NCBI GenBank assembly: GCA_027064525.1
Contig: JAMOPJ010000018.1
Location: 62,001 to 126,000, forward strand
DNA: 64,000 nucleotides
Direction of reading: 5' to 3'
From: Archaeoglobaceae archaeon
Lineage (GTDB): Archaea > Halobacteriota > Archaeoglobi > Archaeoglobales > Archaeoglobaceae
Positions within the stretch are counted from its first letter, which is position 1. Every line of letters starts with the position of its first letter. Below, one piece after another: positions 1 through 64,000 of the stretch. The notes under the pieces are model-generated. The model was not told where the DNA came from. It ran no database searches and worked only from the letters and a program-made list of their open reading frames with translations. A program made the position numbers and the translations under genes.

Positions 1-170
1 TCAAGACTGTTAGAGGTAACTTTGCGTTCACGAAGAGACACGATCCGCTCTGGGGAGATGAATACATCAGAAACTGGATCTGTCAGTGGCAGGATGGTAA
101 GATAGTCATAATCTGGCCGAAGAATGTGGCAACCGGCGATTATAGGCCACCAGCTTGGATGTCTGAATAG
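1..170 (+). CDS. Branched-chain amino-acid ABC transporter substrate-binding protein, C-terminal end (partial)
   Basis: This open frame enters from the left edge (codons begin at base 3) and stops at TAG 168-170, giving about 55 residues. The end reads ...CQWQDGKIVIIWPKNVAT..., which matches the C-terminal signature of LivJ-type periplasmic ligand-binding proteins, where a conserved Q-W-x-D-G-K strand is followed by a W-P motif. Such proteins capture leucine/isoleucine/valine or related ligands outside the membrane and deliver them to an ABC permease. The signal peptide and ligand-binding residues lie outside the window, so the substrate cannot be judged. The call rests on a short C-terminal match only. 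Confidence 0.6.
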   Translation, partial: KTVRGNFAFTKRHDPLWGDEYIRNWICQWQDGKIVIIWPKNVATGDYRPPAWMSE

Positions 171-212
171 TTTTTCTTAACTTTTTTAAAACCATCCTTT
201 CGTATTTGAGCG

Positions 213-1706
213 ATGGAAGAGATCCATTGGGCGGACGTTATCGCTGAAGATCTGCTCAAGAGGGGAAAGAAGCACAGGATAGCTACCGGCATAACGCCAT
301 CTGGCCACATCCATTTGGGCAATTTGAGGGAGATGCTCACCGCGGATGCTGTCAGGAGAGCGGTTATAGACAAGGGTGGAGAGGCTGAGATGCTTTACAT
401 CGCCGATACGTTCGACCCATTGCGAAAGAGGTATCCGTTTCTGCCGGAGGAGTATGAGAGATACGTCGGCATGCCCTTGAGCGAGATTCCAGATCCCGAA
501 GGTTGTCACGACAACTATGCCGATCATTTCTTGGAGCCTTTCTTGGAATCGCTCGAAATACTTGGAATTCCAGTGATCGTGAAAAAAGCCGATCAGATGT
601 ATAAGGAGGGGCAGTATGAAGATGCCATAAGGACCGCTCTGCAGAGAAGGGATGATATAGCGAGGATAATAGAGGAAGTAACGGGCAGAAAGCTTGAGGA
701 AGACTGGTATCCATTCATGCCTTTGTGTGAGAACTGTGGAAGGATAAACTCCGCCAAAGTGGTTGGCTTCGACGATAAATGGATATACTACAAGTGTGCT
801 TGTGGGCACGAAGGAAAGGCGAGCTATAGAGGTGGAGGAAAGCTTACTTGGAGAGTGGATTGGGCGGCGAGGTGGAAGATCTTAGGTATAACATGTGAAC
901 CTTTCGGTAAAGATCATGCAGCAGCTGGGGGAAGCTACGACACAGGCAAAAGGTTGGCAAGGGAGATATTCGGAATCGAGCCACCTTATCCGATTCCGTA
1001 TGAGTGGATTAACCTGAAGGGCGTTGGGGCAATGAGCTCTTCGAAGGGCATAGTGATTCCAGTTAGGGAGTTCTTGGATGTTCTTCCGCCAGAGATAGTT
1101 CGATACATCATAATTAGAGTGAAGCCGAAGAAGCACATCGACTTCGATCCAGCAAATCTGCTCGAATTGGTGGATGAGTTCGAGGAAGGCATAAGGAAGA
1201 AAGACAGAGCTGTCGAACTTTCTCTGGTTGGGGATGTTGAGTATTCGGACATTCCGTTCAGACACCTCGTAGTTGTTGGACAGATTGCGAAGTGGGATCT
1301 TGAGAAAGTTCTTGAGATCTTGGAGAGAACAGGATACAGAATCGACGAGAGAGCAAGGAGAGACGTCGAGAGGAGACTGAAATATGCGAAGAACTGGCTT
1401 GAGAAGTTCGCTCCCGAAAAGCTGAAGTTCGAGATTGCTGAAAGCGTTGATCCCTCAAAATTCAGCGAGGAAGAGAAGGAATTTCTGAGGACTTTTGCTG
1501 AGAAGCTTGATGAGAATATGAGGCCAGAAGACATTCACACTCTCGTTTACGAGGTCGCGAACGAAATTGGCTTGAAACCAGCCAAGGCTTTCCAAGCGAT
1601 ATACAAGGCTATTTTGGGCAAGAGCTATGGGCCGAGGGCTGGATACTTCATAAAGATGCTCGGAATCGATTGGGTTAAAAAGAGATTTATGCAGGTCTCA
1701 TCTTAA
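213..1706 (+). CDS. lysS: Lysyl-tRNA synthetase, class I
   Basis: This enzyme charges tRNA-Lys with lysine. The protein (497 aa) is the archaeal class I LysRS, unrelated in fold to the bacterial class II enzyme. The HIGH-type motif is HIHLGN at residues 32-37 and the KMSKS-type loop is MSSSKG near residue 275; a Cys cluster (CENCG, then CACG) lies around residues 170-197. Length and domain order are those of full-length archaeal enzymes. A TATA-like tract (TTTTTTAAAA, about 181-190) lies roughly 25-30 nt before the ATG, which suggests a leaderless or very short-leader mRNA. A small hypothetical gene follows 8 nt after the stop and is probably co-transcribed. Confidence 0.96.
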   Translation: MEEIHWADVIAEDLLKRGKKHRIATGITPSGHIHLGNLREMLTADAVRRAVIDKGGEAEMLYIADTFDPLRKRYPFLPEEYERYVGMPLSEIPDPEGCHDNYADHFLEPFLESLEILGIPVIVKKADQMYKEGQYEDAIRTALQRRDDIARIIEEVTGRKLEEDWYPFMPLCENCGRINSAKVVGFDDKWIYYKCACGHEGKASYRGGGKLTWRVDWAARWKILGITCEPFGKDHAAAGGSYDTGKRLAREIFGIEPPYPIPYEWINLKGVGAMSSSKGIVIPVREFLDVLPPEIVRYIIIRVKPKKHIDFDPANLLELVDEFEEGIRKKDRAVELSLVGDVEYSDIPFRHLVVVGQIAKWDLEKVLEILERTGYRIDERARRDVERRLKYAKNWLEKFAPEKLKFEIAESVDPSKFSEEEKEFLRTFAEKLDENMRPEDIHTLVYEVANEIGLKPAKAFQAIYKAILGKSYGPRAGYFIKMLGIDWVKKRFMQVSS

Positions 1707-1714
1707 ATTTTTGT

Positions 1715-2059
1715 ATGAAGGAAATTAAGCTATACACGTTTGAAGATGCCGAAAAGGACTTGAATGAAGGTTTGAGCGATTCTGAAGTCGCTTTGAAGAA
1801 GTGGGAGTCCATTCTGAACGGTTTGAAGGCTATCGAAGAAGTAGCTATTCAGATAACATCATTCTGCGTAAAGCATCAGCAGTTTGAATGTAAGGGTTGT
1901 CCTATAGTCAATTACGATTATCCTTGCGGACATCCATACGCAACGTTCACGCTATTTTATCAGGAGCTGAGAAAGGTTATAACGTTAGCTGAGAAGTTAT
2001 ATGCAATCCTTACGGCTGTGGATCGGGATGACAAGGAAAGTCGAAAGAAGTTTGTTTAA
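1715..2059 (+). CDS. Conserved hypothetical protein with a Cys-rich centre
   Basis: I do not recognise this 114-aa protein. It is mostly helical and charged. A central segment (about residues 51-77) carries CVKHQQFECKGC and then a Pro-Cys-Gly-His motif (PCGHP), so four Cys and nearby His could bind a metal. It starts 8 nt after lysS in the same direction and probably shares its transcript. Its stop codon overlaps the stop of the convergent YkgJ-type gene (shared TTAA at 2056-2059). Codon use resembles its neighbours, so it looks like a real gene. No function is assigned. Confidence 0.7.
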   Translation: MKEIKLYTFEDAEKDLNEGLSDSEVALKKWESILNGLKAIEEVAIQITSFCVKHQQFECKGCPIVNYDYPCGHPYATFTLFYQELRKVITLAEKLYAILTAVDRDDKESRKKFV

Positions 2060-2484
2060 GAAATGAAAGATTTTTCCATTGATTTTTGGTTGGCCGTATT
2101 CAACAGCTCGTTCAGAACGTCTTCGATTCTCTTACCTTTTCCTATTCCTCTGCAGTTTTTATCCAGATAAATGTAAACATCGCCGAACTTCGCTAGATCG
2201 TCCCCTTGCCTTCTGATATAAAACGGATATCTTCTGCAAGCTGTCGGCCTATCTTCGTAAATTAAACATTCTCCGTCGTTGTAGAATATGCATTTTCCGT
2301 CGATCTTCTTCAGGTAAACACCTATCTTTCCTCGCCAAAGGACATCACCAAACTTCTTCAGTCTTTCCTCATCTTCAAACGTAACAGGAATGTCGTAATT
2401 GCAACAGCACCATCCACATCTCACACATCTCCATCTTCTTGCAATCCTCCATGGGATCAGATCCCCCGGATCGATCATCTTCAA
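2056..2484 (-). CDS. YkgJ-family (UPF0153) cysteine-cluster protein
   Basis: The protein (142 aa) has the signature of the YkgJ family, small proteins thought to bind zinc or iron through a Cys cluster. An N-terminal CxxCxxCC pattern (CVRCGWCC, near residues 20-27) is followed by CIFYNDGECLIYEDRP and TACRRYP, the C...C...Y-x-x-RP-x-x-C-R-x-x-P arrangement typical of the family. The biochemical role of the family is not established; some members are proposed to handle Fe-S or metal cargo. The gene converges on the preceding hypothetical gene with a 4-nt stop overlap, and is divergent from hef, sharing a 57-bp intergenic promoter region. Confidence 0.85.
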   Translation of the reverse strand: MKMIDPGDLIPWRIARRWRCVRCGWCCCNYDIPVTFEDEERLKKFGDVLWRGKIGVYLKKIDGKCIFYNDGECLIYEDRPTACRRYPFYIRRQGDDLAKFGDVYIYLDKNCRGIGKGKRIEDVLNELLNTANQKSMEKSFIS

Positions 2485-2541
2485 ATTTTGACATCTCTAA
2501 ACTTAAACGTTTTATACAATAGAAGCTAACCTCTTCTGGTA

Positions 2542-4806
2542 ATGGAATACGTCCACCACCCCATGATTAAAGAGAGAACTGTTGAGAGAAGGAGCTATCA
2601 GATAGCGATAGCGGCAACAGCTCTGATGCACAACACCCTTGTAATTCTGCCAACCGGCTTGGGAAAGACGGTAATAGCTCTTCTTGTTATAGCCTCAAGA
2701 TTGCACAACAAAGACGGTAGAGTCCTCATGCTCGCCCCAACCAAGCCCTTAGTTGAGCAACATGCTGAATTCCTCAGGAGAACTCTCAATATTCCTCCGA
2801 ATCAGATAGTCTCTCTGAGCGGTGAAATCCCACCAGAAAGAAGGATTCAGCTTTGGAAAAATGCGAAGGTCATCGTTTCGACCCCTCAAGTTATTGAGAA
2901 CGATCTGATCGCCGGCAGAATCACGCTCGAAGATGTTATCCATATCACCTTTGATGAGGCTCATAGGGCTGTGGGTAACTACTCATACGTCTTCATAGCT
3001 AAAACCTACTTCAAGCAGGCTAAGGATCCACTCGTTTTAGCACTTACAGCCTCTCCCGGTAGTGATATTGAGAGAATAAAGGAAGTAGTTGAGAATCTGC
3101 ACATCGAGGAGATCGAAATTAGGACGGAGTTCGATCCTGATGTAAAGCCCTACATCCATGAAAAGAAGATCGAGTGGATAAAGGTTGACATGCCGAAAGA
3201 GCTTGAAGAGGTTAGAGAGGCTTTCAAGAAGTGCTTAGAGTTGAGATTCAAGAGGCTCGAAGGCTTAGGAATTGCCGCAAATCCGAACATGACAAAAAAA
3301 GAACTCTTGGCTTTGCAAGAAGCCTTACAGAGCGAAGCGGTAGAAACGAAGGATCAGAGGCTGTTCGAGGCTCTTTCGGTCTTAGCTGAGATACTAAAAA
3401 TTCAGCATGGAGTCGAGTTGATCGAAACTCAGGGCTTAGATGCCCTCAAGCACTATCTTAAAAGGCTTGTGGTTGAAGCCAAGTCGAAGGGAGGAAGCAG
3501 AGCGGCAAAAAGCATCATAATAGATCCAACGTTTAGAAAGGCCGTTATTAAGGCCTTGAAGTGCGAAGTAGATCATCCCAAGCTTGAGAAGCTTAAAGAG
3601 GTCATTAAGGATCAGCTCGCTAAAAAGCCGGATTCGAGGATAATCGTGTTCACGAACTTCAGAGATACAGCGGATGTCTTGGCTAGGGAGTTACAGAAGA
3701 TTGGAATTAAGGCTGTGAGATTTGTTGGGCAGGCGAATAGGGCTGATGACAGGGGGATGAAGCAGAGGGAGCAGATCGAGACTCTTGAGCAGTTTAGAGC
3801 TGGATTAATCAACGTTCTCGTTGCAACGTCTGTAGGCGAGGAAGGTTTGGATATTCCAGAGACGGATTTGGTCGTGTTCTATGAGGCCGTTCCTTCGGAG
3901 ATAAGAGCTATTCAGAGGAAGGGAAGAACCGGGAGAGCGAGGGAGGGAAGGATCGTGGTTTTGGTTACCAGAGGAACGAGAGACGAAGCCTATTACTGGA
4001 TAAGCCTTAGAAAGGAGAGGTTGATGTTCGAAAGACTTTACGAGCTCAAGGAGCAACTTAGAAGAACGCTGAAAAGGCAAGAAAGTCTAACCACATTTGC
4101 CAAGCCAGAGGGGCAGAAGAGCCTAACAGAATTTTCGAGAATGGTAAAGCCCGTTGTAATCTACGTAGATTCGAGAGAGATGAAGTCCGAAGTCGTTAAA
4201 AAGCTCTACGAGATGGGAATTGCTGTTAGAGTCCAGAACTTGGATGTCGGAGACTACGTCTTGAGCGAGAGGGTTGCGGTTGAGAGGAAAACAGTTGATG
4301 ACTTCATAGACAGTATAGTTAGTAGAAACATATTCGATCAGCTCCTTAGGCTGAGGAGGGCATATCTCAAGCCTATTCTGATAATCGAAGGTAACGGGCT
4401 TTACAAGAGGTTGAATCCAAATGCGATGAGAGGAGCCTTGGCAACGATAGCCGTAGACTTCGGAATTCCGATAATCCAAACGGCAAATGCTGAAGAAACG
4501 GCTGAGATCCTCGCAGTGATAGCGAGGAGAGAACAAGAAGGAAAGGAGAGGGCTGTGAGTCCTCATGTTGGTAAAACCAAGATGACTCTGAAGGAGCAGC
4601 AGGAGTATGTGGTTTCTGCGATATCTGACATTGGCCCAGTTTTGGCGAGAAATCTGCTTGAGCACTTCCAAACTATTGAAAGGATAGCCACAGCGAGCGA
4701 GGAAGAGCTTATGAAGGTGCCAAAGATAGGTAGAAAAATCGCGAGGAAGATTCGAACGCTCATGACGACTCCGTATAGCGAAGCTGACAAGGTGGAGATG
4801 GACTAA
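2542..4806 (+). CDS. hef: Hef: fork-structure helicase/nuclease (FANCM/XPF family)
   Basis: Hef unwinds and cleaves branched DNA at stalled replication forks and is the archaeal relative of FANCM and XPF. The 754-aa protein has the full architecture. An SF2 helicase comes first, with Walker A PTGLGKT at residues 37-43, the DEAH box near 138, and helicase C motifs around 420-460 (ending QRKGRTGRA). An XPF-type nuclease follows, with VDSRE near 541-545 and the catalytic ERKTVDDF at about 581-588. A C-terminal double helix-hairpin-helix (ISDIGPVLARNLLEHF, KVPKIGRKIARKI) completes it. No truncation is visible. A TATA-like stretch lies about 30 nt upstream of the ATG. The stop shares the bases CTAA with the convergent modD-like gene. 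Confidence 0.95.
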   Translation: MEYVHHPMIKERTVERRSYQIAIAATALMHNTLVILPTGLGKTVIALLVIASRLHNKDGRVLMLAPTKPLVEQHAEFLRRTLNIPPNQIVSLSGEIPPERRIQLWKNAKVIVSTPQVIENDLIAGRITLEDVIHITFDEAHRAVGNYSYVFIAKTYFKQAKDPLVLALTASPGSDIERIKEVVENLHIEEIEIRTEFDPDVKPYIHEKKIEWIKVDMPKELEEVREAFKKCLELRFKRLEGLGIAANPNMTKKELLALQEALQSEAVETKDQRLFEALSVLAEILKIQHGVELIETQGLDALKHYLKRLVVEAKSKGGSRAAKSIIIDPTFRKAVIKALKCEVDHPKLEKLKEVIKDQLAKKPDSRIIVFTNFRDTADVLARELQKIGIKAVRFVGQANRADDRGMKQREQIETLEQFRAGLINVLVATSVGEEGLDIPETDLVVFYEAVPSEIRAIQRKGRTGRAREGRIVVLVTRGTRDEAYYWISLRKERLMFERLYELKEQLRRTLKRQESLTTFAKPEGQKSLTEFSRMVKPVVIYVDSREMKSEVVKKLYEMGIAVRVQNLDVGDYVLSERVAVERKTVDDFIDSIVSRNIFDQLLRLRRAYLKPILIIEGNGLYKRLNPNAMRGALATIAVDFGIPIIQTANAEETAEILAVIARREQEGKERAVSPHVGKTKMTLKEQQEYVVSAISDIGPVLARNLLEHFQTIERIATASEEELMKVPKIGRKIARKIRTLMTTPYSEADKVEMD

Positions 4807-5597
4807 ACTGGTTCGATCTTCGTTGTGAAATCCAAGGGCTTGGCGTAGTAAGGAGATGAGGTCACTATTATATCTGCAAACTTGGCGAAGTCCTTGATGT
4901 TGTTCTCGTTTATGTTTCCAGCCACTGCAATCTTCAAGTTAGGATTAATCGATTTTAGCCTCGGAACTATTTCTCCGAGCTCCTCTGGTGTGTAATGATC
5001 GAGCAAAAGAACATCAGCGATTTTAGCAAACTTTAAAGCTTCCTCAACGTTCCTCGGCTCTATCTCGATCTTTCTAAGTGATCTGAGGTCTCTCAATTCG
5101 TTAACAAACTTGAGATGGTTCGGTGTTATGAGTATCGAGTCGCTTAAGGAGTTTCTGTGGATGTGCCCGCCTCCAGCGATCACAGCCTTAAGCTCGAACT
5201 TTCTGAATCCGGGATGAGTCTTTCTCGTTGTAGCAACGATAACGTTGGGATTTACCGATCTGGCCAATTGAACGAGCTTGCTTGTGGCTGTTGCGATCGC
5301 ACAGGTTATGGATAGAAAAGTCTGCGAAATCCTCCAGAGCTTAAACAGCATCTTTGCATCGCCTTCAGCTTCGAATATGACATCTCCAGCGCTAAATGAT
5401 TTTCCGCTCTCTATAAAGCTTAGAACATCTACACCCTTCCTTCTGTAGAAATATGCCAGATCTTCCGTGCATGCTGAGATTCCATCCACACGTGTGATTA
5501 TTCTAAGCTTGGCTCTCCCGTTAATTCCCAAAAGTTCGGTAGTTTCATCCTCATACGGACAGTCCTCATGCAGATAGAGCTCAAAGAGATCGAGCAT
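4803..5597 (-). CDS. modD: ModD-like / nicotinate-nucleotide pyrophosphorylase-family protein
   Basis: The 264-aa protein has the two-domain fold of the quinolinate phosphoribosyltransferase (NadC) family. N-terminal LHEDCPYEDETTELLGI is the EDxPxxDxTT variant seen in ModD-type members. The phosphoribosyl-binding region is ATTRKTHPGFRKFELKAV and the barrel ends with AVAGNINENNI. ModD proteins are often encoded with molybdate transport genes, but their reaction is not proven; true NadC makes nicotinate mononucleotide from quinolinate in NAD synthesis. No nadA or nadB is nearby, and a ModA-like protein lies 4 kb away, which favours the ModD reading without proving it. It overlaps the stop of hef by 4 nt. 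Confidence 0.75.
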   Translation of the reverse strand: MLDLFELYLHEDCPYEDETTELLGINGRAKLRIITRVDGISACTEDLAYFYRRKGVDVLSFIESGKSFSAGDVIFEAEGDAKMLFKLWRISQTFLSITCAIATATSKLVQLARSVNPNVIVATTRKTHPGFRKFELKAVIAGGGHIHRNSLSDSILITPNHLKFVNELRDLRSLRKIEIEPRNVEEALKFAKIADVLLLDHYTPEELGEIVPRLKSINPNLKIAVAGNINENNIKDFAKFADIIVTSSPYYAKPLDFTTKIEPV

Positions 5598-5627
5598 GTA
5601 TTTTGGTCATCTTTCGACAGATAAATC

Positions 5628-6536
5628 TTATTGGCCCATATAAACGTAGAAAATCTTCCCCATATACTCTACCCTTCTTATTCCTTCGATAGTCTCAAGC
5701 AAACTCAGATCTTTTCCAAACTTTTTGAGAAAATCCTTAAGCTGGTCCTCTCTCATCGGATGCCTTTTTAGTAGAGTCTTGACAGCTTCTTCAGCTGAGG
5801 AGAAACATTCAGTGGAAAAATCGCCAATTTCTGGATCTATAACATCCACAACATCTCCCAGTATCGCGTGAGCCCTCATTATGCCGAATTCGTCAGCTGG
5901 TTCGATCTTGCTCGTTGGAGGTCTTATCGGGGTTAGCAGATAGACTCCATTGGGCTTGATTTTCTCTAAGGCCGATTTTATTGCAAACAGAGCTTCTTCG
6001 CTGTCATTGTATCCTTTGACGAGCATGATCTCGATGTAGAACCTTCCCCTGTATTCTCTGCCGAATTCGATCATTCCATCGATTATCTCCTCAATTTTCA
6101 GGTCTCTGTGTGGTCTGTTTATCCTTCTAAACGTCTTCTCATCAGCAGCATCGAGTGAAGGGATTACAACGTCAGCTTCAGCCAGATCGTATCTGACATC
6201 TTCTCTGTAGAGGAGAGAGCCGTTTGTTAGGACTGCTATAGGTATATCTGTTATCTTCTTGATCTCTCTTATCAGCCAGCCGATATCATTGCATAAAGTA
6301 GGCTCTCCTTCGCCGGCAAACGTTATGTGATCAGCTTCAACTCTTTCGACAACTTCCGCAACCTCTTTCAGAATCTCTTCCTTCGGGAAGAAGCTTTTAC
6401 GTTCGTTTATCAGATTGGTGGTTTTTCCGAGCTGACAGTAAACGCACGAGTAGTTGCACGTCTTGAACGGAATTACGTTAACTCCCAAGGATTGCCCAAG
6501 TCTCCTTGAGGGAACTGGCCCATACACGAATCGCAT
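5628..6536 (-). CDS. Radical SAM protein (COG0731-type Fe-S oxidoreductase)
   Basis: This 302-aa protein begins FVYGPVPSRRLGQSLGVN and carries the radical SAM cluster CNYSCVYC (Cys 27, 31, 34), followed by the GEGEPTL glycine motif near residue 75 that helps bind SAM. It therefore should bind a [4Fe-4S] cluster and make a 5'-deoxyadenosyl radical. Its substrate is unknown. The family is widespread in archaea and anaerobic bacteria under COG0731, and a distant link to the wyosine enzyme Taw1 has been noted for the group, but this shorter PVPSRRLG subtype is not that enzyme. The gene lies 30 nt upstream of the ModD-like gene on the same strand and may share its transcript. Confidence 0.85.
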   Translation of the reverse strand: MRFVYGPVPSRRLGQSLGVNVIPFKTCNYSCVYCQLGKTTNLINERKSFFPKEEILKEVAEVVERVEADHITFAGEGEPTLCNDIGWLIREIKKITDIPIAVLTNGSLLYREDVRYDLAEADVVIPSLDAADEKTFRRINRPHRDLKIEEIIDGMIEFGREYRGRFYIEIMLVKGYNDSEEALFAIKSALEKIKPNGVYLLTPIRPPTSKIEPADEFGIMRAHAILGDVVDVIDPEIGDFSTECFSSAEEAVKTLLKRHPMREDQLKDFLKKFGKDLSLLETIEGIRRVEYMGKIFYVYMGQ

Positions 6537-6581
6537 CCCACTCCATTAGCATGTTGGGTTTATAAATTTATGCCGAACTGA

Positions 6582-7691
6582 TTAGATGATCCCGAAGAGC
6601 TTCAGCGATAAGATCAGACAGCCTGTTCCCAATACATCCATGAGCGATGTTATGAGCGGAATACCAACGTTGTCTGGATCTATTCCTCTCATGAACGAGA
6701 GGATCGAGAAGTAGTATGCCATGAAGTTCAGCAGAGCTGTAAGTAGTTGTCCAGCAACAACGGTCGTTGCAACCATGTAGATCGTTGGGATCGTTGGAAT
6801 TGATAAAGTGTAGTTCACTATCTGCCCAAAAATACCTACAAGGGTGAATATAACCAAGCCCAAGAAGTGCATGATTCCAAAGCTTCTCAAAACATCTCTC
6901 TCTGGAATCAGCTTCGGCTCAAGTAAACCCAAATGGAGCATCGACGAGAACCTTGAAGCTAAGATCCCACCCATAGCTCCACCATCTTCCAAGAACGCTG
7001 GAATTATCGTTAGAATTCCTGCCACGGTTATCAATCCTTCGACCTCTTTGCCAAGTATTGTTCCAGAACCGAAATCCACTAGGGCGCATGCTACGAGTAT
7101 GGGCAAGCTCTCCCTCACTACTCTCCAGCCTATCTCGCCCTTGCTGAGTCTGTATAAGATTAGGGTTGCGAGAACTATTATCGCTACGGATGTAAGTTTA
7201 AACGAAAGACTCATTGCAAAAACAACATCGACAGATGCAAAAATTAGCGGAAGTGTGACCACATCACCCATTAGAGTTATCAGAGGTGCAGTTAGATTGT
7301 CTGGATCCCAGCCCCACTTGTAACTTCCGATTGCTAAGGCTAAAGTTGTTGGAACCATAAAGATCGCTGAAAGGAAAGCTGCCAAAACGGAGATCAAAAT
7401 GAGGTTCAAAACTAAATCGAACGTAAACGGGTGTAATCCTAAAGCTGAGGCGATTTCAGCAGAAACGAAGCCGTTGAATATGCTCAAAACGAGCAAGAGG
7501 AATGTAGATGAGTGGATATTCTCGGTTATGATCGGATTTACCTCGAACTTCGGTTCTATCCTTCCAGTATGTAGATAGGTGCTCAGCCTCGAGCCGAGGG
7601 ATGCGTATATGTTACCCCTCAAGCCTATACTTGGAGGTATGAGTATGATTAAAGCTGGCAGAACCACGAATTCGTGCGAAAGATAGCCCAT
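6582..7691 (-). CDS. MgtE/SLC41-type divalent cation transporter, duplicated membrane domain
   Basis: The protein holds two tandem copies of the MgtE integral membrane domain. Each has the signature GLRGN..SLGSRLST..HTG (residues 23-42) or its degenerate second copy GGAMGGILASRFSSMLHLG (about 240-260). It lacks the cytosolic N and CBS domains of bacterial MgtE, as is usual for archaeal and SLC41-like members, and should carry Mg2+ or a related cation. The first canonical ATG is 7691, but in-frame homology continues about 28 codons upstream (VRLRDIRESLFSLILCTFGD...) to a TGA at 7776-7778. No ATG, GTG or TTG occurs there, although a strong Shine-Dalgarno-like GGGGGTGA sits at about 7776-7783. 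A non-standard start is possible; see the findings. Confidence 0.85.
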   Translation of the reverse strand: MGYLSHEFVVLPALIILIPPSIGLRGNIYASLGSRLSTYLHTGRIEPKFEVNPIITENIHSSTFLLLVLSIFNGFVSAEIASALGLHPFTFDLVLNLILISVLAAFLSAIFMVPTTLALAIGSYKWGWDPDNLTAPLITLMGDVVTLPLIFASVDVVFAMSLSFKLTSVAIIVLATLILYRLSKGEIGWRVVRESLPILVACALVDFGSGTILGKEVEGLITVAGILTIIPAFLEDGGAMGGILASRFSSMLHLGLLEPKLIPERDVLRSFGIMHFLGLVIFTLVGIFGQIVNYTLSIPTIPTIYMVATTVVAGQLLTALLNFMAYYFSILSFMRGIDPDNVGIPLITSLMDVLGTGCLILSLKLFGII

Positions 7692-7782
7692 AGTCAGTCC
7701 GGTGATTAGATCTCCGAACGTGCATAGAATTAACGAAAACAGGCTTTCTCTTATATCTCTTAGCCTAACAGCAATTCACCCC

Positions 7783-8322
7783 CTAAATCAGTCCCTTCTT
7801 CCTTAGCTCGTTGTAGCACCTTCTAAGAATTTTGCGGATTAAGCCCCGTTTCTTCATGCTCCCCAACTTCATGGCGGTCTTCCTTATGCTTCCAGTCTGA
7901 ACGAACAGTTCGAGAACCTTCCTATCATCCTCCTTCAAATTGAGATTTTCGAGTGCGAGCTTTGCAATCTCAATTAGATCGGCATCGCCGTAATACATCT
8001 CGTGTGGATTTATCCCCTCCTTAAATTCTTTGAACTTGAACCTTATAACATAAACCTTCTCCGGATTTCCGTAGAGCTTTCTCAATTCTTCAAGCAAATC
8101 CTCAAGGCTTTCGAAGCCGTCAGCTTTCGCATCTTCCTCGGTAAGCTCTTCAAGTTTCTTCTCTTGGATGTCAATGATCCTTGCAGTTCCTACTATCTTC
8201 CCACCGCAATGAACGAAAACCTCCTGACCCTTTTTGTATGGACACTGAAGGCGGATCGTTGCAGTTTTTCTTCCACTCTTTAGCAGTTCCCTGAATTTGT
8301 CCTTGAATTCCAAGTGTTTCAT
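7783..8322 (-). CDS. ASCH-domain protein with C-terminal helical/HTH-like extension
   Basis: The first 95 residues form an ASCH domain: MKHLEFKDKFRELLKSGRKTATIRL, then GQEVFVHCGGKIVGTARI and a closing strand KVYVIRFKFK. ASCH is a PUA-like beta-barrel fold thought to bind RNA or modified nucleotides; N4-acetylcytidine hydrolysis is known for the distantly related small YqfB. Residues 110-179 are helical (ALENLNLKEDDRKVLELFVQTGSIRKTAMKLGSMKKRGLI), resembling a DNA-binding helix-turn-helix. The combination suggests a nucleic-acid-binding regulator, which is inference. Its stop is immediately followed by the MgtE-like gene on the same strand, so the two are probably co-transcribed. Confidence 0.8.
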   Translation of the reverse strand: MKHLEFKDKFRELLKSGRKTATIRLQCPYKKGQEVFVHCGGKIVGTARIIDIQEKKLEELTEEDAKADGFESLEDLLEELRKLYGNPEKVYVIRFKFKEFKEGINPHEMYYGDADLIEIAKLALENLNLKEDDRKVLELFVQTGSIRKTAMKLGSMKKRGLIRKILRRCYNELRKKGLI

Positions 8323-8372
8323 GCCTAAGTCGGTAGCATTTTGCTATAAAAATACCTTTTGACAACCGTTAT

Positions 8373-9062
8373 ATGTCCAGCCAGCCAGCTTCGATCGTGT
8401 TCAGGCCGAAGGCAATAGCGATAGACATCGACGGAACTCTGACGAACAAGAAGAGAGCCATAAACTGCAACGCCGTCGAGGCTCTGAGAAAGCTTAAGAT
8501 TCCCGTAGTCCTTGCTACTGGCAACATATCCTGCTTCGCGAGAACCACAGCAAAATTGATAGGAGTCTCGGATATCGTCATATGTGAGAACGGTGGAGTC
8601 GTTAGGTTTAGCTACGATGGAGACGATATCGTGCTAGGAGATAAGCAGAAATGCCTTAAGGCTGCGGAGATCCTCAGCAAGCACTTCAAGATAGAGTTTT
8701 TGGATTTAGAATATAGGAAGTCGGAGGTGTGTGTTAGGAGAAACTTTCCGATCGAAGAGGCGAGGAAGCTTTTGCCAGAAGACGTTAAGATAGTAGATAC
8801 GGGATTTGCATACCACATAATGGATGGGAACGTCAGTAAGGGAAAGGCGTTGGAGTTCATAGCGGAAAGGATAGGGATCGATACGAAGGACTTCGTTGCG
8901 ATAGGAGATTCAGAAAACGACATCGAGATGTTGGAAGTTGCGGGATTTGGAATTGCCGTCGCAAATGCTGATCTGAAGCTCAAAGAGGTTGCGGATATGG
9001 TCACTTCAAAGCCCGATGGCGATGGTGTTGTCGAGGCTCTGATGTTTTTGGGTTTGATTTAA
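8373..9062 (+). CDS. Phosphoglycolate phosphatase, archaeal TA0175-type (HAD superfamily)
   Basis: This 229-aa HAD hydrolase begins with AIDIDGTLTNKKR, giving the nucleophile Asp18 and the acid Asp20. It ends with the motif GDSENDIEMLEVAGFGIAVANA typical of Cof-type/TA0175 enzymes, with a KGKALEFI lysine (motif III) near residue 160. The Thermoplasma TA0175 prototype dephosphorylates phosphoglycolate; sugar phosphatase activity is also possible in the group. A TATA box (TATAAAAATA, about 8344-8353) sits roughly 25 nt before the ATG, so the mRNA is probably leaderless and the 8373 start is supported, although an internal start closer to the DxDGT motif cannot be excluded. Confidence 0.88.
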   Translation: MSSQPASIVFRPKAIAIDIDGTLTNKKRAINCNAVEALRKLKIPVVLATGNISCFARTTAKLIGVSDIVICENGGVVRFSYDGDDIVLGDKQKCLKAAEILSKHFKIEFLDLEYRKSEVCVRRNFPIEEARKLLPEDVKIVDTGFAYHIMDGNVSKGKALEFIAERIGIDTKDFVAIGDSENDIEMLEVAGFGIAVANADLKLKEVADMVTSKPDGDGVVEALMFLGLI

Positions 9063-9086
9063 ATAGAATGCAACGCAACTCCTATC

Positions 9087-9365
9087 ATGAAATTCAAGAT
9101 CGTCAGAATCGATCTGAAGGACGACAAAAACGTTGTTCTCTACTTAAAAAGCGTTCAGAAGAGTGGAGGAATTTTGCCGAAGGCGAATCTATCGAATCCA
9201 GCAAGCTTAATAGAGTTCAGCATGCAGATGGGTATGGCGATGTCGAAGAAGTTGGAGGAGCTAACATCTTTTGATGCTTTTATCACTCTCGAATTCGAGC
9301 AGTATGAGATACTCGATTTGAAGGTCGGAGATATCGTTGAAATAGAGATCAAACACGCCGAGTGA
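9087..9365 (+). CDS. Conserved hypothetical protein, 92 aa
   Basis: I do not recognise this small protein. It starts 24 nt after the phosphatase stop and probably belongs to the same transcript. The sequence MKFKIVRIDLKDDKNVVLYLKSV...LEFEQYEILDLKVGDIVEIEIK looks like an all-beta or alpha/beta fold whose last strand (LKVGDIVEIEIK) resembles OB or barrel-like proteins. A Met-rich helix (EFSMQMGMAMSKKLEEL) lies in the middle. There is no signal peptide or membrane segment. The overlapping frame starting at 9068 is a shadow. It meets the next gene (minus strand) with zero intergenic bases. Confidence 0.6.
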   Translation: MKFKIVRIDLKDDKNVVLYLKSVQKSGGILPKANLSNPASLIEFSMQMGMAMSKKLEELTSFDAFITLEFEQYEILDLKVGDIVEIEIKHAE

Positions 9366-9764
9366 TCACAAAATATCGGCTTCCTTATTTATCATTGGAT
9401 AGATTTCTATCAAGTTCCCTTCAACTAAAGCGCGCTTGATCTTCAGCTTGACCACATAAAGGTCTGAAAGTATTCCGTATTTCCTTAAATGTAGCCATGA
9501 ATCTTTGGAGATGTAGAGGCAGTCGTAGTCAAAAAATCTCTTTAAGATCAGTTTGGCTTCGAATCCTATCAATTCTTTTAGAGCCTCTATTGGATTGCCG
9601 AACCAATCAACGATTTCGCATATCTCGCCAATCAAAATCGCACCATCTGGCAACCAGTAGCGTTCGGAAAGACACCTGCTTAATATAGAAACCCGCAAAT
9701 TCACAGCATCTCTGGGCGGGGGAATTCTGCCACCTCTTAGTAGATCTTTAAATACCAGTGGCAT
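9366..9764 (-). CDS. Hypothetical protein, 132 aa
   Basis: I do not recognise this protein. It is soluble, basic at the start (MPLVFKDLLRGGRIPPPRD) and mixed alpha/beta, with a central WFGNPIEALKELIGFEAKL segment. No catalytic motif or metal cluster is visible. Its stop directly abuts the stop of the upstream 92-aa gene, and its start lies opposite the ModA-like gene. An AT-rich block at about 9784-9800 could act as TATA box for both divergent genes. Coding is supported by continuous conserved-looking sequence and by packing between genes; function is unknown. Confidence 0.55.
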   Translation of the reverse strand: MPLVFKDLLRGGRIPPPRDAVNLRVSILSRCLSERYWLPDGAILIGEICEIVDWFGNPIEALKELIGFEAKLILKRFFDYDCLYISKDSWLHLRKYGILSDLYVVKLKIKRALVEGNLIEIYPMINKEADIL

Positions 9765-9846
9765 AATAAAATTAACATTGCCGAATATATATAATAAATT
9801 CGATCGTTTCGAAAACGTTATTGACTACCATAACGTCAGCTTTGCT

Positions 9847-10674
9847 ATGGAGATGCCCACGATTCCGAGCGAGAGGGGTGACGACATTCACGGATTGGAA
9901 TACTTGAATGAAGCTGAACTGATAATCTTCATGGCCGGAAACCAGTTCATGGTGATGGACGAACTGATCAAAGCGTTTAAAGAGGAGACGGGTATAGAGA
10001 AGATATTTTACGAAACCCTCCCGCCGAGGCTGATGCTGAAGCAGATCCTTGCCAGCGGTGCTAAATTTAGAGATGTTATCTTGCCCGGAACGCCAGATGT
10101 TTACTCATCTGTAAGTGAAGATTCTATGCTTGTTCTCAAGCAGAAGGGGTTGATTGAGGATTACTTCGTGTATCTGCACAACAGAATAGTTTTAATGATT
10201 CCAAAGGATAATCCAGCCGGAATCAAGTCTGTGCTTGATTTGGGGAGAGATGAGGTTCGAATCTCTCAGCCGAATCCAGAAAACGAAGATATCGCGAGAT
10301 ACATTATAGAGATGTACAGAAGGGCTGGTGGAGACGAGCTGGTTAAAAAGATTATGGAAGAGAAGGTTAAGAAGGGAACAACGATGCTTACAACCGTTCA
10401 TCATAGAGAAACTCCAGAAAGGCTGATTAAGGGAATATGCGATGTTGGGCCAGTTTGGGCTACCGAGGCGATGTATGCGAAGATGAAAGGTCTGCCTTTG
10501 GATTTCATCGAAGTTGGGGAATGGCTCGATATGAGGGATAAGGTGAAATATTACATCGCAAAATTGAAGAATGCCCCTAATCCCGAAAATGCAGAAAGGT
10601 TTTTGGAGTTTATTAAATCAAAAAGAGCACAGGAGATATACAAGAAGTATGGCTTCGTTCCTCATTTCATTTGA
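9847..10674 (+). CDS. ModA-like substrate-binding-domain protein lacking a signal peptide
   Basis: The protein resembles the molybdate/tungstate-type extracellular binding fold (SBP_bac_11 class): ELIIFMAGNQFMVMDELIKAFKEETGIEK, then RLMLKQILASGAKFRDVILPG, the usual QI-x-x-GA-x-x-DV pattern, and a C-terminal ERFLEFIKSKRAQEIYKKYGF, the FxxFLxSxxAQxIxxxxGF ending. I place the start at ATG 9847 (276 aa); a TTG at 9778 would add 23 residues but overlaps the likely TATA tract 9784-9800. Neither start gives a signal peptide or lipobox, so it should be cytoplasmic, unlike transporter partners. It could be an oxyanion or nucleotide sensor. No permease or ATPase gene is adjacent. Bud32 follows on the same strand. 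Confidence 0.7.
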   Translation: MEMPTIPSERGDDIHGLEYLNEAELIIFMAGNQFMVMDELIKAFKEETGIEKIFYETLPPRLMLKQILASGAKFRDVILPGTPDVYSSVSEDSMLVLKQKGLIEDYFVYLHNRIVLMIPKDNPAGIKSVLDLGRDEVRISQPNPENEDIARYIIEMYRRAGGDELVKKIMEEKVKKGTTMLTTVHHRETPERLIKGICDVGPVWATEAMYAKMKGLPLDFIEVGEWLDMRDKVKYYIAKLKNAPNPENAERFLEFIKSKRAQEIYKKYGFVPHFI

Positions 10675-10716
10675 TTTGGAATGACATTTAAATCCAGAGA
10701 TGTTGGTGTTCTTAAG

Positions 10717-11325
10717 ATGGAATACGGAAAACTGATTAAAGTGTATTTGGGAGGGGAGGCGGAAGTCAGAATTTACGAAAATGTAGTTGAGAAGATTCGA
10801 AAGCCAAAACGCTACAGACATCCCAAGCTGGACGAGAGCTTGAGGAGGAGTAGAACTAGAACTGAGGCGAAGATAATTGCACTAGCGAGAAAGCATGGCG
10901 TTCCAACACCCATAATTCTGGACATCGAGGGCGATAAGATCGTGATGGAAAGGATTAAGGGCGAGCCGGTAAAGAACGTGATGAGTCCAGAGATAAGCAG
11001 AGAGATCGGGAGGATGGTCGCGAGATTACACAAGGCTGGAATAATTCACGGCGACATCACTCCGATGAACATGATTCTAAGCGATGGCAGGATTTACTTC
11101 GTCGATTTTGGTCTGTCGTTCATAGAGGATAGGATCGAGCCAAAGGGAGTGGATCTGCATGTCTACTTCGAATCGCTCAAAGCTGGCTTTGACAACTGGG
11201 AGGAGCTCAAGGAGGCCTTCATAGAAGGATATAGGGAGGAGTATGAGAAAGCTGAAGAAGTCTTGGAAAGAGCTAAAGAGATCGAGCTTAGGGGGAGATA
11301 TGTCGAAAAGAGGTTGGTTTCATAG
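10717..11325 (+). CDS. bud32: Bud32, Kae1-associated kinase/ATPase of the KEOPS complex
   Basis: Bud32 is the small atypical kinase that works with Kae1, Cgi121 and Pcc1 in making the t6A modification of tRNAs reading ANN codons. The protein (202 aa from the chosen start) shows GGEAEVRIYENVVEKIRKPKRYRHPKLD at the start, HGDITPMNMIL for the catalytic loop and VDFGLSF for the metal-binding DFG motif, plus the C-terminal helix ending GRYVEKRLVS. The C-terminal tail is basic as expected. ATG 10717 is preferred over 10681 because a TATA-like ACATTTAAATCC (10684-10695) lies about 25 nt upstream. In many archaea kae1 and bud32 are fused; here Bud32 stands alone. Confidence 0.93.
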   Translation: MEYGKLIKVYLGGEAEVRIYENVVEKIRKPKRYRHPKLDESLRRSRTRTEAKIIALARKHGVPTPIILDIEGDKIVMERIKGEPVKNVMSPEISREIGRMVARLHKAGIIHGDITPMNMILSDGRIYFVDFGLSFIEDRIEPKGVDLHVYFESLKAGFDNWEELKEAFIEGYREEYEKAEEVLERAKEIELRGRYVEKRLVS

Positions 11326-11344
11326 TTTCAAAGCCTCTAACATG

Positions 11345-11605
11345 CTACAGTTTCGCGTTTTCGCTGCCCTCCTTTAATCCCGTTCTGAAGCTCTGGTAGA
11401 GTAAAAGTAGGTATCCGTAACCGAACATAATCTGACCCGCTCTCTGAATGGATGTATCGTTAAGAAAGATCCCAGCAAACATGAGTAAAGATCCTACAGC
11501 AAGGAAATCGTAGATTCTTTTTGAATCGCTCAGTTTGTCTGCTTGTTTTTTGAGTAGATACAACATCGAAATCCAAATGATGACGAACGTGGCTGTGAAT
11601 ATCAT
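11345..11605 (-). CDS. Small membrane protein, 86 aa
   Basis: I do not recognise this short protein. It has an N-terminal membrane helix (IFTATFVIIWISMLYLL), a polar linker (KKQADKLSDSKRIY), and then two hydrophobic segments (FLAVGSLLMFAGIFL and AGQIMFGYGYLLLLY), so three membrane spans are likely. No family motif is visible. It converges on bud32 with 19 bp between the stops. An AT-rich 85-bp gap separates it from the vapBC operon upstream. It is probably a real gene, because the hydrophobic pattern is coherent along its full length. Confidence 0.6.
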   Translation of the reverse strand: MIFTATFVIIWISMLYLLKKQADKLSDSKRIYDFLAVGSLLMFAGIFLNDTSIQRAGQIMFGYGYLLLLYQSFRTGLKEGSENAKL

Positions 11606-11690
11606 AGTGGTAGATCCATCTTTAATTTATATGACATTTTTGACCATATTTTGAAAATTATATTTATATATGGATGAAACAAAAATAGAA

Positions 11691-12095
11691 CTATAGCGAT
11701 TCTAGTAGAATTAAGATATTCATCTTTTTTGCTTTAGATCGTAGCTTTCTATCAAACGTTGCTATGGCTCCATATCTTTCTGCAACCGCTAAAATAACCA
11801 TATCGTTAAATCTTGAAAGAGATGAACCTTCTAACAGTTCGAAAGCTCTACTCGTAAATTCTCCATTGTCAGGAATAACTTTGCATTTGGGTGAGTGTAT
11901 ATATTGCTCTAGAAAATCTTTAGTTTCATCTGCGTTAAAGTTGTGATCTCTAAAGAACCAGACAAACTCGTATACGGTAATCGTTGGAATCAGCCACCGC
12001 TTAAGATTATCTAGGAGCTCTTTAGCACTCTCATGAAACTTCGAGTCCTCAACCACATCGTAGATCAGAACATTAGTGTCTATTACTGCATGCAT
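11691..12095 (-). CDS. vapC: VapC-type PIN-domain ribonuclease toxin
   Basis: This 134-aa protein is a complete PIN domain. It begins AVIDTNVLIYD with the first catalytic Asp, continues with a TVYEFVWFFRD helix holding the conserved Glu, and ends LSRFNDMVILAVAERYGAIATFDRKL with the remaining acidic residues (ND and TFD). VapC toxins are Mg2+-dependent RNases that cleave tRNA or rRNA when free of VapB. The start overlaps the end of the upstream vapB by 13 nt, the usual type II toxin-antitoxin coupling. All key acidic residues are present, so it should be active. Confidence 0.9.
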   Translation of the reverse strand: MHAVIDTNVLIYDVVEDSKFHESAKELLDNLKRWLIPTITVYEFVWFFRDHNFNADETKDFLEQYIHSPKCKVIPDNGEFTSRAFELLEGSSLSRFNDMVILAVAERYGAIATFDRKLRSKAKKMNILILLESL

Positions 12096-12319
12096 TCTTT
12101 CATACCCCTTTCAATGCTTTTTTCTATATCTTCAACGTCGAGTGGTTTGCCAAGCCTTATTGTTTTTCTCTTTTGCTCTAATTTTACAATTACAATTTTG
12201 TTTCCCTCTAAATCCACTTTGAGATAATCCCCTTCTCTAATTCCGAGTTTACTTCTAATCTCCGCTGGGATAGTAACTTGATAGTTCCTAGTAACTTTTA
12301 CTATTTTCGTAGTATGCAT
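12083..12319 (-). CDS. vapB: VapB-type antitoxin, AbrB/SpoVT swapped-hairpin family
   Basis: This 78-aa protein begins with an AbrB-like DNA-binding domain: KVTRNYQVTIPAEIRSKLGIREGDYLKV, then a closing strand EGNKIVIVKLE. The C-terminal tail (LDVEDIEKSIERGMKECMQ) would bind and neutralise the downstream VapC. The protein-DNA module normally autorepresses the operon; an AT-rich region with TATA-like bases lies just upstream (about 12320-12350, minus strand). It overlaps vapC by 13 nt. Confidence 0.9.
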   Translation of the reverse strand: MHTTKIVKVTRNYQVTIPAEIRSKLGIREGDYLKVDLEGNKIVIVKLEQKRKTIRLGKPLDVEDIEKSIERGMKECMQ

Positions 12320-12481
12320 ATTAGTATAGTATCACTTATAGTAATTTAAGTCTACTGCTTTGGCCAAATTTTTCGATATTATCGGCCAAATTGAGAATCT
12401 AAAGGAGTACATCTCCCACAGTTCGGAACATTACGAGCACAGTAAGTATTTTCTGAAGTTTAAAGTACTAACAATCAATAA

Positions 12482-13348
12482 TCAATCAATAACGAATTTC
12501 CAATCTCTTCTTATCTGAGGAGGATTTCTCGCAATCGCACCTCTCCTAACGAACTTTAAGTCCTCAAAATCCTCCAATTGCTTGAGAATCTCATCCAGAA
12601 CTACCTTTATACAGCCCGGAATCACAGCTTTAACAAACCTATTACACTTGTAAACGATCTGAAGGTAATCGTAAAGGCTTTCAGATCTTTCCAAGTCAAA
12701 GCTGAGCTTTTGCAAATCTTGCAAGCATTCGTTGTAAATGGAGCAAGGCTGGATGAAGTGTTCGTCAACTCCAATCTCACCGAGAATCTCTGCGAGCTTA
12801 ACCAACTCATCGTCGTTTATGCCGGGCAGATAGACAGATCTAACCGTAACTATGCAGTCCATATCCACAGCTTTTTCTATGTTCTCGAGCACATCGTCGA
12901 ATTTGTTCGAGCCGGTAATGGTTTTGTAAATTTCAGCATTCGAAACATCTAAGCTTATCATTGCTATGTCTATGAGTCCGTTCAATTCCGTGAAATCTAT
13001 AGTTCCGTTCGTTTGTAGATCTATTCTAGCATCTTCAAATCTTTCTCTCAGCACTTCGATTATCTTAGCAACCCTATCGACTCCAGCCAAAAGAGGTTCA
13101 CCGTATTGGGATATCGTAATTGCCTTAGGATTTAAATCACCGTAGTAGCCCGGCTTAGGAGCAGTTTTGTTAAGCAGGGCAACCCTAGAATAGCAGTAAA
13201 CGCAGTTCAGATTACACTGAGTCGTTATTTCATAGGAAGGGTGATGTTTAGGCTCCCGAATGCCCAAATCAAGACCTTCACAATGAATACAGTGATAGGG
13301 ATACTCCACTTTAGAAACAAATTTTCTAAAATCGAATAAAAAATCCAT
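12482..13348 (-). CDS. Radical SAM protein downstream of ribosomal protein eS1
   Basis: The 288-aa protein has the radical SAM motif CNLNCVYC (Cys 45, 49, 52), preceded by an extra Cys pair (CIHC, 20-23) and followed by ISQYGEPLLAG as the SAM-binding segment and DLQTNGT near residue 115. It therefore should bind [4Fe-4S] and cleave SAM; the additional Cys pair and a C-terminal CNRF/PGC pair might hold another metal. The target is unknown. It begins 1 nt after the stop of the eS1 gene and is surely co-transcribed, so a role in ribosome or translation-factor modification is possible but unproven. Confidence 0.83.
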   Translation of the reverse strand: MDFLFDFRKFVSKVEYPYHCIHCEGLDLGIREPKHHPSYEITTQCNLNCVYCYSRVALLNKTAPKPGYYGDLNPKAITISQYGEPLLAGVDRVAKIIEVLRERFEDARIDLQTNGTIDFTELNGLIDIAMISLDVSNAEIYKTITGSNKFDDVLENIEKAVDMDCIVTVRSVYLPGINDDELVKLAEILGEIGVDEHFIQPCSIYNECLQDLQKLSFDLERSESLYDYLQIVYKCNRFVKAVIPGCIKVVLDEILKQLEDFEDLKFVRRGAIARNPPQIRRDWKFVID

Positions 13349-13349
13349 G

Positions 13350-14006
13350 TTAAGAAGCCACGGCTTCGGCTTCTTCTTTCTTAACTTCTACTGGTTGAAC
13401 CTCTCCTTCCTGTGGCTTCGGTTCGGCTAAAAGCTCAATCTTCCTGATCTCTACCCTTCTGAGCGGGTAGATCTTCTTAGCGTTCTTGTAGACTTCCGAA
13501 GGAATCCTGCCCAAGATGCACTCTTGCAGGAATTGGACAAAGTTCTTCTGATTTGCGTTGTTTATTATAATTTCTCTCATAATCTTTCTAATCGCACTCT
13601 TCTGCGAGGTCTTGCACCTCTTTATCGTAAAAGCGACGGGCTTAACTCTAAGCTTGTAACCATCTGCAGTTACGACATCGATTACATCGTCGATTTTGCT
13701 CGTTCTTCGCCTTATTAAGCTGTTTATGTATTCTCTCATCATCTCAAAGCGGTGGAACTTCGTGTATGCGTTCTCTCCAGAAACCCTATAAACCTTAAAG
13801 ATCAATTTTTTATATGGGTTCTGATTTGAATAGTCGTTCGTAAGCTCAGCCAAAGTTACTTCGACCGTCCTGTTTATCACTTTGTTTGGGTCATCGGCTG
13901 GCGTTTCACCAATTTCCGCCATGCCGAAGTATTCTGGAGCTATGAGCGTGAACCATTTCTTCTGGCTCCACTTATCCTTTACCCTTGCCTTCCTCTTTCT
14001 CGCCAT
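13350..14006 (-). CDS. rps3ae: Small ribosomal subunit protein eS1 (S3Ae)
   Basis: This is the archaeal/eukaryotic 30S platform protein eS1. The chosen ATG at 14006 gives 218 aa starting MARKRKARVKDKWSQKKW, the usual family start; a longer reading to 14054 adds 16 residues that do not look conserved. Core motifs are FTLIAPEYFGMAEIGETPADDPNKVI and RRTSKIDDVIDVVTADGYKLRVKP. The acidic/Lys tail (GEVQPVEVKKEEAEAVAS) is variable in the family. It is divergent from sir2, with about 50 bp between them for both promoters. Confidence 0.95.
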   Translation of the reverse strand: MARKRKARVKDKWSQKKWFTLIAPEYFGMAEIGETPADDPNKVINRTVEVTLAELTNDYSNQNPYKKLIFKVYRVSGENAYTKFHRFEMMREYINSLIRRRTSKIDDVIDVVTADGYKLRVKPVAFTIKRCKTSQKSAIRKIMREIIINNANQKNFVQFLQECILGRIPSEVYKNAKKIYPLRRVEIRKIELLAEPKPQEGEVQPVEVKKEEAEAVAS

Positions 14007-14059
14007 GCTAAGCAATGATTGTTGGAGAATTAATAAAGTTTTTGTCATAAGCAATTTTG

Positions 14060-14818
14060 ATGGATGGGTTGATAGAGGAGGTTGCTAAGCTTCTTGCCAA
14101 TTCGAAGCATGCGGTGGTTTTCACGGGAGCCGGAATTTCAGCAGAGAGCGGAATTCCGACCTTTCGAGGACAGAACGGACTATGGAAGAGGTTCGATCCG
14201 GAAGAGGTAGCTTCAATTCAGGGATTCATGAAAAATCCAAAAGCCTTCTGGAACTTCGCAAGAGAGTTGATCTTGAAGACCAAAGCCAAACCGAACGCCG
14301 GGCATTATGCGATTGCGGAGCTTGAGAAAATTGGGATCGTAAAAGCCGTAATTACTCAGAACATCGACATGTTACATCAGAAGGCTGGAAGCAGTAAGGT
14401 GCTTGAGCTTCATGGCTCGTTGGAGTTCGTGGACTGCTTGGATTGCGGAAAGGCCTATAGATGGGATGATTTGATAGATAAGATCGAGAGAGGAGAGGTA
14501 TCTTGCGATGAATGCGGAAGTCCATACTTAAAGCCGAGGATAGTCTTTTTCGGCGAGAGTTTGCCCAAGGATGTTTTGAGCGAGGCTATTGAGGAAGCTA
14601 AAAAATCGGATGTTTTCATAGTCGTTGGCTCTTCTCTGCAAGTCTATCCAGCTGCGAGCATTCCGTTCGTAGCTAAGGAAAGTGGAGCAAAGCTCGTTAT
14701 AATAAATGTAGATCCAACGGATAAAGATTGGTTGTTCGATGTTGTCATCTATGGAAAAGCTGGAGAAATTCTGCCTAAGATCGTTGAGAAAGTTAAGGAA
14801 TATTGTCACGTCAAGTAG
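14060..14818 (+). CDS. cobB: NAD-dependent protein deacetylase, Sir2 family
   Basis: Sir2 removes acetyl groups from lysines using NAD+, including the chromatin protein Alba in archaea. The 252-aa protein has FTGAGISAESGIPTFRG for NAD binding, TQNIDMLHQKAGS, the catalytic His in ELHGS, and a zinc ribbon CLDC...CDEC (about residues 123-150). VGSSLQVYPAA and the closing NVDPTDKD are also as expected. ATG 14060 is preferred to the TTG at 14057 directly before it. Alba is not encoded in the window. Confidence 0.95.
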   Translation: MDGLIEEVAKLLANSKHAVVFTGAGISAESGIPTFRGQNGLWKRFDPEEVASIQGFMKNPKAFWNFARELILKTKAKPNAGHYAIAELEKIGIVKAVITQNIDMLHQKAGSSKVLELHGSLEFVDCLDCGKAYRWDDLIDKIERGEVSCDECGSPYLKPRIVFFGESLPKDVLSEAIEEAKKSDVFIVVGSSLQVYPAASIPFVAKESGAKLVIINVDPTDKDWLFDVVIYGKAGEILPKIVEKVKEYCHVK

Positions 14819-14874
14819 GCATTAATGTTTACCTACTGGTAAACATTATATTCTTACCCTACGGAATCCAAAAT

Positions 14875-15105
14875 ATGGGAAGTAAATATGTTACCATCTC
14901 TGTGAAAATACCAAGAGAGATCAAGGAAAAACTCGAAAAAGCAGGAGTTTCTCCAAGTAAAATTATGAGAAAGGCTTTAATAGAAGCAGTGAAGGAAATA
15001 GAACTGAAAGAATTGGAGAAAGAGATTGAAAAGTTCGAGGACGTTCTCAATAAAATACCGATGGAGAGGGTTGTTGAATCGATAAGGGAGGATAGAGAAG
15101 GATGA
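14875..15105 (+). CDS. vapB: VapB-type antitoxin, short N-terminal ribbon-helix-helix protein
   Basis: This 76-aa protein starts MGSKYVTISVKIPREIKEKLEKAGVSPSKIMRKALIEAV, which reads as a ribbon-helix-helix DNA-binding unit of CopG type, followed by an acidic helical tail (ELEKEIEKFEDVLNKIPMERVVESIRED) for toxin binding. ATG 14875 is preferred because an upstream TATA-like AACATTATATTC lies about 30 nt before it. Its last codons overlap the ATG of a vapC pseudogene by 4 nt (ATGA at 15102-15105). Since the toxin is broken, the antitoxin may survive as an orphan regulator or be decaying. Confidence 0.8.
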   Translation: MGSKYVTISVKIPREIKEKLEKAGVSPSKIMRKALIEAVKEIELKELEKEIEKFEDVLNKIPMERVVESIREDREG

Positions 15106-15554
15106 TAATTGACGCTAGCTCAATCTTTTTAGCTGTCAAAAACAAGAAACTTACGATTCTAAAGAATGCCAAGTCTTCGTAGCTCGTAAGATACGAGCTG
15201 AGAAATGTAGTGTGGAAGGAGATTTATCTACATAAAACCATAGATTTTGAAACTGGCTTAGAAGGTAGTGATGCAACACTGTTGATGGTATTATTTAAAT
15301 CATACACAATGTGGAGCCACGACCGCTTAGAATTTCTAAAAATGTTAATGGGTGTAATTGATAAGATAGAACTAGTAGAACCAGATTACGTGGATACTCT
15401 CAAAACTGCCTGTAAGTATGGGATTACGTTTTACGACGCGATCTATGTTCAAATTGCAATAGATCACTCAGATACGCTCGTTACAGAAGATAAAAAGCTT
15501 AGGAAGAAAATCTGCAAGGATATCGATGTTTTATCTGTAAACGAGATTCTTTGA
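15102..15554 (+). pseudogene. vapC: vapC pseudogene: nonsense codon plus in-frame MITE insertion
   Basis: The frame from ATG 15102 encodes a VapC PIN domain: MIIDASSIFLAVKNKK..., then after an in-frame TAG at 15180-15182 it resumes LVRYELRNVVWKEIYLH and ends GITFYDAIYVQIAIDHSDTLVTEDKKLRKKI. The second defect is a 61-bp element at 15264-15324 flanked by a perfect 8-bp repeat GCTTAGAA. Together they add exactly 69 bp (23 codons), so the frame is preserved. Removing the insert gives a normal-length VapC of about 127 residues. The TAG has no ATG restart nearby; a GTG at 15210 is the first usable later start. The toxin is almost certainly inactive. Confidence 0.85.
15264..15324 (+). mobile_element. 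MITE-like element, copy 1 (61 bp), inside vapC
   Basis: This 61-bp unit begins GGTAGTGATGCAACACTG and ends CACAATGTGGAGCCACGACC. The ends are imperfect inverted repeats (about 16 of 25 positions match when one end is reverse-complemented) and the centre is TTATTTAAAT. It is flanked by perfect 8-bp direct repeats GCTTAGAA at 15256-15263 and 15325-15332, the footprint of transposition. Copies 2 and 3 lie at 41488-41547 and 55455-55515. It is too short to code for a transposase, so it must have been moved in trans. GG ends with an 8-bp duplication fit the IS6-family pattern, which is inference. Confidence 0.88.
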
Positions 15555-15588
15555 GTTGTGTTTAATCATGTATCTATGCCTATCTTTT

Positions 15589-15705
15589 TCAGACTATAAT
15601 TCTTGTTATCCATTTCTCTTCTTTCTCCTCTTCGCTGACAAAAGGCTTTGGTGCGTTATTTTTAAGATATTTAACCAGCTCATTAACTTTTATTGTTTCT
15701 GGCCT
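15589..15705 (-). pseudogene. Short coding remnant without start codon
   Basis: On the minus strand a frame with coding character (RPETIKVNELVKYLKNNAPKP...EEEKEEKWITRIIV) runs 38 codons from an in-frame TAG at 15706-15708 to TGA at 15589-15591 but has no ATG, GTG or TTG start. It lies between the vapC pseudogene and serS and could be the decayed tail of a small antitoxin-like gene. The 170-bp gap otherwise holds nothing I can identify. Confidence 0.25.
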
Positions 15706-15724
15706 CTATAAAATTTGATCTAGC

Positions 15725-17086
15725 TTAAACTCTCTTAGGCTCGATGTATTCTTTTGGTGCGCACTCTATAGGCTCTAAGTACTTTCTCAGCACCTTTGGA
15801 ATTTCTACCCTCCCTTCTTCGTCCTGATAGTTCTCGATTATAGCTGTAATCGCTCTCGTTGTGGCTATAGCGGTAGAGTTAAGCGTGTGGACGAATCCCT
15901 TTGTCGGCTTGCCTCTCTCCTCAGCGAACCTTATGTTTAGTCTGTAGCTCTGCCAGTCTGTGCAGTTTGAGCATGATACCATCTCTCTATATCTTCCTTG
16001 CGCTGGCATCCAAGCTTCTAAGTCATACTTCTTTGCAGCAACCACCCCGATGTCTCCTGAGCATATGTTTACTATTCTGTAGGGGATTCCCAAGCCCCGC
16101 CAAAGCTTCTCAGCGTTTTCTATCAGCTTCTCATGCCACTCCCAGCTCTGATCTGGCAAGCAATAGACAAACTGCTCGACCTTGTTGAACTGATGAACTC
16201 TGAAGATACCTTTGGTATCCTTTCCGTGGGCTCCAGCTTCCTTTCTAAAGCATGGGCTAACTCCAGCGTAAAGCAGGGGTAGTTCGTCTTCTTCAAGCAC
16301 TTCGTTCATGTGCATAGCTGCGAGGGGATGCTCGGATGTAGCGATGAGGTATAAGTCCTCGTCTTCGATCTTATATATCACCTCTTCAAAGTCGCTGAAT
16401 GCGGTAACTCCTTGATAGGCTTCTCGTCTCATCATGTAAGGCGGATTTACTATCTTGAATCCTTTCTTAGCAAGAAAATCCAAGGCATAGAACGTTAAGG
16501 CGAAGTCGAGCCAAACCAAATCGTCGAATAAGTAGTAGAACCTCGATCCAGCAACCTTTCCAGCTCTCAATATGTCAGCCCATCCGAATTTCTCAACAGC
16601 ATCGGCATGACCCAGTGGAGGTTTATCTATTATCTCGTATTCGACATCGAATCCCTTCGTTTGTTCCAAGAACTGATCTAAATGTTCTTTATAAACTTTT
16701 GGCTTGCCCCAGAACTTTATCGGAACGTTGTCGTTCTCGTCCTTTCCTTCTGGAACCGACTCATGGAGTATATTCGGAATCGAAAGCAGAACCTTGTTGA
16801 GCTCTTCTTCTATTTTCTTAAGCTCATCTTCTCCTTTCTTGACGAGTTCAGATACTTCCTTAGCTTTTGCAATTAGCTCTGCTCTCTTATCCTTAGGAGC
16901 GGATTTTATCTCCTGAGAGAGCCTGTTTCTCTCGTGTCTGAGCTTATTCAGCTCCTTCAGCTTTTGTCTCCAAAGCTTGTCGAGTTCTATCGCTTTTTCA
17001 ACTATCTCCAAGCTTTCTCCTCTCTTTTTCTGCGATTCTATGAGAATTTGGGGGTTCTCTCTTAGCGCTTTGAGTATGCTCCACAT
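15725..17086 (-). CDS. serS: Seryl-tRNA synthetase (common type)
   Basis: This enzyme charges tRNA-Ser with serine. The 453-aa protein (from ATG 17086; 17095 adds three residues) has the N-terminal antiparallel coiled-coil arm (about residues 30-100, rich in KLKELNKLRHERNRLSQEIK) that grips the long variable arm of tRNA-Ser. The class II core follows, with motif 2 FRKEAGAHGKDTKGIFRVHQF and motif 3 TLNSTAIATTRAITAIIENYQ. It is the common SerRS, not the rare methanogen type. Transcription would start in the roughly 140-bp gap before the surface-protein remnant on the opposite strand. Confidence 0.96.
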   Translation of the reverse strand: MWSILKALRENPQILIESQKKRGESLEIVEKAIELDKLWRQKLKELNKLRHERNRLSQEIKSAPKDKRAELIAKAKEVSELVKKGEDELKKIEEELNKVLLSIPNILHESVPEGKDENDNVPIKFWGKPKVYKEHLDQFLEQTKGFDVEYEIIDKPPLGHADAVEKFGWADILRAGKVAGSRFYYLFDDLVWLDFALTFYALDFLAKKGFKIVNPPYMMRREAYQGVTAFSDFEEVIYKIEDEDLYLIATSEHPLAAMHMNEVLEEDELPLLYAGVSPCFRKEAGAHGKDTKGIFRVHQFNKVEQFVYCLPDQSWEWHEKLIENAEKLWRGLGIPYRIVNICSGDIGVVAAKKYDLEAWMPAQGRYREMVSCSNCTDWQSYRLNIRFAEERGKPTKGFVHTLNSTAIATTRAITAIIENYQDEEGRVEIPKVLRKYLEPIECAPKEYIEPKRV

Positions 17087-17229
17087 AACAAACAAGCGAA
17101 GTGCTACGCTGCTTAAAATATTTAACCGCTTTTAAATTATCTTGCTCAATCGTCTGGATACTATCGACAAACTGTAGCGTTAGGAGTATATCGTGACAGT
17201 AGTATGTAATTGCAGGAAAGATCACGACA

Positions 17230-17808
17230 ATGAGCGTTCCAGAAAAGATAGCTGATGCTGTAGGCTTGCTCAAGATTACCATAATAACCGACAAATCGCT
17301 ACCGATATATGCGGTAATTTCGGCAGCTAATATGCCGAGTGGGGCACCGAGCCCACCGGGAGATGTGTTCTCGTGCTTCGAGATTGTGTTCACAAAGTAT
17401 GGCACAACTCAGAAGGTTGAGCCAAGAGGTTACATCGAGTTCAAAGTTCCGAAGAGCTGGTTGAGCGAAACGGGTCACAAACCTGAAGACATCGTGCTCA
17501 TGAAGCTCAGCGGCGATAAGTGGATCGAGCTGAAGACTGAGATAACTGGAGAAGATAGTGGCTATGTATACTATAAGGCTGAAGTAGGATCGTTCAGCAT
17601 ATTTGCCGTGGTAGCCAAGGCAGCCGCTGTGGTAACGCCTACTGTAACTCCGACAGCCGTGCCAACTGTTGCACCTACGAAGACACCAACAGCAACACCA
17701 ACAACACCGGCTCCGTCAAAGCCATTCGAATGGACATGGATAGCTGCAGCCATAGTTGTAATAGTAATATTGTTGCTCGTAGTAGCATACTTTACAAGAA
17801 GAAAGTAA
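17230..17808 (+). CDS. 5'-truncated PGF-pre-PGF-type surface protein (probable remnant)
   Basis: The 192-aa frame reads as the last part of a secreted surface protein. A beta-rich segment includes EFKVPKSWLSETGHKPEDIVLMKLSGDKWIELKTE and AEVGSFSIFAVVAKAA, the arrangement of the PGF-pre-PGF domain found before archaeosortase tails. A Thr-Pro stalk (VTPTAVPTVAPTKTPTATPTTPAP) and a C-terminal membrane helix with basic end (WIAAAIVVIVILLLVVAYFTRRK) follow. There is no signal peptide. Domain-like sequence continues upstream of the ATG (YVIAGKITT) and is cut by in-frame TAG 17200-17202 and TGA 17194-17196. I read it as a 5'-deleted paralogue beside the intact S-layer gene, but a short expressed protein is possible. 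Confidence 0.6.
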   Translation: MSVPEKIADAVGLLKITIITDKSLPIYAVISAANMPSGAPSPPGDVFSCFEIVFTKYGTTQKVEPRGYIEFKVPKSWLSETGHKPEDIVLMKLSGDKWIELKTEITGEDSGYVYYKAEVGSFSIFAVVAKAAAVVTPTVTPTAVPTVAPTKTPTATPTTPAPSKPFEWTWIAAAIVVIVILLLVVAYFTRRK

Positions 17809-17963
17809 CCTAGACTTTAATTTTTTATTTTTAAAATTTTTACATTTTATAAATTTATACTATTATTGCTATTATAATTGTGATAATTCATGGTTTTAAA
17901 AATTGCCGATAATACGTGTATCATTTGTCGATTTTAATTGTTTTTTATTATGCATTCTATAGC

Positions 17964-17978
17964 AAAAAGCTTAAATAT
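17964..17978 (+). promoter_or_regulatory. Strong BRE/TATA promoter of the S-layer gene
   Basis: A purine-rich BRE-like AAAAAG (17964-17969) directly precedes the TATA box CTTAAATA (17970-17977), inside a long AT-rich stretch (17815-17995) that holds no gene. An expected start site about 25 nt downstream falls at about 17999-18003, at the foot of the leader hairpin, giving a leader of roughly 105-109 nt. Confidence 0.6.
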
Positions 17979-18001
17979 GTCATGGATTTTATAAAGGAAA
18001 G

Positions 18002-18045
18002 GTGACGGCGGGGGTAGCCAGCGGAATAGCTATCTCCGCCGTCAC
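18002..18045 (+). promoter_or_regulatory. Leader hairpin at the 5' end of the S-layer mRNA
   Basis: GTGACGGCGG (18002-18011) is a perfect 10-bp complement of CCGCCGTCAC (18036-18045), and an inner TAGC/GCTA pair extends the stem. The G+C-rich hairpin stands in an otherwise AT-rich leader, immediately after the predicted transcription start and about 60 nt before the S-layer ATG. A separate Shine-Dalgarno sequence (GGGAGGTAG, about 18091-18100) serves translation. The position suggests mRNA stabilisation or control of a highly expressed surface protein, which is inference; a small RNA or a palindromic mobile remnant are alternatives. Confidence 0.6.
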
Positions 18046-18107
18046 AAAAAGTGGGGTTTATATATGGCAAGGTGTGAGAGTTGTTTGGTTTTGGGAGGTA
18101 GAGAAAT

Positions 18108-21100
18108 ATGAAAGGTTTGGGTGTTAAAATCGGATTAGCGATACTAGTGACACTACTGATTGCAGTGACTACAGCGAGCGCAGTAACTCCTCCAACATGG
18201 TACACGGTATCAACGACAGAGCCTGGTGTAAATGTTTCAGCGGACATCGCAACACCTAGTGTTGCCAAGGAATCTATTGTCGGCGTTCCGATATATATTA
18301 AAGTTAATACTACTGGTGGAAATACATCAGCAACGAACTTTACTGTGAGCTATGCATCTGGACTAAGTAGCAATGTTGCTAGTGGAGATACAGTCAATGT
18401 CGGTAACTGGTTCTGGGTAAATGCATCAGCGAAAGGAACTTACTCGATTACGATTGCAAATGCTGAGAATTCGTCAGAGAGAGTCACTATAACTGTAAAG
18501 TTCATCTACGAGGAGGAAACTGCAGTAGATAAGACAATCAAGGATGCTACTGGCACAATAGCTGTCAAAGTCTACGATATCGATAAGTACTACACCAAGG
18601 CTGATATTGGTGCATATGCAATGCAGTTTGATTACGGTGAGACTATAAAGATATACATCTACGGATTAGATTCTGACTATACGACAACGTTCGAGATCAG
18701 AGACTGGGATACCGACGAGGCAAAGTACACTCTGAGCTTTGAGGCTTCATCTAAGACAATCGAGATTGATACTAGCCAGCTGTATCCGGGAGACTTCTAC
18801 ATCTACGTTAAGAATGGAAACTATGAGATCAACGGAAAGAATCCAAGCAAAATGGATGTAAGCTATCCGCAGGCTATTACCCTCCATGTAGCAAAGCCAG
18901 AAATACACATAAGTCTTGAAAACAAGAGAGTGCCAATCGCTAAGGGTGATTATGCTGTTGTAAAGGTTAAGATCTATGGATTGAGCCTACCATTCGATGC
19001 AACATTGAATGTTACTGGTCCAATGAGTGGAACATACACTCAGACATTGCACTTTACAGATTCAAGAGAAAAGACTGTAAAAATACCCACAGCAATGTTC
19101 TTCGCTTCTCCATACAATGGATCTACAGGAACATACACAGTTAGCGTTAAGGCCGGAACTGAAGAAGAATCAATGGACTTCAAGATTGATGATATTGAAG
19201 TCACACTAGCCATTCCATCCACAGCCGCTCTTGGTACTAAGATAAAGATTCAGGGTACCACCAACATAGCTGAAACAAACAGCACAGATGATGATGTAAA
19301 GAATGGAACGAACTGGGTATATGTATACGTGTACTTGCCAGATGGTAGACTCGTAAAGGAAGATGGAACAATAATTGACGCAAAGTATGCAGACACGACA
19401 AACTACACAAGGAAGTGCATGGTTGATTCAGATGGTACTTGGGAGAGTGACGTTAAGTTCTACTTTAGAACCGACTGGGATACTGGAAGCTACAGGGTTA
19501 CAGCAGTTGCGGCAACCACAACGAGCTTGAATGACAGCGAAACCATGTACATTAATGTTAAGGAGCCTGAGATTGAATTTGAGATGGATAAGTATACATT
19601 TGCAAGAGGTGAGGAGATAAAGTTCAAGGGTGTTGCAACAGTTGAAAAGGGAACAAAGATCTGGATAGAGTCTGAAGACTTGAACAAGCTCATTGAGGAG
19701 ACTCATAAACTCAAGTCATACACGGCTACCTCTGGAAAGAAGGTGTATTACCTTGAAGTAGCTGTAGGTTCTGATGGTCACTGGGAGACTGAGAAGCTAC
19801 ACATAAGTGCTAGTGCTCCAAAGACCAGCTATACGATAGATGCGTACATAATTAAGGACGATGGAACTAAGTCTGACTGGAAGGACACAGTTACAATAAG
19901 AGTTGCAAAGGCTGTGCTTAATGCATCGATTAGCAGAACATCTGCTCCAAGAGGCGCAGACATAGTAATAAGTGGTACGACTACGCTAGACTATGTGTAC
20001 ATCTTCACAGATGACTATCCAGTCCTTGAGAACGTTGGAGAAATTTGGTCAGACACTGAAAAGTTCAACGCAGATGATATTGTCAAGAATCACGGCGACA
20101 GATACAAGCCATACAAGGTTAAAGTCGAGAACGATCAGTTCAGTGTTCAGTTGACAGTTGACAGTAAGGCAGATACAGGAACATACACGATATACGTAAT
20201 AGCCCCATCTGATCCACCATACGTTGATCCATCAGAAGATGCAATGGCACAGTTCAGCTTAACAATCACGGAGTTTGGATTCATACATGTACCAACAGTG
20301 GTCAAAATGGTTAAGGGCGACGAGGTGGATGTCTACGTGAAAGTTAACTGCGATCCAGATGACGTTAAGGTTACAGCAGAGTTCGAGGGTCACGGTGCAA
20401 AGGTGAAGGAAGCTGACTTCGGTGAATTCAGCAAGTACAACGAGACCGAAGACGGTGGTTGGCTCTACGCAACGATCTATCCGTTCTACAACGACACTGA
20501 GGATAAGCTGGTCTCAGAAGGCAAACCAGACGAATTGCTGAAGCCGGGCGTGTACACACTGACGCTCCACATGTATAACAGAGAGACGGGCGAGGAGATA
20601 TCGGAGGCTGAGACAAAGATACCTGTAATCGTTGAAGAACTCGAACTCAACGTCGATGTGCCGTCCGAAGTTGTGAAAGGTGAACCAATAGTCGTCAAGA
20701 TCGATACGAACAGAGGTGAGAAAGGTTACGACTACATATATGTAGTGCTCGACTTGGGTGTCAAGAAGATGAAGTACACAAGGGTAGCACTTGACGAAAA
20801 TGGAGATGCAGAAGTAGAAATTCCAACAGCTGGAATAGACCCAGGAACATACAAGCTCTACGTCAGAGATGCCATGAGAACTGTGTCTGATGCAGACATC
20901 GAGGACTGGTATGACATTGCTCCAACAGACTCATATGCCAAAGCGTATGATGCGCAGGATGATGTCCTTGTAGTCAAGGAGGTTACAATCACCGAGAACG
21001 TAACGGCTGTAACTACTCCAACGCCAACTCCAACGCCTACGCCCACGCCAACGCCTACGCCAACCCCGACACCAACGCCAACCCCGACTCCGACACCTAC

Positions 21101-21245
21101 GCCAACTCCGACGCCAACTAAGGCACCGGTAGAGACACCAGCAGAGAAGCCAACGCCAACGCCAACGAAGACACCGGGCTTCGAGGCAGTGTTTGCCATC
21201 GCTGGACTGCTGGCAGTCACCTACTTGCTGAGAAGAAGACAGTAA
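18108..21245 (+). CDS. S-layer-type surface protein with PGF-CTERM-like anchor
   Basis: The 1045-aa protein starts with a classic signal peptide (basic MKGLGVK, hydrophobic core [14 protein letters not shown], cleavage after TASA). About 950 residues of beta-rich repeats follow, including Ig-like units opening with motifs such as [22 protein letters not shown] and [10 protein letters not shown], with many N-x-S/T sites for N-glycosylation and almost no Cys. A Thr-Pro stalk (about residues 968-1020) leads to [23 protein letters not shown], a PGF-CTERM tail that an archaeosortase would cleave and lipidate. This is most likely the main cell-envelope lattice protein. Start ATG 18108 has a Shine-Dalgarno sequence 8-10 nt upstream. 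A promoter with hairpin leader precedes it. Confidence 0.88.
21012..21125 (+). repeat. Thr-Pro codon repeat tract in the S-layer gene
   Basis: A degenerate tandem of ACN-CCN codon pairs (acg-cca, act-cca, acg-cct) encodes an unbroken run of about nineteen Thr-Pro pairs. This is a stiff, probably O-glycosylated stalk between the folded domains and the PGF-CTERM anchor. On the opposite strand it gives meaningless Val-Gly repeats. Confidence 0.9.
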
Positions 21246-21280
21246 TTTCCCCAATTTTTTCCTTTTCTTCTTTTATTTAA
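21246..21280 (+). terminator. T-rich terminator after the S-layer gene
   Basis: Directly after the TAA the plus strand carries clustered T runs (TTTTTT, then TTTTCTTCTTTTATTT), the usual archaeal intrinsic terminator type, with no hairpin needed. The next gene starts 84 nt downstream. Confidence 0.5.
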
Positions 21281-21329
21281 AATTCGTTACTTCGACACAA
21301 CTATTTTAAGTAACCGCCAAATTACAGAT

Positions 21330-21893
21330 ATGGAGAACGTTATATCTCTTCTCTTCTCTAACCTCGGATACTCCGAGGAAGATATCGTAAAGGATCTCAA
21401 GTTTTACCACCCACTCTTTAAGCAACCGCTCATCATCGACTGCGCGGTCCTGAAATACGGAGAAAACAAATACGGAATGATAATTAAGTTTGGAGAAATT
21501 GGCAAAGATGAAGCTGAACTGTGTGGAATCTGCGCTTTAACCGGAGCGGTCTATGGAATCCTCACCGACGGCGTTAACTACGTTGTGATCAAACCCAAAG
21601 GTGCATACGAGTGGGAAACCATCGAGAACATTCCTTCCAAGTTCGAATTGGAAGAGGAGCTCGGAATTAAGAGACACCTGATCATAGCGATATCTTACGA
21701 CGAATACGAGACCAAGGTGGATGACATCGAATTCGTCGTCAACAACAGCAGATATCTGTATTCCGACATGGACAGGGATGAGGTTGTGATAATCCATCCT
21801 AACGCAAAGCTCATCAGATGGCTCATAGATAGAAACGTCAGGTTCAGAGAGTTTGAAGATGAAGACTTTCTCAGACTGTTGGATTTGGATTAG
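21330..21893 (+). CDS. Hypothetical protein, possible HsdR-N/PD-(D/E)XK-like domain
   Basis: The 187-aa protein is acidic and soluble. Its N-terminal part (PLIIDCAVLKYGENKYGMIIKFG, then GAVYGILTDGVNYVVIKPKG) recalls the type I restriction HsdR N-terminal nuclease fold, in which D and E-x-K residues on two strands are followed by a T-N/D-G strand. Here the second motif reads IIKFG, so the catalytic Glu appears to be absent, and a purely structural or regulatory version is likely. No hsdM or hsdS lies nearby. A TATA-like region lies about 25 nt upstream. The assignment is weak. Confidence 0.6.
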   Translation: MENVISLLFSNLGYSEEDIVKDLKFYHPLFKQPLIIDCAVLKYGENKYGMIIKFGEIGKDEAELCGICALTGAVYGILTDGVNYVVIKPKGAYEWETIENIPSKFELEEELGIKRHLIIAISYDEYETKVDDIEFVVNNSRYLYSDMDRDEVVIIHPNAKLIRWLIDRNVRFREFEDEDFLRLLDLD

Positions 21894-21928
21894 GCAAACA
21901 TTTATTATCTTCCTACGAATTCTAAATC

Positions 21929-22261
21929 ATGCTTCCAACGAACATAAAGCAGATGAAAAAGATGATGAAGCAGATGGGAATAGATATCGAAGAACTCGAT
22001 GCTGAGGAGGTTATAATCCGAACTTCAAATGAGGAACTGATTTTCAAAAATCCAAGCGTTACTAAGATTACGGGAAGGGGTATAGAGATGTTTCAGGTGA
22101 CTGGAAGTTACGAAATCGTTAAGAGAAAGCCGGAAATCAGCGAGGAGGATGTAAAGCTCATAATGGAGCAAGCCAACGTCGATGAGGAGACAGCGAGAAA
22201 AGCTCTTGAAGAAGCTGGAGGAGATCTCGCAGAGGCTCTGCTCAAGTTGCAGGAATCATGA
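21929..22261 (+). CDS. nac: Nascent polypeptide-associated complex protein (archaeal NAC)
   Basis: Archaeal NAC is a homodimer that binds nascent chains at the ribosome exit tunnel. The 110-aa protein has the NAC domain (MKKMMKQMGIDIEELDAEEVIIR ... ELIFKNPSVTKITGRGIEMFQVTG) and a C-terminal UBA domain (EEDVKLIMEQANVDEETARKALEEAGGDLAEALLKL). Length and order match the family. Its stop overlaps the trmI start by 4 nt (ATGA), so the two are translationally coupled. Confidence 0.95.
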   Translation: MLPTNIKQMKKMMKQMGIDIEELDAEEVIIRTSNEELIFKNPSVTKITGRGIEMFQVTGSYEIVKRKPEISEEDVKLIMEQANVDEETARKALEEAGGDLAEALLKLQES

Positions 22262-23001
22262 TCAAGCCGCCCGTTGTTTTACTTAAAGGAAAACACAGCT
22301 TTTTGATTGAAAGGTTCGAAGGTCAGCTTCACACTCACCATGGGATAATCAACTTGGAAGATCTTAAGAACAAGAAATTCGGCGACGAGATAGAGACGCA
22401 TTTGGGAGTCAAATACAAGATCCTCCCTTTCAAGCCAGCGGACTTCTTCAAGCACTTCAAGAGGAGTGCAACACCTATAATGCCTAAAGACATCGGAGCA
22501 ATAATAGCTTATACTGGCCTAAGCCCCGATTCGTTCATACTCGACGCCGGAACTGGCACTGGCATGCTTGCAGCCTACTTAGCTTACTTCAACAAGTATG
22601 GTGAAGTTATAACTGTAGAAAAGCGTCCAGAATTCGCTAAAATAGCGAGGGAGAATTTCAAGCTTGCAAAGCTTAAGAATATCCATCAGATCGTTGGAGA
22701 TGTGAGATTCGTGGCTGAAGGCTTCAAGAAGGAGTTCGACCTAATCGTTCTGGACATGAAGGACGATGTCGAGTTCATTCCCAAAGCAAAAGACCTGCTT
22801 ACGATAAGCGGATATCTCGTAGTTTACAACCCCTACATCGAGCCTACGAGGAGAGTTTATGAGACAATGCTTAAGGAAGGATTTAGGGAAGTTGAGAGCT
22901 TCGAACTCATCCGGATCGATTTGGAGCATAAGAGAGTTGGCACTCGCCCCTTTACGAGGGTTTGGCACACAGGTTTCATAGTCATAGGTAGGAAGGTTTA
23001 A
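22258..23001 (+). CDS. trmI: tRNA (adenine-N1)-methyltransferase TrmI
   Basis: TrmI makes m1A in the T-arm of tRNA (positions 57/58 in archaea) using SAM. The 247-aa protein has the small N-terminal beta domain (VVLLKGKHSFLIERFEGQLHTHHGII), then RSATPIMPKDIGAIIAYTGLSPDSFILDAGTGTGMLAAYLA with SAM motif I (DAGTGTG), then EKRPEFAKIARENF and LIVLDMKDD. This matches archaeal TrmI. It is coupled to the NAC gene by a 4-nt overlap. The next gene, lonB, starts after a 61-bp gap that can hold its own promoter. Confidence 0.93.
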   Translation: MIKPPVVLLKGKHSFLIERFEGQLHTHHGIINLEDLKNKKFGDEIETHLGVKYKILPFKPADFFKHFKRSATPIMPKDIGAIIAYTGLSPDSFILDAGTGTGMLAAYLAYFNKYGEVITVEKRPEFAKIARENFKLAKLKNIHQIVGDVRFVAEGFKKEFDLIVLDMKDDVEFIPKAKDLLTISGYLVVYNPYIEPTRRVYETMLKEGFREVESFELIRIDLEHKRVGTRPFTRVWHTGFIVIGRKV

Positions 23002-23062
23002 GTTTCCAGGTGTGAAGTAGCCAGCTTGCATAACGTATTTAAGTTAATTTTTCAGTCCTTTA

Positions 23063-24952
23063 ATGAGTATGGAAGTGCCATCCGAGCAGGAAGTTGATGA
23101 ATTAGTAGGTGGTTTGAAGTTTAACACTACAGCTGAGATTGTAGTTCCTAAAAGGTTAATAGATCAGGTTATTGGGCAAGATCACGCTGTTGAAGCTATA
23201 AAGAAGGCTGCAATTCAGAAAAGGCACGTAATGCTAATCGGATCCCCTGGAACCGGTAAATCGATGCTTGCAAAGGCAATGGCAGAGCTTTTGCCTAAAG
23301 AAGAGCTTGAAGACATCCTTGTATTTCCAAACCCTAAAGATCCAAATCAGCCGAAGATCAAGGTCGTTCCAGCGGGGAAGGGAAGAGAGATCGTCGAAGC
23401 TTACAAGCAGGAAGCTCTGAAGAAAGCTCAGGCGAGAAACTTCTTCTTGATGATGCTCGTCTTCATGATCATAGGCTACACTATTCTCATGAGTCCGAGG
23501 GACTTCATCTGGGGCATAATCGCGGCGATTCTGCTCTTCATGGTTGCAAGATACATGATGCCAAGAGAAGAAAGAAATGTCCCCAAGCTCTTGGTTGACA
23601 ACGCTGACAGAGAAACTGCCCCATTTGAAGATGCAACTGGAGCGCATGCCGGAGCACTGTTTGGAGACGTGCGTCATGATCCGTTTCAGAGTGGAGGACT
23701 CGAAACGCCAGCTCATGAGAGGGTCGAAGCCGGAGCGATTCATAGAGCACACAAGGGAGTTCTATACATCGATGAGATTAACACGCTAACCATAGAATCC
23801 CAGCAAAAGCTCCTTACGGCGATGCAGGAGAAGAAGTTCCCGATTACCGGCCAATCTGAGCGTTCGAGCGGTGCGATGGTTAGGACTGAGCCAGTGCCAT
23901 GTGATTTCATACTCGTTGCAGCTGGAAACATGGACGCCTTGATGGGGATGCATCCAGCCCTTAGAAGTAGAATCGAAGGTTATGGTTATGAGATATATAT
24001 GAACGACACGATGCCCGATACGCCAGAAAACAGAAAGAAGCTGGTTAGGTTCGTTGCTCAGGAGGTAATAAAGGATGGCAGAATTCCGCACTTCGATCGC
24101 TACGCCGTTGCTGAGATAATAAGAGAGGCAAGAAGGAGGGCCGGAAGGAGAGGACATCTGACTCTAAGGCTTAGAGAGCTCGGTGGTCTCGTAAGAACGG
24201 CAGGAGACATAGCAAAAAGCGAAGGAGCAGATGTTGTCAGGCTTGAACACGTTCTGAAGGCTAAGAAGATTGCAAAGACTATTGAGGAGCAGTATGCGGA
24301 CGAATACATCGAGAGGAGAAAGGACTACCAGCTGTTCAAGACTGAAGGTGCTGAGATAGGAAGGGTGAACGGATTGGCCGTAATAGGGCATTCTGCTGGT
24401 ATAGTCCTTCCAATAATTGCTGAGGTAACTCCTGCCCTAAGCAAGGAGGAAGGAAAGGTCATCGCCACCGGAAGACTGCAGGAGATCGCAAGAGAGGCAG
24501 TTGTGAATGTTTCTGCCATCATAAAAAAGTTCACTGGGAGAGATATATCGAACTACGACATCCACATTCAGTTTGTTGGGACATATGAAGGAGTTGAAGG
24601 TGATTCCGCAAGCATAAGCGTGGCCACTGCGGTGATATCAGCTTTGGAAGGAATTCCCGTTGATCAGAGCGTTGCGATGACTGGCAGTTTGAGCGTTAGA
24701 GGAGATGTTCTGCCAGTTGGAGGGGTGACGCAGAAGATCGAGGCTGCCATTCAGGCTGGATTGAAGAAGGTTATAATTCCAAAGGACAACTTAGATGATG
24801 TCTTGCTCGACGCTGAGCACATGGGTAAAATCGAGGTAGTTCCCGTTTCGAGGATCGAAGAGGTTCTGGAGCATTCGCTTGTGGAGTGCGAAAGGAAGAG
24901 AAAATTGCTCGACAAGTTTAGACAGATCTGCCTGGCTTATCCTGTGGAATAA
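23063..24952 (+). CDS. lonB: Membrane-bound ATP-dependent Lon protease, archaeal LonB type
   Basis: LonB degrades misfolded and regulatory proteins at the membrane. The 629-aa protein has an AAA+ domain with Walker A GSPGTGKS (about residues 59-66), interrupted by two membrane helices (FFLMMLVFMIIGYTIL and WGIIAAILLFMVARYM, about 130-175), then Walker B VLYIDEINTL near 235. The C-terminal protease domain has the Ser-Lys dyad: Ser in EGDSASISVA (about 513) and Lys in GGVTQKIEAAIQAG (about 556). It lacks the N domain of bacterial Lon, as expected for archaea. It is the only membrane-anchored energy-dependent protease in the window; psmA is encoded 3 kb away. Confidence 0.96.
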   Translation: MSMEVPSEQEVDELVGGLKFNTTAEIVVPKRLIDQVIGQDHAVEAIKKAAIQKRHVMLIGSPGTGKSMLAKAMAELLPKEELEDILVFPNPKDPNQPKIKVVPAGKGREIVEAYKQEALKKAQARNFFLMMLVFMIIGYTILMSPRDFIWGIIAAILLFMVARYMMPREERNVPKLLVDNADRETAPFEDATGAHAGALFGDVRHDPFQSGGLETPAHERVEAGAIHRAHKGVLYIDEINTLTIESQQKLLTAMQEKKFPITGQSERSSGAMVRTEPVPCDFILVAAGNMDALMGMHPALRSRIEGYGYEIYMNDTMPDTPENRKKLVRFVAQEVIKDGRIPHFDRYAVAEIIREARRRAGRRGHLTLRLRELGGLVRTAGDIAKSEGADVVRLEHVLKAKKIAKTIEEQYADEYIERRKDYQLFKTEGAEIGRVNGLAVIGHSAGIVLPIIAEVTPALSKEEGKVIATGRLQEIAREAVVNVSAIIKKFTGRDISNYDIHIQFVGTYEGVEGDSASISVATAVISALEGIPVDQSVAMTGSLSVRGDVLPVGGVTQKIEAAIQAGLKKVIIPKDNLDDVLLDAEHMGKIEVVPVSRIEEVLEHSLVECERKRKLLDKFRQICLAYPVE

Positions 24953-24989
24953 TTTTTTATTGAAATTTCAAATGAAAAAAGGAGTAAAG

Positions 24990-25769
24990 TTAGACATCCT
25001 TTAAAAGCTCTCTAACCTCCTTGGCTTTTGCTATGCTAAGATCTATTAGTCTGTCAAAAACTTTCTCGCTGAGCAAAAACGGTCCACTCTTCTGTATTGA
25101 AACGATGTTGTCACTCTGATCTGTCGTTATCGTTATCGTGTTCTTACCTATGCTCAGCTCATCCAAACATGGATCGACGAGAATCTTATCTTCGAAGACA
25201 AGCGAAGTTATCGCAACGGGCAAATCTCTGACCGGCAGGGGGAAATCGTCTCCGACTTCAAAACGTTCAGCTGGAACTGTTGTGTTCAACAACGCTGCTA
25301 TAGCTGCCAAGGCCGAAGCATCCATTAGATTTCCGTCATCATCGAGCGCCCATATGTCGATGAATATTATCCAGACTTTCTCACCTTCCTCTATGCAAAG
25401 CTTGGAAAGATCTACGGCCTCGCTGTGTCTTATCCCTCTATCTACAACCCTCGCAAGCTCTATGGCATTTTCATCTGGTGGACCGGGCTCAAAGGTTGGT
25501 GAAGCCAATGGAACGAGTTCGGCGTTTGTTATTATTATCCCCTGATCCGGGGCATCTGGGAAAGGCTCACCGGGTTGCATTTTAACTCCCGCAACGACCA
25601 TCGTGTTTCCGAGCTTTACCAGAGCCGATCCTTCTGCCTTAGCTATTAAACCTGTCTGTATCACTATCGGCCTGATCTCGTCAAGTTTTCTTCCATCGAT
25701 TCTTTCCCCATCTCTGAGCTTCGATAGGACGTAATCTTTCTTTATTTCCATTAGTATGTCTTCGGGCAT
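24990..25769 (-). CDS. rrp42: Exosome subunit Rrp42 (non-catalytic RNase PH-like)
   Basis: Rrp42 pairs with Rrp41 to form the hexameric RNase PH ring of the archaeal exosome, which degrades or tails RNA 3' ends with phosphate/NDPs. The 259-aa protein begins [27 protein letters not shown] and carries GNTMVVAGVKMQPGEPFPDAPDQG, matching Rrp42. It supplies RNA-binding surface rather than catalytic residues. It is the last gene of the leftward exosome operon, with its start touching the stop of rrp41 (1-nt overlap). Confidence 0.95.
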   Translation of the reverse strand: MPEDILMEIKKDYVLSKLRDGERIDGRKLDEIRPIVIQTGLIAKAEGSALVKLGNTMVVAGVKMQPGEPFPDAPDQGIIITNAELVPLASPTFEPGPPDENAIELARVVDRGIRHSEAVDLSKLCIEEGEKVWIIFIDIWALDDDGNLMDASALAAIAALLNTTVPAERFEVGDDFPLPVRDLPVAITSLVFEDKILVDPCLDELSIGKNTITITTDQSDNIVSIQKSGPFLLSEKVFDRLIDLSIAKAKEVRELLKDV

Positions 25770-26512
25770 TATTCAACCACCTCTTCCTCCTTGATGTATT
25801 TTCTCATGATAGCATCCCTCTGAAGCTGGTAGATCTGCATAGCCCCCTTCTTCGCAAGCTCCAAAGCCTGCCTGAGCTCTTCAGCCGTCACTTTCCCATC
25901 CATCTGCAACAGCGTTATCGACTCGATCTTTCCATTCCTTATGAGGAAAGCGAACGGTATGTCTGCCTCTCCATAATTGTCCTCCTCTTTCATTGGATCC
26001 AAAACGAGCACTCCATCCACCTTCGCAACCGCAACCGATGTGACCATTCCCCTCATCGGTATTCCCGCATCGACAAGCGCAACGCTTGCTGCATTCAGGC
26101 AAGCTGTTCTTGAACCGGCATCAGCTTGAAGAACCTCCACGAATATGTCTATTGCCGAACGGGGAAACAGCTCCTTCATTATTACCGGCTCAAGTGCCTC
26201 TCTACTAACCTTCGAGATCTCGATGCTCCTCCTATCCGGCCCAGGCCTCTTCCTCTCTTCAACGCTGAACGGTGCCATGCTATACCTATATCGCACTATG
26301 GCCCTGTCGGGTTCCTCCAAGTGTTTAGGATGGACCTCTCTCGGACCATAGACTGCTGCGACGACCTTATTTTTTCCCATCTCCAAGTAACATGAGCCAT
26401 CTGCTCTCTTGAGAACTCCCGCTTCGATCTTTATCGGTCTGAGCTCTTCAAAACCTCTACCATCCAACCTCTTCCCATCAACAATAAGCTTGATCTCTTC
26501 CATAACGTTCAC
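25769..26512 (-). CDS. rrp41: Exosome subunit Rrp41 (catalytic RNase PH-like)
   Basis: Rrp41 carries the phosphorolytic active site of the archaeal exosome. The 247-aa protein has [76 protein letters not shown] (phosphate/RNA-binding Args), [28 protein letters not shown] and [19 protein letters not shown] with the catalytic acidic residues. It overlaps rrp4 upstream by 4 nt and rrp42 downstream by 1 nt, as expected for a stoichiometric complex. Confidence 0.96.
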
Positions 26513-27345
26513 CTTTCAGCTTCTTCGGTTTTGCTATCTGTCACATCAGAACCGTCATCTGGGGTAGTTACCTCCACTTCTGTAGACTCTTCGACTTCTC
26601 GCTCTTCTGCAACTTTTTCTTCTTCAGCTTCTTTTGGGGATTTTTCAGACTCTTCTACTTCTTCGGGCTTGGCTAAACCCAACTCGACTTTCCTCTTCTT
26701 TATGAACTCCGTAATTCTGTCAGTCAAACCTTCGGTGTGGGCTTCTTGCTCTATGATGTATATCGCTTCTTCCGCAATGGAAACTTTTCTCCTATCTCCG
26801 TTTAGCCATATCAGCCCGTTTTGGCCGACTATTATCTGAACGTCCAACTCCGACTTGAGAAGTTTTATCATGCTCCCCTTCTTACCTATCACCCTCGGCA
26901 CCCTCGTTGGATTTATCGCCACGATTCTGCCCACTCTGATAGGTCTGCAGAGCTTGTCCTTCATCGTAAGCGTCACCTTCATCTTTGGATCTATGTTCAT
27001 CACCTTGGCTATTATCGCATCTCCAATGTCGAGCACGTCGTTCGGCCTTCTGTTTGGTCTCATTCCGGGATTCTCTACCAGCGGAAGAAAAGCTATGTAT
27101 GGCGAGTTTATATCTACTATCCAGCCGTTTGCCGTGACCTCTTTAACTATGCCGATTACGGTATCTCCTATCGAAGGAATGTATCTACCTTTCAGCGGAA
27201 TTATCCTGACTCCCAAGTCGGTCTTGTCGAGCAATCCCAAAACCCTCGCGTAAACCTTTCCACCTTCGACGTAAGTGCCAGAACCAGCTGCTTTCGGATT
27301 CGTCGAAACTAAATCACCCGGTAAAACGATCTTCCTGCTTATCAT
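26509..27345 (-). CDS. rrp4: Exosome cap subunit Rrp4 with a long acidic tail
   Basis: Rrp4 is an RNA-binding cap of the exosome. The 278-aa protein has the N-terminal strand domain ([26 protein letters not shown]), an S1 domain ([26 protein letters not shown]) and a KH domain ([39 protein letters not shown]). The last 50 or so residues ([18 protein letters not shown]...) are an acidic low-complexity tail longer than I recall for most archaeal Rrp4 proteins and of unknown role. Overlaps of 4 nt with SBDS upstream and rrp41 downstream tie the three genes together. Confidence 0.95.
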
Positions 27346-28049
27346 AGCTGTATCCTCCTCAGGATTTTGGTTAGAGCCTCACCTTTCGCCACCTTACCCA
27401 AAAGATCCATCAGATCTCCATGCATCCCAGCCGGAATTCTCATGACACATATCCAGCTTCCATCCCTTTGCCATTCCTCCTTTGTTATGTTTCCAAATGA
27501 ATAGAGTGCTGATATAGCCTTTCCAGTGTATTCAGGGGGGATCTTTATGGCAATCTCAATTTCCTCAAATCTGAGCGGCAGAATAGGCTTGAGAGCTTTG
27601 ACGACATCCTTTATTTGGGCCTCAACCGACTTAAATATATCGATATGAACTTTGGCTTCTTCAAGTGCCCTTTCTATTCTTGCAGGAGGATGCGGAGCAC
27701 CGGTTCTCGGATCTACTGCATTTCTTCTTATGAACTCTATTATCTGTTTCCTCTTCTGTTCAAGCATTTCTTTCCTTTGCTCTGCTGTAATCTGAACCTC
27801 CCCTTCCTCAATGATTATTCTGACAATTTTCTGAATGTCCGTAGTTCCGAAGACCTTCTGCAGTTCCTCTTTCGAAACCCTCTCCCCCTTCCTTGCATCT
27901 TTAAAGACTTCCTCCACCGCAAGCAACTGCTCAAAGTCAACCTCTTTGCCTTCCTTCAGATCTCTCGCCAAATAAGGATCCACCAAAACTTCGAAATTCT
28001 CTCCAGCCTTTCTCAGCCTTGCAATCACTGCCTTCTCTAAGGAAACCAT
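27342..28049 (-). CDS. sbds: Ribosome maturation protein SBDS (Sdo1)
   Basis: SBDS, with EFL1, evicts the anti-association factor from 60S subunits in eukaryotes; archaea have the SBDS protein and use it in 50S maturation. The 235-aa protein has the FYSH domain ([51 protein letters not shown]), the helical RAWTAG-like linker with [19 protein letters not shown], and a C-terminal ferredoxin-like domain. All three domains are present at normal length. It lies between psmA (12-nt gap) and rrp4 (4-nt overlap). Confidence 0.96.
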
Positions 28050-28061
28050 TGTAATACCTCC

Positions 28062-28808
28062 TTACGATTGCTTCTTTAGCTCTTCCCTAATAATCTCGTT
28101 GGCTTTATCTACATAGGGTTTGATTTCCTCTATACTGAGGGATTTGAACAGCTTATCTTCAACTCTAATCAAGCCGACCTCAATACCTTCCGGCGTTAGC
28201 TCGCTCTCTATTGCCTTGCCCATCGCAACCATGGCCTTTATTATGGCTTCATCTAAACTCATGTTTTCGTCGTATTCCTTCTCGAAGTATTCCATCACGA
28301 CATTCCTGCCGGCACCTATTGCCGTAGCTTTGTATTCCAAGAGTGCACCACTTGGATCCGTCTCGTATAGACGGGGCTTCTCGTCAACTCCGGCTATTAG
28401 CAAAGAAACCCCAAAGGGTCTGACCCCTCCAAACTGAGTGAACTGCTGTTTGAAATCGCAGATCTTCCTAGCAAGTTCCTTGACGCTTATCGGTTCATCG
28501 TATGTTAGCCTGTTTATCTGAGCCTCAAGTCTTGCTCTGTCCACAAGCACCCTCGCATCAGCTACAAGCCCGGAAGTTGCTGCACATATGTGATCGTCAA
28601 TCTTGTATATCTTTTCGATCGTGTCCGGTTCAAGGAGCCTGCTCGCAACTCTCCTATCTGCTACGAGCACGACCCCCTCTTTAGTCTTGACGCCTATGGC
28701 AGTTGCACCCCTCTTTACGGCCTCTCTTGCGTATTCGACTTGGAACAATCTTCCATCGGGACTGAATACGGTTATCGCTCTATCGTATCCCATCTGAGGT
28801 AGATGCAT
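28062..28808 (-). CDS. psmA: Proteasome alpha subunit
   Basis: This is the outer-ring subunit of the 20S proteasome, which gates substrate entry. The 248-aa protein starts [34 protein letters not shown], essentially the A. fulgidus PsmA start including the gate residues YDR and the conserved YARE. The C-terminus keeps the expected helical end. It overlaps the upstream pop5 by 29 nt. No beta subunit or PAN ATPase is in this window. Start 28808 is supported by matching family N-termini. Confidence 0.96.
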
Positions 28809-29145
28809 CTTTTAACACCTCCAGATACTTCTTTTTACACTTTTTAATTGTTCCGCTAACCCCCAATATCTTGGGAATTATATCGACATCACCAACTCTG
28901 CTTATTAGCGTTAGCGCTACTTTAACCTTATTTAGGGTCTCTCTATGACACCTCAAAATCCCTCTCCTTCCGTCGAAATACTCAAGCCAGATGCCACAAT
29001 GGGCCGAACCAATTTCACCAAACAGAGACAGCATACTCTTCCAAAGTGTGGATATAAATTCTTTTTCATCGATGTCCCTTTCGCCGATAAGCTCGAATGC
29101 TATGTATCTCTTCTTTCTCTTTAAGGCTGGAGGCAATCCCTTCAT
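28780..29145 (-). CDS. rnp2: RNase P protein component 2 (Pop5)
   Basis: Pop5 supports the catalytic RNA of RNase P in 5' maturation of tRNA. The 121-aa protein begins [22 protein letters not shown], the standard archaeal Pop5 start, followed by [55 protein letters not shown]. The usual partner Rpp30 (RNP3) is not encoded next to it here. It is part of the RFC-to-exosome operon, 1 nt after the Ig-like protein gene and overlapping psmA by 29 nt. Confidence 0.93.
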
Positions 29146-29146
29146 G

Positions 29147-29572
29147 CTACCACTTCGAGAAGATCAGAGATAAAACGAACACAACGACGATCAGAATGAA
29201 AAAGATTGCAAAAGCAAGCTTTGTGAGTCTTTCCGTCTTTTTCCTCTGCTCCATCGTTATTATTTCGATGGATATCTCCTTTCTGCAAGGTTTAAACCTC
29301 TCGTCTCCGGCGAACCTGACTTCCACCTTTTTTCTGCCAGTGATGTTCGAGGAATAGCGAAATTCAAAACTACCGTTCGGCTTGGATGCAGTCCTATCGA
29401 CCTCAATTCCATCCACGTAAAGCTTAACCCAAGCCCTCAGAGGCTCCCACCTTTTGGCCCTCTCGTCGTAAAATTGTAAATAACCGGCTATTGTGACCTC
29501 TTCCCCAGCAACCGGCTTCGAATTGTCCGCATGTAGTCCCGCTATCCTCGTCTTCTTCTTTTCGACAGACAT
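29147..29572 (-). CDS. Tail-anchored Ig-like domain membrane protein, 141 aa
   Basis: I do not recognise this gene as a named family. Residues 5-105 read as one Ig/carboxypeptidase-regulatory-like beta sandwich (NSKPVAGEEVTIAGYLQFYDERAKRWEPLRAWVKLYVDGIEV...GSFEFRYSSNITGRKKVEVRFAGDERFKP), similar to surface-protein beta domains. A single membrane helix (KLAFAIFFILIVVVFVLSLIF) sits at the very C-terminus, so the protein is tail-anchored without a signal peptide. It is tightly packed between the RFC small-subunit gene (2-nt gap) and pop5 (1-nt gap), an unexpected place for a membrane protein. Confidence 0.7.
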   Translation of the reverse strand: MSVEKKKTRIAGLHADNSKPVAGEEVTIAGYLQFYDERAKRWEPLRAWVKLYVDGIEVDRTASKPNGSFEFRYSSNITGRKKVEVRFAGDERFKPCRKEISIEIITMEQRKKTERLTKLAFAIFFILIVVVFVLSLIFSKW

Positions 29573-29574
29573 CT

Positions 29575-31830
29575 CTACGTCTCTCTCTTTCTCTTGCCAA
29601 CGGTCGCGAGGTAAGCTAAGTATGCGTCGAGCTGAATCCTGTCGTGAGCTCCTTCCGTAAGTCTGAAGTCTATCTCACCGAGCCTGTCTATGAGCATGAC
29701 CTTCGTTTTCTCGTCTATCTTCGAGGCTATTATCTCTCTGAACAGCTGTGAAACTACATCCTCACCGCTCATTCCGTATTCGACCATCATCCTGTCAAGC
29801 ATCTGTCGAGCATCCATGAACTTACCCTCTAATGCAGTCTCAAGCAACTTCTTGATCTCCTCTGGGCGAGCGGTTGCCGTTATTTGGTATATAGCCTCGG
29901 CATCTATCACCTCACCAAAAGCAGCGGCACCTTGCAAAGCGTTTATTGCCTTTCTGAAGTCTCCGTTCGCTATGTAGATGAGAGCTTCGAGACCGTCTTC
30001 TGTAATCTTTATTCCCTCTTTCTCAGCGATCTCAAGCAACCTCTTTTTCATTGCCTCTGGCGGAACCGGCTTGAACTTGAAGACCGCACATCTCGATTGT
30101 ATGGGCTCGATGATCCTGCTCACGTAGTTGCAGCTTAGGATAAATCGGCAGGTTTTAGAATACATCTCCATAGTTCTTCTTAAAGCAGCTTGAGCGTCGG
30201 CAGTTAAAGCGTCTGCCTCATCCAAGAATATGATTTTGAACGGAGCACCACCAATCGGAGCAGTCCTCGCAAACTCCTTTATTTTATGTCTGACGACATC
30301 TATGCCTCGCTCATCTGAGTTGTGCAATAGAACTGGCGTTGTTCCACCGAAGAATACTTCGGCATTCGGCACGCTGAAGTCGTAAACCCAACCGTCGTAG
30401 CTGATCTTTTCGATCTCTTTGATCTCCACAGCATACAAGCTAGATTCGGCCAAAGCTTTGAGTCTCAAATAAGTCTTTCTTTCTTCCTCATCCAGCTCTT
30501 CAGTTCTAACAGCCTTCAGAATCTTTAGCAATGTAGCTTTTTTGACCCTTCTCTTTCCGTCATAGGGTTGATGTCTAAGTAGATACTTCCAATTTACGTC
30601 GATTTTTCCGTCTATACGCTTAAAGAATCTCTCAAATGGCTTAACTGGTAGCAACTCCGATCTTACGTATGAGAAGGAATTCCAGACAATTCTTACTTCC
30701 CTATCGAACATCGATGTCTCTAAACCGGAAATCCTGCCGAGCCAAGCGATGTCTGTTAGTATTTCTTTGGATACCGATGTGTATCTAACGTATTTGCCCC
30801 AAGTTCCACAGCCGTCGCCCATGTAGCCCATGAGGAACGAAAGTCTGTTTTGTAGGGTTGTGTTGAATATTATATCTGGAACTCTTTTTGATTTGGCTGT
30901 ATGCCCGCTGAAGATGTCTCTGAAGAACCTTGCGAGCTGAGTATTCAGAAGCTTGGCGTGGATAGCTGAAGCTTTACTTCTGTCGAAACCTGAATATGCT
31001 GGCTGGGTGTATGTTGAGATCCCAAAAGCATTACCAAAGTCCCTTATGCGATCAATAACCTCTTGATCTCTTGCCGATACCGTGAATATTACCTGCCCGG
31101 AGGTTCCATCTCTGAAGCTCAGACAGCCTTCTGCTAGGAACAAACCCATTATCCAAGATGTCTGCTCGTTGATTGGAAATTCTGTTAGCACGGTTCTCAG
31201 CTTTGGATTGTCATAGCTTTGGAGATATTCGAGCATATCTATTGATAGTTCCGAACCTTTCAAGCACTTCTTGAAGGACAGAAGGAAATCGCCCTTCTTG
31301 AGCTCGTCAGCTCTCTTTGAAACGATCTTACCTTCTTCATCGAGCACCATGATCGAGTGGTCGGACGTGGTCTTAACTTCACCACCCTCGAATTTTATTC
31401 TTACGATTCTGTCCGCTCTGTGCCTCGCTATGAACGAAACTGGATAGAATCCGACATCATCGTAGAAGCTCAACGTTTCCAAGCCTATCGGGATTACATA
31501 TTCTTCTTTTTCGTCTTTGAAGAATAGTCTGTCAATTTCCTCGAATGTCGTTCTCTTGATCACTCCATTTATTCTTATGAGTATCGGAGTGTCTGGAGTG
31601 ACGGAAGCGTTCATCTCTATAAAGTTATCTCGCCAATTCTCGCCAAATAGATCCCTTGCTAAGGCGATAGCGGTAGCAGTTTTACCAGTTCCCGGAGGAC
31701 CAGCAAATAGAAGGTGGGGGATGTTTTTCTTTTGAACGTAACTCTTGAGCCTCTTTATAACCTCATCCTGCCCAACGACTTCATCGAGCGTTTTTGGCCT
31801 GTATTTTTCAACCCAGATCTCAGCTTCCAT
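29575..31830 (-). CDS. rfcS: Replication factor C small subunit with intein
   Basis: RFC loads the PCNA sliding clamp. The host protein is 322 aa: residues 1-75 (Walker A GPPGTGKT at about 44-51) and 505-751 (Walker B IIFLDEADALT, sensor 1 and SRC arginine finger in EPIQSRCAVFKFKP). They are separated by a 429-aa intein at residues 76-504. Joining ...FIEMNA to SDERGID restores the expected RFC sequence. The gene is first in the leftward operon that continues to the exosome genes. A TATA-like TTTTTATA (complement of about 31850-31857) lies about 25 nt before the ATG, so the message is nearly leaderless. Confidence 0.95.
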   Translation of the reverse strand: MEAEIWVEKYRPKTLDEVVGQDEVIKRLKSYVQKKNIPHLLFAGPPGTGKTATAIALARDLFGENWRDNFIEMNASVTPDTPILIRINGVIKRTTFEEIDRLFFKDEKEEYVIPIGLETLSFYDDVGFYPVSFIARHRADRIVRIKFEGGEVKTTSDHSIMVLDEEGKIVSKRADELKKGDFLLSFKKCLKGSELSIDMLEYLQSYDNPKLRTVLTEFPINEQTSWIMGLFLAEGCLSFRDGTSGQVIFTVSARDQEVIDRIRDFGNAFGISTYTQPAYSGFDRSKASAIHAKLLNTQLARFFRDIFSGHTAKSKRVPDIIFNTTLQNRLSFLMGYMGDGCGTWGKYVRYTSVSKEILTDIAWLGRISGLETSMFDREVRIVWNSFSYVRSELLPVKPFERFFKRIDGKIDVNWKYLLRHQPYDGKRRVKKATLLKILKAVRTEELDEEERKTYLRLKALAESSLYAVEIKEIEKISYDGWVYDFSVPNAEVFFGGTTPVLLHNSDERGIDVVRHKIKEFARTAPIGGAPFKIIFLDEADALTADAQAALRRTMEMYSKTCRFILSCNYVSRIIEPIQSRCAVFKFKPVPPEAMKKRLLEIAEKEGIKITEDGLEALIYIANGDFRKAINALQGAAAFGEVIDAEAIYQITATARPEEIKKLLETALEGKFMDARQMLDRMMVEYGMSGEDVVSQLFREIIASKIDEKTKVMLIDRLGEIDFRLTEGAHDRIQLDAYLAYLATVGKRKRET
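30319..31605 (-). other. Intein in RfcS with LAGLIDADG homing endonuclease
   Basis: The insert is 429 residues, starting with Ser76 (SVTPDTPILI, block A) and ending VLLHN with the terminal Asn encoded at 30319-30321; Ser is also the +1 residue (SDERGID). Block B is about TSDHSIMVLDEEG and block F about VYDFSVPNAEVFFGG. Two dodecapeptide motifs of a DOD homing endonuclease, WIMGLFLAEGC and FLMGYMGDGC, are present with acidic residues, so it may still home. It splits the NA-SDERGI motif of RFC, a site also used in RFC inteins of other archaea such as Methanocaldococcus (from memory). Start with Ser instead of Cys is an allowed variant. Confidence 0.93.
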
Positions 31831-31871
31831 TGATGTAAAAATGGTTGGCGAAGTATAAAAATGTTGATGCG

Positions 31872-31890
31872 AAAAGGATATTTTTCCGTT
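31872..31890 (+). promoter_or_regulatory. TATA-like promoter of the H/ACA RNA
   Basis: GAAAAGGATATTTTT (about 31871-31885) has a BRE-like purine run before an A/T box, placed about 25 nt before the predicted RNA start at about 31904. It is divergent from the rfcS promoter only 15-20 bp away. Confidence 0.4.
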
Positions 31891-31903
31891 AAGTGAACAC
31901 TCT

Positions 31904-31968
31904 TATGCCCGTTAGAACCCGGCGGGGCTGAGAAGCATGATGCCCCGTGGGCTCCAGACGGGCTACAT
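31904..31968 (+). ncRNA. H/ACA-type guide RNA (pseudouridylation guide) with K-loop
   Basis: The sequence folds as a single archaeal H/ACA hairpin. The lower stem is GCCCGT (31907-31912) with ACGGGC (31958-31963). An internal guide pocket follows (5' side from 31913 TAGAACCC, 3' side to 31957 GGGCTCCAG). The upper stem is CGGGGC (31923-31928) with GCCCCG (31942-31947), capped by the K-loop TGAGAAGCATGAT whose UGA/GAU ends give U-U and tandem G-A pairs for L7Ae. The ACA box at 31965-31967 is 1 nt after the lower stem. This is the textbook layout for guiding pseudouridine in rRNA. The target is not determined. It overlaps the stop region of the convergent cation-efflux gene by about 6 bases. 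Confidence 0.78.
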
Positions 31969-32850
31969 TCTCATGATCTTTCTCATAACAGAATCGTAGG
32001 TTGTTTTGATCTCCTTACCTTTCTCGGCACAGACGTGAATTAGGACGTATGCAACTTCTGGGATCTCCTGTAAGATCTTCTTAGCGATCCTCGCAGTCAG
32101 CTCGTCCGCCTCCTTTACGGTCATCGATCCGTCCACAGTTATGTGCATATCTAAGTGGATTTTGTTTTCACCCATGTATATCGCGATGATGTCGTGGACA
32201 TCCTCAACCTCTTCAAATGACTCTACAATGGCCCTAACTCTCTCGTAGAAGCTCTCGTCAGGACTTCTTCCCAAAAGGTAGCTCGCGTTATTCTTGAAAA
32301 GTCTGTAGCCATTTAGACTTATTAGAATCGCTATGAAAATCGATGCCAATCCGTCGGCAATTGGATATCCAATGGTGCTTAAGTATATTCCGAAAATAGC
32401 CCCAAGAGATGATGTTATGTCGTTTATCAGCTCCGCAAACGCGGACTCCTCAGTTGAACTCCTTTCTCCTCGGTAAATCAGAGTTAGAAGGGTCGGTGGT
32501 ATTATCGTTGCAATTAGAACAGCTATGGCGAATGTCGGGTATTTACCGGCTGAGGGATGCAAAATCCTTTCGATTCCCTCCAAAAACAGTTCGAATGCTA
32601 CGACCGTTATAAATACCACAGCGACAACTACTCCACTCAGATTTTTCGCTAATCCATGGCCTAAGGGGTGGAGATGGTCTGCAGGTTTTGCGGATATCCT
32701 TTCCGAGTATAGGAGAGTCGTGAAAATGAGTATATCGACGACGTTGTGCAGAGCTTCGGCGAGCATAGCCAGATAACCCGTAATCACGTAACATACGAGC
32801 TTCGCGAGAACTATGGCTGTATATGTAGCTATAGTAACCTTCAGTTTCAT
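31963..32850 (-). CDS. Cation diffusion facilitator (CDF) family efflux transporter
   Basis: CDF proteins export Zn2+, Fe2+, Mn2+ or similar ions in exchange for protons. The 295-aa protein has about five or six membrane segments in residues 1-200. The metal-site residues lie in the helix ALHNVVDILIF (H-x-x-x-D) and later NDITSSLGAIFGIYLSTIGYPIADGLASI. The cytosolic C-terminal domain (SFEEVEDVHDIIAIYMGENKIHLDMHITVDGSMTV) is the usual metal-sensing part. HxxxD in place of DxxxD in the first site is common in Zn/Fe-type members, but the metal cannot be fixed from sequence alone. Confidence 0.9.
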   Translation of the reverse strand: MKLKVTIATYTAIVLAKLVCYVITGYLAMLAEALHNVVDILIFTTLLYSERISAKPADHLHPLGHGLAKNLSGVVVAVVFITVVAFELFLEGIERILHPSAGKYPTFAIAVLIATIIPPTLLTLIYRGERSSTEESAFAELINDITSSLGAIFGIYLSTIGYPIADGLASIFIAILISLNGYRLFKNNASYLLGRSPDESFYERVRAIVESFEEVEDVHDIIAIYMGENKIHLDMHITVDGSMTVKEADELTARIAKKILQEIPEVAYVLIHVCAEKGKEIKTTYDSVMRKIMRM

Positions 32851-32917
32851 TTTTGACGTTTAATCTTCCAAAGCATAACACACTTTCGCTAAATTTATTA
32901 GCATATTGTGATAATTA

Positions 32918-32996
32918 ATTGTTGCCAGCTCACCCACTCCTAAGCGATGAAGCACCTGCGAGCGATGATGGTGTGGTCCCAGACGGGGGTTCACTT
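32918..32996 (+). ncRNA. Possible second H/ACA-like structured RNA
   Basis: In the 226-bp gap between two minus-strand genes, GCACC (32952-32956) pairs with GGTGT (32970-32974) around a 13-nt loop TGCGAGCGATGAT. The loop is the same length and nearly the same sequence as the K-loop of the RNA at 31904-31968. A lower stem ACTCC/GGGGT (32935-32939 with about 32986-32990) would leave an internal pocket on both sides. An A/T box about 32893-32903 could be the promoter. Weak points: the K-loop has UGC where UGA is expected, and the 3' end reads TTCAC rather than a clean ACA box. The boundaries are approximate. Confidence 0.42.
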
Positions 32997-33076
32997 TCCC
33001 TATTTTGCTCTTGAAAGATCTTTGGAGATGGTATATTATCTTAAGATGGCAAAGTAGCTCTAACAATCCAAAAAAG

Positions 33077-34516
33077 TTAAGACTCGAGCATCATCTTAAT
33101 TATCTGAGCAGTTTCAGCCGGGTTAGCTCTTCCTCTCGTAGCTTTCATAACGTAGCCAACCAAGAAGTCCAAAGCCTTCTTCTTTCCATTCTTATAATCC
33201 GCTACAGCCTTCGGATTCTTCTCTATCGCCTCCCTGCAAAGCCTCTCGATCTCATCTTTAGGAATCGCAAACAACCCCTTCTTCTTGATTATCTCGTCTA
33301 CATCTCCTCCATGATCAAGCTTTGTTCTTATCACTTCAACGACACCTTTCTCTGTGATCTTCTCCTCCTTGAAATACTTCAACAGCTTCGCAAATTCCTC
33401 AGGCTTGAGCATCTCATATGCAAACCGGAAGTCCTTGCTTCTGTAGTTCAGCTCGCCTCTCAGAACATCTACCACCCAGCTCGCCGCGAGTTTCGGATCG
33501 ATCATCTTAGCAACATCCTCAAAATAGTCGGCCATAACCTTATCTAAAACGAGCACTTTGGCGAAGTTATCTCCTATTCCGTATTGAGCCTTTAGCCTCT
33601 CCCTCTTTTCCTCGGGCATCTCCGGTAATGTCCCCTTAACCTCCTCAACGAGCTCAGCCGTATAAACCGGCACTAAATCGGGCTCTGGGAAGTATCTGTA
33701 ATCTTGTTCCTCCTCCTTAGTTCTCAGCGATACCGTTATGTTGTTTACCTCGTCGAAATGTCTCGTTTCCCTCTCGATCTTCCTTCCCATCCTCAGCAGA
33801 TTCTTCTGTCTCGCAATTTCATAGTTCAGAGCCCTTTCAACGCCCTTGAACGAGGATATGTTCTTTATCTCAACCCTTCCACCACCTTTTATCGAAACGT
33901 TCGCATCGACCCTCATCGCACCCTCTAAAGAACCATCAAAAACGTCCAAATACTCCAAAATTATCCTGAGCTTGTTCAGGAATAGCCTTGCCTCCTTTGG
34001 GGAGTGCATTACCGGCTCAGTAACGATCTCAAGCAGAGGAACTCCAGAACGATTATAATCGATTAGACAATACTTCGCCGTCGTTATCGAACCTTTGTAT
34101 GTGAGCTTTCCCGGATCTTCCTCCATGTGGATCCTCTTCAGCGTTATCTTCTTTTCCCCCTCTTCCGTTTCAATCGTCACGTATCCTCCCAGCGCCAAGG
34201 GGCGGTCGTATTGGCTTATCTGAAATCCCTTTGGCAGATCTGGATAGAAGTAGTTCTTTCTGTCGAAAACCGTGAAAGGCTGGATTTCGGCATGCAAAGC
34301 CAATGCAACCTTTATTGCAGCTTTAACTGCTTCTTTGTTCAGAACGGGCATTGCTCCGGGCAAACCCAAACAAACGGGACAGACGTGAGTGTTTGGCTCG
34401 TCCTCGTGGTAATCCAAAGGGCAGGAACAGAACATCTTCGTCTTGAGTTTGTTCAGTTGAACGTGAACTTCCAATCCAATGATTACATCCGGCTCCATTG
34501 ATGTAGCTTCGTCCAT
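33077..34516 (-). CDS. gatB: Asp-tRNA(Asn)/Glu-tRNA(Gln) amidotransferase subunit B
   Basis: GatB activates and amidates misacylated Asp-tRNA(Asn) (and Glu-tRNA(Gln)) with ammonia from GatA. The 479-aa protein has [50 protein letters not shown] with the zinc-binding Cys set, the kinase-like core with [11 protein letters not shown] and [16 protein letters not shown], and the helical YqeY-like tail ending [21 protein letters not shown]. The N-terminus may begin at ATG 34498 ([13 protein letters not shown]) rather than 34516. gatA and gatC are not in the window. Promoter elements must lie in the 19-bp gap or upstream, so it may be read through from the cytochrome genes. Confidence 0.96.
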
Positions 34517-34535
34517 CTGTGATAAAATGTTTGCG

Positions 34536-34982
34536 TTAACGTGTTACGTTCCAGACGAACATAGCCTCATCGGATGCTAAAACTCTTCCTCTTTCATCTG
34601 ATACTTGAACAATCACTAGAATTCCATCCCCGTTCTTCGGAACGAGCTTTGGATTCTCAAAGCCGATGTATGCCGTTATGTTGTCTCCCTCGGTGTTTAT
34701 CGGAAGGCATGTCGATGGCGTTACGAACTGCAGTTTTCCTCCTCTCCAGTCGTAGGCGAACAGTATTATGCTCGGAAATGGCGTATCATACCAAGGATGC
34801 AGAGTTGGAGCCTCCTCCTTCGTTATAAAAGCTGGCTCGACCTTCTTTATCTTCAAAACGTGGGTTCCCTTGATGTTGTAGTGCATGAAAACGACCTTTA
34901 TGGCCGGAAGCTTCTTCTCCTGCACGCATCCCGGAAATAGGACTACAAGCAGGATAATCGCTATCGGTAGTATCCTTTTCAT
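34536..34982 (-). CDS. Predicted lipoprotein coupled to a multiheme cytochrome
   Basis: The 148-aa protein has a short lipoprotein-like signal: [19 protein letters not shown] with the lipobox-type Cys at residue 19. The mature part is beta-rich ([22 protein letters not shown]..., [25 protein letters not shown]), with no heme motif. I do not recognise the family. Its ATG overlaps the stop of the cytochrome gene (4 nt), so both are made together at the membrane. It may be an anchor, periplasmic partner or assembly factor for the cytochrome; this is inference from position. Confidence 0.7.
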
Positions 34983-35563
34983 ATCAGACCTCCCAAGAAG
35001 CTGAATATACTCCTTATGATGTCGAAGAGTGAGAACGGCTTAGCCTTTTTTACCTCAACATTTGATGTTGCGTTAAGCCCGATCTCCTTGCTTGCAGACT
35101 TCATGAACTTGTATATCACCTTTCCATGGCAGAAGGCACATATGTCCATGAGAATGTCGCCATGGATCTCGTGGATTCCGCCCTTGTGGCAGTAGTGACA
35201 GTCTTTCGTATCTGGACTTGTTACCATATTCTCACCGTGGCAGGCTGAACACTTCAGGTTCTTGTGAGGGATGTGAACCCCTTCTAAGTCAAGATTACTC
35301 TCGTTATAGTTTGGACCGCAGTGGCATTTTATGCAGATGTCGTTGCCGTGGAGCTCATCGAGCTTGTCCATATCGATCTTCGTCCCCCTCCATATATCGA
35401 CGCTGTGGCATCTGCAGCCCGACAGCTTTTTTATCTTCTCGCTCGGAGGTATTATCGTGTCGTGACATGGGAAGCAAATCTCTCCGTAGCCCGGAGGATG
35501 AACCCAAGCTGAAACAGGAAATATCAGCAAGATCAGGATCGCTAATGTCAGTATCAGCCTCAT
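34979..35563 (-). CDS. Secreted multiheme c-type cytochrome
   Basis: From ATG 35563 (194 aa) the protein has a signal peptide MRLILTLAILILLIFPVSA and then five CxxCH heme motifs: CFPCH, CIKCH, CSACH, CHYCH and CAFCH. A sixth site SGCRCH has only one residue between the Cys and may be a non-standard heme site or a lost one. The spread of His residues suggests bis-His ligation. A C-terminal amphipathic/hydrophobic segment ([19 protein letters not shown]) may tether it. It should act as an extracellular or membrane-surface electron carrier, for example to iron, sulfur or nitrogen oxides. An upstream in-frame start (35602) gives extra residues without signal character. It overlaps the lipoprotein gene by 4 nt. 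Confidence 0.88.
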   Translation of the reverse strand: MRLILTLAILILLIFPVSAWVHPPGYGEICFPCHDTIIPPSEKIKKLSGCRCHSVDIWRGTKIDMDKLDELHGNDICIKCHCGPNYNESNLDLEGVHIPHKNLKCSACHGENMVTSPDTKDCHYCHKGGIHEIHGDILMDICAFCHGKVIYKFMKSASKEIGLNATSNVEVKKAKPFSLFDIIRSIFSFLGGLI

Positions 35564-35640
35564 CACAGACAATTTATTCTTCGAATATAAATCGATTTCC
35601 ATCCGTTACGCTTATCTATTGGCTCACGAATCTCTCGATT

Positions 35641-36057
35641 ATGAGAAGCTATGAGGAGTTGCTTGAAAGAGCTCTGGCCGAACTTCCCAAGAAGAAGGTT
35701 GTTAGGAGTGAAAGATTTGAGATTCCTCGCGTCAGGGTTCAGAGGGAAGGTAGCAGAACGATCATCAAGAATTTCGGGCAGGTTGCAAAAGCGTTGAACA
35801 GGAGTGAGGATCATCTTTCGAAATATCTGGTGAAATCGCTTGGAACTGCTGGATTCTTAGAAGCCGGAAGGCTTGTCTTGCAAGGTAAATTTACCGAAGA
35901 CGATGTTCAGAAGGAGATAAACGACTACGTCAGGAGGTTCGTGATCTGCAAGGAGTGTGGTGCGCCAGATACGGAATTCGTGAGAGAGGAGAGAGTTTTG
36001 ATGATAAGGTGCTTAGCATGTGGAGCGAAGTATCCTGCGAGGGGTCTGAATGTTTAG
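35641..36057 (+). CDS. eif2b: Translation initiation factor aIF2 subunit beta
   Basis: aIF2-beta is part of the trimer that delivers Met-tRNAi to the 30S subunit. The 138-aa protein begins MRSYEELLERALAELPKKK, followed by the alpha/beta core (VQREGSRTIIKNFGQVAKALNRSEDHLSKYLVKSLGTAG) and the C-terminal zinc ribbon CKECG ... CLACG. The first ATG that fits this family start is 35641; the longer frame from 35218 is antisense to the cytochrome gene and not real. It overlaps the DUF424 gene by 8 nt. Confidence 0.95.
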   Translation: MRSYEELLERALAELPKKKVVRSERFEIPRVRVQREGSRTIIKNFGQVAKALNRSEDHLSKYLVKSLGTAGFLEAGRLVLQGKFTEDDVQKEINDYVRRFVICKECGAPDTEFVREERVLMIRCLACGAKYPARGLNV

Positions 36058-36343
36058 ACTCAAGATCTATAGAGTCAGGGGGGAGGTGCTCGTAGCGGTT
36101 TGCGATTCGGATATAGTAGGAAAGACTTTTAGAGAAGGAGATCTAAAGATCGAAGTTAAAGAGAGCTTCTACGGCGATAGAGATGTTGGAGAGGAGGAAG
36201 TTAAGAGAGCCCTGAGGATGGCCACCATAGCAAATATAACCGGAAAGAGGGCAGTGGAGTTGGCGATAAAGTTGGGAATAGTCGATAGGGAGAACGTTTT
36301 GAAGATCGGTGAGTGCTGGCACGCTCAAATGGTAGTCCTATGA
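36050..36343 (+). CDS. DUF424 family protein
   Basis: This 97-aa protein matches the archaeal DUF424/COG2412 family: RGEVLVAVCDSDIVGKTFREGDLKIEVKESFYGDRDVGEEEVKRAL, then ATIANITGKRAVELAIKLGIVDRENVLKIG. The family recurs beside translation initiation genes, as here (8-nt overlap with aIF2-beta, 4-nt overlap with the m5C methyltransferase gene), so an RNA- or ribosome-linked role is likely but not shown. No catalytic motif is evident. Confidence 0.88.
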   Translation: MFRLKIYRVRGEVLVAVCDSDIVGKTFREGDLKIEVKESFYGDRDVGEEEVKRALRMATIANITGKRAVELAIKLGIVDRENVLKIGECWHAQMVVL

Positions 36344-37680
36344 TATACACTCAGGAGGTAGCGGCAGAAGTTTTGCAGATAATCGACGAGACTCTGCTAT
36401 CTGAAAAGGAGGCTCTTAAAAAGAGACTTTCGGAAATGAAATTGGACTATAAAGTAAGGGCTAGCATCCACGCATACGTGTTCGAAACTGAGAAGCGGAA
36501 GAACGTAATAGATTTCATCATATCGAAGTGCTTGAAGGGTAAGAAGATAGAAGAACTCGATCCTCTTTTCAGAAACCTACTGAGAGTTGGCGTTTACGAG
36601 ATGCATTTCAAGGGCGTTCATCCAGCCCTCGCTACCGATTCCATCGTCAGGATAGTCAAGCGTAGGTTTGGGGGGAAGCTTGCGTCGCTCGCGAATGCTG
36701 TTCTCAGGAGGGCGGAGTTCGTAAATTTGGAGAGAGAGATCCGCAAGCTGAAGGACGAGATAAGACAACTCGCTCTCCAATATTATCATCCTGAATGGTT
36801 CGTGAAATATGCGATCGAGCTGCTCGGAAAAGATGAGGCTGTGAAACTCATGATGGCAAATAACGAAAAACAGATTGTTTACATCCGGGTCAACGAGCTA
36901 AAAGCATCTGTTGAGTCTGTTAGAAGGTATCTTGAACAGAACAAAGTTGAAGTTGAAGAAACTCCCTTGCCGGAAGTTTTCAAGGTGTTATCGTATGAGA
37001 GAGCTCCGGCATCTCTTGACTGGCATTCCGAAGGCAAGTTCGTAATTCAGGATTTGGCTTCAGCTTTCGTAGCTCACGTTTTGGATCCTCAGCCGGACGA
37101 AGTGATCCTCGATTTAGCTTCAGCTCCCGGCTTGAAAGCCAGTCACATAGCGATGCTCATGGAAAACGGAGGAAAGATAATTGCAGTTGATAATTCTGAA
37201 GATAGGCTCAGGAGGATGAGGGCAAAGATGAAAGAGCTCGGTGTGAGGAACATAGAATATAAACTTGCAGATGGAACGAAATTTTACGTTGGTGATGTGG
37301 ATAGAGTTTTGGTCGATCCTCCGTGCTCATCCACCGGAAGCTTCAGAAACTATCCTTGTGTGAAGTGGAGGTTCGACGAGAGAAAGTATAGGGAAACTAT
37401 TAGGGTTCAGAGGAACATGATAAAGAACGCATTTAGAAACCTCAAAGAAGGAGGAACCTTAGTCTATTCGACGTGCTCTATAACGTTCGATGAGAACGAG
37501 GAAAACGTCCTTTTTGCATCCCAGTTCTTTAAGGTTGAGGAGGTTGAGCCAGTAATCGGCGTTAGAGGAATAAGAATATTCAGGAATAGAGAATTCCCAT
37601 TCTGGGATAAGGTCGTTCGCACTTTTCCACATCTCCACGATTGCGTCGGATTTTTTATATCGAAGCTAAAGAAGGTTTAG
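36340..37680 (+). CDS. RsmB/NOP2/Sun-type RNA m5C methyltransferase with NusB-like domain
   Basis: The protein (446 aa from ATG 36340) has an N-terminal NusB-like helical RNA-binding domain (about 1-130; LDPLFRNLLRVGVYEMHFKGVHPALATDSIVRIVKRRFGGKLASLANAVLRR), then a Rossmann SAM methyltransferase. Motif I is LASAPGLKASHIA, the catalytic Cys is in DPPCSSTGSFR, and the release Cys is in YSTCSITFDENE. It should form 5-methylcytosine in rRNA or tRNA; the exact target is unknown. Start 36340 (ATGA overlap with DUF424) is preferred over 36313. It converges on a hypothetical gene sharing TTAG at 37677-37680. Confidence 0.92.
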   Translation: MIYTQEVAAEVLQIIDETLLSEKEALKKRLSEMKLDYKVRASIHAYVFETEKRKNVIDFIISKCLKGKKIEELDPLFRNLLRVGVYEMHFKGVHPALATDSIVRIVKRRFGGKLASLANAVLRRAEFVNLEREIRKLKDEIRQLALQYYHPEWFVKYAIELLGKDEAVKLMMANNEKQIVYIRVNELKASVESVRRYLEQNKVEVEETPLPEVFKVLSYERAPASLDWHSEGKFVIQDLASAFVAHVLDPQPDEVILDLASAPGLKASHIAMLMENGGKIIAVDNSEDRLRRMRAKMKELGVRNIEYKLADGTKFYVGDVDRVLVDPPCSSTGSFRNYPCVKWRFDERKYRETIRVQRNMIKNAFRNLKEGGTLVYSTCSITFDENEENVLFASQFFKVEEVEPVIGVRGIRIFRNREFPFWDKVVRTFPHLHDCVGFFISKLKKV

Positions 37681-38015
37681 CTCCACGATATCATTAGCTC
37701 TCCATTTGCGTTTTCTCCGAAGAGCTCAATCTTATAGAGTCCTTGCCTTGGAACCTTTATGGATACGTCTTGTTCATTGCTTATAGTTCTGTTCAAAAGA
37801 ACGATATCGTTCTGTTTGACTACGATTCTTAGCGTTCCGCTATCGATGCTCGCTTGAATTCTCAATCTCTGCCCCTCTTTGAAGAACTTCTCCTTTGATT
37901 TGTGCCCGCTGAAGTTCTCGTAGCTATCGCTCCAGCTGTTGCTGAACGCATAGAACATGCTACCTCCCATTATGATTGTAGTAATTGCCATTATTATGAT
38001 TAAATCTTTTTTCAT
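37677..38015 (-). CDS. Small membrane-anchored beta-domain protein, 112 aa
   Basis: I do not recognise this gene. It has an N-terminal membrane helix or signal anchor (DLIIIMAITTIIMGGSMFYAF) followed by a beta-sandwich-like exterior domain (RLRIQASIDSGTLRIVVKQNDIVLLNRTISNEQDVSIKVPRQGLYKIELFGENANGELMISW), a pattern of many archaeal envelope-anchored proteins. The stop is shared with the convergent methyltransferase gene. A 145-bp AT-rich region upstream separates it from ilvE and contains both promoters. Confidence 0.6.
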   Translation of the reverse strand: MKKDLIIIMAITTIIMGGSMFYAFSNSWSDSYENFSGHKSKEKFFKEGQRLRIQASIDSGTLRIVVKQNDIVLLNRTISNEQDVSIKVPRQGLYKIELFGENANGELMISWS

Positions 38016-38160
38016 AGTTTTAATTGCTTTTATTACTACTTAAATCTTTACTTTCGTATAGATTGCTATGTTTAGACAAGTCAAGCGTCGATGCCTTGCT
38101 AAGATTTAACAAGCAACGTTAACGAAAGCTTATTATATTTATCAATAACTTTAAATTTCG

Positions 38161-39060
38161 ATGCTTGAGGAGGATTTGCTTGTCTATATTGACGGTGAAT
38201 TCGTTCCAGCGAGTCAAGCCAAGATAAGCGTTTTTGATCATGGATTCCTTTATGGGGATGGAGTTTTTGAGGGGATAAGGGCTTATAACGGCAAGGTCTT
38301 CAAACTCAAGGAGCATATAGATAGGCTGTTCGATTCTGCAAAGGCGATTGACCTTCAGATTCCGATCTCGAAGGAGGAGTTCATGGAGATAATCCTTGAA
38401 ACGCTCAGGAGGAACGAGCTCAGAGATGCATACATCAGGCCTATCGTGACGAGGGGAATCGGAGATTTGGGGTTAGATCCGAGGAAATGTGGTAAGCCTT
38501 CGATCATCGTCATAGCCCAGCCCTGGGGAAGACTCTACGGAGATCTATACGAGAAAGGACTCAAAGCTGTGACCGTGGCTGTGAGAAGAAATGCGATCGA
38601 TTCTCTTCCGCCAAACATAAAGTCTCTGAACTATCTGAACAACATCCTCGCCAAGATCGAAGCCAATGCGAAGGGTGGAGATGAAGCGATATTCTTGGAT
38701 CACAACGGCTACGTTAGCGAGGGAAGCGGAGACAACATATTCATAGTCAAGAACGGCGAAGTTATCACACCTCCGACTATAAACAACCTAAAGGGTATTA
38801 CGAGGGAAGTCGTAATCGAGCTTATAAAAAAGCTTGGAATTCCGTTTAAAGAAGCAAACATAAGTCTATACGATCTCTACACTGCTGATGAGATCTTCGT
38901 AACCGGAACCGCTGCAGAAATATGCCCGATAACTTGGATAGATGGAAGAACCGTTGGAGATGGAAAGCCGGGCAAGATAACGAAGATGCTGATGGAGGAG
39001 TTCAGAAAGCTTACTGAGCAAGAGGGAGTTCCGATATATGCTGATAACGATAGTGGTTGA
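38161..39060 (+). CDS. ilvE: Branched-chain amino-acid aminotransferase
   Basis: IlvE makes Leu, Ile and Val from their keto acids with glutamate (PLP-dependent, fold type IV). The 299-aa protein shows [42 protein letters not shown], the PLP Lys in [16 protein letters not shown] (about residue 158), and the substrate-site [16 protein letters not shown]. Length is normal. A TATA-like box (TTATTATATTTAT, about 38129-38141) lies about 25 nt before the ATG. It is first in an operon with an ACT protein, homoserine dehydrogenase and a prepilin peptidase; the ACT gene overlaps it by 23 nt. Confidence 0.95.
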
Positions 39061-39538
39061 GCTCAAAGATCAGCCGGGACAGCTTTTAAAAGCCTTGGAA
39101 CCGATTTCGAGGTTTGGCGGCAACATAGTGAGTGTCTACCATCAGAGGGACAAGATAACACCGTTAAAAAGGATTCCTGTAGAGATAACCATCCAGATCG
39201 ATGAGAAGAGAGTCAACGATCTCATAGAGGCGATAAGGAAAAATGGCGTCATCGTCAGGAGCTATAACGAGGTCAGGCTTACCGCAACTACATCTCTTCT
39301 GCTCATAGGACACATTATCCACACGGATTTGGGCGATACGATAAACAGAATAGATTCCACCGGTTTTGCGGAAGTCGTCGATATGCACATAAGCATGCCT
39401 CAGCTAAATCAGCCTTCAACGGCCATGGTCACCATTTCCGCAACCAACGAAGAGAAGCTTAAAAGGGCAATAGAGATTCTGAAGAACACCTGCAGAGAAA
39501 AGGATATAACTGTAATAGAGCCTTTGGAGTTGCAATGA
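39038..39538 (+). CDS. ACT-domain regulatory protein (COG2061 type)
   Basis: The 166-aa protein contains two ACT-like units: [37 protein letters not shown] (with the typical G-N-I-x-x-V turn) and a second unit around [37 protein letters not shown] domains bind amino acids as allosteric regulators. COG2061 proteins are encoded next to homoserine dehydrogenase in archaea and are thought to regulate it. The 4-nt overlap with hom fits a regulatory subunit for threonine/methionine synthesis; the ligand is unknown. Confidence 0.85.
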
Positions 39539-40527
39539 TAAAGATCGCGATCTTTGGGTTTGGTGCTGTTGGGCAGGGAGTAGCTGAAGTTCTGCTGACT
39601 AAGAGAGATAGCCTCAGAAGGCTTATAGGCGATTTTAAGGTTGTAGCGGTAACCGATTCCAGAGGAGGAATCGTTGACGAGAACGGAGTCGATTTGGCGA
39701 AGGCTCTCGAAATAAAGAGAAAGAATAAACGTCTGCCGGAAGGGATCACGACTTTGGACGTGATAGAATCCTTAGATTTCGACGTTTGCATCGAGGTTAC
39801 GGTTACCAACATAGAACACGGTGAGCCGGGGTTAACGCACATAAGGGAGTGTTTGAAAAGGGGAATTAACGTTGTGACATCCAACAAAGGTCCTTTGGTT
39901 GTTGCATACAGTAAGCTTGCCGATTTAGCAGATAGAAACGATGCGAAGCTGATGTTCGAAGCTACAGTGGGCGGAGCGATGCCGATAATAAAGTTAGTAA
40001 AGAACGACTTGGCTGGAAACGAGATCTACGCAATCAAAGGGATATTAAACGGAACGTGCAACTACATACTTTCAAGGATGGAGAAAGAGAAACTATCGTA
40101 CGATCAGATCTTAGCCGAAGCTAAAGAACTGGGGATAGCTGAGGCGGATCCAACATACGATGTCGAAGGAATAGATGCCGCAGCGAAGCTCGTTATAATC
40201 GCAAACTCCCTTATGGGTATGAATGTGAAATTCGATGACGTTGAGAGGGTGGGAATTACGAAAATTACGCCTGAAGCCTTTGAGGTTGCGATGGATAAGG
40301 GATACACGATAAGACTCATAGCCGAGGTAGATAGGGCTGAGGGAGTTCTGAGGGTTTCTCCCCGCCTGATTCCGATTCAGCATCCTCTTGCGATAAGCGG
40401 AACGCTGAATGCAGCTTTGATTAAAACTGATTTGGCCGGAGATGTGGTCGTAGTTGGAAAAGGTGCCGGAAGCAAAGAGACTGCAAGTGCTATAGTCTCG
40501 GATTTGGTGGAGCTATACAGGTGTTGA
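39535..40527 (+). CDS. hom: Homoserine dehydrogenase
   Basis: This enzyme reduces aspartate semialdehyde to homoserine for threonine and methionine synthesis. The 330-aa protein has an N-terminal NAD(P) fold (IAIFGFGAVGQGVAEVL), the substrate-binding EATVGGAMPIIK and GILNGTCNYILSRM, and the catalytic AEAKELGIAEADPTYDVEGIDAAAKLVI. It has no C-terminal ACT domain of its own; the separate upstream ACT protein probably supplies regulation. aspartate-semialdehyde dehydrogenase lies 18 kb away at 57851, not in this operon. The next gene overlaps it by 7 nt. Confidence 0.96.
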   Translation: MIKIAIFGFGAVGQGVAEVLLTKRDSLRRLIGDFKVVAVTDSRGGIVDENGVDLAKALEIKRKNKRLPEGITTLDVIESLDFDVCIEVTVTNIEHGEPGLTHIRECLKRGINVVTSNKGPLVVAYSKLADLADRNDAKLMFEATVGGAMPIIKLVKNDLAGNEIYAIKGILNGTCNYILSRMEKEKLSYDQILAEAKELGIAEADPTYDVEGIDAAAKLVIIANSLMGMNVKFDDVERVGITKITPEAFEVAMDKGYTIRLIAEVDRAEGVLRVSPRLIPIQHPLAISGTLNAALIKTDLAGDVVVVGKGAGSKETASAIVSDLVELYRC

Positions 40528-41240
40528 GCTTGATAGACGTGATCAAGGTTCTGATAACCCTTGCAATATTTTTAAAGGCGAGTGTTCACGATATTAAGGA
40601 GAGGGAGGTGCCGGATGAACTTTGGATTTTTATGGTTGTTTGTGGGTTGATCTTAGATGGAATTCAATACTTTATCCAGCCTTACAGCCTCTTGATTGCG
40701 ATCCTTCAGTTTGTCATAATATTTGCCCTCGCGAACTTCATGTTCTACGTTGCCGGCTTTGGTGGAGCAGATGCTAAGGCTCTAATTGCTCTGTCCGTTA
40801 TGTTTCCGGTTTATCCGAGAATGGGTATGTTCCCAATTCTGAATACGGGAATTGGCATATTTGCTTTTTCTGTTCTCTCGAATTCGGTAATAGTTGCCCC
40901 AATTTTGGCATTGATGCTATTCATTCGAAATTTGAAGGAGAGAGATGGTAAGTTAATCTACAAATTCATTGGACTCAAGGTTGATGCTGATAGGATTCCG
41001 AGGTTTTATAACCTGCTCGAATATGTGGATGAAGATTGGAAGGTCGTTAGGGTTGTTAGAGGAGTTGAACCGAGTAATTCGATGTTAAAAAGACTAAAGG
41101 AAGCTAAAGAGAAAAGGATCATCGACAGAGTTTGGGTTACTCCCGCTCTACCGTTTTTAGTTTTCATGACAGCCGGATTCGTCATAGCTGTAGTGTTTGG
41201 AGATATCTTGGTTTGGTTAATGTGTTTAATCTTAGCTTGA
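40521..41240 (+). CDS. Archaeal prepilin/preflagellin peptidase (FlaK/EppA/PibD type)
   Basis: The enzyme is an aspartic membrane protease that processes class III signal peptides of archaellins and pilins. The 239-aa protein (GTG start, overlapping hom by 7 nt) has six or so membrane helices. The first catalytic Asp is in SVHDIKEREVPD and the second in GFGGADAKAL, the GxGD-type site. A soluble middle segment (about 140-200) lies before the final helix. It sits unexpectedly in an amino-acid operon. No archaellin or pilin genes are in the window. Confidence 0.88.
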   Translation: MLSLIDVIKVLITLAIFLKASVHDIKEREVPDELWIFMVVCGLILDGIQYFIQPYSLLIAILQFVIIFALANFMFYVAGFGGADAKALIALSVMFPVYPRMGMFPILNTGIGIFAFSVLSNSVIVAPILALMLFIRNLKERDGKLIYKFIGLKVDADRIPRFYNLLEYVDEDWKVVRVVRGVEPSNSMLKRLKEAKEKRIIDRVWVTPALPFLVFMTAGFVIAVVFGDILVWLMCLILA

Positions 41241-41329
41241 TATGTTTTTCGAAGAGAAATTTTCACAATAATTTTTATATATAAAATTTATTGAGAATAT
41301 ATAATTATATATTTTGACTCTTGGAAACC

Positions 41330-41345
41330 AAAAATTAAAAATACC
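41330..41345 (+). promoter_or_regulatory. TATA-type promoter of tRNA-Phe
   Basis: The A/T box AAAATTAAAAATAC (41330-41343) lies about 30 nt upstream of the tRNA 5' end at 41368, in a broader AT-rich region (41262-41345) that holds no gene. Confidence 0.4.
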
Positions 41346-41367
41346 CCTCAGTTCAACAATAACATAA

Positions 41368-41441
41368 GCCCGGGTAGCTCAGCCAGGGAGAGCGCGCGGC
41401 TGAAGACCGCGTAGTCCCCGGTTCAAATCCGGGTCCGGGCA
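41368..41441 (+). tRNA. tRNA-Phe (GAA)
   Basis: The cloverleaf is complete: acceptor GCCCGGG/TCCGGGC with a G-U closing pair, D-stem GCTC/GAGC, anticodon stem CGCGG/CCGCG with loop CTGAAGA (anticodon GAA), a short variable region TAGTC and T-arm CCCGG/CCGGG with loop TTCAAAT. The discriminator is A and no CCA is encoded. There is no intron. A MITE copy starts 47 bp downstream. Confidence 0.97.
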
Positions 41442-41487
41442 TATGTAATCTCTTCTTTAAGACCATTTTCAATTGGAATTCTGAGCT

Positions 41488-41547
41488 GGTGATGTTACAA
41501 CACTGTTGATAGGATATTTAAATGGCACACAATACGGTGTCACGACC
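41488..41547 (+). mobile_element. MITE-like element, copy 2 (60 bp)
   Basis: The sequence starts GGTGATGTTACAACACTG and ends CACAATACGGTGTCACGACC, with the same centre (GATATTTAAATGG) as copies 1 and 3. A perfect 8-bp duplication TCTGAGCT flanks it (41480-41487 and 41548-41555). It lies in the 260-bp non-coding gap between tRNA-Phe and the GH130 gene; the rest of this gap (41556-41700) is AT-rich with no recognisable gene. It is the most diverged copy of the three but keeps its target duplication. Confidence 0.88.
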
Positions 41548-41700
41548 TCTGAGCTTTATCTCAAAGAATTAACTCAGCTCTATCCAACCTCTTTTTGACA
41601 TATTGAATTCCATGTGAAGGGGAAGGAGACCATGGGCAACTCTAAACCGTTTAAATTTTCATATTTTTATGAAAAGAGAATAATAATTAAAGTAAATTCT

Positions 41701-42744
41701 TCACTCAATCCTATTTGAATCTAATATCGCCATCAGCTCCGAAGAATCTATCTCGCCTATACCTATCGCCGAGTCTCCGGCGCCGTAAGATATGATTATG
41801 CTGTCGTCTATTAGCTGAGCACCGCAGGGAAATACAGTGAACGGTCTATCTCCATAAACCTCGTAGCTCTCCTTTGGCTCCATTATGTAGTATGGTGTAA
41901 CTGCTGTAACTTCGCCGTTCTCGTTCATGAGCATCGCGAATACCTTATACACTTTCGTTTCTAAGTCCACACCGTGAAGGAAGAACAGATACTCCCCGTC
42001 AATCTTAACTGGAGGAGATCCCCATCCAATCTTATCCTCGAACTTCGCGTGCTCCAAAACTAAAACCGTGTCCGTTATGCTCACCTCTTTGAACTCCGTG
42101 AAGGAGAAGATATCTTCCGGAACATCGCTCATAGCCAAGTAGAACTTCTCATCCCTCATGTGCGGCCTGTGGAAAAGCTTTAATCCGTCCTTCATCTTAA
42201 CCAGAAAAGCGTCCTTATCGCTTATTAGAAATCCTCTCAGAGGTTCAGGAAGCCTGAAAACGCAAAGTTTTCTCCACCCGTCCTTATCGAGGATGGCCGT
42301 AACAGGTAGAGTTCGTTCCACTCTTATCGAAGGATCGAAGTAGTTCACGGTTCTTCCGCAGTATGTTATCAGCCATTTTCCGTCTATCTCGTATGACCTA
42401 GGATCTTCCACCCCCCAGAGATCGAACTTGTTCGTAGGATGAAGAACTATTTCGGCGGTGTAGTGACACGTGAATAGGTTGTTAAAAATGTCCTTTATCG
42501 GAACCCTAAACTCCGCAACGGCGCTTGCGTAGGTGAAGTATCCCAAGACTATTCTGCCGTAAATTATCAGCTCATCTTCATCAACCATTATAGATGCGTT
42601 GAAAATCGTAACGGGATTGTCGATCGGATACTTCTTGAGATGAACCTTGTTTGCCGTTATTACACCTCTCCTTTTCACTATGTCTACGGTTTTGTTTTCC
42701 CTTTTGATATCCTTAGCCTTACAGATCGATCTGAACATCTCCAT
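41701..42744 (-). CDS. Glycoside hydrolase family 130-type protein (mannosyl phosphorylase/hydrolase-like)
   Basis: The 347-aa protein has the five-bladed propeller signature of GH130: WGVEDPRSYEIDGKWLITYCGR (near residues 110-130), FEDKIGWGSPPVKIDGEYLFFLHGVD (about 230-255) and FPCGAQLIDDSIIISYGAGDSAIGIGEID near the end. GH130 enzymes use phosphate to cleave beta-1,4- or 1,2-mannosides, and some are hydrolases; both the proton donor Asp and phosphate-binding residues would be in these motifs. It stands alone, with no other carbohydrate genes beside it, so a role in mannosyl-compound (for example compatible-solute or glycan) turnover is a guess. It is leftward and faces the MITE/tRNA gap. Confidence 0.85.
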   Translation of the reverse strand: MEMFRSICKAKDIKRENKTVDIVKRRGVITANKVHLKKYPIDNPVTIFNASIMVDEDELIIYGRIVLGYFTYASAVAEFRVPIKDIFNNLFTCHYTAEIVLHPTNKFDLWGVEDPRSYEIDGKWLITYCGRTVNYFDPSIRVERTLPVTAILDKDGWRKLCVFRLPEPLRGFLISDKDAFLVKMKDGLKLFHRPHMRDEKFYLAMSDVPEDIFSFTEFKEVSITDTVLVLEHAKFEDKIGWGSPPVKIDGEYLFFLHGVDLETKVYKVFAMLMNENGEVTAVTPYYIMEPKESYEVYGDRPFTVFPCGAQLIDDSIIISYGAGDSAIGIGEIDSSELMAILDSNRIE

Positions 42745-42897
42745 TCCGAATAAGATTCAACTTTAAAATATTTACGATTGTTGGTTAATGATGATGGAAA
42801 CCTCATGAGCTTCGAGTTTGTCCGCTGTTGTCATACTTGCTATCCCGATTCATTTTAACGAAAGTATTAAATGTTGACTCCGTTCAGAGTCTTTGGT

Positions 42898-43146
42898 ATG
42901 GCTAGGACTAAGAAGGTAAAGATGGCCGGAAGGTTCGGCCCAAGATACGGGCTCAGAGTCAGAAGGATGATAATCAAGATCGAGGAGCTTCAGAGGCAGA
43001 AATACGTTTGTAAGAGGTGTGGAAAGAGGGCTGTCAAGAGAGTTGGATCGGGCATCTGGGAGTGCAAGGCTTGCGGATACAAGTTTGCCGGAGGTTGTTA
43101 CGTTCCAGCCGTTGCGACGAAGATACTTGAGCAGATAGGCAGATGA
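42898..43146 (+). CDS. rpl37ae: Large ribosomal subunit protein eL43 (L37Ae)
   Basis: This is a small zinc-finger 50S protein. From ATG 42898 (82 aa) it reads MARTKKVKMAGRFGPRYGLRVRRMI, then CKRCGKRAVKRVGSGIWECKACGYKFAGGCYVP with the CxxC...CxxC zinc site. A longer frame starting at 42871 adds nine unconserved residues. rpoP starts 4 nt after the stop on the same strand, a common pairing in euryarchaea. Confidence 0.95.
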   Translation: MARTKKVKMAGRFGPRYGLRVRRMIIKIEELQRQKYVCKRCGKRAVKRVGSGIWECKACGYKFAGGCYVPAVATKILEQIGR

Positions 43147-43150
43147 GGGG

Positions 43151-43303
43151 GTGTCCGAATTGGGCACCTACGTCTGCTTGGTTTGTGGTGCTGAGGTCGA
43201 TGTGGATTTGGAGAGAAATCTCATTCAGTGCACGAAGTGTGGCAACAGAATTCTGATGAAACCTCGCCCACCGGCTTTGAAGAAGAGGGTTCCCGCAATT
43301 TGA
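43151..43303 (+). CDS. rpoP: DNA-directed RNA polymerase subunit P (Rpb12/Rpc10-like)
   Basis: This 50-aa protein (GTG start) reads MSELGTYVCLVCGAEVDVDL...CTKCGNRILMKPRPPALKKRV, with the zinc ribbon CxxC...CxxC and the basic C-terminal motif (RILxKxRP) of archaeal RpoP, the counterpart of eukaryotic Rpb12. It follows rpl37ae after 4 nt and is certainly co-transcribed. Confidence 0.93.
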   Translation: MSELGTYVCLVCGAEVDVDLERNLIQCTKCGNRILMKPRPPALKKRVPAI

Positions 43304-43362
43304 TTTTTGACCATTTTTAGAATTCGAAAAATCAATATATACTATTCTAACGCTCAGCCATT

Positions 43363-43800
43363 ATGGAGAAGATCAAACTTGGAATGGTCGTTGCAGAGTT
43401 CAACAGAGATATAACCTACATGATGGAAATACTTGCAAAAGAACATGCCGAGTTTTTAGGTGCTGAAATAACAGATATAATAAGGGTTCCCGGAGCATTC
43501 GACGTGCCAATTGCGGTGAAGAGAATCCTCGATAAGGGCGATGTCGATGCCGTAGTTACCATTGGAAGTGTCATTGAAGGTGAAACCGAACATGATGAGG
43601 TTGTAGCTCAGCATGCGGCGAGGAAGATCATGGATCTAAGCTTAGAATACAACAAACCCGTAACTTTGGGCATAGCTGGTCCAGGTATGGGAAGATTGGC
43701 AGCTCAAGAGAGAGTTGACTACGCTAAGAGAGCTGTTGAGGCGGCCGTTAAGTTGGTTAAGAGGCTTAGAGAATACGATAAATCTAAGGAGAAAAAATAA
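43363..43800 (+). CDS. ribH: 6,7-dimethyl-8-ribityllumazine synthase
   Basis: RibH makes the penultimate riboflavin precursor. The 145-aa protein has GMVVAEFNRDITYMM (substrate-binding start), RVPGAFDVPIAVKRIL, TIGSVIEGETEHDEVVAQHAARKI with the catalytic His, and a C-terminal VKLVKRLREYDKSKEKK. It should form an icosahedral or pentameric assembly. A TATA box (CAATATATACTA, about 43331-43341) about 25 nt upstream makes a leaderless start likely. No other rib genes are in the window. Confidence 0.95.
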   Translation: MEKIKLGMVVAEFNRDITYMMEILAKEHAEFLGAEITDIIRVPGAFDVPIAVKRILDKGDVDAVVTIGSVIEGETEHDEVVAQHAARKIMDLSLEYNKPVTLGIAGPGMGRLAAQERVDYAKRAVEAAVKLVKRLREYDKSKEKK

Positions 43801-43878
43801 TTTTATTAAAATATTTTAAATAATATATCTTACAAAAAGATAAGATTTTTAAGCATACTAGTTGTAATTCTCGACCGC

Positions 43879-45009
43879 ATGGTTGAAAGACTCAGCGGAA
43901 TTAAACCATCCGCAACCTTGCGAATATCTGCAATGGCGAAAGAGCTTGCGAAGCAGGGAAAGCCCGTAATAAACATGAGTGTAGGTGAGCCTGATTTCGT
44001 TACGCCGAAGCACATCGTTGAAGCGGCGATTAAGGCTTTGAACGAAGGGAAAGTCTTCTACACTCCTACAAGGGGAATACCTGAGTTGCTGGATGCAATA
44101 GCTGAGAAACTTCAAAATGAGAATAAAATCCCAGCAAAGCCGGAAAACATCATAGTTACGCCCGGTGCCAAGTATGCGATTTTCGAGGCTATCATGGCCA
44201 CCGTCGAGAAGGGGGATGAGGTAATACTGCTCGATCCCTCTTGGGTGAGCTACGAACCCTGCATTTTGATGGCCGAAGGCAAACCCGTCTGGGTTCCTCA
44301 CGCTGAGGGGTTTGAAGATGCACCCATAGAGGATTACGTCACATCCAAAACGAAGATGATAATAATAAACACCCCGAGCAATCCACTCGGTGTCGTTTAT
44401 CCGAAGGAGTTTCTGAAGAAGGTGAGGGATATAGCGATCGATCACGACATCCTCGTCCTTTCGGATGAGATCTACGAGAAGATTATATTCGAGGGTGAAC
44501 ACATAAGCATAGCTTCGCTCGATGACATGTTTGAGAGAACGATAACGATAAACGGATTCTCGAAGGCCTATTCGATGACCGGCTGGCGTTTGGGCTATGC
44601 TGCTGCGAACGAGGAAATAATAAAGAACATGAACAAGATCCAGTCGCATTCGGTAAGCCATCCGACATCTTTCGTTCAATACGCTGGAGTTGTTGCATTG
44701 AAGAGCGATCAGAGCTTCGTTAGGGAGATGGTCAAAGAATTCAAAGCGAGAAGAGATATTCTGGTTAAAGGTTTGGACGAGCTCGGGATCAACTACGCAC
44801 CACCTAAAGGGGCGTTCTACCTCTTCATGGATGTTGGAATGGACGGTGTCAGATTCAGCGAAGAAATTCTGAAAAAGGAGTTCGTAGCCGTAACACCCGG
44901 GGAGGCTTTCGGAGTAGCATACAAGAACTGGGTGAGGGTTAGTTATGCTACATCACGAAGCAACATCGAAGAATTCTTAAGAAGGCTCGAAAGGTTTATG
45001 AATTCGTAA
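43879..45009 (+). CDS. aspC: Aspartate aminotransferase (class I PLP enzyme)
   Basis: The 376-aa protein matches archaeal AspAT subgroup I-gamma: LKPS-type start (ERLSGIKPSATLRI), NMSVGEPDFVTPKHIVEAAIKAL, NTPSNPLGVVYPKE, the PLP lysine in NGFSKAYSMTGWRLGYAA, and a final Arg in WVRVSYATS for the substrate carboxylate. It interconverts aspartate and oxaloacetate with glutamate; related aromatic or alanine activity cannot be excluded. It stands alone between ribH and the ATPase gene, with a TATA-like run around 43843-43852. Confidence 0.92.
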   Translation: MVERLSGIKPSATLRISAMAKELAKQGKPVINMSVGEPDFVTPKHIVEAAIKALNEGKVFYTPTRGIPELLDAIAEKLQNENKIPAKPENIIVTPGAKYAIFEAIMATVEKGDEVILLDPSWVSYEPCILMAEGKPVWVPHAEGFEDAPIEDYVTSKTKMIIINTPSNPLGVVYPKEFLKKVRDIAIDHDILVLSDEIYEKIIFEGEHISIASLDDMFERTITINGFSKAYSMTGWRLGYAAANEEIIKNMNKIQSHSVSHPTSFVQYAGVVALKSDQSFVREMVKEFKARRDILVKGLDELGINYAPPKGAFYLFMDVGMDGVRFSEEILKKEFVAVTPGEAFGVAYKNWVRVSYATSRSNIEEFLRRLERFMNS

Positions 45010-45103
45010 TTCAACCGTGTCTTATATATCGAATGGCTCATCATTAAACAGCAGTCTTTAAATACAGCTAAAAATAAAAATACAAACGTTCGAGGGATGA
45101 GGG

Positions 45104-45751
45104 ATGGGCGATGTTCTGATTATAGGTGAGCCGGGAACCGGAAAGACAAGAATGATATTCAAGTTCCTCCCTGACTTTGATAAGGTTGTTTGGGTCACAA
45201 CTATAAAAAGTGCCGAGATTATTAGAAGAACGATTGAGCCTCATTTTGATGTTGACCTCTGGGTTGTTGACACGCACACTTGGGTTAGGAGAACAACCCA
45301 TACGGAAAGAGATGTTATCGTGAGCAATCCGATAAATCTTAACGAGGTTAGCTTGGCAATTGGCAGGGTCTTGGATCTGGTTGGGGAAGGGTATTTGCTG
45401 GCCTTCGACTCTATTTCCGGACTTTTGCTGTATCATGCAACTCAGAGGGTTGTTCACTTTTTGAGGAACATACTTGTTAGAATTGAAAGCGATAAGGCAA
45501 GCGGGATTTTTACTCTCGTAAAGAACGCACACGATGTTTATACCGAAACATCTGTCAGTTTGATGTTTTCTAACATAATCGAGCTTGAGAGGAGATTCGA
45601 TGATAGCGTTAAGAGGTATGTTAAGCTCGTGAAGACCTTCGGTTATGTTGAACCCGAATTTGCCGAATTTACGATCGATTCTAAAGGTATTCACCTCCCA
45701 AAGCCGATTGAAGATTTTATAAGGGATCAGCTTAAGAGAACGTTCGCATGA
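45104..45751 (+). CDS. RecA/KaiC-superfamily ATPase-like protein, 215 aa
   Basis: The protein opens directly with Walker A: VLIIGEPGTGKTRM (residues 4-17). It continues with strand-helix units and a Walker B-like GYLLAFDSISGLLLYHA, then VRIESDKASGIFTLVKNAHDVY and NIIELERRFDDSVKRYVKLVKTFG, similar to single-domain KaiC-like ATPases of archaea that may act in signalling. The family function is unknown. A purine-rich Shine-Dalgarno-like tract (GAGGGATGAGGG) precedes the ATG. It lies 30 nt before the CBS-ParB gene on the same strand, so the two may form one operon with hisE, SRP19 and Trm-G10. Confidence 0.75.
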   Translation: MGDVLIIGEPGTGKTRMIFKFLPDFDKVVWVTTIKSAEIIRRTIEPHFDVDLWVVDTHTWVRRTTHTERDVIVSNPINLNEVSLAIGRVLDLVGEGYLLAFDSISGLLLYHATQRVVHFLRNILVRIESDKASGIFTLVKNAHDVYTETSVSLMFSNIIELERRFDDSVKRYVKLVKTFGYVEPEFAEFTIDSKGIHLPKPIEDFIRDQLKRTFA

Positions 45752-45781
45752 TTTTAATATCCGAGAGGACTATTTTTAACG

Positions 45782-46567
45782 ATGGCAAATAAGCTCAAGG
45801 TTGCGGACTACATGACTCGGAATGTCATAACCCTATCACCCGATGATACTGTTGAGGATGCTATAAACCTTATTGAAAAAACCGGACATGACGGTTTTCC
45901 AGTTATAGACAACGATAGAAGAGTTATAGGTTACGTTTCCTCAATAGATCTGCTTAGGAAGGATCCTAAGATGAAGATAAAGGACGTTATGAGCAAGGAG
46001 TTATACGTTGCGAGAGACTTCATGGATTTGAAGGATGTAGCGAGAGTTATGTTCAGAACTGGCCACTCCAAGCTTCCGGTTGTAGATAGAAACGGTAGAT
46101 TGGTAGGTATAATTTCGAATGCAGATGTGATAAGGAGCCAGATCGAGAGAGCAAGTCCTGAAAAGGTTGAGAAGCTTAAGAGAACGTTGGAGAAGATCCA
46201 CGGGATCAAGGTCAGCGTTGAGAGGGGGAAAGTGAAGATGGACAGGCTTATTCCAACCCAGACTAAGGTTTATGCCGACGAGCTGAAGGGAAGGATCCAC
46301 GAGTTGCGGAGGGGTTTAGCTGAGCCGATAGTAGTTATAAAGAAGGACAACAGGCTATATTTGGTTGACGGACATCACAGAGCTGTCGCAGCACTAAAAA
46401 TCGGGGTTAGAGAGCTCGATGCTTACATACTAAAAGTCCCAGAAAATGTCGAGTTGGGGATCGAGAAGTTGGTTAGAAAGAAAGGAATTAAATCTCTGAA
46501 GGATGTGGAAGTGATAGAGGACGTTCCTCATCCGCTCGTGGAAATAACGTTTAAGAAGACGGGATGA
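45782..46567 (+). CDS. CBS-domain pair fused to a ParB/SerK-like domain
   Basis: The 261-aa protein combines two CBS domains (about residues 7-120: VADYMTRNVITLSPDDTVEDAINLIEKTGHDGFPVID and KDVMSKELYVARDFMDLKDVARVMF) with a ParB/Srx-like domain (about 145-260), containing QTKVYADELKGRIHELRRGLAEPIVVI and LVDGHHRAVAALKIG. ParB-like archaeal relatives include SerK, the ADP-dependent free-serine kinase. CBS pairs usually bind adenine nucleotides, so an AMP/ATP-controlled kinase-like enzyme is conceivable; this is inference. The C-terminus overlaps hisE by 4 nt. Confidence 0.82.
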   Translation: MANKLKVADYMTRNVITLSPDDTVEDAINLIEKTGHDGFPVIDNDRRVIGYVSSIDLLRKDPKMKIKDVMSKELYVARDFMDLKDVARVMFRTGHSKLPVVDRNGRLVGIISNADVIRSQIERASPEKVEKLKRTLEKIHGIKVSVERGKVKMDRLIPTQTKVYADELKGRIHELRRGLAEPIVVIKKDNRLYLVDGHHRAVAALKIGVRELDAYILKVPENVELGIEKLVRKKGIKSLKDVEVIEDVPHPLVEITFKKTG

Positions 46568-46569
46568 TC

Positions 46570-46851
46570 ATGATACTCGACGAACTTTACGAGGTTTTGA
46601 TGGATCGAAAGCTGAATCCAAAAGAGGCCTCATATACATCCAAGTTGCTTTACCACGAGAAGGGGATCAACGCGATACTTGAGAAGATCGGCGAGGAGTG
46701 CACGGAACTCATATTGGCCGTCAAGGATGGGAGGAAGGGAGAGATAATATACGAGGCGGCGGATTTGATCTACCATATGATGGTCTTGTTCGTAAAGCTC
46801 GATATTAGACTTGAAGAGATTTGGAATGAACTCGAGAGGAGGAGAAGATGA
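46570..46851 (+). CDS. hisE: Phosphoribosyl-ATP pyrophosphohydrolase
   Basis: HisE removes pyrophosphate from PR-ATP in the second step of histidine synthesis. The 93-aa protein (ATG 46570; ATG 46564 adds two residues) shows KLLYHEKGINAILEKIGEECTELILAVKDGRKGEIIYEAADLIYHMMVLF with the MazG-like E-x-x-E ... E-x-x-D metal site. The usual HisI partner is not adjacent. It is linked by 4-nt overlaps to the CBS-ParB and srp19 genes. Confidence 0.95.
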   Translation: MILDELYEVLMDRKLNPKEASYTSKLLYHEKGINAILEKIGEECTELILAVKDGRKGEIIYEAADLIYHMMVLFVKLDIRLEEIWNELERRRR

Positions 46852-47135
46852 AAACGTGCGTAATTTGGACGGTGAATTTGGACAGCAGGAAAACGAGGAG
46901 TGAAGGTAGAAAGATTCCGCTGAAGTATGCCGTTCCAAACGTCAAGCTCGCCGAGCTCGTTGAAGCTTGCAAGGCTTTGGGAATCGAGTTCGAGGTGGAG
47001 GAGAAGAAGTATCCGAAGTGCTGGTGGGAAGATTGCGGAAGGGTGATCGTTCCGAAGACAAAGTCGAAGATTCATATCATGATTGAGATAGCGAAGAAGA
47101 TAGCCGAGCTTAGGGAGAGCAAGAGGAAGAGATGA
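46848..47135 (+). CDS. srp19: Signal recognition particle 19-kDa protein
   Basis: SRP19 binds SRP RNA helices 6/8 and helps SRP54 assembly. The 95-aa protein has VIWTVNLDSRKTRSEGRKIPLKYAVPNVKLAELVEACKALGIEFEVEEKKYPKCWWEDCGRVIVPKTKSKIHIMIEIA, with RKTRSEGRKIP for RNA contact, close to archaeal SRP19 in length and motif. The 7S RNA is not in this window. It overlaps both neighbours by 4 nt. Confidence 0.95.
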   Translation: MKTCVIWTVNLDSRKTRSEGRKIPLKYAVPNVKLAELVEACKALGIEFEVEEKKYPKCWWEDCGRVIVPKTKSKIHIMIEIAKKIAELRESKRKR

Positions 47136-48103
47136 GGCTGATATTTTTTCTTTCGGGAGAACATCCCGAATTGGCAAGAGAGGAAGTTTTAGGACTGCTG
47201 GGCAGTTATGGAAGGATTGAAAAGTTGGATGAAGACGAGCAGATTCTGATAGCTGACTTCGAAGGAGAACGTAAAGTTTTCGAACGTTTGGCTTTAACCC
47301 ATGAGGTCTCTCAATTCTTCGCGAGTTGCGAATTCGAAGAGCTCGAAGATGTCTTCCGGGAGGTTCCGATCCTTCCCGGCCGTATCTGCGTTAGGGTCAG
47401 AAAGATCGGGAAGAGATGGGAGAATCTAAGCTCCTTGGAACTCGAAAGATCTTTGGGTGCTGTATTATGGCGAAGGGGAGCCAAAATAAGCGTATCGAAA
47501 CCAAATTACGTTATAAGAGTTTATTTAGCTGAGAAAGCTCATGTAGGAGTTCTCATACACAAAACAAATACCAAACAGTTTGCAGAAAGAAGACCCGACA
47601 AGAGACCCTTTTTCATGCCTAGCGTTATAGTTCCGAGATTTGCGAGAGCTCTTGTCAACATAACTGGCGTTAAAGGAATGATGCTTGATCCAATGTGCGG
47701 GACGGGAACTTTTCTGATCGAAGCCGGTCTTATGGGTGTAGAATTTGCAGGAGTGGATGTTTTTAGGAAAGTGGTCTTCGGATGTGCTAAGAACCTGAAA
47801 TTTTTCGGATTGCCGACGAACGTTATTTGGGGTGACGCGAGGAATTTGCCCTTCAAGGACGAAAGCTTTGATGCTGTAGTTACGGACTTTCCATACCTCA
47901 GAGCCACTAGGAGTTATGGAGAGGATCTTTACGAGAAGGCAACCGAGGAGATCTGGAGAGTTCTCAAAGAGGGTTGTAGAGCCGTTTTGGTTATAAACGT
48001 CGATGCGGACGACCTATTTGCCCAATTTTTCGAAATAGAAGGTAAGTTCTATCAGAGAGTTCACAAGAGCTTAGTAAGAAGATTTTTTATATGTAAAAAA
48101 TAA
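47132..48103 (+). CDS. trmG10: tRNA guanine-N2 (position 10) methyltransferase, Trm-G10 type
   Basis: Trm-G10 makes m2G/m2,2G at G10 in tRNA with SAM. The 323-aa protein begins with a FLSGEHPELAREEVLGLL segment of the family and a THUMP region (about 50-150; RICVRVRKIGKRWENLSSLELERSLGAVLWRRGAK), then GVLIHKTNTKQFAERRPDKRPFFMPSVIVPRFARALVNI. Motif I is DPMCGTGTFLIEAGLMG (about residue 190). Motif IV reads TDFPYLRATRS where DPPYGRST is usual, so the second residue is Phe instead of Pro. Overall identity to the family is clear. It is last in the hisE-srp19 operon. Confidence 0.88.
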   Translation: MRLIFFLSGEHPELAREEVLGLLGSYGRIEKLDEDEQILIADFEGERKVFERLALTHEVSQFFASCEFEELEDVFREVPILPGRICVRVRKIGKRWENLSSLELERSLGAVLWRRGAKISVSKPNYVIRVYLAEKAHVGVLIHKTNTKQFAERRPDKRPFFMPSVIVPRFARALVNITGVKGMMLDPMCGTGTFLIEAGLMGVEFAGVDVFRKVVFGCAKNLKFFGLPTNVIWGDARNLPFKDESFDAVVTDFPYLRATRSYGEDLYEKATEEIWRVLKEGCRAVLVINVDADDLFAQFFEIEGKFYQRVHKSLVRRFFICKK

Positions 48104-48159
48104 TATCGAGCTAAAAAGCCTTATATGATAACTGTTGAGCCATAAAAACGGGGATCGAC

Positions 48160-48780
48160 GTGATCTTCGGCAGTAGGAGGGAGAAGGAGGTCATAAAGCT
48201 AATTAAGGAACATTTAAATACAGTTCTTCAGGCGTGTGAGAAGTTTAAGACTGGGATCGAAAGAGATGACGAAAAAGCTTTAAAGGACGTTTGCGAACTT
48301 GAGAAGATCGGAGATACTATTCGAAGGGACATAGCTTTGAAGTTGTATGAAGGGGCGTTCATACCAGCGGTTAGGGCCAACCTCTATAGGTTTTCGGAAG
48401 TTGTCGATGAGGTTTTGGATACGTTGGAGGACTGTGCGATCGAATATCTCAACCTGCCGGAGAAGCTCGATGAGGATGTGAAAGCTTACTGCGTGACTAT
48501 AGCTGAGATAAATCTCAAAATGAGTAGAGATTTAGTGTTGGCTTTCGAATCTCTCGAAAAGAAGGCCGATCTGAAGGATGTCACCTTGAAGATCAGGACG
48601 AGGGAGGAGATGATCGACAAGATCACCCATGACCTCTACAGACACCTCATGCAGAAGGATGTAGATAGCTTTTGGAAAGGAAAGGCGATTTCCGACTTCA
48701 TAGTTAGCCTTGTAAACGTAAGCGATCTGATCGAAGACGCTGGCGATATAATTCAAATTCTGAACGTTAGCATGAGGTAG
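48160..48780 (+). CDS. DUF47/PhoU-related protein, partner of the PiT transporter
   Basis: The 206-aa all-helical protein (GTG start) belongs to the DUF47 family (TIGR00153; distant PhoU relative): LIKEHLNTVLQACEKFKTGIERDDEKALKDVCELEKIGDTIRRDIALKLYEGAFIPAVRANLYRFSEVVDEVLDTLEDCA. Conserved E-x-x-x-D residues suggest metal binding as in PhoU. Its gene is 4 nt before the phosphate permease and family members accompany PiT genes throughout prokaryotes, so it is probably a regulator of phosphate uptake. Confidence 0.9.
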   Translation: MIFGSRREKEVIKLIKEHLNTVLQACEKFKTGIERDDEKALKDVCELEKIGDTIRRDIALKLYEGAFIPAVRANLYRFSEVVDEVLDTLEDCAIEYLNLPEKLDEDVKAYCVTIAEINLKMSRDLVLAFESLEKKADLKDVTLKIRTREEMIDKITHDLYRHLMQKDVDSFWKGKAISDFIVSLVNVSDLIEDAGDIIQILNVSMR

Positions 48781-48784
48781 CGGT

Positions 48785-49729
48785 ATGTTGGAATCTCTCA
48801 TTCCGCTGATCTCGTGCGTTCTAATAGCGTTCAGTATAGGATCGAACGACACATCGAATGCTTTCGGGATCAGCGTCGGAGCGGGGATAATCACGTTTAG
48901 GAAAGCCATCTACCTTTTGGGAGTTTTAGTCTTCATCGGAGCGGTCTTGCAAGGGAGAAACGTTATGAGAACCGTAGGAAAGGAGCTCGTAGTTCTGAAT
49001 TTGAAAATATTATGCGTTTCTCTACTCGTTTCAGCTTTCGTGATCATATTCGCCAATTGGAAGAGGTTGCCGGTTTCGAGTCATCAGGCCATAATCGGAA
49101 GCCTTGTCGGTTCGGGCTTCGCCTTCGGATCTGTCGTTAGATTCGACACTCTGCTGAAGATAGTGGAGTCTTGGGTGATTTCACCGATAGGCTCCCTTTT
49201 CTTGGCGATCGTAGTTTACAGGGTTATGGAGGACATTTTCCACAGATTGCCGGTGTTCAAGGTTGAAAGAATTCTCAGAATGCTTCTGATCTTAAACGGG
49301 ATAATAATTGCATACAACACTGGTGCGAACGAACTTGCTACGGCTTTAGGACCGATCGTGTGCTATGGCATCCTTACACCGTTGCAGGCAGCAATAATAG
49401 GGACTGTGATGCTCTGGCTTGGAGCGTTCATGCTGAGCGAGAGGGTCGTTGAGACGGTTGGCAAGGGAATCACGAGCTTAGATGCGTTTTCAGGATTTTC
49501 TGCGCAATTCAGCGCAGGGATAAGCGTCCTCATTTTTACAACCTTGGGTATGCCCGTTTCTACTACATACTGTATAATAGGCGGTATAATCGGCGTTGGA
49601 ATGCTTAAGGGCGTTGAAACTATAAGATTTCATCTTCTTAGGAAGATAATGTTAAGCTGGGTTGTTACACCTATCCTTACCTTTGGAATCTGCTGTTTGG
49701 TTGCTAAGGTGATCTCACCTTATATTTGA
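48785..49729 (+). CDS. pit: Inorganic phosphate transporter, PiT family
   Basis: The 314-aa membrane protein has two inverted PHO4 repeats: SIGSNDTSNAFGISVGAGIITFRKAI and NGIIIAYNTGANELATALGPIVCYGILTPLQAA, with about ten membrane helices. It moves Pi with Na+ or H+. It is shorter than many PiT proteins (which reach 400-500 aa) but both repeats are complete. It converges on the ADP-ribosylglycohydrolase gene with a 15-nt stop overlap. Confidence 0.95.
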   Translation: MLESLIPLISCVLIAFSIGSNDTSNAFGISVGAGIITFRKAIYLLGVLVFIGAVLQGRNVMRTVGKELVVLNLKILCVSLLVSAFVIIFANWKRLPVSSHQAIIGSLVGSGFAFGSVVRFDTLLKIVESWVISPIGSLFLAIVVYRVMEDIFHRLPVFKVERILRMLLILNGIIIAYNTGANELATALGPIVCYGILTPLQAAIIGTVMLWLGAFMLSERVVETVGKGITSLDAFSGFSAQFSAGISVLIFTTLGMPVSTTYCIIGGIIGVGMLKGVETIRFHLLRKIMLSWVVTPILTFGICCLVAKVISPYI

Positions 49730-50623
49730 AATCATAAGATACAGATCGTGCAGTCTGTCCGCTAAATCTATCAGCATATCAGCGTCCTTCAATCTGTTGA
49801 TCCAATCCTTAGGAATGCTGTCCATCCCAAGCTTACATCCTTTCATCCCGCAAGCCATCGCAGCTATGGAATCCGCATCACCTCCTGCGTTTACAGCCTT
49901 AAGAGCGCAATCTTTGAAGCTTGAAGATGAAAGATAGCAATAAAATGCTAAGGGAACGGAATCATAGACTGACATTGAATTTCCAAGTCTGGTAACGGCG
50001 AAATCCAAATCTCTGTCCGAGATCTGGTGGGCGAGGGATATCTTATCCGCTACTAACTCATCGAACTTTTTCGTCCTCTTAATGACCTCTTCGATAATCT
50101 CCTCATCTTCCCAATCGTTCAGGATGCACGCTATCGCTATCGCAATTGCAACCGCCCCACTTATGGCCGCTCCTTTGTGCGTGATAATCGATGAGAACAG
50201 AGCGTATTTTTCGACCAAATCCAAGCTGAAGGAGTAAACCAAACCAATCGGTAAAACTCTAACCGCTGAACCGCAAGTTTCGGATTCTATTCCAGATCTG
50301 TTCCACGGAACACCGAAGGCCAAGTTTTTCAACGCCGTCCTCGTCGTTGGACCTATTCTGTTGCTCGTGATTAGCTTTAACCTTTCGGCAAAGTCGTCTG
50401 GGTTGAAGTAGACCGTCTTGAGTATTGACTTCGCCAGCAGGATCATCTGCTCCGTGTCGTCCGTCCATTCCCCAGCCCTTAAGTCTCCGTATGGGGAGGG
50501 CATGAAGTCCTCTACTTTCCCGTAGATTCTCTTGATATCCTCTCTGCTTAAACCCTCAACTGGCATTCCCAGAGCGTCGCCTATTGCAAAGCCGAGCACC
50601 GCTCCTCTAAACTTTTTTATCAT
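49715..50623 (-). CDS. ADP-ribosylglycohydrolase (DraG/ARH family)
   Basis: The enzyme removes ADP-ribose from protein side chains or small molecules, using two Mg2+. The 302-aa protein has GAVLGFAIGDALGMPVEG, WTDDTEQMILLAKS with the first metal Asp pair, CGSAVRVLPIGLVYSF, HKGAAISGAVAIAIAIACIL, and NAGGDADSIAAMACGMKG with the last metal-binding Asps. All catalytic residues look intact. No partner ADP-ribosyltransferase (DraT) or nitrogenase gene is near, so the substrate is unknown. It overlaps pit by 15 nt. Confidence 0.94.
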   Translation of the reverse strand: MIKKFRGAVLGFAIGDALGMPVEGLSREDIKRIYGKVEDFMPSPYGDLRAGEWTDDTEQMILLAKSILKTVYFNPDDFAERLKLITSNRIGPTTRTALKNLAFGVPWNRSGIESETCGSAVRVLPIGLVYSFSLDLVEKYALFSSIITHKGAAISGAVAIAIAIACILNDWEDEEIIEEVIKRTKKFDELVADKISLAHQISDRDLDFAVTRLGNSMSVYDSVPLAFYCYLSSSSFKDCALKAVNAGGDADSIAAMACGMKGCKLGMDSIPKDWINRLKDADMLIDLADRLHDLYLMISNIR

Positions 50624-50673
50624 TGCTACGGATTTGAGTCAAATTTTATATAATGTTATGCCAAAGCTTAGCT

Positions 50674-51942
50674 ATGGATATCCTCGTAATGAGAAGTGAA
50701 GTCAACGGCTCCGCAACTCCACCACCTTCGAAGAGCTACACCCATCGTGCTTTCTTAGCTTCGGCCCTCTCAAGATCATCCAAGGTCCTGAACGCTTTAA
50801 TTTCGGACGATACCCTCGCAACCCTGAGCTGTTGCAGGAGGATCGGAGCCGAAATCGTTCGTGCTGGAGATGAGTTCAAGTTTAGAGGTTGCGATGAAGT
50901 TGAAGGTGGGAAATACTTCTATTGTGCGAACTCCGGAACTACGATGAGACTTTTTCTTGGCATTCTTAGCCTGTCGAAGCTTAAATCGATTCTTGACGGG
51001 GATGAGTCGCTAAGGAAACGTCCAAATAGAGAGCTCGTCGAGGCTTTGAAGGGCTTAGGAGCTGAGATAAGAGGTTTTGGAAACTTCGAACCTCCGATCT
51101 GGGTTAGAGGTATCGTGAAAGGTGGGGAAGTTGAGATCAAAGCCAAGAGTTCTCAGTTCATATCCTCTCTGCTCTTCACGCTTCCCTTGGCGAGAGGAGA
51201 TTCCGTTCTAAGGGTTTTGGATGTAAAGTCGAAGCCATACATTGAAATAACGTTGCACGTCATTGAGGAGGGTGGAATCAAGATAGAAAGGGAGGACTTT
51301 ACGTTTTACATTGAAGGCGAGCAGGAGTTTAAGCTTAGAAGATTTAGCGTTCCTTCCGATTTCTCATCTGCGAGCTACCTAATAGCGGCCGGAATTCTCG
51401 CTGGGAAGGTGGAGATTAAGAACATGTTTGAATCGAAGCAGGGAGACAAGAGGATTGTCGATATAGTTCGCGAGATGGGTGGCAGAATTAGATGGGATAA
51501 GGAGAGAGGAATAATTGTGGCCGAGAGGTCGGAACTTGAAGGAGTCGAGGTGGATGCTGGAGATATTCCCGATCTCGTTCCTACGATTTCCGTGCTTGCG
51601 AGCGTTGCAAAAGGAAGGACGGTAATTTACAACGCAGAACATCTCAGGCTTAAGGAGATAGATAGGATCGAGGGAATTTACCGCAACCTTAGAAGTTTGG
51701 GAATCGAAGTAGAGAAGAGGAGAGATGGGCTCGAGATAGTAGGTGGAGTGGTTGAAGGTGGGACTGTGGATTCCTTTGGAGATCACAGGATGGCCTTAGC
51801 GTTTTCTTTGCTAGGATTGGTTGCTGCAAGGGGTGTTTTGGTTAGAAATGCAGAGGTAGTTTCCGTTTCTTTCCCGAGCTACTTCGAGATCCTGAAGGAT
51901 CTGGGTGCCAAAATTTTGCTAAAACCTGCTACTTCTTCCTAA
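50674..51942 (+). CDS. aroA: 3-phosphoshikimate 1-carboxyvinyltransferase (EPSP synthase)
   Basis: AroA joins shikimate-3-phosphate and PEP in aromatic amino-acid synthesis. From ATG 50674 (422 aa) it reads MDILVMRSEVNGSATPPPSKSYTHRAFLASALS, with the SKS-x-x-R substrate motif. CANSGTTMRLFLGIL, RKRPNRELVEALKGLGAEI, SSQFISSLLFTLPLA, and the late AEHLRLKEIDRI and DSFGDHRMALAFSLLG follow as in all EPSP synthases. ATG 50653 adds seven residues and looks less likely. The end overlaps the convergent signal peptidase gene by 24 nt. No other aro gene is in the window. Confidence 0.96.
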   Translation: MDILVMRSEVNGSATPPPSKSYTHRAFLASALSRSSKVLNALISDDTLATLSCCRRIGAEIVRAGDEFKFRGCDEVEGGKYFYCANSGTTMRLFLGILSLSKLKSILDGDESLRKRPNRELVEALKGLGAEIRGFGNFEPPIWVRGIVKGGEVEIKAKSSQFISSLLFTLPLARGDSVLRVLDVKSKPYIEITLHVIEEGGIKIEREDFTFYIEGEQEFKLRRFSVPSDFSSASYLIAAGILAGKVEIKNMFESKQGDKRIVDIVREMGGRIRWDKERGIIVAERSELEGVEVDAGDIPDLVPTISVLASVAKGRTVIYNAEHLRLKEIDRIEGIYRNLRSLGIEVEKRRDGLEIVGGVVEGGTVDSFGDHRMALAFSLLGLVAARGVLVRNAEVVSVSFPSYFEILKDLGAKILLKPATSS

Positions 51943-52617
51943 CTCCAAGTAAACGTAGAGGGCCGAGCAGATTAGGATTATGGCGAGCGCGTAATTCTTG
52001 AAGGCTTTGACGAGATTCTTGTAGAACATATACTCCTCCCCGAACGGGCCTATCGATCTGAGCTCTTGAGCGTTGAGTATGAAGTATTTTCCTACGCCCG
52101 GTATGACTATCGGCTTTCCTTCTATCATCACAGCCTGAGCGATCACATCCTTCTTCGTTATAACCCACGGATCGGGGCCGGATGCGTCTCCTCCGGTGTA
52201 TATAAGGTCACCCTGAATCTTCAGAACTCTGTGGGTGATCGGAAGGTATGAATCCGGCCTCTTGAACATGATTATATCTCCAACGTGTGGATCTATGTGG
52301 ATGGCCTGAACCAGTATTATGTCACCTCTCTTCATCGTAGGATACATGCTGTCCGAAACCACGACGGCCCAGAACAGCTTGTGGGTGAAAGCCAAAAGTA
52401 GGAGAAGGACCACGAATCCCAAAACCGCAAACGTCCTGAAAACGGGTTTCTCCTTTTTCTTGAATAGCTCGACCCTCGACTGGATTATCCTCCTTCTTTC
52501 GCTCCTTTCTGATATGAGCCTGAACCTCTCCAAAAAAGAGAGACGATAACCTTTAACTTGGAAGTATGCGTAGATGATTATGAGCAGTGATATCAAACTT
52601 ATAAGCTCGACTATCAT
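51919..52617 (-). CDS. Type I signal peptidase, archaeal/eukaryotic (S26B) type
   Basis: The enzyme removes signal peptides from secreted proteins. From ATG 52617 (232 aa) it starts with a membrane helix (ELISLISLLIIIYAYF). After a cytosolic stretch rich in Arg/Lys comes a second helix (FAVLGFVVLLLLLAFTH), and then the catalytic domain VVVSDSMYPTMKRGDIILVQ with the nucleophile Ser. PITHRVLKIQGD supplies the His that replaces Lys in the S26B type, and GGDASGPDPW the conserved Asp pair. A C-terminal helix returns to the membrane. The region upstream of 52617 in the longer frame belongs to the LysE gene. It lies 11 nt after that gene's stop. Confidence 0.9.
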   Translation of the reverse strand: MIVELISLISLLIIIYAYFQVKGYRLSFLERFRLISERSERRRIIQSRVELFKKKEKPVFRTFAVLGFVVLLLLLAFTHKLFWAVVVSDSMYPTMKRGDIILVQAIHIDPHVGDIIMFKRPDSYLPITHRVLKIQGDLIYTGGDASGPDPWVITKKDVIAQAVMIEGKPIVIPGVGKYFILNAQELRSIGPFGEEYMFYKNLVKAFKNYALAIILICSALYVYLELGRSSRF

Positions 52618-52628
52618 CTCGAAAAATT

Positions 52629-53237
52629 TTAGCCGTAAAGCTTTAAAAGGGTTGTCGTTCCTGTGGCTAAGAACCAGACGCCGAAGATTATGAATATCGT
52701 AACCGAAATCGCCGTTAGAATAAGCTGAGCTTTTCTGCCCCATATGTCCGAAGCCTTGTTTGATGTTAGAGAAACGAACGTCAGCCAAGAGAAGTCGCAG
52801 AACTCATGCAGGATTATGAATAGCAGAAGCCCAAACAATCCGTATTCCATCGACTGCATTACGAGCATGAATCCAACGGTGAGCCACCAGATAATAAAGT
52901 ATGGGTTGCAAAAACTCATGAGTATGCCGGTTACGTATCCTTTCGCAGGCTTTGCCTCTACATCCCCACTTTTAAGCTCGAGATAGGCTAAGTAAAGCAG
53001 AACGAATCCACCCAAAACTCCAACGATCGCCTTTATCAGATCCGTCGCTATGAAGGATCCGAAGAGGAAGAGTGCGAGGATTATCGGGATCTCAACGGTG
53101 GCATGCCCAAAGGATATCGCAACTCCTGCAAACCTGTTTTTCCTTCCTTCAGCGATCGTAGCAGCAAAAAGGGGACCGGGAGCCATGACTCCACTTAAAG
53201 AGATGAGAATGATTGTTATGGCGAACTTTGGATCCAT
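52629..53237 (-). CDS. LysE/RhtB-family amino-acid exporter
   Basis: LysE-type proteins export amino acids or related metabolites. From ATG 53237 (202 aa) the protein reads [33 protein letters not shown], with the family's (A)PGP motif near the first helix. A block [29 protein letters not shown]-like helices and [20 protein letters not shown] (N-P-x-x-x-x-W motif) follow. About six membrane helices are expected. The longer N-terminus (to 53387) lies opposite the lipid gene and is not real. It precedes the signal peptidase on the same strand and is divergent from GGGP synthase. Confidence 0.87.
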
Positions 53238-53286
53238 GGTGAAATTTCGGCATAAATTTAAAAATTTTGTTACCGATGTTGCATCG

Positions 53287-53973
53287 ATGTGGAGGAAGTG
53301 GAGACACGTAACGAAATTGGATCCGGACAGACCGAATCCGCCCGAACTGATAAAAGCTGTGGTTGAGAGTGGGACGGATGCGATCATGATCTCGGGAACT
53401 CAGAACGTAACGCTCGAAAAGGCGAAAGCTTTGCTTGAGGAGGTGAAGCAATACGGACTGCCGACCGTCGTTGAGCCATCTGATCCGTCAAACGTGATAT
53501 ACGACGCGGACTATCTGTTCGTTCCCACCGTTCTCAATTCTGCCGATGGGGAGTGGATAACCGGCAAGCACGCGAGATGGGTTGAGATGAACTTCGACAG
53601 GCTTGAGGAGTTTTGTAATATTATAGACAAGACGATATTCGAAGGCTACATCGTTCTGAATCCCAATTCTGCAGTTGGCAGAGTGACGAAGGCAAAAACC
53701 GATCTGACACCGAAGCAGGCTGCGAGTTACGCGATAGTTGGAGAGAGGATATACAAGCTTCCGGCGATATACATCGAATACAGCGGAACTTTCGGAGATC
53801 CTGAAGTTGTTAAAGCTGTGAAGGATGTTTTGGATAATGCCGTGCTGATATACGGTGGAGGTATAGACAGCAAAGATAAGGCCATGACGATGTTGAAGTT
53901 CGCGGACATGATAGTCGTTGGAAACGTTCTATACGAGCAAGGCGTTGAGAAGTTTTTGGAGACCATCCCATGA
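53287..53973 (+). CDS. Geranylgeranylglyceryl phosphate synthase
   Basis: GGGP synthase attaches the first geranylgeranyl chain to glycerol-1-phosphate, committing to archaeal ether lipids. From ATG 53287 (228 aa) the protein starts [17 protein letters not shown], the A. fulgidus-type start, with [63 protein letters not shown] and the phosphate site [25 protein letters not shown]. The longer frame from 53050 is antisense to the LysE gene. Its last 4 bases overlap the DGGGP synthase gene, so the two consecutive pathway steps are coupled. Confidence 0.96.
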
Positions 53974-54818
53974 TCAAAGCTGTCTGGGATCTTCTGAGGC
54001 TTGAGCACGGATTCATGTATGCTTTGGGGGTTGTAGTTGGAATTATCGTTTCGTCTGGCTTAAATTTTGGCTTGAAAGACATTATTTTTGGAAGTCTAAC
54101 TGCCATCTTCTGTCAAGCTTCCGCTTTTGCATTGAACGACTACTTGGACTACGAGGTCGATTTGGCGAACGAAAGGTTCGACAGACCTCTCGTCAGGGGA
54201 GATCTGAGCAGAAGAAGTGCTCTACTGATTGGAATTATTCTTGCTCCCCTCGGCTTTCTCTCAGCATTCGCTATCTCTCTAAACGCATTTCTACTCGCTT
54301 TAGCGATCACACTATTGGGCTACCTATACAACTTGAAGCTCAAGGAGTTTGGGCTTATTGGAAACTTCTACATCGCCTTCTCGATGTGCGCTCCGTTCAT
54401 ATTCGGTAGCGTCGTTGCAACGAATACGATCACTCCGCAGATTGCGGTTCTTTCAATAATAGCATTTCTTTCGGGAGTGGCAAGGGAGGTCATGAAGGGG
54501 ATCGAGGATGTGGAAGGAGATGCGTTGAGAAACGTCAGGACAGTTGCAAGGGTTAAGGGCGTTGAATTTGCTTCAAAACTCTCTGCATCTCTGTTTTTGA
54601 TAGCCGTAGCTTTGAGCTTCGTTCCCTTTCTTTTCGTTGAAGGTTACGTCCTCGATCTGAAGTATCTCCTGCCCGTTCTCGTTACGGATTTTATGCTCGC
54701 CAAGATCTCATTCGAACTCTTGCGTAGGCACGAGCCGGAGGATATTAGAAGATTCAGGAAGCAGACTCTCTTAGCTCTCCTATTCGGCTTGATAGGTTTT
54801 CTCTTGGGCGCTTTGTGA
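53970..54818 (+). CDS. ubiA: Digeranylgeranylglyceryl phosphate synthase (UbiA family)
   Basis: This membrane prenyltransferase adds the second geranylgeranyl chain to GGGP. The 282-aa protein has eight or nine membrane helices and the two Asp-rich motifs of UbiA enzymes: [25 protein letters not shown] (about residues 49-75) and [22 protein letters not shown] (about 175-195). The match to archaeal DGGGPS, and its coupling to GGGP synthase by an ATGA overlap, make the substrate assignment firm compared with other UbiA proteins. Confidence 0.93.
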
Positions 54819-54850
54819 AACGTTAAATATTCGAGCATCGATTGTCGGAT

Positions 54851-55402
54851 ATGATTTTGAAGGAGGAAGAGTTTAGGAAAGAAGCCATTAAGTTTGCAGC
54901 TTATCTAATGGCAATATCTGCAAGAACGGCTCCGAAATCTAAGGGAGAAGATGACATTGAGATAATATATGTCGATGGGGAGGACAAGGATCGAATTGCC
55001 GAAAAGATGATTGAACTCGCCAACGAAAGGGGAAAGGGCTGGAAGAGAGACGGGGAGAGTGTTAAGAAGGCCGAAGGAATCCTTATAATCGGAGTGAAGG
55101 GTGGAAAGCCTCTTGGCTTGAACTGTGGGGCTTGCGGTTACAACTGCGACGAGTTTAAGAAGATCGATAGAAGAGGGGGAGATTTCATCGGCCCGAACTG
55201 CGTTTTTAAGATCCTCGATTTGGGAATAGCCTTGGGATCGGCTGTAAAGCTTGCGAGCATTATCAACGTGGACAACAGGATAATATACAGAATAGGGGTG
55301 GTTGCGAGAATGCTTGGAATCACCGATGCGGATGTAGTTATGGGAATTCCTCTGGCAAGCTTGGGTAAGAACCCGTTCTTCGATAGGAAGGAAGATAAAT
55401 GA
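54851..55402 (+). CDS. DUF2148 ferredoxin-domain protein (COG4739)
   Basis: The protein (183 aa from ATG 54851; TTG 54842 adds three residues) belongs to DUF2148: FRKEAIKFAAYLMAISARTAPKSKGEDDIEIIYVDGEDKD, LGLNCGACGYNCDEFKKID with a C-x-x-C-x-x-x-C Fe-S site, then FIGPNCVFKILDLGIALGSAVKLASI. The arrangement resembles nitroreductase-like or Fe-S flavoprotein domains, but no function is known. It stands alone after the lipid operon with its own AT-rich promoter (TTAAATATT at about 54823-54831). A MITE copy starts 53 bp after its stop. Confidence 0.85.
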   Translation: MILKEEEFRKEAIKFAAYLMAISARTAPKSKGEDDIEIIYVDGEDKDRIAEKMIELANERGKGWKRDGESVKKAEGILIIGVKGGKPLGLNCGACGYNCDEFKKIDRRGGDFIGPNCVFKILDLGIALGSAVKLASIINVDNRIIYRIGVVARMLGITDADVVMGIPLASLGKNPFFDRKEDK

Positions 55403-55454
55403 TTTTGAGGTTCAATCTCCTTAGCCAATCATTATTAAATTTTTAAATAAATAG

Positions 55455-55515
55455 GGTGGTGATGCAACACTGTTGATGGAATTGTTTAAATCATACACAA
55501 TGTGGAGTCTCGACC
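55455..55515 (+). mobile_element. MITE-like element, copy 3 (61 bp)
   Basis: The sequence GGTGGTGATGCAACACTG ... CACAATGTGGAGTCTCGACC is nearly identical to copy 1 (only about five differing positions), with the same central TTTAAATCAT. The flanks ATAAATAG (55447-55454) and ATTAAAAA (55516-55523) agree at only 5 of 8 positions, so the target duplication is eroded or was exchanged by recombination. The copy lies in the 138-bp gap between the convergent DUF2148 and WHy-domain genes and interrupts no gene. Confidence 0.85.
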
Positions 55516-55540
55516 ATTAAAAACTAAAAATACCTAAAGA

Positions 55541-56425
55541 TTAGCCGAGGAAGCTCGTTCTGATCTCGAACGTCTGCTTGGTCAATGTGAAGCTAATCTT
55601 TTTGCCGGCAACCTTAACCTTTGGCATTATGTCTATCTCCACCGTCGTCTTTTCGCCGTTCTTTATATGAGTGACCCACCAATCCTTCAGTTTGTCGTTT
55701 TTGATCTTCGTTATCAGAGTTAGCTTTGAGTCGGACTTTGGAGGAATCACAGCATTCAGATCCTCGCTTCCATCACCTACAAGTATTCCATTCATCTTTA
55801 TCGTGTAATCGAAACTTATTACCGGAATCGGGAAGGAATTCGGATTGTAAATATCGGCTATCGTGATTATCTCAGTCCACTTATTGTTAACGTTGCCCCA
55901 GTGCGATTTTACAGACCTTATTTCGATGCTGGCTAAACCATCGACGGATATGGTTTCGGGCTTACTTAGGGAGACCGACGACAATATATCAGTTTTTATC
56001 GGATTCGAGAACTCTATTGGGAATTTGAAGTCAAAAACCTTTAAGTCGAACACTAAATAACCCTTTATATCCATATCGGTCTTCTCTCCGTTCCTTATGT
56101 GGCTAACCCACCACTCTGGGATCTTGTTGTTATCAAGGAGGATCGCTATTACAAGAGTTGATTCCGAATTCGCCGGAATCTCAGCCTTGATCGCGTGTCC
56201 TTCGCCCATCTTGATTCCGTTCATGTATATGTTCATGACAATATCCTTCAATGGAATTGGAAACGGATTAGGATTGACCACGTCAACGTTCACAAGTATT
56301 TCCGTGGTGGATTCGTTTACATTGCCCCACTTGTAGGTTATCTTTTTGATTTCTGGCTTGCCGACGGATGAGCATCCCGCGAGCAGGAATGCCATGATTA
56401 TGGCAATTATCAACAGTTTTCTCAT
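55541..56425 (-). CDS. LEA14/WHy-domain lipoprotein (two copies)
   Basis: The 294-aa protein begins with a lipoprotein signal MRKLLIIAIIMAFLLAGC (lipobox LAGC, lipidated Cys 18). Two WHy/LEA_2 domains follow: residues about 25-135 (NESTTEILVNVDVVNPNPFPIPLKDIVMNIYMNGIKMGEG) and about 165-280 (NKWTEIITIADIYNPNSFPIPVISFDYTIKMNGILVGDG). Each has the Asn-Pro-N/F-P-I-P motif and a fibronectin-like fold, and each ends with a WW/VTHIRNGEKT segment. LEA14-type proteins are linked to desiccation or stress in plants; the archaeal role is unknown. It converges on the DUF2148 gene across a MITE copy. Confidence 0.85.
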   Translation of the reverse strand: MRKLLIIAIIMAFLLAGCSSVGKPEIKKITYKWGNVNESTTEILVNVDVVNPNPFPIPLKDIVMNIYMNGIKMGEGHAIKAEIPANSESTLVIAILLDNNKIPEWWVSHIRNGEKTDMDIKGYLVFDLKVFDFKFPIEFSNPIKTDILSSVSLSKPETISVDGLASIEIRSVKSHWGNVNNKWTEIITIADIYNPNSFPIPVISFDYTIKMNGILVGDGSEDLNAVIPPKSDSKLTLITKIKNDKLKDWWVTHIKNGEKTTVEIDIMPKVKVAGKKISFTLTKQTFEIRTSFLG

Positions 56426-56498
56426 GGCTTATAGTTTGATTGAGGTGATATTTAAGATAAACGCAAAATATTTTAAAGGACACAGCCCAAGAGAAACC

Positions 56499-57767
56499 AT
56501 GCTTGACAAGCTTCTCGAAATCTCGAAAAAGCATCACGAGTTCTTCAAATATTCGATTCCCCTAATCGCAAGCGAAAACGTAACGAGTTATCTCGTTAGG
56601 AGATTCTACACGAGCGATTTTGGGCATAGGTATGCTGAGGGGAAGATCGGTAAGAGATTCTATCAGGGTTGTAAGTTTATAGACGAGCTCGAAGCTCTCG
56701 CAGTTGATCTAACTAAGAAGTTGTTCGATGTTGAGCATGCGAACGTTCAGCCGATTTCTGGAACGATAGCAAACATGGCGGTATTCTTCGCTTTAACCAA
56801 TCCGGGAGACACGATCATGTCTTTATCCGTTCCTCATGGCGGTCACATCTCTCACGATAGGTTTTCAGCCGCTGGCTTGAGAGGTTTGAACGTTAAATAC
56901 TACGCCTTCGACAATGAAAGGTTCAACATAGATGTCGATGCGACGAAAAGGAAGGTTGAGAAGCTTGATGATAAACCGAAGGTTTTCGTTTTGGGGGCGA
57001 GTCTGTTTTTGTTTCCGCATCCTGTTAGGGAGATAGCGGAGATAGCTCAAGAGGTAGGGGCGAAGGTAGTTTACGATGCCAGTCACGTTTTAGGCTTAAT
57101 AGCTGGAAAGCAGTTTCAGGATCCGATTAGAGAGGGAGCCGATGTAGTCACAGCATCAACCCACAAAACTTTCCCAGGCCCTCAAAGAGCCGTTATCATG
57201 TGCAAAAAGGAGCTCGCGAAAACTATCGATAAGGGTGTGTTCCCCGGAGTAGTTAGCAACCACCACATCCACAGCTTGGCTGGCTACGTAGCCGCTTGCT
57301 TAGAGATGATGGAGTTTGGAGAGGCCTACGCGAAGCAGATAGTCAAGAACGCTAAGAGATTGGCTGAAAGCCTCTACGATAAGGGTTACGATGTAGTTTG
57401 CCCGGACTTGGGATTCACCGAATCCCATCAGATTGTCGTGGATGTTTCCAAACTCGGAGGGGGTGATAAGATAGCGAAGATGCTCGAAGAGGTTGGAATA
57501 ATCCTGAACAAGAACTTACTGCCTTGGGATGATGTTAGGAACGCTGACAATCCTTCTGGAATCAGGATAGGAGTGCAGGAGGTTACGAGGCTTGGAATGA
57601 AAGAAGATGAAATGGACACGATTGCTGAATTGATAGATATGACAATTAAAGAAAAGAAGAGCAAAGAAGAGATTCGCAAGATGGTCAAGGAGTTCAAGTC
57701 TCAGTTTACTACGGTAAAGTATACGTTTGAGGAGTGTCCCGCATACGATTTCCCAGAGCTATGCTGA
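56499..57767 (+). CDS. glyA: Serine hydroxymethyltransferase
   Basis: GlyA converts serine and a pterin C1 carrier (tetrahydromethanopterin or folate type) to glycine and methylene carrier. From ATG 56499 (422 aa) the protein reads MLDKLLEISKKHHEFFKYSIPLIASENVTSYLVRRFYTSDFGHRYAEGKIGKRFYQG, with the PLP lysine in TASTHKTFPGPQRAVIM (about residue 225), YDASHVLGLIAGKQFQDP and the end EECPAYDFPEL. The frame upstream to 56346 lies antisense to the lipoprotein gene and is ignored. A TATA-like AAAATATTTTAAA (about 56465-56477) precedes it by about 25 nt. Confidence 0.96.
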   Translation: MLDKLLEISKKHHEFFKYSIPLIASENVTSYLVRRFYTSDFGHRYAEGKIGKRFYQGCKFIDELEALAVDLTKKLFDVEHANVQPISGTIANMAVFFALTNPGDTIMSLSVPHGGHISHDRFSAAGLRGLNVKYYAFDNERFNIDVDATKRKVEKLDDKPKVFVLGASLFLFPHPVREIAEIAQEVGAKVVYDASHVLGLIAGKQFQDPIREGADVVTASTHKTFPGPQRAVIMCKKELAKTIDKGVFPGVVSNHHIHSLAGYVAACLEMMEFGEAYAKQIVKNAKRLAESLYDKGYDVVCPDLGFTESHQIVVDVSKLGGGDKIAKMLEEVGIILNKNLLPWDDVRNADNPSGIRIGVQEVTRLGMKEDEMDTIAELIDMTIKEKKSKEEIRKMVKEFKSQFTTVKYTFEECPAYDFPELC

Positions 57768-57800
57768 TTTTTGTTCTATTTACTCTATTTTATTAAAATT
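57768..57800 (+). terminator. T-rich terminator after glyA
   Basis: Directly after the stop the plus strand reads TTTTTGTTC, TTTACTC, TTTTATT, a T-run cluster typical of archaeal termination. The roughly 83-bp gap to asd holds nothing else. Confidence 0.45.
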
Positions 57801-57850
57801 GTGTTGCAAATTTTGATCTATGCTCTTAAAAGCTCTTAAAATAGGGAAAA

Positions 57851-58891
57851 TTACTTGCTAATATATCCCTCTTTAACCATAAGCTCAGCATTCAGAATGC
57901 TCGCTCCAGCCGCCCCTCTGACGGTGTTGTGCCCCAAAACGAGATATCTTATCACGTTCTCCTCAACCCTCTTCAGCCTTCCTACCACAACGCTCATCCC
58001 GTTGCCAGCATCTCTATCTAGGCGAGGCTGTGGTCTGTCCACTTCATTTCTAACGATTATGACCTTCTCAGGCGAAGTCGGCAAATCCTTCAGAGGTGCG
58101 AGTGATTCGAAAGCCTTTACGACTTCCTCCACTTCCACTGCCCTATCAAACTCGACCCAAACAGCTTCAAGATGTCCATCGATAACAGGAACTCTGTGGC
58201 ATGAAGCCGAAACCTTGATGTCCGCTGGAATCACCTTCTCGCCATCGAACTTGCCCAAGAGCTTAAGTGGCTCTGTCTCAACCTTTTCCTCCTCTCCCTT
58301 TATGAAAGGAATCACGTTATCCATTATCGCAAGCGACGGAACTCCCGGATAGCCCGCACCGCTCAAAGCCTGCATCGTAGCGACCGTCACCTTCTTCAAT
58401 CCCAAATCCATCAGAGGCTTGAGCGTTATGACAAGCATTATCGTCGTGCAGTTTGGGTTGGTGACTATAAAACCGTCCCAGTTTCTATTCCTCTTCTGAA
58501 CCTCTATCAGCTTCAGATGATCCGGATTGACTTCTGGAATAATCAAGGGCACGTCTTCCTCCATCCTGTAAGCTGAAGCATTGCTCGCAACGACAAATCC
58601 TTCCTTCGCAAACTTCGGCTCTACTTCCTTCGCCACATCCGAAGGCAGAGCAGAGAAAACGATGTCTGCTTCGCAGTGCTTCGGATCCATCGGAGCCATC
58701 TCTATGTCCTTCGCACACTCTGGGACATCGGATGAAACTACCCAGTTGACCTCATCACCATATCTCTTTCCTACTCTTCTCTCAGAAGCCATCAGAGTCG
58801 TTATTTTGAACCAAGGGTGATCAGCCAAGAGCTGAATGAACTTCTGTCCAACCATTCCGGTAGCTCCGAGCACAGCCACTTTGAACTTCAT
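57851..58891 (-). CDS. asd: Aspartate-semialdehyde dehydrogenase
   Basis: Asd makes aspartate semialdehyde for lysine, threonine and methionine synthesis. From ATG 58891 (346 aa) the protein begins [28 protein letters not shown] with the NADP GxTGxVG motif. [30 protein letters not shown] with the nucleophile Cys, SGAGYPG and the substrate Arg/His in [12 protein letters not shown] follow. ATG 58903 adds four residues. It works with hom (18 kb away) in the same pathway. Its promoter faces the next, divergent gene across about 60 bp. Confidence 0.95.
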
Positions 58892-58952
58892 ATGGCCAAG
58901 CACATTCGAGGTGTTAATAATATTTTTTAAATCATCGAAGTTTGGTAGTGTT

Positions 58953-59711
58953 ATGAAGGTTAAGATCGGTAGCTTCGATGAGAGAACATCTGCGGAGTTG
59001 GCAAAGGCTCTGAAATCGATTGGAATCAGTGTTGAGGTTAGGAAGTATATCGATCTGGACTTTTATCCGCTTTACTTCGTTGAGGGTAAATTCAGCGAGC
59101 TGAGGAACAAGTATGAAGAGACCGAGTTGATCGATGAGATAAAACGCTGGAAGAGCTACTTGGACTTGGCCAAAGACGTTGAAACGATCGAAGAGTTCGA
59201 GAAAATAATTAGAGAGAAGATTGAAGATGAAAGAGACGCTTACGTGACCTTAGGCATTCTCTACGACATGCTTGAGATCAACGGGATGCTAGAAAACGGA
59301 AAGGTTAAGGATCCACCAGAAGATCCGATAATAAGATTTCCATACGATGCCGATGAGGATAAAGCCAAGAAGCTCGATTTAAAGCAGAGGTTGATAGTCG
59401 TAGCTGAGATTTTTTGCGACGTTTTAGCAGAGTTGAGCGACGCAATCTTTAACGATAGGCTTACAAAGCTCTGCGAAGAGTATGATGAGGCGCTCGGACT
59501 TTTGATGATGGCGGGCGTTGCGGAAAGCATGCTCGAAAAGGTTGCAGACAGAAAGATGGATGTCGAAGAAATTTTGAACGCTAATAGGATCGAGTTTGGC
59601 GAGAGGATTGAAGTAAGAGCTACGAGTGAAGCTTTGGAGGCTGTCTTGGAGAATCTCGAAAAAGCTGGATTCATTAGAGTTAAGAAGGGCAAGGTATCGC
59701 TCAGAGGTTAA
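58953..59711 (+). CDS. Conserved hypothetical protein, 252 aa
   Basis: I do not recognise this gene. The protein (252 aa from ATG 58953) begins [35 protein letters not shown], a strand-helix-strand start, followed by an acidic helical segment ([37 protein letters not shown]...). A second helical part ([39 protein letters not shown]) precedes a C-terminal winged-helix-like end ([36 protein letters not shown]). No signal peptide or membrane segment exists. The winged-helix end suggests a nucleic-acid or protein-binding role, which is a guess. It may be co-transcribed with the DUF2298 gene 62 bp downstream. Confidence 0.7.
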
Positions 59712-59773
59712 ACATATAATTGACAAATCAAGGTATAAAGAAAGATTGAAAAAGTGCAACCGTCTCATTTAGA

Positions 59774-61747
59774 ATGGTGATCTGCTGGCTTGGTGTGCTG
59801 ATACTGCTGAGCCTCATCACTCTACCAATCGCTTCCAAACTTAGATTGGTTTATGCTTCAAAAGTAATTGGCATTGTCTTCCTTAGCTACACCGTTTGGC
59901 TGTTTGCGAACTTCTTAGATTTTAAAACCGCAAGCTTGGTCGGTTTGCTCGTTTACGTCGCCGTATGCGTTCCCTTGCTGATAAGGTGTAAGCTGAAAGA
60001 TCTGATCGGAGATCTGGTGAGGTTTGAGATCGTTTTTGTCGTTTCATTCTTGGCGTATCTGCTCTACACCTCCTTCAATCCTAACATATTCGGCGGAGAG
60101 AAGATGATGGATGTGGGGGTTTTGAGTGGTATCTTGAGGAGCAGAGGGATGCCGCCGATAGATGTCAATTTGGCTGGGTTCAGATTCGACTGCTACTATT
60201 ACATGGGCTACCTCATCGTCGCCACGCTCACGAGCATAACTCATACACCTATAGGTGTTGCCTTTAACTTGGGGTTGGCAACGTTTTTTGCTCTGGTTCT
60301 GTCGTTGTCGATCGAATTCGCCATCAGAAATAGGGCTAAGATCCTACCTTTAGCGATTTTGGCGGGGAATTTAGCATCTTTTGCGATTTTAATCGGTTGT
60401 TGTTTTCAGCATATGGGGTTTATACATGTCGAAGGTTTAAGGCTTGAGAGAGCTTTCGATTTTTGGACGGTGACAAGGGTGATTCCGGGCACGATAAACG
60501 AGTTTCCGTTTGCAACTCTTACGTTCAGAGATCTCCATCCGCATCTGATGGACATCCCTTTTCAAATTTTGTTCATCATACTGCTTTACGAATACGTTAA
60601 GCTTGGAGATCGCAAAATTTTGATTTTTCTGTCGTTTTTGCTTGGATTCATGTTTACCGTAAATTCTTGGGAGTTCCCAACCTATCTAACTTTGCTTGTC
60701 CTTATAGTTATACTTTTGAGGAGATTCAAGGATCTGCTTGCGTTATCGCTCGCCGTTGTCCCTTTCACTCCATATCACATTAAACTCCATGCTTACGCTG
60801 TCAAGGGCATAGGAATAGTTACAGAAAGAACATCCCTCTTGCACTTCATAGCCGCTCAGCCTCTGATCTTAATTCCACTTTGCTGGATGGCTTGGAAGAA
60901 CAGAAAGATATTCTTTATCACTTCGCTAGCCTTGGTTCCGGTGGCAGTCATATTTAACTTTCAGTTGTTGCCGATACTAGCTTCGCTCTTGGTTTTAGCA
61001 GGTATTGGTATGTGGAAAAACCCTAAGGATCTCAAGAACGTCTTGATATTCGTATCCGCATTGACCCTTCTGCTCGTCGAGGTGTTTTACGTCGATGATC
61101 CATATCCTCAAAAATGGGAAAGACTAAACACGGTGTTCAAAACATATATTCAGGCTTGGATCATGCTATCGTTCGCATCAGCGCTCATATTTTCCGAGTT
61201 AAAACGTGGGAAATATTTCATTGCATTGTTCTTAGCCATCCTCTGGATATATCCGTTTGGACATCTCGTAACGTTGAACGATTTTAAGGGAACGATAGAT
61301 GGCATGGCTTATACGAAGAACTACGGTGAATATGATGCTTTGAAGTTTCTTCAAAGCTGTCCTAATGGTGTCGTGCTGGAGTTTCCGGGGGATAAGCCGT
61401 TTGAGTCCTACACATACACCGGAAGAGTTTCCGCCTTCACGGGCTTGCAGAGCGTTATGGCGAGAGGAGGACACGAACTTTTTTGGAGATATTTCAACAA
61501 TTCAACGGTTCCAATGCTCTATAAGAGATGGAACGATGCGAATAAAATATATTCCGCGAGCAGTATTGATGAAGTCATACCACTACTTAAAAAATATAAT
61601 GTAAAATATATTTATGTTGGATTTTTGGAAAAACAACACTACAACGACAAAGCGCTGAGAAAGTTTGAGATATTCAAAAAAATATACGACGATGGCAAAG
61701 TTGAAATATATGAAGTAACGTTTTTAACTGCGAAATCGAAGGTGTGA
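59774..61747 (+). CDS. DUF2298-type large membrane protein
   Basis: The 657-aa polytopic protein has about 14 or more membrane helices. NPNIFGGEKMMDVGVLSGILRSRGMPPIDVNLAGFRFDCYYYMGYLIVA (about residues 97-155) holds the GGEK-MMD and YYYMGY motifs of the DUF2298 family (a putative glycosyltransferase-like fold related to PMT/GT-C enzymes). INEFPFATLTFRDLHPHLMDIPFQILFIILL near residue 240 adds the H-P-H motif. GT-C enzymes use lipid-linked sugars at the outer face; this family may glycosylate surface components, but no reaction is known. A C/D box sRNA begins directly after the stop. Confidence 0.85.
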   Translation: MVICWLGVLILLSLITLPIASKLRLVYASKVIGIVFLSYTVWLFANFLDFKTASLVGLLVYVAVCVPLLIRCKLKDLIGDLVRFEIVFVVSFLAYLLYTSFNPNIFGGEKMMDVGVLSGILRSRGMPPIDVNLAGFRFDCYYYMGYLIVATLTSITHTPIGVAFNLGLATFFALVLSLSIEFAIRNRAKILPLAILAGNLASFAILIGCCFQHMGFIHVEGLRLERAFDFWTVTRVIPGTINEFPFATLTFRDLHPHLMDIPFQILFIILLYEYVKLGDRKILIFLSFLLGFMFTVNSWEFPTYLTLLVLIVILLRRFKDLLALSLAVVPFTPYHIKLHAYAVKGIGIVTERTSLLHFIAAQPLILIPLCWMAWKNRKIFFITSLALVPVAVIFNFQLLPILASLLVLAGIGMWKNPKDLKNVLIFVSALTLLLVEVFYVDDPYPQKWERLNTVFKTYIQAWIMLSFASALIFSELKRGKYFIALFLAILWIYPFGHLVTLNDFKGTIDGMAYTKNYGEYDALKFLQSCPNGVVLEFPGDKPFESYTYTGRVSAFTGLQSVMARGGHELFWRYFNNSTVPMLYKRWNDANKIYSASSIDEVIPLLKKYNVKYIYVGFLEKQHYNDKALRKFEIFKKIYDDGKVEIYEVTFLTAKSKV

Positions 61748-61748
61748 T

Positions 61749-61804
61749 GCCGATGATGATTGATGGGCGAACTGAAACTATGATGAAAGGGAGAGTTCTG
61801 AGGC
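61749..61804 (+). ncRNA. C/D box sRNA (2'-O-methylation guide)
   Basis: All four boxes fit exactly: C ATGATGA (61753-61759), guide TTGATGGGCGAA (61760-61771), D' CTGA (61772-61775), a 4-nt spacer, C' ATGATGA (61780-61786), guide AAGGGAGAGTT (61787-61797), D CTGA (61798-61801). GCC (61749-61751) and GGC (61802-61804) close the terminal stem. Spacing and lengths are those of archaeal C/D sRNAs bound by L7Ae-Nop5-fibrillarin. The D' guide can pair with UUCGCCCAU(U/C)AA, as in the archaeal 23S A-loop region (from memory), directing methylation of the C at the fifth paired position. The D-guide target is not known. It begins 2 nt after the DUF2298 stop. Confidence 0.92.
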
Positions 61805-61984
61805 TTTTACTGATGTTGATGAACATTTGTTAGCTAATCAATAATTTGGTTGTGACTTGTATCATCATTTTTCAGCTATAGCTAAATCACTGCCAACTAT
61901 AACTAGCTGTTGTGGTAATTGCTTAGAATCAACTATTTTCATCTAAATAAATATCAAACTCGAGCTTTGAATATAGGAATCTGC

Positions 61985-62013
61985 CTAAAAAAACAAAATA
62001 AAAGAAAAGGTGG
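61985..62013 (-). terminator. T-rich terminator after the L12 gene
   Basis: On the minus strand, just after the L12 stop, come TTTTCTTTTATTTTG and then TTTTTTT, the run of T clusters typical of archaeal termination. The 61805-61984 stretch between this and the sRNA shows no coding or RNA motif I trust. Confidence 0.55.
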
Positions 62014-62340
62014 TTAGCCGAACAGAGCTCCGAGTCCTTCTAGAGCTTCTTCTTCTGCCTTTTCTTCTTCCTCTTCCTTCTTCTCCTCTTCTTCCTTCTT
62101 CTCTTCTCCGGCTTCTGCAGCAGCTTCTGCGGCAACTGGAGCAGCCGGAGCTGCTACGGCTGGGATGGCAGCCTTCGAAATAGCCTCGTCGATGTCGATA
62201 CCCTCCAAAGCTGCAACCAATGCCTTAACTCTTGCTTCATCCACCTCTATTCCAGCTGCGCTAAGCACAGCTTTGATGTTCTCCTCGTTTATCTCCTTTC
62301 CAGCAGCATGCAACAACAAAGCCGCATACACATACTCCAT
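62014..62340 (-). CDS. rpl12: Ribosomal stalk protein P1/L12 (archaeal)
   Basis: This is the archaeal stalk protein that recruits initiation and elongation factors to the ribosome. From ATG 62340 (108 aa) it reads [50 protein letters not shown], the dimerising N-domain. An Ala/Pro hinge, a long acidic run ([21 protein letters not shown]) and the factor-binding tail [10 protein letters not shown] follow. The tail is shared with uL10 just upstream. It is the last gene of the uL1-uL10-L12 operon. Confidence 0.96.
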
Positions 62341-62355
62341 TCCAATCACCCCCCA

Positions 62356-63375
62356 TTAACCAAATAAGGCACCTAAACCTTCCAAAGCTGACTCTTCAGC
62401 TTCCTCCTCTTCTTCTCTCTCCACTTCCTCTTCTTCCTTCTTCTCCTCTTCAACCTTTTCTTCTACCTTCTCAACCTTAGCCTGTAAGCCTGAAATCCTG
62501 TTCTTGAGATCATCATCAAGAGCATCATCCGGCAAGCGTGAAGCTAAAGCTAACATCTCAGCATATGCCTTCGCAAGCAAGTCCGCCATGACATCCTTCT
62601 CGAAGATTCCAGCGTTTATCGCTAAGTTTCTCGCATCGATCACGGCCTTCATTATAAGGATTTCTGCCGTTTCTTCCGTTACGTATGCCGCGTTCACGGC
62701 TAAGTTCAAAGCCTTCTGGAAAGCTTCTGCGAGTTGTCCCTTTACGGCTTCTTCGTCGATCGCGAGCACATCTGGCGTCAGAACGACACCGCTGTCGTAG
62801 ATCGCTCTCACATCTAAACCCAACTTTATCGGCTTGATGTCCAACTTCTCCAGAGCCCTCGCAACCTCTGGCTTGACAACTTCCCCAGCCTTAACGACGG
62901 TAACGGTCTCCTTGATCACGATCTTTCCTCTCTCTATTGCGGCTGGCAGTCCCGCTGCCTGTAGTTCTCCGATTATCGGGCCGGGAGGGAATGGGGTTGG
63001 TCCCTTTTCAACGACGACATCCACTGGCGAGACCTGCCCCGGCTTTAGCGGTGACGGAATCTTTGTCTCTTCGATCATCCTGAAGAGCTTGAACGGATTT
63101 ATGTCCGTTGCAACTATCGCCGTCTGATCGTAGATGAACTCCTTGAGCTTCTCAAAGTCACCGCCTAAGGCGTCGATTGCCTTCTCCAAAAGTGTGTTCT
63201 TGACGACCTTTATGAGTGCCTTTCCTCTAAAGTCCCTTCTTATCTTCTGCATCTGCCCTGAAGGAACACCCCTAAAACCGACGATCGCCACTACCGGATA
63301 GCTTGAAAATATCTTCCTAATCTCCTCAACCGCCTGAACCTTCCACTTCGGCGGGGATCCTCTTACAGCCGCCAT
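62356..63375 (-). CDS. rpl10: Ribosomal protein uL10 (P0)
   Basis: uL10 anchors the L12 stalk to the 23S rRNA. The 339-aa protein has PPKWKVQAVEEIRKIFSSYPVVAIVGFRGVPSGQMQKIRRDFRGKALIKVVKNTLLEKAI for rRNA binding, the ATDINPFKLFRMIEE domain-II region with KPGQVSPVDVVVEKGPTPFPPGPIIGE, C-terminal helices for L12 dimers, and an acidic end [19 protein letters not shown] similar to L12. It has the usual archaeal P0 length. It lies between the uL1 and L12 genes with gaps of 1 nt and 15 nt. Confidence 0.96.
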   Translation of the reverse strand: MAAVRGSPPKWKVQAVEEIRKIFSSYPVVAIVGFRGVPSGQMQKIRRDFRGKALIKVVKNTLLEKAIDALGGDFEKLKEFIYDQTAIVATDINPFKLFRMIEETKIPSPLKPGQVSPVDVVVEKGPTPFPPGPIIGELQAAGLPAAIERGKIVIKETVTVVKAGEVVKPEVARALEKLDIKPIKLGLDVRAIYDSGVVLTPDVLAIDEEAVKGQLAEAFQKALNLAVNAAYVTEETAEILIMKAVIDARNLAINAGIFEKDVMADLLAKAYAEMLALASRLPDDALDDDLKNRISGLQAKVEKVEEKVEEEKKEEEEVEREEEEEAEESALEGLGALFG

Positions 63376-63376
63376 T

Positions 63377-64000
63377 TTAAATCACCCTCACAGCTGGACC
63401 CATAGTAGTTTTAACGTATATCGACTTTATGTTCTGACTTGGGTTTTCATACTTACTCTCAACGACCTTGAGGATCTCCAAAGCATTCTCCGCCAACTGC
63501 TCTGGATCCATATCCCTCTTGCCGATCGGTGCGTGGAATGTCGGCTTATCTCTCGTTCTTATCTTCACAGACTTCTTCAACCTATCGATGAACGGCTTCG
63601 GATCGGCCAACGGTGGAATCGGCTGTGGCATCTTTCCTCTTGGACCCAATATTGGACCCAGTTTCCTACCGATCTCAGGCATCAGAGTGGCTTCGGCTAT
63701 GAAGAAGTCCATCTGCTTCGCCAACTTCTTAGCCTGCCTCTTATTCTTCGCGAGCTCATCTATGTCTTCTGGGCCAAGAACTATGTCCGCTCCAGCCTCC
63801 TTAGCTTTTAAGGCGGTTTCTCCTCTCGCGAAAACTCCGACCTTCCTTGGCTTGCCCAAGCCGTGGGGTAGCATCACTATTGCATCTATTCTATTCTCTG
63901 GTCTTCTCATGTCAACGTTTTTCAGGTTTACTGCCATCTCCACGGTTTCAAGGAATTTCCTCGGTTTCGCCTTTTGAATGGCTTCACTTATTGCCTCGAC
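63377..64000 (-). CDS. rpl1: Ribosomal protein uL1, 5' part beyond the window
   Basis: uL1 binds the 23S L1 stalk and its own mRNA in many archaea. The visible part (208 codons) covers FLETVEMAVNLKNVDMRRPENRIDAIVMLPHGLGKPRKVGVFARGETALKAKEAGADIVLGPEDIDEL, FFIAEATLMPEIGRKLGPILGPRGKMPQPIPP and the end KSIYVKTTMGPAVRVI. The frame stays open to base 64000, so the internal starts near 63943 are not the real ones and roughly ten N-terminal residues are missing. It is first or early in the stalk operon. Confidence 0.95.
   Translation of the reverse strand, partial: VEAISEAIQKAKPRKFLETVEMAVNLKNVDMRRPENRIDAIVMLPHGLGKPRKVGVFARGETALKAKEAGADIVLGPEDIDELAKNKRQAKKLAKQMDFFIAEATLMPEIGRKLGPILGPRGKMPQPIPPLADPKPFIDRLKKSVKIRTRDKPTFHAPIGKRDMDPEQLAENALEILKVVESKYENPSQNIKSIYVKTTMGPAVRVI

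Follow-up and report, generated by a model that had tools for sequence, protein, structure and literature searches.

A conserved single-hairpin H/ACA guide RNA family of the class Archaeoglobi with a predicted target in 16S rRNA

The window (the whole stretch of Archaeoglobaceae DNA analysed here, 64,000 nt) carries at 31907-31967 (+ strand) a predicted gene for an H/ACA guide sRNA, a single hairpin with an ACA box, recognized from its fold, the uniqueness of its descriptor, covariation and orthologs. The mature ends given are estimates accurate to about a few bases, and the gene is ~60 bases long. It is flanked by two genes of the minus strand. The convergent one, a cation-efflux gene (31963-32850, from the CDS call and the sequence), ends in a TAG stop at 31965-31963 that covers three bases of the RNA: the last one of its lower stem, the spacer U and the A that opens the ACA box. 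The divergent one (29575-31830, outside the RNA and given as context) encodes a replication factor C subunit, rfcS, as named from its sequence, and contains an intein-like insert. In a congener (genome G036, locus L098) rfcS lacks ~207 residues of the insert (187-393 of the window protein), as would result from loss of the homing-endonuclease part.

A BRE/TATA-like putative promoter, CGAAAAGGATATTTTTCC, is situated at 31870-31887 (+), ~20-37 nt upstream of the hairpin. It was located by an A+T peak in orthologous flanks: 19 upstream flanks aligned on the lower stem share this peak at −34 to −20, and most copies of genus g1 have there the element GCGAAAA.GATAT.TTTCC. An archaeal TATA box at this distance would set the transcription start a few bases ahead of the stem, and the RNA most likely owes its transcription to a promoter of its own.

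The hairpin has the archaeal single-hairpin H/ACA layout of lower stem, pocket, GA (upper) stem with K-loop and U-ACA end. The lower stem, of 6-7 pairs, is formed by GCCCGT (31907-31912) and its partner ACGGGC (31958-31963), both strands being supported by the fold and by covariation and the first also by sequence. The 5′ guide strand of the pocket, TAGAACCCG (31913-31921), delineated by ortholog alignment and target scoring, contains ACC(C)G, which is invariant among the orthologs. The 3′ guide strand, GGGCTCCAG (31949-31957), delineated by target scoring, contains GGCTCCA (31950-31956), the complement of UGGAGCC in 16S rRNA. Between the guides, GCGGGGC (31922-31928) and GCCCCGT (31942-31948) pair over seven positions as the GA stem, as judged by alignment and covariation, and are closed by the K-loop TGAGAAGCATGAT (31929-31941), a putative L7Ae site in which TGA and GAT form U-U, G-A and A-G pairs around the 7-nt loop GAAGCAT, in agreement with the class consensus (PMC7991803). 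The spacer T (31964) and the ACA box (31965-31967), both read from the sequence, complete the gene. Productive archaeal H/ACA guides have a 10-pair GA stem and a distance of 14-15 nt to the ACA box (PMC4652768). The tandem G-A pairs and 7-nt loop, set on the seven Watson-Crick/GU pairs, add three K-loop pairs and thus give a GA stem of 10 pairs, and 15 nt separate the first paired base of the 3′ guide (31950) from the base preceding the ACA box; nearly all copies follow the same rule.

The calculated fold energy of the RNA is −33 kcal/mol, compared with −21.3 ± 2.9 kcal/mol in shuffled sequences (z of −4.0; none of 200 shuffles equalled it). A descriptor of stem, K-loop, pocket, stem and ACA box had one match in the 64-kb window, the hairpin itself, and none in 20 block-shuffled copies. 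No match to the RNA was found among the covariance models of Rfam 15, neither at the gathering level nor at E 1. The sequence-only reading had placed here an unannotated stem-pocket-stem RNA with a K-loop and a correctly placed ACA box, whose 3′ end runs into the opposite-strand cation-efflux stop; the hairpin is indeed there, with the fold z-score of −4.0 and the sole descriptor match in the window, the TAG at 31965-31963 shares the first base of the ACA box, and ‘unannotated’ holds as regards Rfam 15. Genes for Cbf5 and Nop10, protein partners of H/ACA RNAs, are both present in the genome from which the window comes.

BLAST searches detected copies of the RNA in genera g1, g3, g4 and g8. A first covariance model, built from nine copies, added g5, g7, g9 and g12, bringing the genera of the family with orthologs to eight; beyond it, two more families of the class Archaeoglobi each have an ortholog in a single genome. 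A second covariance model, run with stricter filters against 394 genomes of the phylum, found no copy outside the class. No copy turned up in the A. fulgidus-like genus g2 or in g13, where the same models gave only an Afu-46-like RNA (see below) or weak chance matches. Three low-scoring matches (L144, L146 and L147) were discarded as family members, having on inspection no H/ACA layout. In relation to Rfam, the RNA is a new and well-conserved family.

Whole-RNA alignments made with MAFFT misplaced the lower stem because the pocket lengths differ, so they were set aside, and a gap-free alignment restricted to the stems served for counting covariation. Among 15 distinct copies, 99% of the cells in this alignment pair and 10 of the 13 pairs have changed on both sides; the covariation score was reached by none of 500 shuffles, and sliding the partner by one base lowered the pairing to ≤48%. 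Because the lower-stem register was chosen by hand, copy by copy, this half of the alignment leans toward pairing, while the columns of the GA stem are fixed by the K-loop; in this upper stem five pairs still show double changes. The conservation of the stems that the sequence-only reading had proposed as a check is thus seen in relatives from eight genera and two further families.

The position of the hairpin between converging and diverging genes is one that a terminator could occupy, and a GC-rich inverted repeat that resembles an H/ACA RNA by chance and is not an RNA gene at all could be imagined here. Such an explanation is hardly credible, given the compensatory changes and the conservation at unrelated genomic sites, the conservation of the unpaired K-loop and ACA box, and the lack of any other descriptor match in the window or in the shuffled copies; moreover, no T-run follows the hairpin. 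That 31907-31967 (+) is a genuine gene for an H/ACA guide RNA, of an ordinary kind, is nearly certain.

Across the class, the orthologs occupy mostly differing genomic sites. Genera g1 and g4 share both neighbours, rfcS and the cation-efflux gene, and keep the overlap of stop codon and ACA box; in the other genera neither gene lies within 1.5 kb of the RNA, so that its conservation does not depend on what surrounds it. The antisense overlap with the cation-efflux stop in g1 and g4, together with the non-ribosomal targets discussed for archaeal H/ACA RNAs (PMC4652768), might suggest an H/ACA-like hairpin that binds L7Ae and Cbf5 and acts mainly on tRNA or mRNA, or as an antisense RNA on the 3′ end of the cation-efflux transcript. 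We regard this as improbable, since in the genera where the cation-efflux gene and rfcS are not found within 1.5 kb the complementarity of the pocket to 16S rRNA is nonetheless kept.

To score targets, every uridine in the 16S and 23S rRNAs of family members was considered (920 sites), with energies averaged over eight genera. In the scoring rule an unpaired UN dinucleotide is flanked by pairing with the 3′ guide on its upstream side and with the 5′ guide on its downstream side; the distance to the ACA box is 13-16 nt, and each arm may contain no more than one irregularity. The best site was the 16S uridine that corresponds to E. coli U950 (GGAGCC-UG-CGGUUU; numbering obtained by mapping onto E. 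coli rrsB), with a mean of −20.7 kcal/mol; the runner-up had −16.6 kcal/mol, and the best sites in control rRNA sets reached −17.4 (12 shuffled sets), −14.2 (reversed) and −12.6 kcal/mol (antisense). Here the 3′ guide pairs, through a GG close to its start that hardly varies, with the two C upstream of UN, and the 5′ guide pairs through its terminal CCG with the CGG downstream of it. The distance to the ACA box is 14-15 nt in all scored orthologs except one (13 nt in genome G025). Of 28 fetched 16S loci, 26 contain the target 18-mer, GGAGCCUGCGGUUUAAUU, and the two exceptions (L090 and L091) come from partial 16S matches; the 18-mer is also identical in the 16S rRNA of the A. fulgidus-like genus g2, despite the RNA not having been found there.

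For the genome of the window, the rRNAs were read in congeners, since its own 16S gene is only partly assembled and its 23S was not found with the Rfam model. Taken alone, the guide of the window ranks the 16S-950 site second, and its 5′ guide needs a one-base bulge or a mismatch there (AACCCG vs CGGUUU); in the ortholog of genome G032 just three pairs are left on the 3′ guide side. Two further sites, 16S 75 and 16S 356, score highly for the guide of the window alone and fail in other genera; they were rejected. Both pocket strands named in the sequence-only reading turned out to be the right ones, and the match to rRNA yields a consistent target that obeys the UN rule at 14-15 nt. Taken as a whole, the reading as an H/ACA guide directed mainly to the U950-equivalent uridine of 16S rRNA is probably correct.

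The same guide could have its main target elsewhere, at U2580 of 23S rRNA (E. coli numbering), next to the peptidyl-transferase loop, in the context GUGAGC-UG-GGUUUAGA. This site is the best one for the ortholog of genome G030 and among the top few for most others, GCUCA of several lineages pairs with its UGAGC, and an archaeal pseudouridine at 2580 with no known enzyme has been described in Halobacterium (PMC2584109). Its mean energy, however, is −14.8 kcal/mol as against −20.7 for 16S-950, the conserved G beside the GA stem stays unpaired on both sides, the distance to the ACA box is 13-14 nt and the ortholog of G032 has no pairing with it at all; 23S U2580 is thus an unlikely main target. 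A role as second target is suggested by its rank, fourth overall and first in one genome (G030). That one hairpin guides both the 16S U950 equivalent and 23S U2580, with lineages drifting between the two, is a speculative idea to which we would give about one chance in several.

With the 16S site as main target, 31907-31967 (+) would act as a stand-alone gene for a single-hairpin box H/ACA sRNA. L7Ae would bind the K-loop, and Cbf5-Nop10-Gar1 would bind the ACA box and the lower stem. The pocket would pair with 5′-UGGAGCC-U-G-CGGUUU-3′ of 16S rRNA, the 3′ guide through GGCUCCA with UGGAGCC and the 5′ guide through AACC(C)G with CGGUUU, and Cbf5 would convert the E. coli U950 equivalent to pseudouridine; 23S U2580 may serve as a second target in some lineages. 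It is in this sense that we infer transcription, RNP assembly and modification by this RNA.

Afu-46, an H/ACA sRNA of Archaeoglobus fulgidus, guides Psi2639 of 23S rRNA (Tang et al. 2002, cited in PMC4652768). Its presumed orthologs, which score ~19-29 bits with covariance model R1, resemble the RNA of the window in the single hairpin, the K-loop core (GGUGAGAAGCAUGAUCC), the U-ACA end and the similar size; they differ in the pocket (CCCUCACG / CGGUU) and in the target, which we read as U2593 of 23S rRNA (E. coli numbering). Membership of the window RNA in the Afu-46 family was rejected on account of the different pocket and the occurrence of both RNAs within one genome: the same g4 genomes (L125 and L129) have both, so the two are separate families. 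The Afu-46-like H/ACA family itself (GCTCCGCC...CCTCACGCCCGGGTGAGAAGCATGATCCCGGGTCGGTTGGCGGAGCTACA; L113-L121, L124, L125 and L129) is widespread, scores low with the same models and fits 23S E. coli U2593; we infer that its members are Afu-46. The Pyrococcus abyssi sRNAs Pab21, Pab35, Pab40 and Pab105 (RF00065, RF00058, RF00064 and RF00060) are alike in the 10-pair GA stem, the pocket, the 14-15 nt to the ACA box and the K-turn or K-loop; what sets them apart from the RNA of the window is sequence (no match in Rfam).

A likeness of another kind is that to the eukaryotic H/ACA snoRNA for human 18S Psi1232, which concerns an equivalent predicted position and does not imply homology; unlike the RNA of the window, guides in eukaryotes lack a K-turn or K-loop and mostly consist of two hairpins. 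We take Psi1232 to be the counterpart of E. coli 16S 950, which presumes the established correspondence of human 1248 to E. coli 966. This human site was reported as 98% modified (PMC6182160) and confirmed later (PMC10164566), and its guide is only predicted in the former work.

Assigned and tested targets are known for few archaeal H/ACA guides. Here a class-wide conserved family absent from Rfam leads to the prediction of just one pseudouridine, at a position of the small subunit where human ribosomes are modified too; this is checkable at one rRNA site in cultured species. Modification of the 16S site, if confirmed, would point either to an old site shared with human 18S rRNA or to convergence. 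If the dual-target reading is true, the RNA would supply a guide for archaeal sites of the orphan Psi2580 type, and a human pseudouridine whose guide is only predicted would gain a counterpart in archaea.

Several other guide-like RNAs came up in the searches. A paralog in genus g7 (L122, G023:C1:884354-884411, and L123, G024:C28:1897-1954) has an altered 3′ guide, GGGCACAG, with its best predicted sites in 23S rRNA, which makes a guide duplication followed by retargeting possible. A further H/ACA-like hairpin, GCCCGCCAGCCATGCGTCCCCTGAGAAGCATGATGGGGATTCCACACGGCGGGCTACA, occurs in the window's own genome (L126, G000:C41:85301-85350), and within the window itself, at 61749-61803, there is a box C/D sRNA matching Rfam sR1 with 51 bits.
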